Below the pieces are notes generated by a model. That model did not search any database and was not told where the DNA came from. It saw only the letters and a program-made list of their open reading frames with translations. DNA of 64,000 nt from Tubiluchus corallicola (Eukaryota > Priapulida > Priapulimorpha > Priapulimorphida > Tubiluchidae), in contig JAQGDQ010000010.1 in the NCBI GenBank assembly GCA_030141605.1, forward strand, positions 1,241,501 to 1,305,500, given 5' to 3'. Below are positions 1 through 64,000 of this stretch, piece by piece. Position 1 is the first letter of the stretch. Every line of letters begins with the position of its first letter. The position numbers and the translations under genes are program-made.

Positions 1-1777
1 ATTTAAAAATGAAAATGTACAGTATATACTTTTAATTTTTTAAAAACGAAATATTTGTTTTACTTAACAACAATACCCATATATGATATATTGAACATAT
101 TATTATAATATGGTCACGGCAATGCTATCACTTTTTTGATTTATGGTGCACAAGAAAACTACAGTACAAAACTCTAAATAATATGTATAAATCATGTGCA
201 AATTAAGTATGCTCCATAGGAGAACACAATTAAGGCTTAATCCCTAGACCCATAAACGATTGCCACAACTTGCTTACCAAAAAACAATACTATTACTAGT
301 ATTAGTACTACAAACACACATACTATTACTAATACAATCATGTACTACGACTATGACAATTTGATCAGTTGAATCATAGGCACAATTGCAATGAGACCAC
401 CAAAAAGTTTTGATTACTAATTGAGACAAGCTATTTAATTTGCAATTTCTAATATGCGCGAAAAACTCACAATAGTAACGTAATCAGTGAATATCAACAA
501 GTTTCAGATTTTTTACAAACTGAGCCTGAATTTATTATAAACACAGTTAACAGACAGCAGTCAATTACAGCAGTGTTACTGTTGCTATGGCAATTAAATA
601 TTTACCGAAACCAGTCATTGATTTCTTATTTAAGGGAGGCGTTAAACCATACTGAGAACTTCAACTCAGTCATGGATGCATATGGCAAGATTATCATTAA
701 GAGGAACAAAGGCAATTTAAAGTCCTAAATCCTAATAAACCTTCTATACGACGTTATATTACTTTGTATTACGCCTACCTGTTTGTAATACTAATGTAAC
801 TAGGAATTTAAAATGTCTATGTCAATAATTGGTAATTTAAAACGTCACTGACTTGCTTTCCCAGTGTGTACCACTGATTCACCAATTTTATTATTATTGA
901 CCAGATAAAGTAATTTATGCCCTAGTTTACTTAGTTGATTGTATTAGTTAGTGAAGTATATGCTGCAAGTGCTTTGAATATTTTAACAAACTTTAGGCAA
1001 TGTTATCTAAACTTGTTTCAATCAACCTACCATCAAAATGACTAGACTCAATGATCATTACGGGAGCTTAAATTCCACAATGTTCCATAAATTCCATAAT
1101 ATGTAAAAAGCCCACTAATTCCATAATATGCAACATTTGGTAGGTACGTGCTATGCAGAAGTTTGTCAAAAGATTTTGAAAACCCAGTCACAGCTATTAC
1201 ACGAAATACATTAATTTATTTTTTAAGTTTTTTAATAGATTAATTTTTCACTAACTGTTTGCAAATATTAAGAGTGGTCACAATTTATGTTACATGTTAC
1301 GACCATAGTTAAGCCACAGAAGTGCACTATCTTATAATGTTTATAATCCGTTTACAATCCACTAAGCATAATCAGTTTTAAAAACACTGCCACACGGTTG
1401 CAATTTATTCTATTCACATTATTTATTTTTATTTTGTGTCTAAAACAAACTGCTTTCAAAATCATTCCATAAGACAGAGACAACGGCCATACATATAGCA
1501 GGCAAGAAACCCAGTTGAGTAAACGAAATGGTTTATAATAGCAAGGAATATTTTTACAATGCGCCAAAACATGTGTGCTTGTTGTTAAATTATATCAGAA
1601 CACTAATCGAATTTTTAAAAAATTTCTATAGCTGTTGTAATTTTGTGTAAATGACTGTTACTAATTACTATAACTCTAATGTTCAATAGAGATAGCTAAA
1701 GCTACAATAGTAAACATAAGACGTCATTTACTTTTATTAGGTTGTTCTTAATATTCTGCACGCAGAAGTATAATTTT
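1..1777. other. Upstream non-coding region of TRNAU1AP
   Basis: AT-rich sequence with only short chance reading frames and no conserved protein visible on either strand. The promoter and 5' UTR of TRNAU1AP must lie in its right part, but I see no clear TATA box or CpG-rich core. A small local repeat of the phrase around 'attccataatatg' occurs near 1090-1135. Confidence 0.5.
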
Positions 1778-2263
1778 CTGAAGATGTCTAAGACTTCGAT
1801 TTGGATGGGTGATGTAAGTCGTAGTTAGGATATTTGTAGAATTGTAGGAACTGACCAGAGGAAACATTAAATGTAGGAAACATTTAAAATGTTTATATAA
1901 ACTGTGTGTTCAAAATGCTTGTCTTAATTTTGCGGCATCTACCAATCCGAGGTCCTAGCGATTTTCACCGATTGATGTTTTGGATTGGGTCAATTTGGTA
2001 CAGTAGCCTCCTTAGTTAGGGCACTGTGGAAATTTACTGAAGATGTTTAAGACTGGACGGGCGACGTAAGTCATAGTTAGGATATTTCTAGAATTGTAGG
2101 AACTGACCATGAAACATTTAAAATGTTTATATAAATTGTTTGATCAAATGCTTACTTTTCTTAATTTTGCGACATCTACCAATCTGAGGTGCTAGCAATT
2201 TTCAACGATTGATATTATGGATTGGGTCAATTTGGTACATTAACCTCCTGAGTTACGCCACTG
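1778..2263 (+). repeat. Local tandem duplication containing TRNAU1AP exon 1
   Basis: Block 1778-2027 and block 2037-2263 are diverged direct copies. They share the start 'ctgaagatgt', the donor 'gtaagtc', the tract 'gaattgtaggaactgacca' and the end 'cctcc..agtta.g.cactgt'. The left copy holds the functional ten-codon exon 1. In the right copy the ATG (2043-2045) and a GT donor survive but the codons have decayed and are shortened so the WMGD box is lost. The right copy therefore sits inside intron 1 as a dead exon duplicate. Confidence 0.85.
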
Positions 2264-5200
2264 TTTGTTTCAAAAAAGAATTTTTTTACTGAGAAGCGAA
2301 ATGTGAATGTTATGGCATGCAAAAAGATGCTTACACGTTTTTCCTGTTGTCTCCATTAATCTAAATGAACTTGCTATTTAATTATTTTAACTTGCGGGCA
2401 GGACACCCTTGTTCGTTTGTTAGAAACATAAGCATCTTTATATTTATCAGTAATAATGGTGATGATAATTTTCGTTTTCACAGACATGCAATTGAGGTCC
2501 TACTATTAACAATAGACACAATTACTTTGAACATACTAATTGAAGTTCAACACTTGAACTGCGTGTATATGATGAAACTATGATTGTGAAGTTAGTGTTG
2601 ATTACACACATATATATATATATATATATATATCCATTTTTTACAGTTGGAACCTTACATGGATGAATATTTTGTAACGCAGGCATTCAAAATGGTGGGA
2701 CAGGAACCGATTAATGTAAAAATTATCAGGAATAAAATGACTGGGTTTGTAATTTTTTTAAAATGTGCCAATTTAAAATGTTTAACTAAGCAAAATTCTA
2801 TACTTAGTTTTCCAACTTCAGTCTTAAATACTAAAATATTTATGTGCATCTCCGTATTCCTTAATCGAGCAAAGCAATTCTGGTTACTGTTTTTTGTTAT
2901 TTGCTATTTTTATAGACATTCTGTTTCTAGGTACTTGATTATTATATGTAATACCAAAATCAGCAAATTTTTTTGAAGAATTCTGTTTTGTTGGATTGAT
3001 CTTTGAAGGGACATACAAATTGGGCAGCCACATGTCATTGCAAGAAACTAATGCATTGCAAATACCATTATTTTTTTATAGATGTATAACACAAGAACTG
3101 TCTTCTATTCAACTTTAGCAATCCATGGTAATGAGTTGTAGTAGCTTCATTTAGAGGCTAGTCCTGTACATATAATTTTGAAGCTATCTGCCAGTTGCCA
3201 CTATCTAAAACTACACAGTACAGTGAACAAAACCTTCGTAACCCCAATACTGCACATTTGGCTTCATTAGTGGTTTCTTTGTAATAAAATTTTGCTGGAA
3301 AAACTGTAAGGTTTAATCAAAAAATATCATTGTAGCAACTCATGAAAAATTCTATAATGTCTCTCGTGTACTTGCTGCTATTCTTAGCCAGGACTTTACA
3401 TTATTTTTTAGATAGCAGATTTGAGTTTTATGTCAGTACCTAAAATCCACACTGTAACGTATTGGTTCCATAACTATAAGCTAAAGTAACTAAAGTAACT
3501 ATAGCTATAACTATAATACAAGAAAGGTTTGCTGTTTTATGTGATTGATTTGTTGACAGAATTTTGTAAGGAGTTAGTCAAAGAACAAATCACAGAAGTT
3601 TTGTGTTTTTATTTGATTGGACATAGATTGGAGCGCACTGTTAATTGTCAAAATATTAGAACAGTCCATTTCATTGTAGTGAAGCACTACACTAAAAACA
3701 TGTATCTGTAGAAGAGCTGCTCTTACTGGCTTTCTGGTTTTTTTGCATTATTGATTTCCTACAGATGTCTGATTTGAATGATTTGTTGCTATTCTTAGAC
3801 TTGTAAATGGCCACTCTTTTTTCTTACAGACTTCCTCAAGGCTATTGTTTTGTGGATTTCCAAACAGAAGACCAGGCGACTTACTGCTTGCACAATGTAA
3901 ACAGCTGTGCAATTCCAAATACAACCCCAGTAAGTAGTTACGCTCAGGGCATGGTCAGGCAAATAATAGGCCCTACCTCCTGTATTAGACAGTTGCTTTC
4001 ACTGGAAGAAGGACGAGGAGTTTCTGAGGCTGTTCTTGTTATTTAACGTGATGTGTCCTATCTTACCTACTCTTTGACTTTGTGTGATTTTAGTAGATTT
4101 TTAAGCAGTAGCAGATTTTTTGCTGGTAATGCATGATGCGCTCTGCTATATCTTTTTGCCCGTCAAAACATTTAACAGTGTGTAATTTTCTTGAACGTGT
4201 AGCGATTGTCTGTACATATTACTGTTTTTACACTATTGCATGGACTACAAAGTCACTAGATGCCATATTCTTATTATGAACTTTTTTATTGTAATGATAA
4301 CTTTCCCAAATTGTATATATAATATTTGCCTTCTATGAAAAGGCAATCATTTTAGATATCGATAGCAAAATATGGTGTATAGCAGCGTACACTGTTTGTG
4401 CTTCATTACTTTCAAACATGACTGAGTGACATCTAGCATGTAGTCTTCATACTTTACAACCTATTCATCACGAGAAAATTAAAGCAAACCATTTATAACA
4501 ATTGAAAATAAGATGTGTTCTTCTGAGATTAGCCATGGTCATAATCGTAAAAGAAGAAGTTAAAATGCCCATAAATCTCAAAAAATTCTTTATTTTTGCT
4601 TTAGAAGCTTTCGTCCTTTCGGTCTTCATTAGCTGCACAGAAAGGTACAATAATAAAAATTACAAATATTACGTAAAATATTTATTAATGATTTCTTTCC
4701 CCTTCCTATATTTTATACTATCCTTGAACTGACGATATTGTTGACTAATAAACTAATCATGTATTTTTTATTATTGCATCTTTCTGTGCAGCTGATGAAG
4801 TTCGAGAGGATAAAAGCTTCTGAAGAAAAAATAAAGAATTTTTGAGATTTATAGTGTTTAAAATATTTTTTATTATGAAAAATTCCTATTTCAGCCACGG
4901 AATTTCAACCTAAGGCCAGCCATTCATGGAGGAGGATCAGGAGTGAGGACCCAGTGAGTGACAATCTTTCTGTGATGCAAATATATTAAAATATTTCATT
5001 CTTAAAGTGCTGCAGTTTTATTCCTCTGCAAACTCATGTTTTTTTTTATTTTATTTTGCCATTTACAGTACATCAGTTTATCATCTACTTATTTTAGCAT
5101 TTTGTTTTAATTTAAAGATTTGTTTTTCCATAAAATATTTATTAATGATTTCTTTCTTCTTCCTATATTTTGTACTATCCTTATGTTTTTTCTGATTTTT

Positions 5201-8185
5201 TTTCTTTATTTTTTATTCTTTATTCTTTATTCATAACAGTTTAAGTTTTGTTGAACTGTCAATATTGTTGATTAGATTAATAAACTAATCACGTGGTTTA
5301 ATTTAGAAGAAGCATTTAAGCATGACTGAAACTTAATGCTCATTCTACACGTGGTCACCTCTTGGTAAAGCAACTGCTTTTCTTAATTTCAGCTAAAGCC
5401 ACTGAATTTTTTATGAAATAAGTTTTACAGATTTCACAGTCAGGCAACAGAAATTCTTCACATCTCTGTCATTGATAATGTTTTTCTCTTTCTTGTTTTC
5501 AGGCAAGATTTTTCTCTTTATGTATCTGAACTGTCAGATGATGTTACAGATAGCATATTGTTTCAAGCATTTTCTCGTAAATATCCATCCTGTGTTAGTG
5601 CTAAAGGTAAGTATAGGTACTGCAAATGAGTTATATTTTAAGCAAAACTCTACTGTTCTTGTTTCTTAATGTGAAACCTAGCTTGCTGCATTGTTACAAA
5701 TATATTTGCTTATAATAGAGAGATCAGGAAATGGCAATCAACTAGTAGGTATCAACCTCGCAATAGCCAATCAGGCGCTCTAGCTAGCTAACTGCTCTCT
5801 CCGCTACCTCAGAACTTACTCACAAACACTAGGATAAGTATTCATGCAGGTTATATTCAATCATACCAATCATACCAAATATACTGTGAAATTAAGTGAA
5901 TGTATACATGATTAGATAATTATTTTTACTTATAAATAAATGTTATCGATAGATGAAACAACCACAATGCCAGCCTTAATTTAAGCTCCTGATATTTGTT
6001 TGTTCGAAAATATTTTTGCATCACTTTTTTCATTAAGAATCATGCATCACACCAGTGGAAAGTGATTTAAATTTGTCAGTATTAACTTATGGCATGTGAT
6101 ACTGCAGACAGCCTGTGCATTATAGTTATATGTGTTGATTTTCAGTTGTTTGTGATCAACAGCGACGGAGTAGAGGTTTTGGTTTTGTAAAATTTACTGA
6201 TGAAAAAGACCAGCAGGTGGCTCTGATTGAAATGCAGGGTGCATCAGGAATTGGTCGACGCCACATACGGATTAGTTTAGCAACGCCACGCCGGTTAGTG
6301 AAAATAATTAGTTTTACCAGTTTTAACATGTTAGTGTAAAAGTTTATTTATTTAAGAATGACTAATTTTCTTTTTCAGCCATGCTAATAATAGTTGGCCA
6401 TGTAGTAACAATTTGTCGAAGTTCTCCATAATCTGTTTAAGGATTTATCAAATTGTGGCATGTGAAACAATGAAAAGCAAAAATGAAGATTTTTTTACAA
6501 CATTTAGCAATGTGCAGTAAGCTTAGTTTCAGTTTCATCGGAGGAACATGTTTTGCATGATGTCTGATTTATGAAAATTTGCACAATTGTGGTTTGTTAG
6601 CCATGTTAGGCCTCTGAGAACAACCGTAATACTCAGAGCAATGGGCGGTTGTTTCCGTTGTCAAAATGAAAGAAGTTTCTTAACCAAAGTATACCACAAA
6701 TTGTCTCAAGTCACGTATTATTTCACAGAATCTTCTAGCCTTTCCTTAGAGGCCTAAACCCACTTTACCTCCTTGAGTATTTGGTCTTTATGCACATGGC
6801 TTAGTAAATAGAAGTTGTGCCATTTTTATCCCACTGCTTTTTAAAGAGAGCTGGTATGTCTTATTTTTCTCCTTTTTCTTACAGTTAAAAGGTATACTTC
6901 ATTAATGTTAAAAAGATAATTATTGTTAAATGACCATAATTTCTGTGGTGTTTATGCAGTGGTCTATTTCACATAACAAATGCCAGCCCTTTTGAATTAA
7001 TTCTACTTTTTTCAAAAATTCATTCTAAAATGTGTTCATTTTAGTATGCAGCATCATGACCAGACATCATCTTCTACTGGACATGCAGCTCAGGTTCCTG
7101 CCGCAGCAGCGCCACAATATGCACAGTACAATGCTGGCTCGTATAACCAGTACGGCACATGGCAGTGGTACAACCAGTATTTGCAGTACTCGTACGGAAA
7201 GCCGACAGAAACAGTAAGTTAAAATGTGAATGTAAATGGGAATGAAGTTGCTGAAAATTTTGAAACCAATGGTTTTAGTTAAAATATGATTACACAATAA
7301 CCGTCGATTGTTTTTCTGTCCATTGGTAATTGGAAAAATTTTTGGAGGTCAGCGGCATTTACGTCTTAAGACAAAATGGGTAACATTTATTGCATTCTGA
7401 AATTCACGATTGGATAACTGAAACATTCCCAAAAGATTTATTTGATTAGTTGACTTACCTAGGTTGTTTGGTTGTCATTTGGTGGTATTGTTTTCTTGAT
7501 AATGAGGGCTTTCGTTCATTAGAGCAAATTTGCTCTAAAGAACAAACTCTTGAACAGAGGTTACCTACTGTCATCCTAAAAAGTGATTTTATTAACATTT
7601 TGGGATAACATTAACATGCCTGTAGAGATGTCAGCATTAAAATACTCCAATAAGGTCTATAAATTTATATTCACATCCAGATTATAGTTGAATCTGTTGG
7701 CTGACTGGCTTTTGAGAACAATGCTGACACAATACATCAACACCTAACAATTTTTTATGTTGTTATTTTTCTTGTCATTGTATTGGGCTCTGAAAAGTAT
7801 TGGTTAGTTATTAGTTGATCAGGGACCTTATGCTCCATTAGAAATATGTAAAAGGCAGCCCTTCACATGAGCTTACTCAACAAACAAGACTTCCAAAATT
7901 AACTTGTAAAATTTTATCTCATGTCATAATTAGTAGGGACAATGTCCAAAAAACTGGTCAACAGGTCTCAATAATATTTATGTTTATATACTGTAGGGTA
8001 GTACAGAGTATACACATTCCCATAACAACTATGATCCTGCCATGCCTACTGAAGATGATGAAGATATTGTGAATCACAACATTGAGATAAACACTGATAA
8101 AGAAAATAGTGAACTCATCGAGCGATGCGAAGACCTGTATGTTGCATTAGAAGATTCTAGATGGGATTATGAAAGTGTGAAATGA
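1784..8185 (+). CDS. TRNAU1AP: tRNA selenocysteine 1-associated protein (SECp43), 8 coding exons
   Basis: RNA-binding protein that associates with selenocysteyl-tRNA and supports its methylation and selenoprotein synthesis (family knowledge). Coding exons: 1784-1813, 2647-2744, 3830-3929, 4895-4953, 5503-5606, 6146-6293, 7045-7213, 7997-8185; all junctions are GT-AG and keep frame, total 897 nt, 298 aa, close to the ~287 aa of vertebrate SECp43. Two RRM domains are visible. RRM1 (about residues 5-85) has RNP2 at SIWMGDL, split by intron 1, and RNP1 at GYCFVDFQ. RRM2 (about 100-180) has RNP2 at LYVSEL and RNP1 at RGFGFVKFT. The tail is rich in Tyr, Gln and Asn (residues ~185-236) and ends with an acidic segment. 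The start is the ATG at 1784, which opens the conserved WMGD box and is followed at once by a GTAAGT donor. Exon 1 codes for just ten residues. Identity is secure; the exact first exon is the least certain part. Confidence 0.93.
2609..2633. repeat. (AT)n microsatellite in TRNAU1AP intron 1
   Basis: About twelve uninterrupted AT dinucleotides just upstream of the 3' splice site of exon 2 (exon starts 2647). Its position between a plausible branch region and the acceptor means length changes could alter splicing, but that is inference. Confidence 0.9.
4566..4862. repeat. Inverted repeat (hairpin-type, MITE-like) in TRNAU1AP intron 3
   Basis: The segment 4566-4660 reads as an imperfect reverse complement of 4768-4862; shared pieces include 'ataaatctcaaaaaattctt' opposite 'aagaatttttgagatttat' and 'agctgcacagaaagg' opposite 'ctttctgtgcagct'. 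The ~107-bp loop carries a sequence that recurs as a direct copy at 5128-5290 ('aaaatatttattaatgattt', 'aataaactaatca'). This fits a small inverted-repeat transposon plus a duplicated neighbour. No transposase is encoded. Confidence 0.75.
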
Positions 8186-8486
8186 ATGAGCCAATATTTT
8201 GCAGAATGAGTGAATATTGTTCATAGTTTCATAATTGAATATTCCTATTTCATGTAAATTTTTCAAAATTGATTGAATGATATGACATATGTATGATATT
8301 CATTTTTTATCAAAAGTGTCATTGTCATATAGTTAATTTTGTTAAGCTGGTTTTTAGGCTAGCTTCCACGTGAAATATTCTCTGATTCGACTTTTTAAAT
8401 GCTACTCTCACGTGGACGATAGTTTTCTTTATAAGAAATTAGCTTTATGATAACTTATGGTAATAATAATCTCATGTATTTGTATC

Positions 8487-8492
8487 AATAAA
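8487..8492 (+). terminator. Polyadenylation signal candidate for TRNAU1AP
   Basis: AATAAA hexamer about 300 nt after the TGA stop at 8183-8185, giving a 3' UTR of ordinary length. No T/GT-rich downstream element is distinctive enough to fix the cleavage site. Confidence 0.55.
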
Positions 8493-9264
8493 ATTCAGTA
8501 TTTTAGGCTGACTTTGCATGGGAAGGCCAACTATACATGTGTACATACTCTTGCAGTTTCATTGTGTATATGCTGACATCTCATGTGTAAGCAAATGTCA
8601 TATGAATGTTAGACGTGCATTGTGAAACAATAGCTATGTAGTTTTGTTAATGCAGAAAGATCGAATTGAAGTGAAACTGGCAGAGGTTGTGTCTTTCGAA
8701 ACTCCGGCATTTCACATTTTGACTGTGCTTGAGTTGTAGCTGCAGATTAGTCTCAATTATTATTGAAATTTTTCATTCTTCTTGGTATATGTACAAAAAG
8801 CGTGAATGTAAAAATGTATTGCCGATATAATGTCGATACTTCTTATAGTGTATTTCTTTATTGCATTAAAGCAAAAAGGTCAGATTGCTGAGAAATCTTG
8901 ATATTGGGTTACTAGCACTTAATTTTTGCAATAAAGGCAAGTAATTTTTATACTTCATGTGTATTAAGCCAGTAGAGTGTGTTGCTGAATTGTACCAAAC
9001 AATATTAAATTGAACCTGCTGCAGGAAGCAAGTATGCTTACAACATATTTATTGTTACAGTGCTGCCATGGGGGAAGAAACTGTAAGGCTTCTTCATTGG
9101 ACCAAATAAACTGAAAATTATAAAATCTAAATTGATAAGTCAAGACAAAACTCCAAATTATGTGTAGTTACATTGATGTACATGTTTTAAATCAACCCAT
9201 TTTTTCTAATAGAAAAGCCAGTGATTTTTGCTATTACTGTATTCATTAGGGCATGTGAATTGAA

Positions 9265-9680
9265 CGTTTTCGATTGTTTGAATTTGATTTTAACAAGTTC
9301 TTTTAGTTTGAATTCAATTTGAATCTAAAATTATTGACTCGCATAATTCAGCACTTCAATTACATACGTTTTTTTTATCATTGAAACGTTTGAAACATAA
9401 TGCAGTCAGCACCATTTAGTTTTGATTCTGTGCGCAGTTTTTTAAACAAATTATTATTGTGTTGTTGCATAACAAAATCGAGTAATATGCGTGATCCTTG
9501 CAAGACCCGCTTTTTATTAATGATTCGAAAATTTATTCGAAAACCTTTAAAACCTAATTTGATTTGGATTCGAAAATGCTGAAATTCGGTTTCATTTGAG
9601 TTCGAAATTCGATTTGATTCGAATTCAGTTTTTGAGTTTGAAAGTCAGAAATTTGGTTTGATTCGAATTCGGTTATTGGT
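9265..9680. repeat. Degenerate repeat of GATTCGAATTC/TTTGATT motifs
   Basis: A ~400-bp stretch packed with variants of TTTGATT, GATTCGAATTC and TTCGAAAA, clearest at 9530-9680 (for example 'gatttgattcgaattcag' and 'ggtttgattcgaattcgg'). It is a low-complexity or very old tandem array; no clean unit length can be fixed by eye. Confidence 0.65.
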
Positions 9681-10619
9681 AGTGAGCGTATACTTACTGT
9701 TCATCAGTTGCCCACTTCAAAAGGAATTCTCACTTGCTTATCTATCAATAGTTAGCTATTTACTACATGATCCTCGAAGTAAATACACATGGTTAAACTT
9801 ACAAAATTATAACAAAGAAATTTGCAAAAAACTATAAAGCATAAAATTAATTATAATAGTACCCCTCTATAGAAGTTTTCATGTGCAGAGGTTTCAGCCA
9901 TTCTCTTAAAAATTGTCATGTAACTGGTGGACTGTGTGACTCTTTGCAAACACATCGTGGCTTTTCGTGAGCACACACTTAAACTAATTCAAACTTCTGC
10001 AGCTAACCTTTCGCTAAAATTGAAATAAGTTTAACTTAAGCCAGAAGGCCTTTTCTTTAATTTATTCACAGAGGACCCAAACTGCCAAAGGTTATACCCT
10101 TAAAGTATTGTATCGAGTCGACTCAAACACCTTTCTGGTCGAGAACATGGTCATAGATTCTATGATGCCAGGAACTGAGATAATATGTCTAGAGATTTCT
10201 AGTACTGCCAGTTCCGATGGTTGCATCAGAAAAATTCATTGCGTCTCGAAAATTCGCTTACTTAGAAACGTGGCTTCACAATTTACTTCAAAATTTTCGC
10301 TTTTAGTTCTTGTTTAGAAGCAGTAAAAGTTCAGTATTGTACAGTTTTTTATCTGAAAGTTTGCAATTTCATTAACTTTTTTAACTGTTAAGGTACGGCA
10401 AGTATTCTGAATCTTAGCATCAACACGTTGACAATCCATTTATTTATTTATTGCATTATCACGAGCCTACAATATTAATCAAAATGCATTAAATATACAA
10501 TGGAGATCATGAGACCGTTTCTAATAAATTACTTATTAGATTGTTTTTATGGAAGTGGATATTGTTCCGATAACCGGAATCCTACATTTACGGGATGGTT
10601 TTCCGTTCATTGGAGCTGC

Positions 10620-10715
10620 GACTTTGCTGTGTTCAAGTTCCTATCAGTAAAACCGCGGAATTTGCTCAGTTTGCTGTGCACAAGTTTCCGATCATTGAAT
10701 TTGCTAGCTAGTATT
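10620..10715. repeat. Imperfect ~50-bp tandem duplication
   Basis: Two diverged units each contain the phrases TTTGCTGTG, then CAAGTT(T)CC and ATCA, then GGAATTTGCT or TGAATTTGCT. They lie between TRNAU1AP and GHITM. Confidence 0.5.
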
Positions 10716-11800
10716 CTTCCAATAATGTTTGGTGTGAAAATGTTTGAAATTTGTGTAGTTATACTACTTTTTTTACTAGCTTTGCGTACATCTAGCAAAG
10801 CGTAGCATAGCGCTTTTTAAACCAACACCATCTCTCTCTTGAAAATAAAAGTATCCGCTTGTTCTGCCAAACAGTGCAGTATTCCTAGGAAAAAAATCGT
10901 CTGGGAACAGAACATAAAGAAATGGGTGGGAAGTTTATGATTCCGTCATTTTATTTTATTATTATTATTATGAGTTTATTTCGCATAAAAATATACAGCT
11001 TACAAAGACGAAGGTTTATTGTAAATATGTATGTATTTTAGAAAATATAACTCTATGAGATCATGATAAAGCACAGTGAGAATCACAAAGGGTTTGTGTA
11101 ATGCTGTTAAAGGGAGTAAAAATGTAAATGTATTTCAAGAACATTTAGTTAGATTCTTATTAAATTTTTGTACTATGTATGGATAAGGACCAGTATAGTT
11201 CATTTTTTATGTTAAAAAATGTAATTGGATTTATATTAAATTCCTTTATGGCTCTTTGCTATGCCAATGAACAAATGGAAATTATGACATCGTTTGTAAA
11301 GTAATGGTAACAACAAATACATACAGACTACAATATTTAAAATATGACCACATGCATTTATGTTAACTAAAGAAAAATTTTTGTGTTCGGTAGGCTTAAT
11401 CCAAATGTTAAACTTGAGTGTAATATCAAAAGAATGAACAAAATACTTTTAACTAATCCTGTAGCAGCTATAATTAATTAAGGCATCTAAATGCTGAATT
11501 TCAAGTTAGTTCCTACAGAAATAAGTGATTATCAGCAATAAGTGATTCTAAATAGTGACAGGCAAAGAATTTATTGCATCAGGTGATATCTCATATACTC
11601 ATACTCCTGTCACACTCATGCAGATACTAAATAATTATATAGTGTGTAAAAGGAATTATTTCACTTAGTAAGCGCTGTGTAAATGTTTAACAAATTTTGT
11701 AAGCTTAACGGCCCTAAACCGACTATAAATAATAAGTAGTACCGAACTTTGTTGTCTATTTTTAGTGTTTAAAAATTGAAGAAAGCATCAACAGTTCATC

Positions 11801-14683
11801 ATGTTAACTACAAGGCTGGTTCGCTTACCAGTTGTAACATTGCTGGTTTCTCCAAGTAGACTGAACACCAAACATGTTGGCAGTGTCTTACGAGTGCATT
11901 GCAGGAAGTATGCTCAGGAAACACGATCACGCATGGGACATACCGCGAGGCGAAAAAGTCTACGTGAGATTGCAATGGCACCTGCTGGTCCAGGAGGTAA
12001 CTGTGTTTTCTGTGACATGCAAGTTATTTCTAGGATCTGTGTTTTTAGCCACTGATTTACTGTGAACTTAAGAACTAATTTGTATGTCATATTATAGACA
12101 ACGCATTTAACTAAAGCAGCAGTTTGATCAAGATTCTTTTTGCTATCTTTTCATTCTTTTATATTTGGCTAATAATGCTATAATGTTTCTTTCAGTTTTT
12201 TTCTATACTGTGCTTAGTGTGAGAAAAGCAGTACCATCTTTTGGCAGAAAGAAGAAGTCTTGAGAGAATATCAGAATATGTTATAATTATCTATGTTTTT
12301 GTGTCTGACTTTTACAGCTTTCACTGTGGGCAAAGGAATACTGGCAGGAGCATCTGGTATTGGATTAGGAGCACTTTGTTATTATGGTTTAGGAATGTCC
12401 AGCGAAGTGGGAGCTTTAGACAGATCTATGTATGCATCCTCCATTATTAATTGTTAAGCAACCATTTTTACTATTAATCTAATGTTTGTCTGGTGAACAA
12501 ATTTGTAAATAACATTACAATATCATTATTACCTGCGCATTATTTCTAATAGCCCCTGTGATTAGACGAAGAACTAACATGCCATTTTTGGAATTGTTTC
12601 CTCGCTCTTTGCTCACATGCTATCTTTGAGTAACAGTTATTCTTATAGTTGACACCATGTCACTATTCGTATGATAATTTTGTGACGTATTTACTGACTC
12701 AGTTTTGTTCTGTGTAGAAATGTAAATTGAAACTATTATCTTACTCAACAATATTTTTGGCACTCCAAAAAAGGCCTATTGGAGGTCCTTGGAAAACAGA
12801 GAAATTACCAGGTGAGATAGCTATATCACTAATATAAAGCTACTGCTCTGACACCATTTAATTTTAAGGTGTTTTTTGGGCACTTTCAGGTTATGGCCCC
12901 AAATTGTACGAGACCGAATCAGAGACACATATCTCTATTTTGGTGGAAGCATAGCCGTAACAGCTGCCTCTGCACTAGCTGTAGCACGAACACCAGCTCT
13001 TATGAATATTATGATGAAAAATGGATTTTTGGTATGTTCTTGTGTGTTATTACACATCGTTATGACTGAGTGCTGTGAATGGTACTTTAGACTAACAAAT
13101 TTTAGTTAAGTGTATCAGGTATAGTTAAAAGCAGATAGAATGACCTCAGCAAATTCATATTTACATGTCATGTAGGTTCAAGCTTGACATGCCATCATCC
13201 ATTTGCAAACATTGCTGCACTCTGGTAAAGCTTTGTTTATAAACAATCTAAACCTTTTGTGCATGTTCCACATTTAAGAATAGTAAGATAGCATACATAT
13301 AAATATTTCGTGCACTCTTGCTGAAGTTTTGTTATAAAGTTATGTGTTATATTGTAGTATTAGAAATTTCTGCATCGAAGACATGGCTTCCTGATATTTT
13401 CAGTAACTTTCAATGATTTCATCAGATTGGATGATTAAGTTTAAACCTGCTTAAGCGGTTGCTCGAGCTTAAGAGTTGGTACAACACTGATTTTTGTGCA
13501 ATGTGAATTTTTTTGAAATTCTGTAGCCAAACTGAATTAAAAGAAGGTAAAAAATGCCTGGGTTTGAACCAGTGACCTTTCGATTCCATGACAAAAACTA
13601 ATACTGCTATACCACGTTATCGTAGCATTTACGATTTTTTTTAAGTTTCCTCCCTTTCACTTCAGTCTTAGTCAAAATCAAAAATTCGGTTGTTGTGAGT
13701 TTGTCCATGATTAACCAAAATTTCGAAACTAATAAACAATTAGGGACCTTCTTTTTTGCCTTTTTTATAATTTTCAAAATTATTATTTTTTATTTTTCGT
13801 TTTTAGCTACTACTAGCACCAACACAGTAGTATTAATGTAGGTAATGCAGTTGTCAGTAATGCTAACGTTTTAAAGTGACTCTTAGCAGGATAAGATGGA
13901 AGATGTTTTTATTTTAGCATTAGTCAATATAATTCTATCTAAAGCAATCAATATTTCCTTTCATCGTTTTCAGTTTGCCTGCCTGATTTTTTTTCTTGTC
14001 ACAGTTTGTTGCTGTTACTGTCACCTCCCTTTTTTAAAACAATTGTGAGCCATAAAGGTCATCCTGGGTTAACTTTGTCAATGACAATGATCAACTTTAT
14101 TCTTACAGTTAACTATATTTTATTTTAGGCGATAGCTGGTACCTTTGCTGTGATGATTGGATCAGGGATACTCGTCCGCTCCATCCCATACAAAGAGGGC
14201 TTTGGTCTGAAACAACTTGCGTGGGTGGGACACAGTGCAATCATGGGTGCAGTCGTTGCACCGTTGGCTCTGATGGGTGGACCATTGCTCATACGTGCAG
14301 CTTGGTACACAGCCGGAGTGATCGGTGGTCTTTCAACAGTCGCAGTTTGTGCTCCAAGTGAGAAGTTCCTAAACATGGGTGGGCCACTTGCGATCGGCTT
14401 GGGAGCTGTTTTGGTTGCGTCACTCGGAGGAATGTTTCTCCCACCCACAACGGCTCTTGGTGCAGGATTGTACTCCATCAGTATTTATGGGGGACTAGTT
14501 CTTTTCAGCTTTTTCCTGCTTTATGACACACAGAAAATCATCCGTGTTGCAGAAACGCACCCAACCAACAGCATGCGGCCATACGATCCTGTCAACATGT
14601 CCATCGGTATTTATTTAGACACTTTGAACATTTTCATTCGTATTGCGATGATCTTGGCTGGAGGTGGGGGACGAAGAAAGTGA
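11801..14683 (+). CDS. GHITM: Growth hormone-inducible transmembrane protein (TMBIM5), 4 coding exons
   Basis: Inner-mitochondrial-membrane protein of the Bax inhibitor-1/TMBIM family, linked in other animals to cristae structure, cytochrome c retention and cation exchange (family knowledge). Exons: 11801-11996, 12318-12429, 12890-13031, 14129-14683; total 1005 nt, 334 aa against ~345 in vertebrates. Residues 1-65 are basic, Ser/Arg-rich and nearly free of acid, as expected of a mitochondrial targeting sequence. Seven or so hydrophobic segments follow, including the conserved runs ALCYYGLGM, GGPLLIRAAWYTAG, CAPSEKFLNMG, MFLPPTT and the YDTQK signature of the family; the protein ends GGGGRRK. 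More than half of the protein is in the last exon. The start ATG opens the basic leader and agrees with the family length. Separated by more than 3 kb from TRNAU1AP; same strand but independent. Confidence 0.95.
13556..13625 (-). repeat. tRNA-like sequence, probably a SINE head or tRNA pseudogene
   Basis: On the minus strand, TGGTATAGCAG fits the RNA polymerase III A box (TRGYNNARNNG) and, about 30 nt on, GGTTCAAACCC fits the B box. The intervening ATCGAAAGGTC resembles the anticodon 3' arm and variable loop of a tRNA. The acceptor stem does not pair and position 33 is not T, so it is not a working tRNA. It sits inside the last GHITM intron. A tRNA-derived SINE is the best explanation, but I cannot define its body or tail. 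Confidence 0.5.
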
Positions 14684-17600
14684 TCAAAATTTAGTGTTGT
14701 ATTAAATTAGTGATAACATCGTTGTGTAATATGTTTAATTAGAATAAGTTTCAAGCTTGACGTATTTCATTTTTTACTAAGAATGTTTGGTGTTACAGAC
14801 TCATTGTATTTAAATTATATACAGCAACATCACTTTTATTTTAATTTTTTTGGGCAAAACTAAGCATTCTTCATCACAGTTCGAGAGAAAACTCTGGCAT
14901 TTGTTTCACCAAATTACAAAAAAAAAATATATTAAACTAAATTTATCATTGGCACATATACAATGTCCCTTTTTTGTTGCACCAGCTACACATTGTAATT
15001 ATAATGAAAGATATTAGTGTGATTTTGCAGATTTTCTGACAAAAATAATGTCAATACATATGTTATTATTCCTTTTGGTTTTTTTGAAAATATCTGTTTG
15101 CTAGGAACCTGAAATTAGTGATAGCTTGAAGTGTAGATATCTACTGCAGTCAGAGATGCCAGACAGGTTAAAGCTAGGACTCTGTGTGCCTAATGCACGA
15201 TATGTGTACAAAAGTTTGTATCCAAACACGATGCATGATCGATACGCACCTGAAAACAGTCGCTATTGAATACAGATCACAGAGGCAGCTGTCATTGCCT
15301 AGGCGATTTAGCACTTTCTTATCATTTTTGGGCTGCTTGGTCGTTGTTTTAAGAAGTGAAGAAGCAGACTCTAGCTGAAATTCTTCAAGTGGTGATATGC
15401 TACGTATTGTTTTCTGCTACAAAATGTTGTGTACCAAAAATCTTTCCGTGTATAATCTTTTAGAAAATTGGTATATGGGTTCATAAGTTTTTATGAATTT
15501 CCCACGAACGGCAAGAAAAAATGGTGGACAGAGTTTTGTTAATTGTACGAAAAGTGCTTACAGACATGTGGAAAGAGTTAATATTAATCACGCATTACTT
15601 GCATGCATAGTCGAAGCTTGAACAGTAAATATAGTTCAAAGAACTTCTCCAAACCGTACACATTTTCACTCATATCCTATAAATATAAATCAAAAACCAA
15701 ATTCTATTTCAAAATTATATTAAAAACTTTATAAAATTATATGACAGTTGAAGCGTTAAAATTACATAAGAATCAACATATCTAACTATAAAACTATAAA
15801 CATTTAAAGAACTACAGTTCCAACAGTAAAAATATAATTATCTAACATTCTGATAAATAATAATACTAATACACATACAACCACCTGAATTATACTGATA
15901 TCATTCAAACTATAAATGAGACTAATGAAATATGAAAACACTAGCAATTATGATTGTCGTACACTACAAAAATTCATCAATGGGAAGTAAATTTTAATAA
16001 AATAACTGTGGGAAAACAGAATTTTGCCCCAGTTATGAATTGAAGGAAACTGACATTATTCATAATAATCTACAGTCCAAAAGTATATGAAAAGTAGATA
16101 TTTGTTTTTTAATCAATGATTTGCCTGTTTCTTGGAAACCTGACACTCCGAGAAAAAAAGCATTTTACTGGATTGGCAGAGCTATGGGTAAATATTTATG
16201 ATGTCAGGTGTCACAAAGCTATGCTTTATACCAGCAACACATTTTAAATTTACAATTTTGAACATAAAATTTACAGAATTTAGGAATCTCACACTCATCG
16301 TCACATAGTAGTGCTTGTATTGCAACCTTTGATTTTGCTAATGTGCCAGAGATACACATAAAAACTATCTGCATAGGAAATTCTACCCAAAATGACATCA
16401 CCCTCTAAGCTAACATTTAACAGAAAAATATGTTTACTAATTATTAGTTATACATAACATGTTTTGATCATAGGTCAAAATAACCTTCATTGTCTAAAAA
16501 AATCATCCGGATTTTCTTTGCTGGTTTAATACGTGACTAACTTTGAATTTTATGTTTTTCACAAAATCCTTGTGCAACGTTCTTCATTAATTGATGTCAA
16601 ACATATTGGTCTATCGCTCCACCCCCTCTGTAATGTAAGCACGCTTAGCAGCATTCGGGACAACAGCTCACGCAGGACAACAACTGTCTATACTAAACTA
16701 AACTGAACTAAACAACATATGACAGTCACAACTAATGTCTAATCAGCAGACAAACTGATTCGCTTTTTCATAAACACAGATTTGCAGAGCAGCAGCTATT
16801 TTTGCATAAAATAAACACTTTAAGTAGCCAAAAAATGGCTTTTCAATTTGAACAGAATGTAGAGACGAAGTTTCAAAGCACTGCAAAATACAGAGACATA
16901 AGCATAATAAAGAAACTAAGCCAGTTAGCTTTGCCTTAAAATAAATTAGCAACAAAAATATTATGTCTCTCTTGACTTTAAACATACGAACATCAAGACT
17001 GCAATGTATTTTTCTATATTAACTGATCATGTGCTCATCTGCAAGATTTATTCAGTTTTTGTATTTTTCCGTTTGTCAGGCTACGGAAATTGAATAAATT
17101 TGACCCGTATATTGAATGCCCGAGTCACATAATACCATTGGCATCTTTTAACCATGATTTTAACCAGAAAAATAGCGTAGAATTAGCTAATATTACATTG
17201 ATGTATAATATAAGTTTTGACCACATTTGAATTACTTTTGACTGTGAAGATGAGGTTTATAAACAAACAGAAAAGAAAGCATTTTGTTTTGTCCTTATTT
17301 AAAGTTAGTCAAATAGTTGCTTTTACCTAACTTGCAAAGCCATAAACTAAACTAAACTGCATATTTTCCTGATTGCAATATGGTTAAATCAGCAACTCAT
17401 AGACATGAGCGTCGTGCATTTCTTCCTATAAATGAAACTAGACTATATATTTCCACTAATTCACTTGCAATTTCGATTGACAATAATAAAATCTAGAACT
17501 AGGCCAATATTTCTGCCGCTAACTAATGAAAAGTTGAGCATTTTTCATAACAGCATTAGACAGAGCTGTAGCTAAATGTCCCAAATGTACCTGCGTTAAT

Positions 17601-18490
17601 TAAGCTCTACAGGGGTGAGAAATAACTTGCACACTGATTGGGCAGTCAACGAAAATGATTGGCATTACGTTAGACGTCAATTTCGAATAAACTAGATTGT
17701 AATAGGCACATTCACTAGATTTTTTAGATAAATTGTAAACTCAGTAAATGATGAATGTGTACCTTGAAAGGTAACTAGAGTCAAAGCAAACGTTTTACGA
17801 TAGATTTAAAAGGTTAGTAAAGATTTGGAAAAGCATTCATAATACAGATTCAGAAATGCATGTAGTCGTGTGCTGATTTATGAGAACTCTATAATTGAGT
17901 CTTTTACTTTTGTTTTGGAAAATCAGTTTTCACAAACCAACAATGTACAATAAAGAAAGTTTGGATAACAGTTCGAATTACAGATATCATACCAAAATAC
18001 ATAGCTACAATATCTTCTGTTAAGGCGAATAAAAAGCTGGTCATTATGGTGCCAAAGGGACATAGACATGGTACAATTTGACTTCTGCAGTGACAGAAAT
18101 CAGAAAGAATACGGTTTTTATCATTTTTAACAAGTACAGCACAATAATTTCGCTAAACACTTGGGCAAAAACTCAGTAGAAATTTTTTAATACAGTTGAT
18201 AAGTGCACACTAGAATCCTGGATTAAACTTCAGGAGTAACATAACACTGATGGTTGTGTTAGGACCAAAACACTGCTCATCATTGAGACTATGAGCTAAA
18301 GTGAGACACAGACAAGCTACAATGTCTAATCGTGTTCAAAATCATATGCATAAAATTAAAGTTCAAATCACGCTAACTACTTTAATAGTTGCTTGCATAG
18401 TGGCAGAATTAATGGTACTATTTACTGGCATGTAGCTGAACCAGCAACGATCTGTGAGGATATTGAGAATGCAGTGTACTGTCCGAGAAA
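14684..18490. other. Intergenic region downstream of GHITM
   Basis: AT-rich, with the 3' UTR of GHITM at its left end (no clean AATAAA found). Reading frames at 15184-15378, 16219-16401 and 16743-16985 are short and without family features. Short runs of 'aaactaaact' occur near 16695 and 17346. I see no gene or defined mobile element. Confidence 0.5.
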
Positions 18491-18834
18491 GTTCTTTCTA
18501 TCATCACTATTACACGAGTGTTCTTTTCATTGTCATTATTACACGAGTGTTCTTTCTATCATAACTATTACAAGAGTGTTCTTTCTATCATAACTATTAC
18601 ACGAGTGTTCTTTCTATTATAACTATTAAACAAGTGTTCTTTCTACCATCAGTACTACACAAGTGTTCTTTCTATTATTACTATTACACGAGTGTTTTTT
18701 CTACCAACACTGTTACACAAGTGTTCTTTCTACCATCACTATTACACAAGTGTTCTTTCTATTATCACTATTACACGAGTGTTCTTTCTACCACCACTAT
18801 TGCACAAGTGTTCTTCTATTATCACTATTGCACA
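18491..18834. repeat. 29-bp minisatellite, about 12 copies
   Basis: Unit of the form TGTTCTTTCTA-C/T-CATCACTATTACAC-A/G-AG repeated head to tail about twelve times with 1-5 changes per unit. Copies keep 29-bp spacing except for the last, which has lost one base. Because 29 is not a multiple of three and the unit lacks stops in every forward frame, long open frames appear in all three; these are not genes. It lies just beyond the 3' end of the left inositol dehydrogenase-like gene. Confidence 0.95.
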
Positions 18835-19258
18835 TTTTTATTTATGTATCATGTATCATGCAAAGGTGTCCATCATGTGGTGTTTTCAAAGTTTAGTGTA
18901 GAACGATACTAAGAATGTGGGTTTCTTGGTATAAACAGTATTATAAAAACCACCATTTCATGAGTATTTTTATGTCACTAAATGCGCCAAAGTTTCTGTA
19001 TGCCCAAGCATCAAAACTGCTTGCCAAAAATTCGGAATATTCAAGACTAAAAAATATGTAAATTAAAGATTGTTGTCAAGTTGTGCAAATACCTAACTTG
19101 GTGAATAAATATGCAAAAACTGAAAGACTAAATGCAAACACGACTTGTGCTTTGGTAACATATTGGCGAGTAAACTGATAAGAAGGCAATTTGTCAAAAC
19201 ATCCAGATCTCACTTTCAAAAATACCAGTTATGGTTAATTTCTTGGATCCAAAACAGC

Positions 19259-22200
19259 TTATACCGAAGTGTGCTCTCTTTGGCTTTGAGGTGATTTTAA
19301 GTTTACCACACGCCCCTCATTTATTGATATGTTGCATGCATCCGCGACAAGTGATACCATTTCAGGTGCCTCTCGTGTTACAACCGGATCTACTTTACCT
19401 GAAACAAAAATATTTTACCAAGTACCATTTGGATAACATTTGCAAAATCACATTAACAATGCCCAGATTTGAACAAAATACTATATTTCCTTTCAGCCAA
19501 ACAACAATAACCTTATAAATTAAATTTTGGCGCTGTCTCATAATTTACACAGTTTCTTCATTCATGAAAATTACAATATAGGAGTAATATTGTGTCGACT
19601 TAAGTTTATTTAACAGCTTGAAGTAAGATAGGAGTTTAACTACTGGTAGTTGAGTTACAAGATGTAAACCTAGGAAATTCTCATTTAAACTCTTTATTTG
19701 GTTAGCTAAATAGCAAATACTACGTCTAGGGGTTCGCATAACAGATGTGCAGAAGATGATATTTTTCACTAATGGCTTCGGTTCATATGACTGTTAAACC
19801 TAAGTCACACTTCGAGACAAATTGGTTCCTGAAGTCTGTACTACAAAGGCAACACTAAAGAAATTAATTCCCAAAGTTAACATAAGAAAAAGTGACATCT
19901 AAGGTCTATAGAAATTTAAGGGACTATGGGTTTTGGTATGCAGATAGTTAACACCACTTTTTTTTAATGCAGCACTATTATTTATTTGTTTCATTATTAT
20001 TAACAGGGTTTATAATTAGTAGTTCTTGTAGTATCAGAGTTTGTTAACAGCTTTTGTATTATCAGAGCTTGTTAGCAGGTCTTGTATTATCAGAGCTTGT
20101 TAGCAGATCTTGTAGTATCAGAGTTTGTTAGCAGGTCTTATAGTATCAGATCTTGTTAGCAGGTCTTGTAGTATCAGAGCTTGTTAACAGCTTTTGTATT
20201 ATCAGAGCTTGTTAGCAGGTCTTGTAGTATCAGAGCTTGTTAGCAGATCTTGTAGTATCAGAGTTTGTTAGCAGGTCTTATAGTATCAGAGCTTGTTAGC
20301 AGGTCTTGTAGTATCAGAGTTTGTTAACAGGTCTTATAGTATCAGAGCTTGTTAGCAGGTCTTGTATTATCGAAGCTTGTTAGCAGGTCTTGTATTATCG
20401 AAGCTTGTTAGCAGGTCTTGTAGTATCACAGTTTGTTAGCAGGTCTTGGGAGTAACAGAGCTTGTTAGCAAGTCGTGTATTATCAGAGTTTGTTAGCAGG
20501 TCCTGTAGTAACAGAGTTTGTTAGCAGGTCCTGTAGTAACAGAGCTTGTTAGCAGGTCTTGTAGTATCAGAGTTTGTTAGCAGGTCCTGTAGTAACAGAG
20601 CTTGTTAGCAGGTCGTGTAGTATCAGAGCTTGTTAGCAGGTCTTGTAGTATCAGAGCTTGTTAGCAGGTCTTGTAGTATCAGAGTTTGTTTAGCAGGTCA
20701 TGGGAGTATCACAGCTTGTTAGCAGGTCTTGGGAGTATCAGAACTTGTTAGCAGGTCTTGTAGTATCAGAGCTTGTTAGCAGGTCTTGTAGTATCAGAGC
20801 TTGTTAGCAGGTCTTGTAGTAACAGAGCTTGTTAGCAGGTCATGTAGTATCAGAGCTTGTTAGCAGGTCTTGTAGTATCAGAGTTTGTTTAGCAGGTCAT
20901 GGGAGTATCACAGCTTGTTAGCAGGTCTTGGGAGTATCAGAACTTGTTAGCAGGTCTTGTAGTATCAGAGCTTGTTAGCAGGCCGTGTAGTATCAGAGCT
21001 TGTTAGCAGGTCTTGTAGTATCAGAGTTTGTTAGCAGGTCGTGTAGTATAAGAGCTTGTTAGCAGGTCTTGTAGTATCAGAGTTTGTTAGTAGGTCTTGT
21101 AGTATCAGAACTTGTTAGCAGGTCTTGTAGTATCAGAGTTTGTTAGCAGGTCTTGTAGTATCAGAGTCTGTTAGTAGGTCTTGTAGTATCAGAACTTGTT
21201 AGCAGGTCTTGTAGTATCAGAACTTGTTAGCAGGTCTTGTAGTATCAGAACTTGTTAGCAGGTCTTGTAGTATCACAGTTTGTTAGCACATCTTGGGAGT
21301 AACAGAGCTTGTTAGCAGGTCTTGGGAGGAAAAGACCTTGTCGGCAACGAATGGATCTTGTCCTTGGATCTGACCTTCTTAAATACTATTCAGAGCAGAT
21401 CACATGACTTGCCCACGACTGGACGGGCACTTTCTTTCAAGTCTGAAATTCAAAATTTAATTAATCCTGGGTTTCTATAATCATACTGAGAGACATGTAC
21501 CTACCCTCAACCACATCAAAGAAATGCTGCATTTCGAGCTTGTAAGCAGCGTCGTAACGTTGTCCAAACGAGTGATGAATTGGATTGGTTAAGCACCCTT
21601 CATTATTGGAGTATTGTATATTGCCTTGGCACTCATTTCCAACGATTACCATACCAGCAGATCCAAATACCTGTCAATACCTGTATACATATAATTTAGC
21701 ATATACATTTTAAATAACTGTATTTTTTATCATTAAAATTATGCAGTGCTTGAAATTCACTCAAAATACAGTAATTTAAACACTAAGAAGATCTAAAATG
21801 ATATTAAGTGACTATAATACATCAAGCAGCATGTCCAGGAAGCATTTTGGAACTACATAAACACAAATATGTAAACCAAAATTCTACACTAAACTTACCA
21901 CTTATGCCTACCTCTAAACGTTGGTCATATCCATAAACTGCATGACGATTTAAATCGACAATACCGATAGCACCAGAAGGAAATTTCATTGTCACAGCTA
22001 TCGAGTCTACATCATTAATGGCAGCTATTTCAGGAATGTGAGCATGAGCAGTTGCATACACAGTTTCAGGCCATTCCCTGATTATCCAGCATATTAGGTC
22101 AATGTCGTGAACAACACTGTCGTGACAAATTCCGCCTATGATACCAAAAGAACTTATTCGATTAAGTACCTTAAAACTAACAAAAAGTACATTTAGTAGT

Positions 22201-25200
22201 TATGCGCTCCTAGGCCATTTTGTAAAATTTATTAAGACATCACAAACAGTTCTCAATTAAGTATAACAACTTGTGTCATCAGATAGCAAGGGCTGGCTCT
22301 TAGTAGTTTAACACTCTAGGCAAAAGTATTTGTAGCACCCCTTTCTCTACACCTAAGAGCCCCCACCCAACCCCACTCCAAAAAATTTCTGCAATTTCCA
22401 CTACACACTCTTTATGTACAAACTCTTGGCTAAATTTTCCTTCACACTTTTCATTTGAAATTTTCTTAATCCCTAATTCCTCTTTTTCACGTACATCTAT
22501 TATTATTAGGGGGGCAGTGGTGTCGGGGAGATTGTATAGGATGGTAAAATCCCACCCCCCGACACTTTGCTGAGGCCTTCGACAGGCCCATCGCAATTAT
22601 TCACTGCTATACGTCTATTGGTCGTACTCGGCAAGCCTTCCAGCTTGCTTCAGATACGCCGCTAGTTTTTTCAGGTTTAAGTTCCCTACAACTACTCTAA
22701 GTGTTGTATTTTTATTTCCCAGACATTTGATACGAGCACCCTGGTAGGCAGTGCATCGCCCCACGTGATGGTCCGGTGTTTCGTCTACCTGACCACATTT
22801 CGGGCAAATCGCGGATTGTGCTCGACAAGTGGTTTTTTTATGTTTTTGGAGATTACAGTGTCCGGTTAGGACCTGTATAACCATGTTGAGTTGAGTTCTA
22901 CTGAGACTCAGGAGCCTATTGCAGACTCGGGCCGAGGCCCAGCCCACATGTTCCTTTGTTCTCTTGCAGTCCTCACGATTATTCCACGACGTTTCCCATC
23001 GTTTTAGACTCCATCCCTGAATCGCGTAGACACAGCTAGCGTAAGGGACGGGAGATAGGGTTCTGGTCCCTCCGGAGAGAGCTCAGATCCCTTTTTAGCA
23101 AGTTTGTCCGCCTCTTCGTTACCATGTACTCCTTCGTGTCCAGGAATCCATGTAACCAAGACTCGGTTTCTTTTTCCAAGTATGTTCAAGTTTTCAACAC
23201 AACGTAAAACCGAGATAGATTTTACTGTATTGTTTTCAGTAGCTTTAATAGCCGCCTGGCTGTCTGACAGGATGACTATTGATTGATTCTGGAGTCCTTC
23301 CGAAGACATTATCTCCGCCGCTTGTGAGATGGCAAAAACTTCTGCCTGGAAAACAGTACTCAATTTCCCAAGATAGAAGAACTCCTCCAATACTCTGGAC
23401 TCAGTCGGATACTCGATACGTATACCTGCACCGATCCTTCCGTCCAGTTTGGAACCATCGGTATAACACCTGACACAGTTCCTATCCATTTCGCCTTCCG
23501 ATTTGATAGCGATTTCTCTTTCCTGAATCTGGCATTCGAAATTTCTTTCGAACACGCGTGTTCTTTTTCTTAAATCACCCGGCATATGCAACAGTTGGAG
23601 GTCGCGCCTATAGCTATTGCACACATCGATATGACTTTTAGACTTGCCAAAAGTTCCCACGGTCTTCGCTGTCCAGAGCCCCGCCGTATCTATACGGTAT
23701 GACCCTCGGACCGCCTCCGACCGAATGAACTCGTCTATTGGTGTGATATTCAACAACATCTCCAATGCACCGGTAGGAGTACTTGGGAACGCTGAAGAAA
23801 TCATTAAGCAAGCTAATCTCTGTACCTTCTGGAGCATGTTCCTGAGGTACATTTTTTCCAACCCGCTGACCCAGGACACACACGCATACGTCATGAAAGG
23901 ACGTACCATTGCCGTGTATATCCATTTCATGATCCGCGGTTGGATACCCCACGTTTTACCAACAATTTGTCTGCATTGCATAAGTGCCGCCGTCGCCTTG
24001 TTGGTGACCCGTGTTATATGGCCCTTCCAAGTCAGTTTACTGTCTAGGGTTACCCCTAGCAGTTTCGCTTCATTGGAGAGTTGGAGCTTCTGTCCATTCA
24101 TCCAGAGATCCCCAATATTTGGATTTCTCTTGTTTGTGAACATGATTACTTCAGTCTTACTACTGCTGAATTCTAGTTCAGTTTTCCTGGACCATTCAGC
24201 GGCAATGTTAATTACATTTTGCGCCCTCCTTCTGACCGTCGATACGTTCGCACTAGCTATTAGTACTGCCAGGTCGTCGGCATAGGCTTGTGCATAAATT
24301 CCATTTTCTTCAAATTCCCTAAGCAGAGAGTTCAAGACACAGTTCCATAGCAAGGGAGACAGTATTCCGCCTTGGGGGTTTCCCTTTACTACTTCCCTCT
24401 TTACCGTGGCATCACACAGCTCTACTTGGACCGTACGGCACCTTACCATGTTCTCAATCCAGCGGATAAGAACTGGCGATACCTCAAGTTCAAGCAATGC
24501 GGCGGATATGCTATTAAATGAAATGTTATCGAATGCCCCAACAATATCCAAAAAGACACCTAGTGAGAGCTTCTTTTTAGCAAGACTACGTTCAATACGC
24601 TGTACATACTCGTGCAGAGCAGTTTCCGTGGAAACGCCTGCGCGGAAGCCATACTGCACATTGGATAGTCTTGCTTGTAATTCAGTATCCTCGTTCAATT
24701 GAAAGAGGACTATTCTCTCCAACCATTTCAGTTGAAATGACGTTAATGTTATCATCCGGAAAGACTTGACTTCTAAATAGCTATTCTTTCCGGGTTTCGG
24801 CAAAAATACTCCTTTCCCTTCCTTCCAGGATCTCGGTACATAACCATACCTGAGACATGTCTGGAAAAGCATGAGGTAGTGTTTTTTAATGTATTTCCAT
24901 CCTTTCTGCAACAGGACTGGATATATACCATCCGGTCCCGGAGCCTTGAAAGGTTGGAATTCAAACAGTGCCGCTTTCACTCGTTCTTCCGAGCAAATGG
25001 AAGCGATGAATTCCTCATCCACGGTCGCGCAAACAGGCAAGTCCGTGGATGTGTCTGGTTCCGTTACTCGACTCCCTGGTGATAGGGTGTCGAGGAGCCG
25101 GTTTAAAGTTTCCTCCGGTGAACTGGTTAATTTACCGTCTTCTTTATACACACAGCTTAACTGCGCTGCTTTATTTCGGCGGAGGACCTTTACCAACCTA

Positions 25201-28200
25201 GCAGTTGGTGCCTGATCTTCCATCTTTTCCGTGAAACTCCGCCAGGATTGGCGTTTCGCCTTCCGGACGGCATTTTTGAATATAGACTGGGTTAGCTTTC
25301 TTGTTTCCCAGTCGCGTTGATTTTTAGTCTTAGTGGCTCTCCTGCAAGCCCTGCACGCCTCCTTGCGGAGACGGCTTAGCTCCGGATTCCACCATTTGTT
25401 CCCATCCTTCTTCCTCTGCCTACGTAATGGGCAAGCAGTTTCATAAGAATGAATAACAGCAGCCTGAACTTCATCAGCCAAATCCTCAATATCCTCATTG
25501 GAGGACACCTTGTATTCCCGGTTCAGTTCTGGAAGTTTATGCTCAAGTTCTTCCGCATACTTTTCCCAGCAAGTACGGCGGATGTTCCTGATGAGTGGGT
25601 TTTCTTTTGAAATACTGCTTTTCACCAGGAATCTTATATACATGTGGTCCGACATTTTGTAAAATTTATTAAGACATCACAAACAGTTCTCAATTAAGTA
25701 TAACAACTTGTGTCATCAGATAGCAAGGGCTGGCTCTTAGTAGTTTAACACTCTAGGCAAAAGTATTTGTAGCACCCCTTTCTCTACACCTAAGAGCCCC
25801 CACGCAACCCCACTCCAAAAAATTTCTGCAATTTCCACTACACACTCTTTATGTACAAACTCTTGGCTAAATTTTCCTTCACACTTTTCATTTGAAATTT
25901 TCTTAATCCCTAATTCCTCTTTTTCACGTACATCTATTACATCAGTTTCATCATCTTTACAACCATGACTCTGGTCTGGTTGCAAATATACATTAGCGAA
26001 TCTTTTAGCTGTTCAATCTCTGCAATTTTTTTCCTTTTTCGTTTCCTGTACTATGCTCCCGAAAGCTTCACTTCCTGATAGGGTTATCTGCCAAATTAGT
26101 TGAAATTTAATGCTTTCACAAGAAACACTTTTTAGTTAGTGTAAGGATCAAAAGGCATTAGTTTTTACTTAGTTCTGCTGTTCTAAGCATACAGTACAAA
26201 GTAGTGGCAAAAGTAGGATTATGCGTTAGTAGTGCCTGCAACAAATGACATAATCTTGTGAAGCCAGGGTAATGTGAAAAGTAGGAAGTGTTTTGTACGG
26301 AAAGACTGCTCTGTGAATCATGAATCACATATTGCGACATGGACATAATGCAAAAAATTTGTTTCATTTAATTAAAGCGTCGCGAATTTGCATTTAAACA
26401 ATAACACATACTATGTTAATATTTACATCAAATTCAAAATAAAAGAATTGCTTCTAAAATTTGGCGCACCCCAAAATTTGGTACCCTAAGCAACAGTCTA
26501 GTTTTCCTAGTGGTAGAGCCAGCCCTGTATACAGCTTGCTGTTATTACCACTTGGAGCTATTACCACTATTACAGCTTGGAGTAACTATATTCAACTCTG
26601 CATACAGTTCAGCTTATGTAGAGCAAATTTATTCTTTTTTATACAGATCACTCTCTTAATTGCCAATGACCACTTTAAAAATATTGAATGCAGGTCTAGA
26701 AAAACAGAATGTAACTAGACTGATGGGTACCTACTGAAGCAATTGAAACATATAATTAACAGAGAAACACTTGCGTAGTGAAGAAGTCTACAATAAGAGC
26801 TGGCTCAGCACTTCATCTTATAATTTAGTCAATAATAGTGAACCATACATGTGTATCTGGAGTTCACATCTTTGCTTGGAAAGTTGACTTCAGGATTGCT
26901 TTGACTAGGTAAAATGCAGTTGCAAAGGAGCAGGTGCCTGAAGTTAGCCCTGCTTATTCAATGAATTTCAGTGACTCGGTATGTCAGGTTTTATTGATTT
27001 TGGATGTATCTTGGATGTCTTAAGCGTGCTGTATGAATTACAAGAAAAAACGGTACTTGTGTTAAGCCATATTTACCAGACGACTGGAATTGAGTGTGCG
27101 TTATTCAATGATTGGATGCAGAAAAACAGATCATTCCTTACAGCAATCTTTTTACAAGAATTTGTTACTTGGCAGCAAAGTACTACTGTACAAACATTGC
27201 AGGTAACATTTACTCCTATTTAAAGAATGCGCATTCTGTTCTGCATTTCAGGTTTTTTTGTACGGGACAGGAAACACGTTTTGCAGTTGTTTCCCATGAG
27301 ATATAACACAATTCTGGCATTTGGTAAAAGTGACAAGACAAAATACCTGAATACCTGATGCTTTATAATATTCCACGGGGGCTAATGCACCATCACGACT
27401 GCAACATTTCACCATTTTTATTTTGCCCAGCTCACCGGCACTAGCTTTCCTACAGGCTGAACTGAATCCTGGATCAAACCTCCGATTAAATGCACAGTAA
27501 AGTGCCAGACCTCGAGTTTCTGCCAAGTCATAAAGCTCACTAATTCGCTTGTTATTGTTTGCAACTGGTTTTTCACAGAACACTGACTTGCCTAAAATAC
27601 ATATACACATATATCATAGTTATCTAGCGCAACTCTTGCAACATGGAAGTGAATGCACCCAAGAACTCAATTAATTGTAAATTAACAGAGAAACTGCTCA
27701 TTGAAAACACAAGCTATCAATCTGTTATGTTTAAAACTGATGTTTAAGGCAAAATTATGAAATTTTTACATTATTTCCAATGTAGTTCAATCAATATGCA
27801 GTATGTAATTTTTTAATGTACAACAATGTACTTTATTAGAATACTGAAGAGAATTTCACAAGTTGAAAAAAATAAGAACCAAGTAAATTTTAATATATTT
27901 TTGGATTCCGTTTCTTCCATCTTCTTGCAATAACAACCGGCGAATGATTAATTATTACTTATTTGCAGTGCATTGAAAATGGGTGATACAGACATGTAAC
28001 ACTGAGTTTCCAACCACAAAACTATTTTCTTAAGTTATAAAAGAATCCAAATTTCACAAAATTTAAACAAACCATAAACGAACGTAAAAATTAACTCTAG
28101 AACATCTTATATTGAACTTCCCTATCTGTTAAAACAGCAGGAGCTGTAATTCAGGGCAAAACCTAATTAACGCTTGCAGCAACAATTTATAACTAATTTA

Positions 28201-29300
28201 AGTAAGATTAACCTACCTGCATTTAAAGCTTTTCGGACTAAATCCTCATGTGTCCAAGTAGGAGTACATATAACAACACTATCTACACTGAAAGATAAAA
28301 ATATCAGTCATTAGAATTTTATTTATCAATGCAATGCATTGTTCCTGAATAAATTCAGCATGTTCTTACAAATTTATAACACTCAGCATAATGAAATGAA
28401 TTACTTAAAGTATAACTTTGAAAGTATAGCAATACAAAGAACAAATTTTAGGGTTAAACATATTCACACAGAACAAACTTAGCACTTCATAAAATGGCTA
28501 ATATAAATAGTTTTGCTGCCATCTTTCTTATATTGTGTGATCATTCTATATTGCTTCATCATTTTAAAAGTTGCATGTAAATAACATGTCATTTATGAAT
28601 ATGAGTGGTATGCAAGTTTTATATCATCTATGTAGTCCCATGTACCCTGAAGCCAAGGTACATAGACTACGAGCATAGTATAAACCTTGTATTACAAAGA
28701 GGCAGCTAACGAGGTTTTTGCCCAATATTAGATTCACACCAGCAAATGAACAGTACATTGTAAATACACAAAAGTGTATATTTCTGACAACACTTACATG
28801 GCTGCTAAGCTACTTACAGTAGACTAAGCAGACGAGTACTTAATCCAAATATTTTACGAATGGCACGCCTGAATTACTTTTATACCCACACGCATAGCCA
28901 ACAGACATTCTCTACAGCCATGATACCATATCATGGACGCCTACTTAGACTAATAGGAAACGCATTTTACTACTAACCCATTACACCATTAACCGGTCAA
29001 AAATGGTTTGTGATTTTGATCTCACGTATGCATATACAGACTGATTTCTATTATTAATTTTCAGACTCACGTGCAATCATTTAGTACAATTTTTGTGTCA
29101 CTTGTTGGCAGTGCTGTGATACCTCTGTCTGGTGCTACCAGTTTCAGTCTTTTTTCAACAACATCAGCATCTACATCAATCACATATTTTAAGTGAGCCC
29201 GTGGATTGTTTAGAAGATTTTGTAAATGAATACTTCCAATTCTGCCCATCCCAAATATAGCTATTCCATGCCTTTTCGGTGCTGGACCATTATCTGCCAT
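19259..29300 (-). CDS. Inositol 2-dehydrogenase-like oxidoreductase, left tandem copy (6 exons)
   Basis: Predicted cytosolic NAD-dependent oxidoreductase of the Gfo/Idh/MocA family, most like myo-inositol 2-dehydrogenases, which oxidise myo-inositol to scyllo-inosose. Exons in order: 29300-29071, 28287-28217, 27591-27355, 22135-21912, 21670-21505, 19398-19259; 1068 nt, 355 aa. The Rossmann loop GMGRIG is at residues 17-22 and an acidic strand end (VIDVDAD) follows. The EKP motif gives the catalytic Lys108. HDSVVHDID supplies the Asp185 and His189 spaced four apart, as in bacterial inositol dehydrogenases. No signal peptide. The coding start is preceded by a strong 3' splice site (exon edge 29308), so there is a separate 5' non-coding exon. 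A second in-frame-incompatible donor lies nine bases past the chosen exon 3 donor. Introns 3 and 5 are inflated by mobile and satellite DNA. The substrate is inferred from family, not shown. Confidence 0.9.
20022..21325. repeat. 28-bp satellite-like tandem array, ~46 copies, in intron 5 of the left dehydrogenase gene
   Basis: Head-to-tail copies of a 28-bp unit, CTTGTAGTATCAGAG then CTTGTTAGCAGGT, run for 1.3 kb. Variants recur in blocks: TTTGTTTAGCAGGTCATGGG appears at about 20684 and again 199 bp further on, showing a higher-order unit of about seven repeats. It ends about 180 bp before exon 5 of the host gene on its other side. The other gene copy lacks it. Confidence 0.97.
22216..22502 (-). 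repeat. 287-bp target-site duplication, copy at the 3' end of the retrotransposon
   Basis: Identical to 25653-25939 except one base (C at 22367, G at 25804); both are 287 bp. The two copies flank the retrotransposon exactly, and sequence beyond them differs. It contains the left end of a hAT-like element (from 22287). Confidence 0.93.
22503..25652 (-). mobile_element. 5'-truncated non-LTR retrotransposon with reverse transcriptase and RNase H
   Basis: A 3150-bp insertion in intron 3 of the left dehydrogenase gene, antisense-agnostic in effect because it lies on the same strand as that gene. Its 5' edge (25652) falls inside the last motif of the AP-type endonuclease domain, so the rest of the endonuclease and any ORF1 are missing. 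Its 3' edge ends in TAATAA repeats rather than poly(A), as in I-like elements. The RT plus RNase H plus CCHC layout fits the I/R1/LOA group; I cannot place the clade further without a tree. It is flanked by the 287-bp direct repeat. Confidence 0.93.
22615..25655 (-). pseudogene. Retrotransposon ORF2 remnant (endonuclease tail, RT, RNase H, zinc knuckle), frameshifted
   Basis: One open frame covers 25655-23004 (883 codons); its first ATG is made from flanking DNA and is not a native start. Order: end of the AP endonuclease (SDH motif, residues 2-4); a basic linker; reverse transcriptase with motif A aspartate in FLDIVGAFDN, NPQGG and the YADD catalytic box; then RNase H with all four expected acids (TDGS, QAE, LSDS and the late EAD). 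Near 23030 the frame shifts: the adjacent frame carries on through GWSLKRW into a C-terminal domain ending at 22615 with a CPKCG...H....C zinc-binding pattern. Thus one indel separates RNase H from the zinc domain. Otherwise the RT and RNase H look intact, suggesting a fairly young insertion. Confidence 0.92.
25653..25939 (-). repeat. 287-bp target-site duplication, copy at the 5' end of the retrotransposon
   Basis: Partner of 22216-22502 with one mismatch in 287. This copy is continuous with the rest of the hAT-like element to its right, so it shows the pre-insertion arrangement. Confidence 0.93.
25724..26527. mobile_element. hAT-like non-autonomous DNA transposon, interrupted by the retrotransposon
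   Basis: Left end CAAGGGCTGGCTCT (25724-25737, duplicated at 22287-22300) and right end AGAGCCAGCCCTG (26515-26527) form a 13-bp terminal inverted repeat with one extra base on the left. Subterminal sequences on both sides read like the common 'GGCACC...CCTAGG' hAT ends: 'ctctaggcaaaa...gcacccc' on the left, 'gcaccccaaaatttgg' on the right. About 804 bp before the nested insertion. No convincing 8-bp target duplication remains and no transposase is readable, so it is an old deletion derivative. Confidence 0.65.
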
Positions 29301-30620
29301 TTTACTTTCTGCAAAGAAAATTCATCATCATTTAGAATAGATTTTTGATTTTCTGTACAAATCCCGCTACCAATCACCCGAAACAAGAACATTTTTTCGA
29401 AAACACCAAAGCTTTACAAACAACAGTAATCACTTTTCTTGAAAACACAATCAACACACAAAGTAGACGCCAGTAAATGCAGGCATGAATGATTGACTGA
29501 CAATGCTCAATTGCACTGCTCATTTACCAAGCCGAGAGTTTCTAGAAATTTGTTGTTAGGGCAAAATAGTGAAGTTCTGCTAAGAATGTGCCCAGTGATT
29601 GTGATAAGGTTGAAGCTTTGTAAACAACAGTGTTTATTGAATCTGCACTGTGTTTAATTCTTTGTTGTGTCAATCTTTCATCTGATTGTATAATCGGTGA
29701 GATTAATTGTGCCAGTCAGCCAGTGTCCAACCAGCTGCTCAAAACTGATGAAGCAAAAAGGAAAAAGTCTTAATGCAGCTGTCACTAGCTACAGCTCTTA
29801 ACCTGTGTTTCAGAAATCTATATATGTGCTATTCTGCTTCAGAATTGGTGTGATGTTAACGTTACCCTCATGCCTAGCCCCGAATAGTTAGTAATACTCA
29901 TTATACAATATCATTAACCATACTAAAATATGTGTGTCGAAGGTTAAGTCATCTATTAGAATAGAGGAAAACAATCAGTAATGACAGTTGTCAGCAAGAA
30001 GACGTGACTCAGCAGTAGACGATGAAGGTTGATAAAAAAATGGTCCTAGAAGGAAGACAAAGATTGTCAGTGTGATATGGAACTGAAACTATGGTAAGTT
30101 CTCACGCATCCTATTACAGAACAAAAGGCACACTCGCTGGAGATACTGAAGGAGATCATTGGCACATGCCTCTTGAAGCACCTTGGTACACAGCGAGGCC
30201 ATACGATTTGAAGTAAGAACGAACATATCACACAGTGTTAAATTATTTAAAGCTGCACTACTACTGCTCAGTCTTGGTCATTCTAAGAAACTGTTCAAAC
30301 ACTAGGGCCTACTGGTAGGCAAGTAATGCAAGAACTAAGGCAACAGCATGTTTCTTTCTCACTGTGTAGTGAAGAAACAGGATAGTCAAAAAGAGATAGT
30401 CGTTAGTGCATCAAATTAAAATCTTTTTTAAAGAAAGAGTGAGGATTTCACAGACACAAAAGTAATACTTTAAGAAGTAAATCAAAATTTATAGATGAGG
30501 AACATAATACTTAGAAACTATGTTTTGAATAATGCAGTGTGCAGCCCATAAAATTCCTTAATAGTCTCAGTGAAGATTTATATTGTTGTTTAGCTATTTG
30601 CCTGTGTATTAATATAGATG
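29301..30620. other. 5' flank of the left dehydrogenase gene
   Basis: Contains the 3' splice site of the first coding exon at 29309-29310 (minus strand) and presumably an upstream non-coding exon and promoter, which I cannot pinpoint. A related phrase, GCTTT-A/G-T/C-AAACAACAGT, occurs at about 29411 and 29614. No protein-coding feature seen. Confidence 0.45.
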
Positions 30621-30627
30621 TCTGTGT

Positions 30628-31088
30628 AAGTGCTGGTGCAACCAAGAAAAGTTTATAACACCTTAACGAATATTATTCTCTAACTCACTAGCTATCTAAC
30701 TAATTGAGAACCCGCCTGTTACAAACTTTCCTGTCCCGGTATTCACCCCCCCCCCCCCCCGAGTTTCACATTCGAAAAGTACCTATTTCATGTTTGAAGT
30801 GCTGGTGTAACCAAAGAAAAGTTTGTAGCACCTCAAGCAGGGTACATATTGTTCACTAGCTCCATAGCTATCTAACTATGTGGATGACGGCCCATTACAA
30901 ACTTTTCTTTGGTTATATCAGCACTTTAAACATGAAATACTAGTTGAATTTGAAACTCGAAAAAAGTATGGGCAAACAGGAATACAAAAGCTTGTAACAA
31001 GCAGATACACATATAGATAGCTACTAAGTGAGGTGGAGAATAATACGTGTTATCCCTGAGGTGTTACCAACTTTTCTTTATTTACACC
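30628..31088. repeat. Cluster of nested palindromic repeats with a 15-base C run
   Basis: A ~70-base arm at 30761-30833 is the imperfect reverse complement of 30895-30960 (core GTAACCAAAGAAAAGTTTGTA against its inverse). Outside these, 30628-30715 is likewise an inverted copy of about 31010-31088. The direct relation between 30628-30745 and 30787-30915 shows that the same small inverted-repeat element is present more than once. A run of 15 C (30746-30760) lies at the junction. A related phrase, GAAGTGTTACCAAC, is seen at about 31675. Confidence 0.75.
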
Positions 31089-31634
31089 ATTGAGCGGCTA
31101 GCAGTGCTTGCGTCAAATGTAGGTAAAAATAGCACAGGAAAAAACTGCACAAGAAAAAATTGCACGGTAAAATGGCACAGGAAAAAATGACACAAATGGA
31201 AAAGTAGCAAAAAATGGCACACTTAGTAAAATATGTGTTTAGGGTTAGAGTGACAGTGGGGTATAATTATTGTAGTTATTTTTAGCTCTGCCAAGGTAGT
31301 TATGCTTCAAAAGATTAGTTTACCTTTTTGTTATGGCAGTAACCCATTACACAAAAGCTATCTAACAGATTTCCAAGAAACTTTGTGAAGAAAGGCGGGT
31401 ATACGGGCCAAAAATGCAAATCTTTTCGCTGGTTCTTTTCTCGTGACCAAACGCCACATACAAAAACCATTCGTGAAGCACTTCATGGAGGACTCAGAGA
31501 GAGTGTTTAGTACTTCTTTTTTATCTCCACCAGGACAAACAACTATGAGTTAGTTCCAGTTCGTTTTTAAAACAGTGTGATGCTGTCTATAACGCTTGCT
31601 TATTAATCATGTGTATAGCCTTATGAGGTGACTT

Positions 31635-31639
<5 letters not shown>

Positions 31640-31667
<28 letters not shown>
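31640..31667. repeat. (AT)n microsatellite
   Basis: About fourteen AT dinucleotides, next to a short copy of the palindromic repeat family seen at 30.6-31.1 kb. Confidence 0.9.
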
Positions 31668-31669
<2 letters not shown>

Positions 31670-32137
31670 TCGCTGAAGTGTTACCAACATTCCCGTAAAA
31701 GTGGGTACGTTTGAAGCTACTTCTAATTTTTATTAATAATACTTAGTAACATACTGTATACTGTAACACACTAATAATGAATATCAAACCTTTTTGGATC
31801 TATAATGCTTTGAGTAGTGCAATCGAGGGCATTACAAATTTTGAATGTCAAACCGACTTTTGGTTCAATACTGAACATCGAACGTCGAATATCAAACAAA
31901 CTTGAGACGGACACGGGTCACACTGGGTTGCGTCAAGGATTGATCCAGATGCAGTAAATATACTAGTAATATGCAAAATCTTTGTGACGCGACTGCTTGC
32001 AATTAAGATGTACCAAAGTATACACAATAAAGTAGGGAAAGTCCTTCTGCGCAGTAGTTCGCGCAGTTAGTGTCGCCCTAGCGGCCATTCAGTACGGCCT
32101 GTTGTTGTCAGGTACGCAACAGCGCAGGCTGTGGGTA

Positions 32138-32145
32138 CTGTAGCA
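32138..32145. repeat. Left 8-bp target-site duplication of the hAT element
   Basis: Octamer CTGTAGCA, repeated exactly at 32857-32864. Confidence 0.93.
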
Positions 32146-32856
32146 CAGTGATTTTCAACCTTTTTTGAGCCACGGCACATTTTTTACATTTCCAAAATCC
32201 TCGGGCACCACCACCATTTACAGACACGTGCGTGTTGAAACAATAGGCGGTCACGTGACCATTCTGACTGATGCGTCAGCACAGAAAGTGGTGAAATCTT
32301 GAAGTCTCACGTAGCAGGCTAGTCACATAATCGTTCACGTCTCCTGCCTCCAAATTGTGGAATTCTTTGGCCCTACAATTACGCCTGATCAAGTCGATTG
32401 ATAGTTCTAAAGAAGCCTGAAAACTTACTATATTAATGAAGCTGTCTGTGGTTGATTGCCCGCAACACATTTACATTTGTATATATAGCAAACCTAAACT
32501 ATGGTATATCTAAACCAGTTATGTGCTCAAAGTAAACTGTATACGAATTTACTAAGCAAACATACAACAGCGATAATTCTCTTGTTTATCATTCAATCCC
32601 GCAGTGTTTTGAGAGTCAAGTATATTTCAAGTAATGATGCTGTACATAAACACTAACTCTATTGACTTTACAGGCATTTATCACTCTCTGCTGCCACCCA
32701 CTGAAATAAAAGAGTTTTACATTATCGGCCACAGTTTATTACAGCACAGACACCCGACAATGGTTAATTAGGTGATATTAGATAATTTCCCACGGCACAC
32801 CTGATGATCTTTCACGGCACATCAGTGTGCCGCGGCACACTGGTTGAAAAACACTG
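32146..32856. mobile_element. Non-autonomous hAT transposon, 711 bp, with perfect 8-bp target duplication
   Basis: Starts CAGTGATTTTCAACC and ends with the inverse GGTTGAAAAACACTG; subterminal GAGCCACGGCACA and TGTGCCGCGGCACACT motifs lie on both sides, the usual architecture of hAT ends of the 'CAGTGGTTCTCAACC' type. Both ends are bordered by the identical octamer CTGTAGCA (32138-32145 and 32857-32864), the 8-bp target duplication diagnostic of hAT transposition. No transposase; a 64-codon open frame on the minus strand (32276-32470) lies inside but has no recognised domain. It is in the gap between the two dehydrogenase genes. Confidence 0.93.
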
Positions 32857-32864
32857 CTGTAGCA
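32857..32864. repeat. Right 8-bp target-site duplication of the hAT element
   Basis: Octamer CTGTAGCA, matching 32138-32145 exactly. Confidence 0.93.
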
Positions 32865-35255
32865 GATGAATTGATGAGACCATCAAAACCAGCCCGGTTA
32901 ACAGGCGCTCATAAATTGCTCAGCAGTGAGTTGCAAAAACACAAAAAGATATCTTTTTAAATTTCGCAAGGATGCAGCCAGGTAATTATAATAAAATGTT
33001 AATTATAACACAGTTTTGAAACTTTTGTTACTAGTTAAATATTTTGTACGCTAAGCAAAGACTGCAAGGCCTACATCTCTCTTTGGCGATTTATAGCAGC
33101 TGTTGTCTTTTTGAATATTATTTAAAGCAAGCATAAGGCATTAAGAATAATTTGTAGTTAAAAAAATTATTATAATCATATCTCATAAAAATTAATAGGC
33201 TTATTTACAAAAGAAGTTAGGAAAGTTGATCAAAAGAAAGAATACCTGGCTCATGTAGTATTCGATTTCTGGAGAAATATTTTTTCTAAAAAACATTTCG
33301 ATTTCATATGTTCTTATCAGGAAATATAACTTGAAGAAATATTAGGCCTGACTTTCATGTGTAATACCTTTCGTAGAAAAAAATCGATTTTTTCAGAACA
33401 GCAAATAATTTTCCAGAACATAACTTAATCTAAGCATCTGCATGTTTTGTTAATTCCAAGTTAAAAAATGTTTAAAAAGCATATAATCATACATTGGCCT
33501 CTGTTATGAGTTGGAGTTAGTTATAAAATTACGTTGAACAAGCAGAGATGCATTTACGACATTACTCCTCTTTTTTATTATCAGTGAACAAAAAATAACT
33601 GAAGGAAACATTAGAGCTGTCATCCTAAGCAGCCGACATAACTTCCACCTCTATAACAACCAACTAACTATGTCAAAACCTAGTTAAAGAATTCAGGCGA
33701 GAAGCATAAATTAGAATCTGCACGCATGTCATAATACCTTATAATATCATGTGCAGACATTACTTATATTTGGCCTAATTTTTTAAGATTCAATTAGGCT
33801 TACATCAAAATAAATGTTCATTAAATACAGTTTGCTTACGTGTAAAAAATGTACTTGTATAATGTTCTTTTGTTTTGTTTATAATTAGACTCTTTAGTAT
33901 TATTTTAATGCATGTACTTTGCAGTTTGATTCAGTTCCCTATTTGAAAGTTTGTTTAAATTTCTGTTTGGCTAGCTTGCTTTTCATTTTATTTAGTTTGT
34001 TTTTTATTATTTTTGTTATTTTGCATGTTTTTCTCATATTGAGTTATGCATGGACGATATGACAGCTTGAATTTGGTCATTTTTTGCACTAATGTTTTTC
34101 TTTTGCTAATAGGTACCATTACGACCTTTGTTACTTTATTAGTAAGGTATAAATCAACTTAAATGAAATTATTCATTCATCGCCGCCTATATCAAAATCA
34201 TAATTACATAAGTGCAAAAGTTTTCCTCATGTTTCCTTGCTGTTCATTACATCTTTTACTTTATTTCAAAATTATTTAAATATTTATATCAAAATCGTAA
34301 TTCCATATTGTGTTTTTCTCATGTTTCCTTGCTATTATTACATCATTTACTTCATTACATCAATTTCAATGAGTCATCTACAAAAGCACGCATATCTTTA
34401 ATAATTTTTTCATTTTCATTTAAGTAAGGTGAGTGTGTTAATGACCGTATGGTCGTACACTCACCTCACACTACTCAAATTATTTTATTTATTGTTTATT
34501 TATGTGTACAATATTGTATTTTGATGTGTGAAATAAAATTCATAGTTCCGTCTTTCTTTTAACTCTCTCTCTCTCTCCCCCTCTTTCTCTCTAAGAGAGG
34601 GAGGGAGAGAAAAATCAATAAATCAATGAAAAATGCATTACTTCTTTACATAGCAGGCAGCCCATCACGCAGTCAGCTAGCCTCTTTCCTCAGGAAAAAC
34701 AATAAAATTTTACTGACAAGAAAACTGAACAGGCATTTGCAAGTACATAATACAAACTTATTGCTACAATTTTTTTCCTTTTCATGAAATGTTTTCAGTT
34801 TTTTTAAACTAATAATTGCTTTTAATTGAGATATACTTCTTTTATTAAAAACGCAAAAGTGATTTTGGCTTATCAAAATTGCACGTATGCCAACACTACT
34901 GGTGAACTTAATAATATTATTATTACAGTCAATGCGGCGCTCCAAATTTTTTACTGAATGGCCGTTTGATGCCGCCAGCATAGCCGCTAATCGCAAAAAG
35001 GAAATACGTAACAATAGGCGGCTTTCGTCAGTTCCTCTTTATACACTTTGGATGCACCCCAAATTTTTGAATAAAACCATGATGACGACAAATGATGATG
35101 GTAAATTATAGTAGCTGAAATTCAAGTTCAAATTATTTATTTTTTATCCCAAATAAAACTAACAACATCAATAAATACAACTTATGAACAAAGCAGGTAG
35201 GAAGGGGAGGCGACAAACGCACATTATCGAATCAGCCACCCCACATCGGTTTTGA
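32865..35255. other. Intergenic, no gene seen
   Basis: AT-rich. Contains an imperfect hairpin at 34426-34467 (AGGTGAGTGT against ACACTCACCT) and a CT-rich then AG-rich simple-sequence stretch at 34561-34615 that can also fold back. The open frame at 34887-35111 has no recognised domain. Confidence 0.5.
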
Positions 35256-35261
35256 TGAATA

Positions 35262-35456
35262 GTTAATGGATAGCGCCAAACAGTCTGCACCTTAATAATA
35301 ATGATATTATTAAGAGTACAATAATTTAAATCACCATGAAATTTAATCATTTGTTTGAATTATAATAAATTTTTTAAATTATTGTAGTCATTATATTAAG
35401 GAGCAGTCTGTTTGGCACTATCCATTAATTATAATTCACAGCTCTGTGAATTATAA
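35262..35456. repeat. Inverted repeat with a terminal perfect palindrome
   Basis: Segment at about 35262-35296 (TTAATGGATAGCGCCAAACA, then GTCTGCACCTTAAT) is inverted at about 35397-35429 (ATTAAGGAGCAGTCTG, then TTTGGCACTATCCATTAA), with a ~100-base loop. Immediately after it, TTATAATTCACAG and CTGTGAATTATAA (35429-35456) form a perfect 13-bp palindrome with a 2-base centre. It looks like a small inverted-repeat element. Confidence 0.7.
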
Positions 35457-38400
35457 CAATTGTTGTTGTTATTCAATGACATAGTTGTTGGCTGTTTTGG
35501 ATTTATAATTTTGGATTAAGTATAGCTACTAACTATGTAACGATACATTGCTAGGCCTGTTATCTTTACTTTTTTCAGCATAAGACTTAACAGGTGTTAA
35601 AGCATATGTAAGGCAGCAAAATGTTTTTTAAATAAATTCAAAGAACACAGTTACTCTATGTTTGCCTATTGTTGTACAGGCTGATGACATAGGAGTACAA
35701 GACAGTTCGTAAATTATTGGCTATATTGCATTTTCAATGACGCTCAATGTTCATGTTACTCTAAAGTGCTTGCCCCCATAACGGTTACTTACAGTAAGAC
35801 GTTAATTAGGTGTACCATTACAAAAATTTATCCAGATTCAAATATCTCGAATATTTAAACAAAATCGTTGATACACTAGGCCTACACAGTGAATGTAATG
35901 AACACTTTACAGCAAGCCATAGGTGTACAAGTTTATCACTTAGTCTGCTTATTACAAGTTACCAGTTAATTGCAAAAATGTGAGACTCCAACAGTGTCTT
36001 GACTCTTGAAGGCAACACTTTTTGTCTACTTGGCAGGCAACATCTATTTACAGACATATGGTGTACAGGGGAAGATGACTATAATAAAAAACCAATAAAT
36101 AAAAAATGCTAGCAACGTATTATGTTATAAAATATGTTATAAAATAAAATCTATAGCTTGAAGGGAAGTAAAATGAAAATAATATTAGTTATTATGAATA
36201 ATAATTTCGTTATCATGACAATTCTGCAAAAACAATCTATAGTCTGATATGGGCTTAATCATAATTATAAATACCACCTGCTTACACATCCTACACTGTA
36301 TTATTATCAGAAATATCAGGTTATACTAGCAAAAGTATACACAAATCTAAACAGCAGTCATACCTCATAGGCAACAGAACAAACTGATGCAAATAATTAA
36401 CAAATAAGCCATATTCCAGAAAACTATCTTATGCATTACTTGCAGAAATGTACTCGTGAACAGAATTTAATAGTAAGTTTCTTACATACAAATCTGTAAG
36501 TATAACATACGCACTCATTTTTATGTGAATTAAAATACAGATCGAACAAAAACCTAATTATAGCAAACTCTGAAACTTCACAAATAACGAATGTTTGAAA
36601 AAACTAAGATACCAGTACAACCCAAACGTTGTACTGGGATTGTATTTTCTCATCACTACACACTCATTCTAAGATTGTAAGTATATTTGAGTAAATTTAC
36701 AGCAAACTAGGCTTTTGTAGTGATGCCGGGACACAGAAATGGTATGTACACTGTACAGTTGTACGAAATACATTTTAGATATCGAAATCAACTTTACACA
36801 TTGCAGTTTCAAACCCCTGTCAAAACCACAAAAATACCAACTTTGCATATAGCAATGTGTCACACTCTCTGTCACACCTGGAAGCCTCAGTAAAATACTA
36901 GCACAAATATACAAACTTTATCAGTTTAAAAATAGCTACCAAGGTTGAGTTATACAACACATAAACGTGCCTGTTGTACTACGTAAAACTGTCATAATAA
37001 ACCCTACAATGAACATGAATATGTATTACTGAGCGATATGCTTACAGGCAGAGGCAAAAAATCTTACAAATGTCTAAGCGACTAAAAGTTGGCATCACAG
37101 AAATGGACTTAGCCCAGAGACAATTATAGAAGCTTCTAGGATCGAGGTAGTTGCGGGGAAGGAGAATGTCCAGCAAAAGGCCCCATAAATACTTGAAAAG
37201 TTCGATTTCTAAAATGAAATTTTTTTAGAATATTCACTACTTGCATATATTTCTAATAGCAATACAGCTGCTACCTTCAAACACTATTGCAGTTATTGTT
37301 ACATACTCAATTGTAGTGTTAATTAGTAGCCTATATTCACACCAAGCACACATGGAGTAATGTGATTTAAAATTGTGATGCTTAGCAAGATAAATTTACC
37401 TCATGCTACTATTGTTTCTAACAATTTCTCAGAACTATACTATGAAAGGAGACCTCGATTTTGTTTATCTCACTGTTTCTATCACTTTGCTGGATACAAC
37501 TTGAAAATAGTCATTCTGCGAAGTATCCCACCTATCCATAGGCACTCCTATGTCTGGTGTTGCTTAAGAACTGAAGGAAGTATTTTTGAGTGTCATAAAG
37601 TAATTACAACAAGATGTTTTTATGACTTATACTGGTTGGTGACCAGGTGGCAAGGGGAGTTTATACAGTAACTACAATGGTATGATTTCAAGCCAATAAT
37701 AAATCAATGAGTCAGCGAGATAACACTTTTTAAGTTTAAACTATTATGTAGTGAAATTTTTGTACTGTGGATGTGCTGGTGCAAAAATCAATATTTCTTA
37801 TCTTTATAGCAGCAGGTCCATTTATAGAATGAGATCGCCAGAATAACAGTTACTTCACGTGCAAATACAATCACACCTGGACGTTATGCCGCTGCCAAAT
37901 GTTTAAGTAGTATGTAGGGACAAATTGCAGCATATACAGGCTTATGAAAAAATATGCAAGTAATAATTATGTTGCAACTTTGATGAGTATTAGAAAGTGG
38001 AACAATTTTGTCATTTCTGCTAATAGAGGAAACATACAAACTTTTTTCTATTAAAGTTCTGAGAAAAAACATTTAAGGTAAAAATTTGTGTCCCTCCGTC
38101 ATACAAAAACTTAATGTCCCACAGACTATGACTACGTCAGTAAGCGAAGATTTTCCAGCCCTGCTTGCATGCCAAACAAAAACTTAGCAAAAGTTCTCAT
38201 TTTTACAGTTCCTTTCACACGTAGAGTATCTTTCTTCTTTTGATCCCTTATAATTAGAGAAACCATAGAATTAAACATAATGTATGGATAGGTAGTATCA
38301 TACCAATTTTTTACACGTTCAAAAAGAGTTCCACATTTTTATATACAAGAAGTTCACACTATGTAAAGCTGCTCTAAAGCATCTGTATAGTGCTAGCATT

Positions 38401-38715
38401 GCCTAATACATGTGTTCAGTATAAATGTGTAAAAAATGTGAAACATCTAAAATGATTGTCAAGCAAATTAAAAAAAATAGACTTCACACACAACAGATAC
38501 AGAAACCCTGAGCCAATCAACAAAATTTTATACATAGTAATAGTTTGCTTGTTAAATAATATGTGTAATACATAATTAATTATCATTATATTAATATTAC
38601 TTAAGTATATATTCACCCTAAAAGAGATTTATGATAAAACTTAGAACGGTAAGACTTTATGCTCTTTAATTTGTTCAAAACCCAGTTATTGCGAAATGGT
38701 TATATAGAAGCTAGC
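35457..38715. other. Intergenic, downstream of the right dehydrogenase copy
   Basis: AT-rich, no conserved protein or defined repeat recognised. The frames at 36669-36914, 37375-37671, 37884-38072 and 38416-38616 are chance-like. The 3' UTR of the right dehydrogenase gene must extend leftward from 38716. Confidence 0.5.
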
Positions 38716-41700
38716 TTATCTTGACACGCTTTCTTTTTGTAATGACCGAAAGTTCACTACACGCCCCTCTTGTACTGAAATGTTGCATGCTTCAGCTATA
38801 AGTGATACCATTTCGGGCGCCTCTCGGGTTACAACTGGATCTGCTATACCTGAAACAACAATCAATTAAACGTTCGCACAAGTTTCCTTGGATTCACTGA
38901 AGAGATTAGAATGAAAGGCCATCTGAAACGCAATGAACTGTATAACGAAAATCATAATGTGTTATGTGCATTTGATTAAAGCTCATAGCCAGTATTAAAC
39001 AAATCTGACTCGCCCACACCTGTATTGTATATTTTTTACTCGTGACATATTTTAGCGACATTTACATAGCTTAAAGCAAACCTTAAATATAAACTTAAAT
39101 AGCTATCTTTTGTTTATCAATAAAAATATTCTTTAAGAAATACCACTATTTTACAATTTATTGCAAACCAAAAGTAATTGTACTTCAACACAACCATTGT
39201 GAAAAAACATATTTTTTACCAAATGTTATGAAAGCTTGAGGGGGCCATAATCTGCAGCCTATACTAGCCTATAGGATAATCCGGCGGTGGTTATTTATTA
39301 AAAATATTACTACTGTGATTACTGATTTAGTTAATATTGTGAAACACTGTCCAACAGTAGGTACAAGCTTTCGTTTCCTATAACTGAGTGCCTATAACTG
39401 AAGTACTAAGTTGTCACTTTTCTAGATACTAATGTTTACACACTGAAACTGCATAAAGCTTAGATTGAAGTGCTAATTTAAGTCTCTTTAGCTGCTTTGG
39501 ATAAGCTCACATGACGCAGGGCTACGATTATTTATCAAAGCTATAATTTTTACAGTTGCGAACTGTAACAAAACTAGTGATTTGCAGAATTGCTGTAGAG
39601 TTAAAAATACATCCAAAGTAACTTTTAATGCATTTTGCACACTTTTTCTACTACTGTTTGAATGAAATACATGTACCTACCCTCTAGTAAATCAAAGAAA
39701 TGCTGCATTTCCAGTTTATAAGCAGCATTGTAACGCTGTCCGAATGAATAATGAATCGGGGTGGTCAAGCATCCTTCCTTATTGGAATATTGCACATTGC
39801 ATTGGCTCTCATTGCCAACAACTACCATACCACCAGTACCAAACACCTGTTGTAATATAGCAGATATTATATTCTGTTGTAACTTTCATCCCCTTTACTT
39901 TGACGACAACTGCACACTAAATTGGCGCATAGTGAAGGTAATTATGCAAAGTTTCCAAATATTAAAAAATGTGAAGCACCATCTAACAAGCCATGAAAGT
40001 ACATGCTTGCTTAAGTTCCTTTCAGCAAGTATGCACTTGAATATCCTTCTGTAAAGTTTCCAAACATTAAAAAATGTGAAGCAACATCTAACAAGTCACG
40101 AAAGTACACACTTGCTTAAGTAGCTTTCAGAAAGTATGCACTTGAATAGCCTTCCTTACTGAGCTGTTCAGTTTACGTGTTTATTATGCCAGTGTCGCAC
40201 AGAACTGGACATAATCTATAAGGTGTAAGATACGAGGAGAAAAAGTCGTCTCATGAAAAATGAAGATATCCTAACCAATGGTCTCTGTCACACAGATAAT
40301 TCAAATGCTGTCTTCCGCTAATCGAGTTTTGCCTACCATAACCTGTCAGCCATAATCCTCGGTAAGCTTCTTGCAAGCCGTTATGAGCAGTTTATAAAGT
40401 GCCTTAGGCAAAATGAATTTGGTCATTAATTTCGTTTGCCACAAGACATTTTTGCTGATCGTTAACAAGAAAATTAGTGCAGTTAAGCTTCATTTCTACA
40501 TACAATCCATTTACAGTAGGTGCCGTTTATTAGACTCATGGTTAATAGAATCAGTCACCTAATTTATTCAAAACATGTGCTTCAATAAGACACTTTTGTG
40601 TGAACAATAAGCTTTTGACTTAATAAAAACAATCATGTTAAGTGCCATTTTGTTTGTAAGCTGGAACGTTTATCATAAGTTAATATGCTAGCTTAGCGGT
40701 TAGCTTTTGAAGCTCTCACTGCTTTTCACAGAACATTTAATCAGTTAGCTGTTGCTGTTATGCCAGGCAGGGATGCAGGTACAGTACAATAAGGTGTTGC
40801 AAAGTTATGGGTAGATTATTGTGCAAATTCGAATGCTTGGAAGACAACTGTGTGTTGTTTAATGAATGGTTAGTGAAATGAGATGCGAGCTTTAAGCAAA
40901 ACATCATTTTACTGGTAGACAACTGCACTACCAATGTAGCCAAAGCATCATTCTCAGTTAGGCACAAATGACCTGGCTAAATAGCCAGCCTTTTCAATGC
41001 ACTGCATTTTCAGAAATGCTTCACTTCATCACCACCAACTGCAGTTCGAGCAAGCGAAGCACTAAGTATTTTATCAGAATGTGTGCATCATACAGTAACA
41101 GATTTTCAACATTTTTATCATTACAAGAACTTTGAAAGCCAACATCTTTGCAAAAATGAAGCAGCCGATCTTAAACGAATTTTTGTAAATAAACAGACTT
41201 GTGTGACTTAGAAAAGTAAACTTTTTTATTTTCTTTTTTTTATTAAACTAACTGCATGGAAGTTTAGGCATTTCTTCGTTTCTAAAATTCACTAAAAGTA
41301 TTTTTAGTCACCAGTCAATCATTTTGTACAATGTAGGCGATTGACAAACTGTTATTCCGTAATGAGCAAAAATTACACTAACCACTAAATTATAGTATCG
41401 ATTATATTAAAATATAGCAGTTTCATACCACGTGTCAAAAAATGGATTATGGCAAAACGCCTTGCTACTTACACAGAGCAAGGCACATACCGCGGATTAC
41501 GATGTGCGCCTTACGGAAGATGGAAGACGTCTTATGGTCTACGGGTTATGGATTATGGCTTGCTCTTTACGGCTTTTTCTGTGAGACACGGGCCTTATGA
41601 TTAACACTACATCTGCTTGTTTGGTTTTGTTCACTTAATCAGTGGAAAGAGATTATACATAGTTACTATGTTTTGTAAAAAAGCACAGGAATTAATCAAA

Positions 41701-44242
41701 TTTCCTGTAAACAGATTGCACTGCATTTAATATTTATATAGCAACATAAAACAAATAAATGAAGTATAGTGAACCTACCAATAATGTGAACCGAGCCTTA
41801 CCTTAATGCGTAAACATCCTGCTGCAATGTAAACAACATGAGATACACTTGGAAATCTTGTCAACTATCACAAATCTAGTAACAGCAATAACACTTACAA
41901 TTAGACTCTAATAATGATTATAGAAGAAAGTATAGCACTACTTAAGGATGCAAACATTTACACTAGTTCATAAATATTACATGTAATCAAAAAAGTCATT
42001 AATCAACTTATCATTCACAGCTACCTCTAAACGTTGGTCATATCCATACACAGCATGACGATTCAAGTCTATAACACCAATTGCACCACTATGGAATTTC
42101 ATTGTAACGGCAATCGAGTCCAAATCATTGATAGCCGCTACTTCTGGAATGTGAGCACATGCAGTTGCATATACAGTTTCAGGCCATTCATTGAGTATCC
42201 AGCATATCATGTCAATGTCATGAACAACAGTATCATGACACACTCCACCTATATAAGAGAAGAGTAAATAATTAAAAAGTAATCTTGAAGTGCTCCAGGT
42301 ATGGAAAATATAGCAATAAATGTAAAAACTCTGCAAATACTTGATTTAATAGACTTGCTTAGTCAAAGAAAGGCAAGAAAGAATGGTCTAGTTCTTGTGT
42401 GACCTTCACAGACAAGTTTTGAATTCTTCATCAAGCACTTTAATGATTTATGATAAGCAATAAACTTATTAATTAAGCCTAATTAGAGGTCTGGTTAATT
42501 ACATATAAATGTAATCTAAAAATGACAAATGCAAATAATACCTGATTGCTTTAAGTATTCCATAGTAGGCAGTGGGCTATCACGACTGCATGATTTAACC
42601 ATTTTGATTTTGCCCAACTCGCCGGCTCTAACTTTCCTATAAGCTGAACTGAATCCTGGATCAAACCGCCGCATGAATGCACAGTAAAGCACCAGATCCT
42701 GAGTTTCTGCGAGATTATATATCTCAGCAATTTGCTCATCGTCATTTGTGACAGGTTTTTCACAAAATACTGACTTTCCTGTTTCAAGAAAAATATGAGA
42801 AGATAGAGACAAGCTTAAATAGCTGGCATACAGGTTTTAAAAAGTAGCTAGCAAAATTATTTTCAATAGTTAATAAACTTAGACATAAATTGTAGTTTAT
42901 CACAGCATCATTATTGCCATCATACTGTGATACAAAGACCTACTTTGTACTTATTAATGCCTCAATCTGTGAACAGAAAGTGATTAATTGAAGTGATAAA
43001 AATTGGGCAAACATTTTCGAACTAAACATGCTATCCAGACCAGAAACCACCTCATATCTTTGTTAAATTAGACACGCAATAGTTGTTAGTAAATAAGACA
43101 TGCTAAGTACGACAATGACAAATCCAAAACTATTGTTTGGAAAGATTTTTCTGTACGAAGTATTTTTATATAAAAAAATTCTCATTATTCTTTTCGTGGC
43201 AGCTTAATCAACAATGTGTAATTTAAAAGTTTTAAGTTAACATACCAGCAATTAAAGCTTTACGAACTAGATCCTCGTGCGTCCAAGTAGGAGAACATAT
43301 AACAACACTGTCTATCCTGAAAACAATTAAATTACTCAGAGTTACAGAGAGCAGCAAGCGGCAACATCATACAACTAATTTCACATATTGCACTGCACTT
43401 GTGTGGCAGTGACACATTGTGTTTAGTATTTTACTGTAATGGTAAGTCTACAAATTGTACTTTTGTACTGCACACATACATTAAATTCTACCTTAAGTTA
43501 TATCTTACTTACCATGAACACCTTAATTTGTAATTTCCCAAAAGTTCAAAATACCATTTTCGTTGAAAATTTACCTTCGATTTGAGCATACTTCGTTTTA
43601 ATACTGTGAAATTGGCTCATATAACATCATGTGTTGTTTCTAATGTGCAATTAAAACAATGGGTAATATCATTAAAATAATGGGTACACAGATGCCAAAG
43701 GTATAAGAAAATAAACACTATCATTACAATAATGGCTACGTGTTAGTGCGATGTTGCTGACAGTAACTGTTACACTTCATCAGCTAAGTTACTTAGATAG
43801 ATTGACGATTATGCTAATACAATTGCACAGGTTGGGGTTAATGGGTATGCTCAAGGAACTGTCCCAACAGCACAAGGTCATGTGAAGTTGTCACTAATGG
43901 CATGAGTAAGAAAGTGTCATTACAAATGTCAACAGAACAATAAAATTAAAAAGAAAGTGATGTATCAAAACAGGCTACAAGTCTGCTATTTTAAATGTTA
44001 AAACTCACATACATGCTATCAGCTAGTGCAATGTGAATGTCAGTTGTTGACAGAGCCGTGACACCTCTGTCAGGTGCTACCAATTGCAACCTCTCTGCAA
44101 CCACATCTGCGTCCACATCAATCACATATTTTACGTGAGCTCGTGGAGTGTGCAAAAGATTTTCTAGATGAATACTTCCAATTCTACCAATTCCAAAAAG
44201 TGCTACTCCATGTCTTTTCAGTGCAGGAACATGATTATCCAT
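38716..44242 (-). CDS. Inositol 2-dehydrogenase-like oxidoreductase, right tandem copy (6 exons)
   Basis: Same family and predicted role as the gene at 19259-29300: an NAD-dependent Gfo/Idh/MocA oxidoreductase, probably of myo-inositol or a related polyol. Exons: 44242-44013, 43316-43246, 42778-42542, 42248-42025, 39846-39681, 38849-38716; 1062 nt, 353 aa. Exons 1-5 have exactly the lengths of the left copy (230, 71, 237, 224, 166) and the same phases; the last exon is six bases shorter. GIGRIG forms the dinucleotide loop, EKP gives the catalytic Lys, HDTVVHDID the Asp/His pair. The C-terminal tails differ in the last ~12 residues. All catalytic residues are kept in both copies, so both probably encode active enzymes. 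Introns here lack the transposons and satellite of the left copy, giving a gene half as long. Confidence 0.9.
39946..40163. repeat. ~108-bp tandem duplication in intron 4 of the right dehydrogenase gene
   Basis: Two near-identical units follow each other: 39946-40052 and 40053-40163, sharing AAAGTTTCCAAA, ATTAAAAAATGTGAAGCA, CATCTAACAAG, and AGTATGCACTTGAATA. About 10% divergence. The rest of the intron (40164-42024) shows only short chance frames and a degenerate run of 'ggattatgg/ttacgg' phrases at 41440-41580. Confidence 0.85.
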
Positions 44243-45505
44243 TTTGCTTGGTGTAGGTAAAATCCCTCTCTACTAGTACTAATACTAAGTCAGAACAGCA
44301 GTACTGATAATGATTAGAAGAGATGACTAGGCTACTCACTACTGCATGAAACAAAAGTTCCTGAAAGTAAATATTAATATCGTCATTCATAATTCATACA
44401 TGTGTAAATATAATCTCGGTAAATCAAATGAACATAAAACAATGAGAGCACACCAAATAAATTTAAACCCAAGCCTACCTTGTTTTGATTGCTTCGCAAT
44501 TTATAGTTTTCATCAAGGTATGTGCATGAGTGGTGCACACAGTCAAATGGCTGTCTTCCTAATAATCACGAGACTTTTCATTTCATTCTCACTTGTAAAC
44601 AGTTTTTTCAACTTTAGCCTTTACTTAACCTCATGGCAACAAGCAACCTATAGTATTACTTTATGGTAGGCAACCGTTCGTTGAACTTGTAAGTAAGTAC
44701 ATCCTGCCACGACTAACGAATCTGTAACTATACATTACGGTTAAACTAGACTGAACTAGACAGCAGTATTGCTTTGTTGTTGTACTCAGCTGGATTAAAC
44801 TGGACTAACATCCATAATTTTTATTACTGTATATAACGCAACGTCACGATCACGTGCGCGGTGACGTTTTTTGTTGGGCGCAGAATACGTCATTAGTCGG
44901 ACTATGACACTTCCGCTAACGCGCATTTGCTAAATTTGTGAAAAAGCAGTGTGGTACATGGGCAGTCCAAGTATTATAACATAATAAAACATAAAACTAA
45001 ATTTGTTTTAGAAAAAAAGTAACGTTATAATAATGGTGGATAGTCCATGATAATTTACAAATGTATTTTTGCAGTAATATCATCATCATTATTAACTCCA
45101 TTTATTTTATCTTAACATTAAACTAAGTATCTAATGCTATAAAGAGAGAAACTATGTAAAGCACATTGCTCGCTAGCCCGTTTACTTAGCAGAAAACAAT
45201 TATTTGTCCAAGAAGTAGTGAAATGGATCATCTGTATGTGAAGCGAGACAAAATAAAAGATGATACACTCTAAACAAATGTTGGAGTCGCCTAAAAAGCC
45301 GGCTTATTTCACTTCAGAAAGCCTAGTATCGAAGCCAAATTTAATTTTTTTCCATTCTACTAGCTCAGAATAAGAGTCTTTTATTTTATCATATGTGTAA
45401 TAAATTTTATGATGTATTAAGATTTTCAATTATTATTAATATTATTAAATAAACAAGGACAACTCGGACGCTGCCACTACGGCTAACGACTCATTTGACC
45501 TGTCT
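44243..45505. other. 5' flank of the right dehydrogenase gene
   Basis: Holds the 5' UTR, a possible 3' splice site just upstream of the ATG, and the CRE-type palindrome near 44850. Otherwise no feature recognised. Confidence 0.45.
44840..44868. promoter_or_regulatory. CRE-type palindrome, candidate promoter element of the right dehydrogenase gene
   Basis: AACGTCAC (44840-44847) and GTGACGTT (44861-44868) form a perfect 8-bp inverted repeat around a GC-rich core that includes the E-box CACGTG (44851-44856). A further TACGTCA lies at about 44888-44894. This is the most CpG-rich spot nearby and is ~600 bp upstream of the ATG at 44242 on the minus strand, a plausible promoter position. Regulation by CREB/ATF or bHLH factors is inference. 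Confidence 0.4.
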
Positions 45506-45509
45506 GTTT

Positions 45510-45622
45510 GTCCTACTTGGGCAAGCCCATGTACGACGCGCCCTACTTGGGCTAGCCTACATACAATGCGTCCTGCCTGGGCTAAGCCATGTACGCCAAT
45601 TGTCCTTCTTTGGCTTGTGTCC
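45510..45622. repeat. ~31-bp tandem repeat, 3.5 copies
   Basis: Diverged units built on TCCTACTTGGGC-AAGCC-ATGTAC: the phrases CTACTTGGGCAAGCC, CTACTTGGGCTAGCC, CTGCCTGGGCTAAGCC and CTTCTTTGGCT recur with ~31-bp spacing. GC-rich relative to its surroundings. It opens a frame on the plus strand (45495-45818) that is a repeat artefact. Confidence 0.8.
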
Positions 45623-54140
<8,518 letters not shown>

Positions 54141-54606
54141 AGATTCAACTAAATTTTTCAGTGATATACGCAAGCTCGAGCTTTTAATTTTTAACCATGA
54201 CTTCTAGTGATGAGTCAACACTAGTTTTTGATATGTACTTTCAGTGGTACTTCAGCTTGGACTAGTGTTTTATCTACGTTATTGATGAATTTCACTAAAA
54301 GTAGCGGTTATGATAACATAATTATACTCGATCGACTCTTAATGGTGTTTGATAGTAAGAGCCAAAATCTCTCTCTTGCAGCAGTTTAGTGCCTTGCTGA
54401 GTGCATTAATTGCTGGCACAATTAATTTTTTTTTACAAAATCATTTTATTACATTTTTTTCAATTTTCTAAAGAAATTGGCTGTAAATTGTGCACAACAC
54501 TTTGTGAGATTGGGTCAGTTTTATTCTTAGTATTAAGAAGTCATGTTTCATTTGAGTTTTATTGATGAAATGTTGTTAATAATGTATAGTGTTAATTTTA
54601 TATGAA

Positions 54607-54612
54607 AATAAA
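54607..54612 (+). terminator. Polyadenylation signal candidate for TFB1M
   Basis: AATAAA about 470 nt past the TAG stop at 54138-54140, followed by a T- and GT-rich stretch (TTTTTGTGTAGG), the usual downstream element. Confidence 0.65.
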
Positions 54613-54639
54613 CAATTTTTGTGTAGGTAGGCTATGTAT

Positions 54640-56233
54640 TTGTTAGCTGATGTTGTTTTGCTAACCTGTAAGAATAGCGAAATATTAGAAACCTGATTCT
54701 AGCTACTACTTACTACTGCACATCACTGTACTGTGACTGGGAACTTTCACTTTCAGTGCACTGGCAGGAAATACCAACCATTAATGATGCTTTTTCAGGA
54801 ATGGTGAAATTACTTGTAATAGTGGAGAAAGTGTAGTCAACAAAATAGTGGAGAAAATAAGCATAGGCAAATTCCTTCATGGTACCCACGTACGGTAAAC
54901 CCATGATTTTTTCTGTGAAAGTGAAGTAAAAAATTATAACAGACGGAGTTCTGTGCATTTCGCCTACTGCTAATAGGTGCTTCACAAAGTCAGCAAAGCT
55001 CAGTGTCTTGAGTTAATAAGCTGCGCTGAAAAAACGATAAGTCTCTTATTGTTTCCTCGACCTTGCAAGTGTTGTGATCCTCCCACTCAAAAATTAACTT
55101 GAACAGGTTATTAAGAAGTATACCTACTTATCACCAATTGCTCCTATAGAAGAACTGCTAAGTACCGCAGTTGTGCTAAGTGTTATCGAAACAAAACACG
55201 CAAAAATATGGTACTAAAATAGTATTCGCCCATGCGGTACTAAAATAATATAGTACAGAGAATAATACAGTTATGACATTAAACACTTATGATAGCTGTC
55301 ATAATAACATCACATTCATGACTATCATAAACTAAAATAACACATGCTGTCTTAGTCAGTAAGACATTATATAGACAGCCCAAGTGCAAAATCACTTGAG
55401 ATGCCAGATTTAAATATCTAACTAGTTTAATACTAATGCATGGAATTATTAGTACCATTTTACGATGTTAAATAAAACGATGGTAAACATCACTAAATGA
55501 CATTTTGCGAGTTTGTGCCTTTCACTCTTAGACACAGTAATAATAGAACTGGCTGAGTCACTTGAGGAACTGCACATAAAACAGATAAACATATGAGATC
55601 TCAAAGCTCATTGATAAATAAACTGATTAGAAAGCAATAATTCTCATGTAAATGGCCTTATCGGTTATATTATAGTTTTAATAGGCCTCTGTAAAGCTAA
55701 AGCTAATCTACGAAAACTCCACTTGTGTGAAAGTATAATTTAAATTATATTACACGCCTTTGTGAATTAAAATCACATTGCTGTGGATGCTTTAGCATGA
55801 AGCCCAACTCTGTATCAGATTTAGAATACAATAAATGGATTGAAGAATATATTCAGGCAAACAATTGCAGCAATGTGAATTAAAATATTACAAGATTATG
55901 GGACATAACTAGCATCGAGCAAATTACATCCTAATGATAGAGATAACAGGAAAGCAGTCTTACTTGTGCCAATTATATTTTCCGCTATTAGAAATGTTAT
56001 GAAACTTATTAGCACTTACAGAAAATTAATCAGTCTGCTTGACTAGATTCACTAGGCCTTTAAATCACATTGTCATTTTGCCAGCTAGTTGCATAATAAT
56101 ATCATAATGTCTGAATTGGTAAAATGCATTTTGTAGGTCAGAACATTTCAAACATGAGTATTGGTCAACAGTTTTAATATCTAAGCCTCATTAGCAAGTA
56201 ACATCTTCACAATGACTGAAAAAATTACTGTTA
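54640..56233. other. Space between the convergent TFB1M and IP6K 3' ends
   Basis: The two genes face each other. The right part should be the 3' UTR of IP6K on the minus strand; no clear minus-strand AATAAA was picked out. No gene or defined repeat seen. Confidence 0.45.
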
Positions 56234-59200
56234 CTATGAATCTTGCTTGTGTTCTGTACATTGGGCACTAGTTCTTGCTGTTTCATTCTGAATTTCTGAA
56301 AGAACTCGTATCATATTCTCCAGACCAAAAATGTAGCCTTTGTCTGGGCCGGAATGTGGCTTTTTATCCTGCTGAAACCCCTGGTGTGTCGCATGTGCGA
56401 AGTCAATCATTCTTACGTCAACCTTTTGCACAGGTTTAGTGTGCCATCGCGATAGGTTGTTCTCGGGTGAAGAATTTTGGTTTGTTTCACCATTGCTCCG
56501 TTCGTCGCAGGCGTTTTCGTATTTGCCTTGAGTTGTTACCGTGGTGGCACCATCATACATCACTAACAGTGAACTGGAATAAAATCGGAATGTGTCCTGC
56601 TGTTCTAACACTTTTTTAAGTTGTGTTAATCGTGTGATCATTGGACCTACCAAGTCTGTCCGAAGATGTATGCCATTGTGCAAAAATTTGGTCATGCCTC
56701 GACGGAAGCCGTCTTCACTTAGGGTACGTCCGTAGTATTTGTTCCGACAGATAAAATGTCCGGAATCGGCTTGGTAGACCTGCAAACATAAACATATTTC
56801 CTATTGCTTGAACTTGGAAAAGTGCTTGACTTGCTCTTCAGAAATGAATTAGTTTTAAATTTAGATATAACTAATGTAATGTAATGCACTAATCAAAAAC
56901 TTGCATCTCTAGGAGATCCTAACATCCAACTATCTTATAATAATAAGCTTGTAAATTCCGTAACAACTACAAAATGCTCAGGTGTAATAGTTGATTCTAG
57001 TTCAAAATTTATAGCGCATATAGATTTCATGATAAGTAAGATAAACAAAAAGATTGGTTATTTTCGTAGAATTCGTCAAAATCCTGCACGACGGTGCATT
57101 CATCGGCTGGAACTACATTGCTGAGCAGATTACAAATCATGCATAATGGAGTCACAAGAATTATTTGAAAATGTGTCCCTCGTGAACACATTTTCACCAT
57201 GTACAGAGAACTAAACTGGTTACCACTAGAAATCCGGCAGCAAATGTATATGGCATGTCTTATGTAAAAAGTGCTTAAGTGACCAAAATCCTTCAAATTA
57301 ACACTTTTTCGAATAATTGCATCAGTTTCGACCCAAGTCACCCACAAGAAATGAATTACAAATACTGTTATGCCAAACAAGCTGGACAAAAGTCTCTAAA
57401 CTACAATTTTGATGTTTTCTTTTGTTTAGATGTTTCGGTATTAGCCTGAAAATTGTTTGCAAACTGTGCACCAGTCAGGACCTTGTTGTAAAGGAGCTTT
57501 GCTCAATCAAGTTATCTTGAATAAATATGTTTTCTTTTCTTATCTTACCTTATCACAATAAGCAAAGTACACCATTAAACTTACTTAATCACTGCACTGG
57601 TAGCCTGCAGTAAACAGGGGCATTGTTTGCAATGCATAACTGCTGATGACCTACCCCTGATAACAGTTTCACAAAATCTTTACTGCACTAGGTTAAAAAA
57701 TTCCTCACAGGAGGAGAACAGCTGTTTTTGGTCGAGTTATGACCACTCACAACAACAGTTAGGAAAGCGCAACAATGAATACTTAGGCAATTCGCCAATG
57801 CATAGTGGCAGTCGCACCATCAAAGTTGCAGTCACGCATACCTTGTTTTCACAAGTTCACTGTTAGGTGCTGCATCATGTTGAATCTCTTGTAAAGTAGA
57901 CAAGGGCTTCTATTTGAGAAAGGGTGCTAGATTAGTGGGAAATGACCCCAGTATTATGCTTCTGAATATAATGGTGGTGTGAGCTTCTGGTGTGGACTGG
58001 GTGCTTATTAAAGTATTTACATTTAATAGTATCAGTGTTTTTCTTGACACTCGAAGGAGAAAGATTTTTTCAGCAGATCAGGGAATGAGGGTAGTAAGTG
58101 CCTGCATTTCTTAAGGGCGTTGTTTACGGTTAATCACTACATGAGTTATGACCTATTTCTGACAACAGTTTCACGAATGCGCTACTATGAATAGTAGTTG
58201 AGCAACTCGTCAATGGATAGGTGCAGTGGCGTCATCAAAATTGTGGTCACACATGTCCCGTTTTCATGAGCTCACTTCTAATTAACGAAGAAAGGTGCTA
58301 GTAGTAGGATCTGAACCCGGTATTTTGCTTCGAAAGCCATAAATCATACAATTAGCATGAATTGGATGTTTATTAGAGTAATCATTCTTGGTGGTACTAC
58401 TATCGTTGTTTTATTTAAGATGAAAGAAACAGAGCAGCAAGGTTCTGTATTGGCAGATGGTGTGACTGTAAATGATTCAGGGTCACAATGACTCATTACA
58501 AATTCAAGAAATTTTCAAATCACAAAGACGTTACTAGATGAACTGGCCTGTGCACTGGCGAGTTGTACAACAATATTCATCAACATCAAATTAAATATCA
58601 GTTATCTCTCTCAATATCAAATTAAATATTAAATGTCCATAATTACTATATTAATTTCCGTACAAAATCGTAATTACAAAGGTAACGCTTTAAATTTGGA
58701 ACTGACTATTCCTACTCAAGTACTTCTAAAATTTGAGCACTTTTAAACAGCCGAGACCTTGCATAGAGATGGAATTCGATGCAGCGCACTAGTATACAAA
58801 CTCGCATTTTAAAACGAAAATGACCATTAGTTTATCAAAGAGCCTGTTCAATTCCTGACAAGCATTTTATAAATTTGCTTGCACAATTAAATAAAAATAA
58901 TAATTCTCACCTGAATTCTATACAATGTTCAAGACGAATAATTGTTCAAAGCAAATAAGTATAAAAATGCAATACCTGCATACCACCAATGCGTACTCCC
59001 AGTTTAGCAGAGGTTGTCGCAGCACATTTAGCATTCTGACTAAGTTGTTTTGCTTCGCTGGCATCATCACCATGTTGACGGGTTCCCATCTTCAAATCCA
59101 ATACACAGGGATGCCGATAATGCGATGTCAAATTTTCTAACAAAATGAATTCTATACAACGGTCAAAGTTAACAACAACTTAAATAGTTTTTTCATTTCT

Positions 59201-62200
59201 GACTTGCCAGAATCCAGCATTCAGAGATATCACCTATAACCTTCTCAAAAAGGGATTAATAATTTGTTCCTCTTTTCAATTCAAATACATCATCCTCCCC
59301 TTCGCCCCCCTCAACTTGCGGGATTTGGAGTAGCATTCACTACTAGACAAAGACCTGTCTGACAAAGCACATACAAACTAATAAAATAATTCTTTTTCGG
59401 AGAGGTTTCTTATAGGCACCCTTTTCCTTAGCAGAAACAAGGCTATCAATTGTGAATGATTCAGTCGGTCCTGCCATGGTCTGAGTCTGCTTACAAGACA
59501 AAAAGAACAGTAAATAACAAACCTTGCTATTCAAATATAGAATTTTGATAATACCAGTTCTATACATTCTGCAGTAAACTATTCTAGTCAAGGTACTTGC
59601 AGAATATTGTAAATGGCTAATTTTTTAAGAAAAAAAACAAACAAATTTACCCCAAAAATGCAAATCAAGTTAGTTAAATTTGCATTTTTGGGCAAATCGT
59701 CAATAAATATGAACATACAAGACAGTCACCTAATTTTGATAATAACGCACTCAAAACTTAATAGGAATGTGCTGCAAAATATAACAGCAAATTAAAGAAA
59801 AAGATACTATGTGATGCTGCACCACTGCTACACAAGCATTTCCTCATCTTAGCCAACTGTTCTTTATGACAACGCAAGCTCCACGGATTGTGCGCTGAAC
59901 TGTAGTCTGCCCCACTGGACACTTCATCAAACATGGTTTCCGTATGACTTTCAAAAATCTCTAAGCTTCCAGATCGCCGCATTCTTACCCTGAAGAAGAC
60001 AAAGTACAACAGTTAAATTGTGAAGAGAAAATACCTGCGAAAATAATTACTTCTTTGTCTATATTCTAAAGGTAATATTATATCTGGTTATAAACAGAGC
60101 TGGTCCATTTAAACTAATTAAATAAAATATATAATACATATATAAACGGTAACTAAATCTACTGTTAACACGTTGCACAAACTAATGCACAGGCATTTGC
60201 AGAACAGTCTTTAAGGAAAGCAATTTGGAGGAGTGTTATAATGAGCAAAACCCATGTGTGCTTTTCCTATTTCCCATTATTGAGAGGCGAAAAATTTGTA
60301 CATTTTCGACAATTTACGGTATTACATATATATGTGTTCATAGGCACGCATCGTATTTGCTTTGTGATAAACACAAAATTATCATTTTATGAGCTTGCAA
60401 GAATGTTACTGAATAGGCTTAGGTTACGAAACATGCATCAGAAGAGTCAAGCATGTTAGTACAGCCAACAAAGCAATGAACTCATAACTGTGTATAACTT
60501 AACTTTTAACAGTTGTGCATTTTTAGCATTGTGTCATTGTCATGACGCTTTCTAATACATAAAGCAGTGGAGTTAGCAGCAATGCAAACTACAACTTTAA
60601 CAATATTTCACTGTGCTGTTCATCCAAAATTCCTTTCAAAGCGTTTATTTTGCTGCCCGTCTTTGGAAGAAAATTGATTATATCTTGTATACTAGAATAT
60701 TACATTATATACGCATACCTAGCTGATAAGTCTTTCAATTTTCGTTTTGGCCACGTTTTGGTATTGCCGATACCTTTGTGTTTCTGTACAGGAGACTTAG
60801 CTACAAGAGTAATGAAACCTTCATCATCTTCCTTGTAGGTAACCTCAACAACACCTACATAAAGAACAAATTTGCAGCAACAAGCAAAATATGTATTACA
60901 ATCAAATCTTACTGTCATAGAGAATTACTACAGATAAAACTTGTATGAGCAATAGGAGTCTGAATAATGCAATAGCAAAGTAATTTGAGTCAGATGGCAT
61001 GGTACCTTAGAGTTAATATGGATTTTTTTATGTCTGAAGTTCTCACCTTCAGTTCACTATAACATACATCATATAACATATACATTGCAATGCTCTGAAG
61101 ATGGAAGTTAGTACTTCTCTCTACTACTGGACGTGTACTCGAAATGACATAGTTTATAATAATAAATTTTTTATAAATGATATTGCAGGATTATGTAAAA
61201 TCTTGAAGCTCTCACTCTGGCTCATTTCAGATCATAACATTACTGATTAAAATTCTTGTAAGTCGTCAAATAAAAGTGTTCCTGATAGGGACACTAATAA
61301 TTAACAAATTTCAAGTCACAAGTTGCTGGTGCTCAATAAAACATTATAGCCTATCCCACAACAAAAAGTAGTTACTCAGTATTTAGCATAAAATAAAAAA
61401 TATATTGATTTCACTTAGGGTAGTCTGTGGTTTGTATAACAGAAGCTGACTCTAGAAGATTTTTAATATGCTATTAATGATATGCTGCAAAAATTGATGA
61501 AAAACATTAATTATAAAAACATTAAACGAGACACTATTTAATAAAGCCACAAATACCAAAATATCTGAATACATAATTAATATACGACGTACAAAAGAAC
61601 TGAATTGAATATAACTAATACTTATAATACACACAACTTAGCGAAAAGAGAAACTCACATTGAGACATCCCAAAAATTGCTGCTAGTACCTTTGTATTTA
61701 GCAGTGAATTGCTTCAGTTGGTCGGGAAGACTCTCATAAAAGTGCCTCTCTCTTGTGATGAGAGGTTTGCAGACAGTACTGTCATCAAACATGAGAACGC
61801 TAGAATGACCTCCAACTTGATGTATGAATGGTTCCAGAGGGATAAACACATTCCCTGCAGCCTCTGACCTGCTGTAAAATTTGTAAAAAATATATGGCTT
61901 AAATTCGAATAAAGCATAAGCAAGGTTATAAACAAGGTTACAGATAAAGTATAATTGACAATGGTATGCATCAAATAGTTTTCGAATTGAAATTCTCCTT
62001 TACAGTTAAGTGCTAATTGTGCAATTTTTGTACAGTAATTATGTGCAATCAAAGTTGAGCAAAACAGAGCTTAGTCAGTAAATAGCATGATTGCCATCAT
62101 GCGTAATTGTGTACTTGGAAACTGTCTCTTGTTGGTTTTATCCACAACCATGATACTGGTCACAGACATACACATACAAAAGATATACCGAGCATTGCCA

Positions 62201-62729
62201 AGACGCTTCTGCTGGTTTAGTATCTCATCTTACAGATTTATCTTTAATAATGAATGACATGGTAAATCCAACTACAATTATCTAACTTAACCTAGGTTAT
62301 GTTGTTGAGTGCTGGATCCTACCTTGCAAAAATGGGAGGGGTGAAGTACTGATATAAATATATATATATTTATATCTCATAATACACATTATATACATAT
62401 ATAATCTTAAAAGAACTGGCATATGAATTCAGCAGTTTTTTGCCAAAACTATGATAAAAGTGTTTGCAAGGTACTGTTATAAGAGAAAAACATTAAACCG
62501 TGTTAAATTATTTCATAATAATGAGTTGTTTTTTTTTATTTTATAATATCCTCAATCAGTGGTGGTCTTGTTACTTGTTGGCTGAGTAGGGAGCATTTTC
62601 CTTTTGCTCAAACCAGCAACTCTGTGGTATAATTAACTATGGAGATTGGCAAGAACGCACCTATTAAGTGCAAAAATGTTAAGCTCAAACTTACCAGTAC
62701 TGCCCCTCGTCCATTCTTAGCATTCGCAT
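56234..62729 (-). CDS. IP6K: Inositol hexakisphosphate kinase (6 coding exons)
   Basis: Phosphorylates IP6 at the 5 position with ATP to make the pyrophosphate 5-IP7, a regulator of phosphate and energy balance (family knowledge). Coding exons: 62729-62695, 61871-61690, 60854-60719, 59989-59808, 59151-58976, 56779-56234; 1257 nt, 418 aa, within the usual 410-440. Conserved blocks in order: [16 protein letters not shown] and CKPLI near the N terminus; YKG then an acidic strand; [17 protein letters not shown]; the inositol-binding PCVLDLKMG (193-201) with [27 protein letters not shown] (303-314); and the metal-binding DVRMIDFAH (358-366). The first ATG is the least sure: three in-frame ATGs lie in the 35-base first exon and no stop is seen immediately upstream. 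Exon 2 has a tandem CAGCAG acceptor. Vertebrates have three paralogues, so no number is assigned. Confidence 0.94.
56925..57540 (+). pseudogene. Decayed CR1/L2-like non-LTR retrotransposon fragment (RT C-terminus)
   Basis: On the plus strand, broken frames give [19 protein letters not shown], then [19 protein letters not shown], then [19 protein letters not shown], then [18 protein letters not shown]. This order (IxxVxxxKxLGVxxD, the HI...KI.K..G..RR helix, then the thumb and C-terminal helices) is that of the end of CR1/L2/RTE-type reverse transcriptases. Several frame changes and stops show it is dead. It lies antisense in the last intron of IP6K and ends with an AATAAATATG-like tail near 57530. 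Confidence 0.7.
57625..58375. repeat. Two diverged copies of an interspersed repeat in the last IP6K intron
   Basis: Copy 1 (about 57640-57975) and copy 2 (about 58140-58350) share ATGACCTA....TGA-A/C-AACAGTTTCAC, then CAATG-ATAG-GGCAGT-GC-CATCAAA-TTG, then GTTTTCA and a terminal block. In copy 2 that block, GGATCTGAACCCGGTATTTTGC, resembles the reversed 3' half of a tRNA (B box on the minus strand). The pair may be one SINE-type family inserted twice or a local duplication. Confidence 0.6.
59375..59486 (-). other. Orphan exon-like segment in IP6K intron 4
   Basis: A strong polypyrimidine tract and CAG acceptor (exon edge 59486) precede ACTCAGACCATGG; the ATG at 59477 opens 33 or more codons beginning [19 protein letters not shown], and GT donors follow at 59378 and 59374. 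It cannot be spliced in frame into IP6K: joined to exon 4 it meets a stop after eight codons, and joined onward to exon 5 it also stops. The FTIDSLV phrase is reminiscent of the short N-terminal motif of Emx/Not-type homeodomain proteins, but this is a weak resemblance. It may be a non-coding or poison exon, an exon of an unrelated nested transcript, or chance. Confidence 0.25.
62355..62405. repeat. AT-rich simple sequence in IP6K intron 1
   Basis: Interrupted TA/TATATA tract of about 50 bases. Confidence 0.7.
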
Positions 62730-63680
62730 TGCTATGAACTGACAGTGATCAGCGACTAACCAACACGTGCAAAGTGCAAGCACACCAGTATCGCCATAAT
62801 GAGTAATGGTTGTATCAATCAAATGTGCTTCGTAAAGTTCCTACACTTCACAAAAAAGTCAAGCAAAAAAGTTTAGTAACGCAGTATGGCAGTCCTAATG
62901 CCTATGCTTCCCATACCTATGACAGTACATGGTGAAATGTATTTGCAAAACTGGTGATGAGTCTGATGTATGGTGTGTGTGGTGTCTTACAAAGGAACAA
63001 AATATTTTTTCTCTGAAACTACTAACGATAGTCTCAGAGGAGAATGAAGTGCCTAGTGCTGATATACAGCTAACAAAAGTTTCGAATGGCTAAAAAGTAA
63101 GTTGATTAAGTTGGTTAACCATCCCACTGTGCGACTATATTATTGTACAACTCACTTTTACAGAGGTAGTCATACTTCAGCCCGGTGCATAATTAAATGA
63201 TACCAGCAATTCAATAAATTTTCAATTGGCTTTCACTAATAAATTTATTTGCAAAATACCATGGCAGCGAGTTGTGACTGTGCAAATGATTTGTTACAAG
63301 TTTCAAACTTTCAACTGAGATTAGGACAGTCACAGACTGCAGCAGCTGTCAAAGGTAGTCCGTCACAGTCTGAGCTACTGATTACTAATTACTGCTTTAG
63401 TGTAGTGTGTAGTGTAGGCATGTCATTATTCAGCAGTTATTGCATTTATTTCTTTAGATCAAATCATTGACAAGTGTAAATATTTGAACCAATTTACAGC
63501 TTTCCAAAAGTCTATGTACAACTATCATATACTACTACTTCTCCAAATTACATGACTTTATTAACTAAGGCAAAATTTTTATCTAAGGATTCTAAGCGAT
63601 TTTAACAGGATCCTTCCTTATGCCTATCCGTATGTTGTTTTGGCAAAGTTGTTCTTCTAGCCAAATCGTGTATATATGCT
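62730..63680. other. 5' flank of IP6K
   Basis: Presumed 5' UTR and promoter on the minus strand. No distinctive promoter motif; the frame at 63249-63470 has no recognised domain. Confidence 0.4.
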
Positions 63681-63684
63681 CATA

Positions 63685-64000
63685 TCCGTATCCTCAAAGG
63701 ACTATCTCTCTTTCCCAGCCCAGTGCTTGTCCAACCTTCTCGTAAATACATCTACACTTGGTGCGCATACCACATCGTTGGGTAAACTATTCCAACTACA
63801 ATTCTGTGCAAAAAATGATTCAATCCTATACACTTTTTTGATCTAAACTTGTATAGCTTTAGTGAATGCCTTTGGTGATTGACCTGGCCACCTGCAATCT
63901 CAATTTCAACTGTGGGCTTACAGCTTTATCATATATATTCGTTAAAATCTTATAAGCCTCAATCATGTCAATTCTTAGTGTTGGCAACTTAAGAAACTTT
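63685..64000 (-). pseudogene. CR1/L2-like non-LTR retrotransposon 3' fragment, runs off the window
   Basis: Minus-strand frames give LPTLRIDMIEAYKILTNIYD at the window edge and, nearer 63720, the order FFAQN, WNSLPNDVV, APSVDVFTRRLDKHW. This ...DMIE.YKI...NSLP..VV.APSV..F...LDKHW pattern is the well-known C-terminal tail of CR1-like reverse transcriptases. Internal stops and frame changes show decay. The rest of the element would lie beyond the right end. Confidence 0.75.

Follow-up and report, generated by a model that had tools for sequence, protein, structure and literature searches.

The question raised by this locus is whether a pair of 287-bp direct repeats bounding a retrotransposon arose as the target-site duplication (TSD) of its insertion, when the usual TSD length is approximately 5 to 20 bp. 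The locus lies in a 64,000-nucleotide stretch of the Tubiluchus corallicola genome (contig JAQGDQ010000010.1), referred to here as the window, which contains no N letters; coordinates without a contig name are window positions. An earlier sequence-only reading had proposed that two 287-bp copies with one difference ended exactly at the element edges, and this was confirmed by alignment. The copies, at 22216-22502 and 25653-25939 (spacing 3437), have a single difference, C/G at unit position 152; the left copy abuts the element at 22503, and the right copy begins immediately after the 5' truncation point of the element at 25652. A 287-bp match with a single difference is far beyond chance. Both copies are assigned to the minus strand, in element orientation the left one being the 3'-side TSD copy and the right one the 5'-side copy. 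At 22503, where the left copy meets the tail, the plus strand reads the 3' tail TTATTAGGGG; the boundary between tail and target is ambiguous by one TAA unit and no further (the left copy ends CTATTA, then TTATTA).

The insert itself (22503-25652, minus strand, 3150 bp) gave Pfam matches to RVT_1 and RNase_H, corresponding to part of ORF2, and carries a TAATAA tail. It aligned with 98.4% identity to positions 2723-5868 of a full-length relative of 5868 bp (C2165:52304-58171), and since this alignment starts at about position 2723 the window copy is 5' truncated. A frame shift near the end disrupts its ORF2. The full-length copy adds an Exo_endo_phos_2 endonuclease and, in ORF1, a weak match to DUF4780 that falls below the Pfam cut-off. 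Family copies, 97-99% identical, were found in approximately 30 places, of which about 25 are independent. The endonuclease, the reverse transcriptase, the varied 5' ends and the one common 3' end are those of a LINE with an APE endonuclease, and an RNase H domain (PF00075) after the reverse transcriptase, together with the TAATAA tails, was found as in I-type LINEs. The domain order and TAA tail, which are the basis of the label, suggest that the family belongs to the I group (I/Loa-like type).

One internally deleted copy, flanks included, recurs on six contigs (C2107, C2074, C2072, C1974, C1831 and C1752; L057-L062), and all six have a second reverse transcriptase match at the identical spacing of 549,393 bp. 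They seem to be redundant assembly contigs, and their copy was counted as one insertion event. At C2087:61043-72540 two copies of the family face each other head to head, their 5' ends separated by N.

Whether the repeated DNA belonged to the target or to the element was examined across the 343.5-Mb assembly. Only two full-length matches to the 287-bp unit were obtained, namely the window copies; all other matches covered parts of it at 71-86% identity (mostly 72-80%), reflecting the resemblance of the unit, from position 167 onward, to an old dispersed repeat. An empty site was built by joining the flanks (22502 to 25940), and is not a true allelic empty site; five relatives of the old repeat (L003, L005, L006, L007 and L008) aligned across this join without the LINE, L003 over 645 alignment columns. 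Because these relatives cross the 25939/25940 boundary in the joined site, the right copy and the right flank retain the ancestral order, while the left copy contains no more than the initial 120 bp of the old repeat, which the element cuts off. Two other origins of the repeat were considered and rejected. It is not part of the LINE, as the flanks vary from copy to copy and, in full-length copies, element sequence continues beyond the truncation point; nor is it a dispersed repeat normally found beside the LINE, as the old-repeat relatives cross the empty site without it. Since the full unit occurs at two places only and these relatives cross the insertion point without the LINE, the 287 bp are target DNA. 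Direct target repeats therefore abut both ends of the element, and the repeated DNA is non-element and single copy in the empty site, as in TSDs made by target-primed reverse transcription. The length of 287 bp lies outside the usual range; length is typical of a TSD and not defining, as long cases are known (PMC5223499). The proposal that the repeat is a giant TSD is thus supported.

A single intron of a gene for a GFO/IDH/MocA-type oxidoreductase (Pfam PF22725, PF01408), the exons of which span 19259-29321 on the minus strand, holds the LINE together with both 287-bp copies. The LINE has the same orientation as this gene, and the next exon is approximately 50 bp away, with exon edges inferred by eye. 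The same gene region also holds two tandem arrays, at 18433-18873 (29-bp period) and 19892-21200 (28-bp period, over 1.2 kb).

The sequence-only reading had also called for a genome-wide survey of the element and its duplications. Duplications were measured for every family copy with both flanks readable; C1723, C25 and two copies on C2087, where the 5' flanks read N, were left out. Fifteen copies had a measurable duplication, and these fell into two size classes, 11 short (6-14 bp) and four long (287, approximately 655, 884 and 1081 bp), with none among the 15 between 14 and 287 bp; giant duplications thus recur in this family beside ordinary ones. The short duplications measured 9 bp at L064, 11 bp at L054, 12 bp at L051 and C383, 13 bp at C1790 and in the internally deleted copy of the six contigs, and 14 bp at L053, L065 and C162; a further 12-bp duplication at C1705 adjoins a 92-bp tandem array, and that at C373 (6 bp) is weak. 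No duplication was found at C215:1380295, C10 or C1846, the genome-wide check being weak for the latter two on account of repeated flanks.

Besides the window copy with its single mismatch, long duplications with exact edges flank C1461:1205755-1208510 (884 bp, 100% identity, with three additional bases at its 5' junction), C2025:50461-52640 (about 655 bp, 95.5%, ending in a 39-bp satellite) and the C2165 copy (1081 columns, 99.7%). The last is the longest, and its element begins at the full-length 5' end of the family. No full-length match beyond their own two sites was found for the 884-bp unit or for the 270 bp tested of the approximately 655-bp unit, and a search with the initial 145-150 bp of the C2165 unit gave just two matches, 6.95 kb apart. 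The single difference in 287 bp and the absence of any in 884 bp mark recent insertions, as had been claimed for the window copy from its one mismatch; the C2025 copy seems to be older. Among the four long-duplication insertions, the window copy (L039) and L049 both lie on contig C1461, within 60 kb of each other. In addition, the 3' flank of one insertion (C2087:61043-64186) has a near-identical counterpart (L069, C448:69276-69675) that continues without the LINE, the break falling at T/TAATCATG; this is an empty paralogous or allelic site.

Long and short duplications start alike: 11 of the 14 with the first-nick context in view begin at or beside TA. In the window the first-nick position is the TSD edge towards the right flank (25939/25940), with the empty-site context CTGATG/TAATAGATG, and the putative second-strand break, 287 bp from it, is the TSD edge towards the left flank (22215/22216), with the context ACAAAATG/GCCTAGG, both in element orientation. 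With a similar TA-containing motif at the start of most duplications of either class, there seems to be nothing unusual about the first nick, and it is the second-strand break that would differ; judged from these motifs, the first nick appears to be the same in both size classes.

The explanation that we favour strongly, from a small sample of 15 insertions, is target-primed reverse transcription with an ordinary first nick, a remote second-strand break and fill-in, in a family that finishes its insertions in two ways. A recently active RNase H LINE with an APE endonuclease would have nicked the bottom strand at a usual TA-type site and primed its cDNA there. The top-strand break supplying the 3' end for second-strand synthesis would have been made 287 bp downstream instead of approximately 10 bp, and fill-in on both sides would have duplicated the intervening 287 bp; the three other copies would have been completed by the same route, over distances of about 655, 884 and 1081 bp. 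The family would accordingly have two finishing routes, one with the second nick close by (6-14 bp) and one with a remote break. The duplications, their uniqueness, the common first-nick preference and the two size classes are observed, and the nature of the remote break and the reason for its frequency in this family are inferred: the break, 0.3-1.1 kb away, was probably made by the host, for example as a replication or repair nick, or may have involved joining to the sister chromatid.

The alternative that survives best, though we consider it unlikely, places the cause in a host property, such as weak nucleotide excision repair (NER) or a like defect, so that LINEs of all kinds would be completed from remote nicks, as in human cells deficient in XPA, XPC or XPD. 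The size range of the duplications does fit NER-deficient cells (PMC5223499). Against this, short duplications prevail among the measured copies of the focal family, and XPA_C, Rad10 (ERCC1) and Rad4 (XPC) domains are encoded; these attest gene presence, pathway function being a separate matter, and on that basis NER loss would not be the obvious cause. Furthermore, a second young family of LINEs (its 3' end is in L079) showed no second near-identical copy upstream for any of 17 independent 150-bp 3' flanks. Such a search has a lower detection limit of roughly 100 bp, and its equivalent on the focal family had exposed the C2165 duplication. Comparison of the two families gave Fisher p = 0.038 for measured duplications (4/15 versus 0/17) and p = 0.10 when the copies without a duplication were added (4/18 versus 0/17).

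An assembly artefact, in which merging of filled and empty haplotypes or closure of a gap wrote one stretch on both sides of the element and the true duplication was short, is more doubtful still. The assembly does contain whole redundant contigs, and N gaps stand at the 5' end of several family copies. None of the four long-duplication loci contains N, however, little sequence is shared at the joint, in three of the four the two duplicate copies are not quite identical, and the second LINE family shows no long duplication in the same assembly. Four false joins exactly at the 5' edge of an element would be needed; that at C2165 would coincide with the element's true 5' end, which makes an artefact unlikely. 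Least probable by far is a LINE landing exactly at the junction of a pre-existing tandem duplication, which would leave an identical final structure but requires an exact junction hit on four separate occasions, with no other trace of tandem duplication in any of them.

Target-primed insertion completed from a remote break is thus the preferred account of the four loci. A further step, which we advance only tentatively and rate below even chances, is that the ability to integrate in another way belongs to the LINE family and not to the host: second-strand synthesis would start from a break 0.3-1.1 kb away and regularly copy up to a kilobase of host DNA around the element. The second-strand break, by which LINEs finish their insertion, is poorly understood, and one natural family with ordinary and giant duplications and the same first-nick preference offers a comparative system for what sets it; the comparison gains value from another LINE family in the same genome that was not seen to make giant duplications. 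Such insertions also illustrate one way for LINEs to duplicate host DNA long enough to take in exons.

Among known elements, C. elegans Rte-1 is reported to have flanking repeats of about 200 bp, and the Drosophila I element ends in a TAA-repeat tail. The I element and related RNase H-bearing LINEs resemble the focal family in endonuclease, reverse transcriptase, RNase H, TAA-repeat tail and, for most focal copies, duplications of approximately 12 bp. Somatic I insertions of Drosophila have a median duplication of 12 bp (PMC8090852), and no description of a 0.3-1.1 kb class for I elements was found in the literature read. For zebrafish ZfL2-2 in chicken DT40 cells, target alterations have likewise been put down to where the second strand is cleaved and to end joining by the host, but in 24 of 25 wild-type insertions they did not exceed 20 bp (PMC2666801), unlike the long class of the focal LINE.

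A close parallel is human L1, an APE-type LINE with an ordinary first-nick site, in which loss of NER gives duplications of 0.1-6 kb, the large ones being explained by a remote second nick (PMC5223499). Some 5'-truncated L1 insertions in HeLa cells have extremely long duplications (Gilbert et al., as cited in PMC2912911). The L1 data come from marked elements in cultured cells, where duplications above 100 bp account for no more than 10% of insertions in repair-proficient HeLa cells and exceed that figure only where repair is impaired (PMC5223499). The focal LINE, in contrast, is a natural, inherited family in a genome with NER gene domains, and 4 of its 15 measured copies (about 27%) are long; this excess over the 10% HeLa figure is suggestive, not settled (p = 0.056). 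No published case of a natural LINE family with giant duplications was found in the open-licence papers searched. Kilobase-scale duplications are already known from human L1 in repair-deficient cells, and the unusual part is a natural family in which they make up about 27%.
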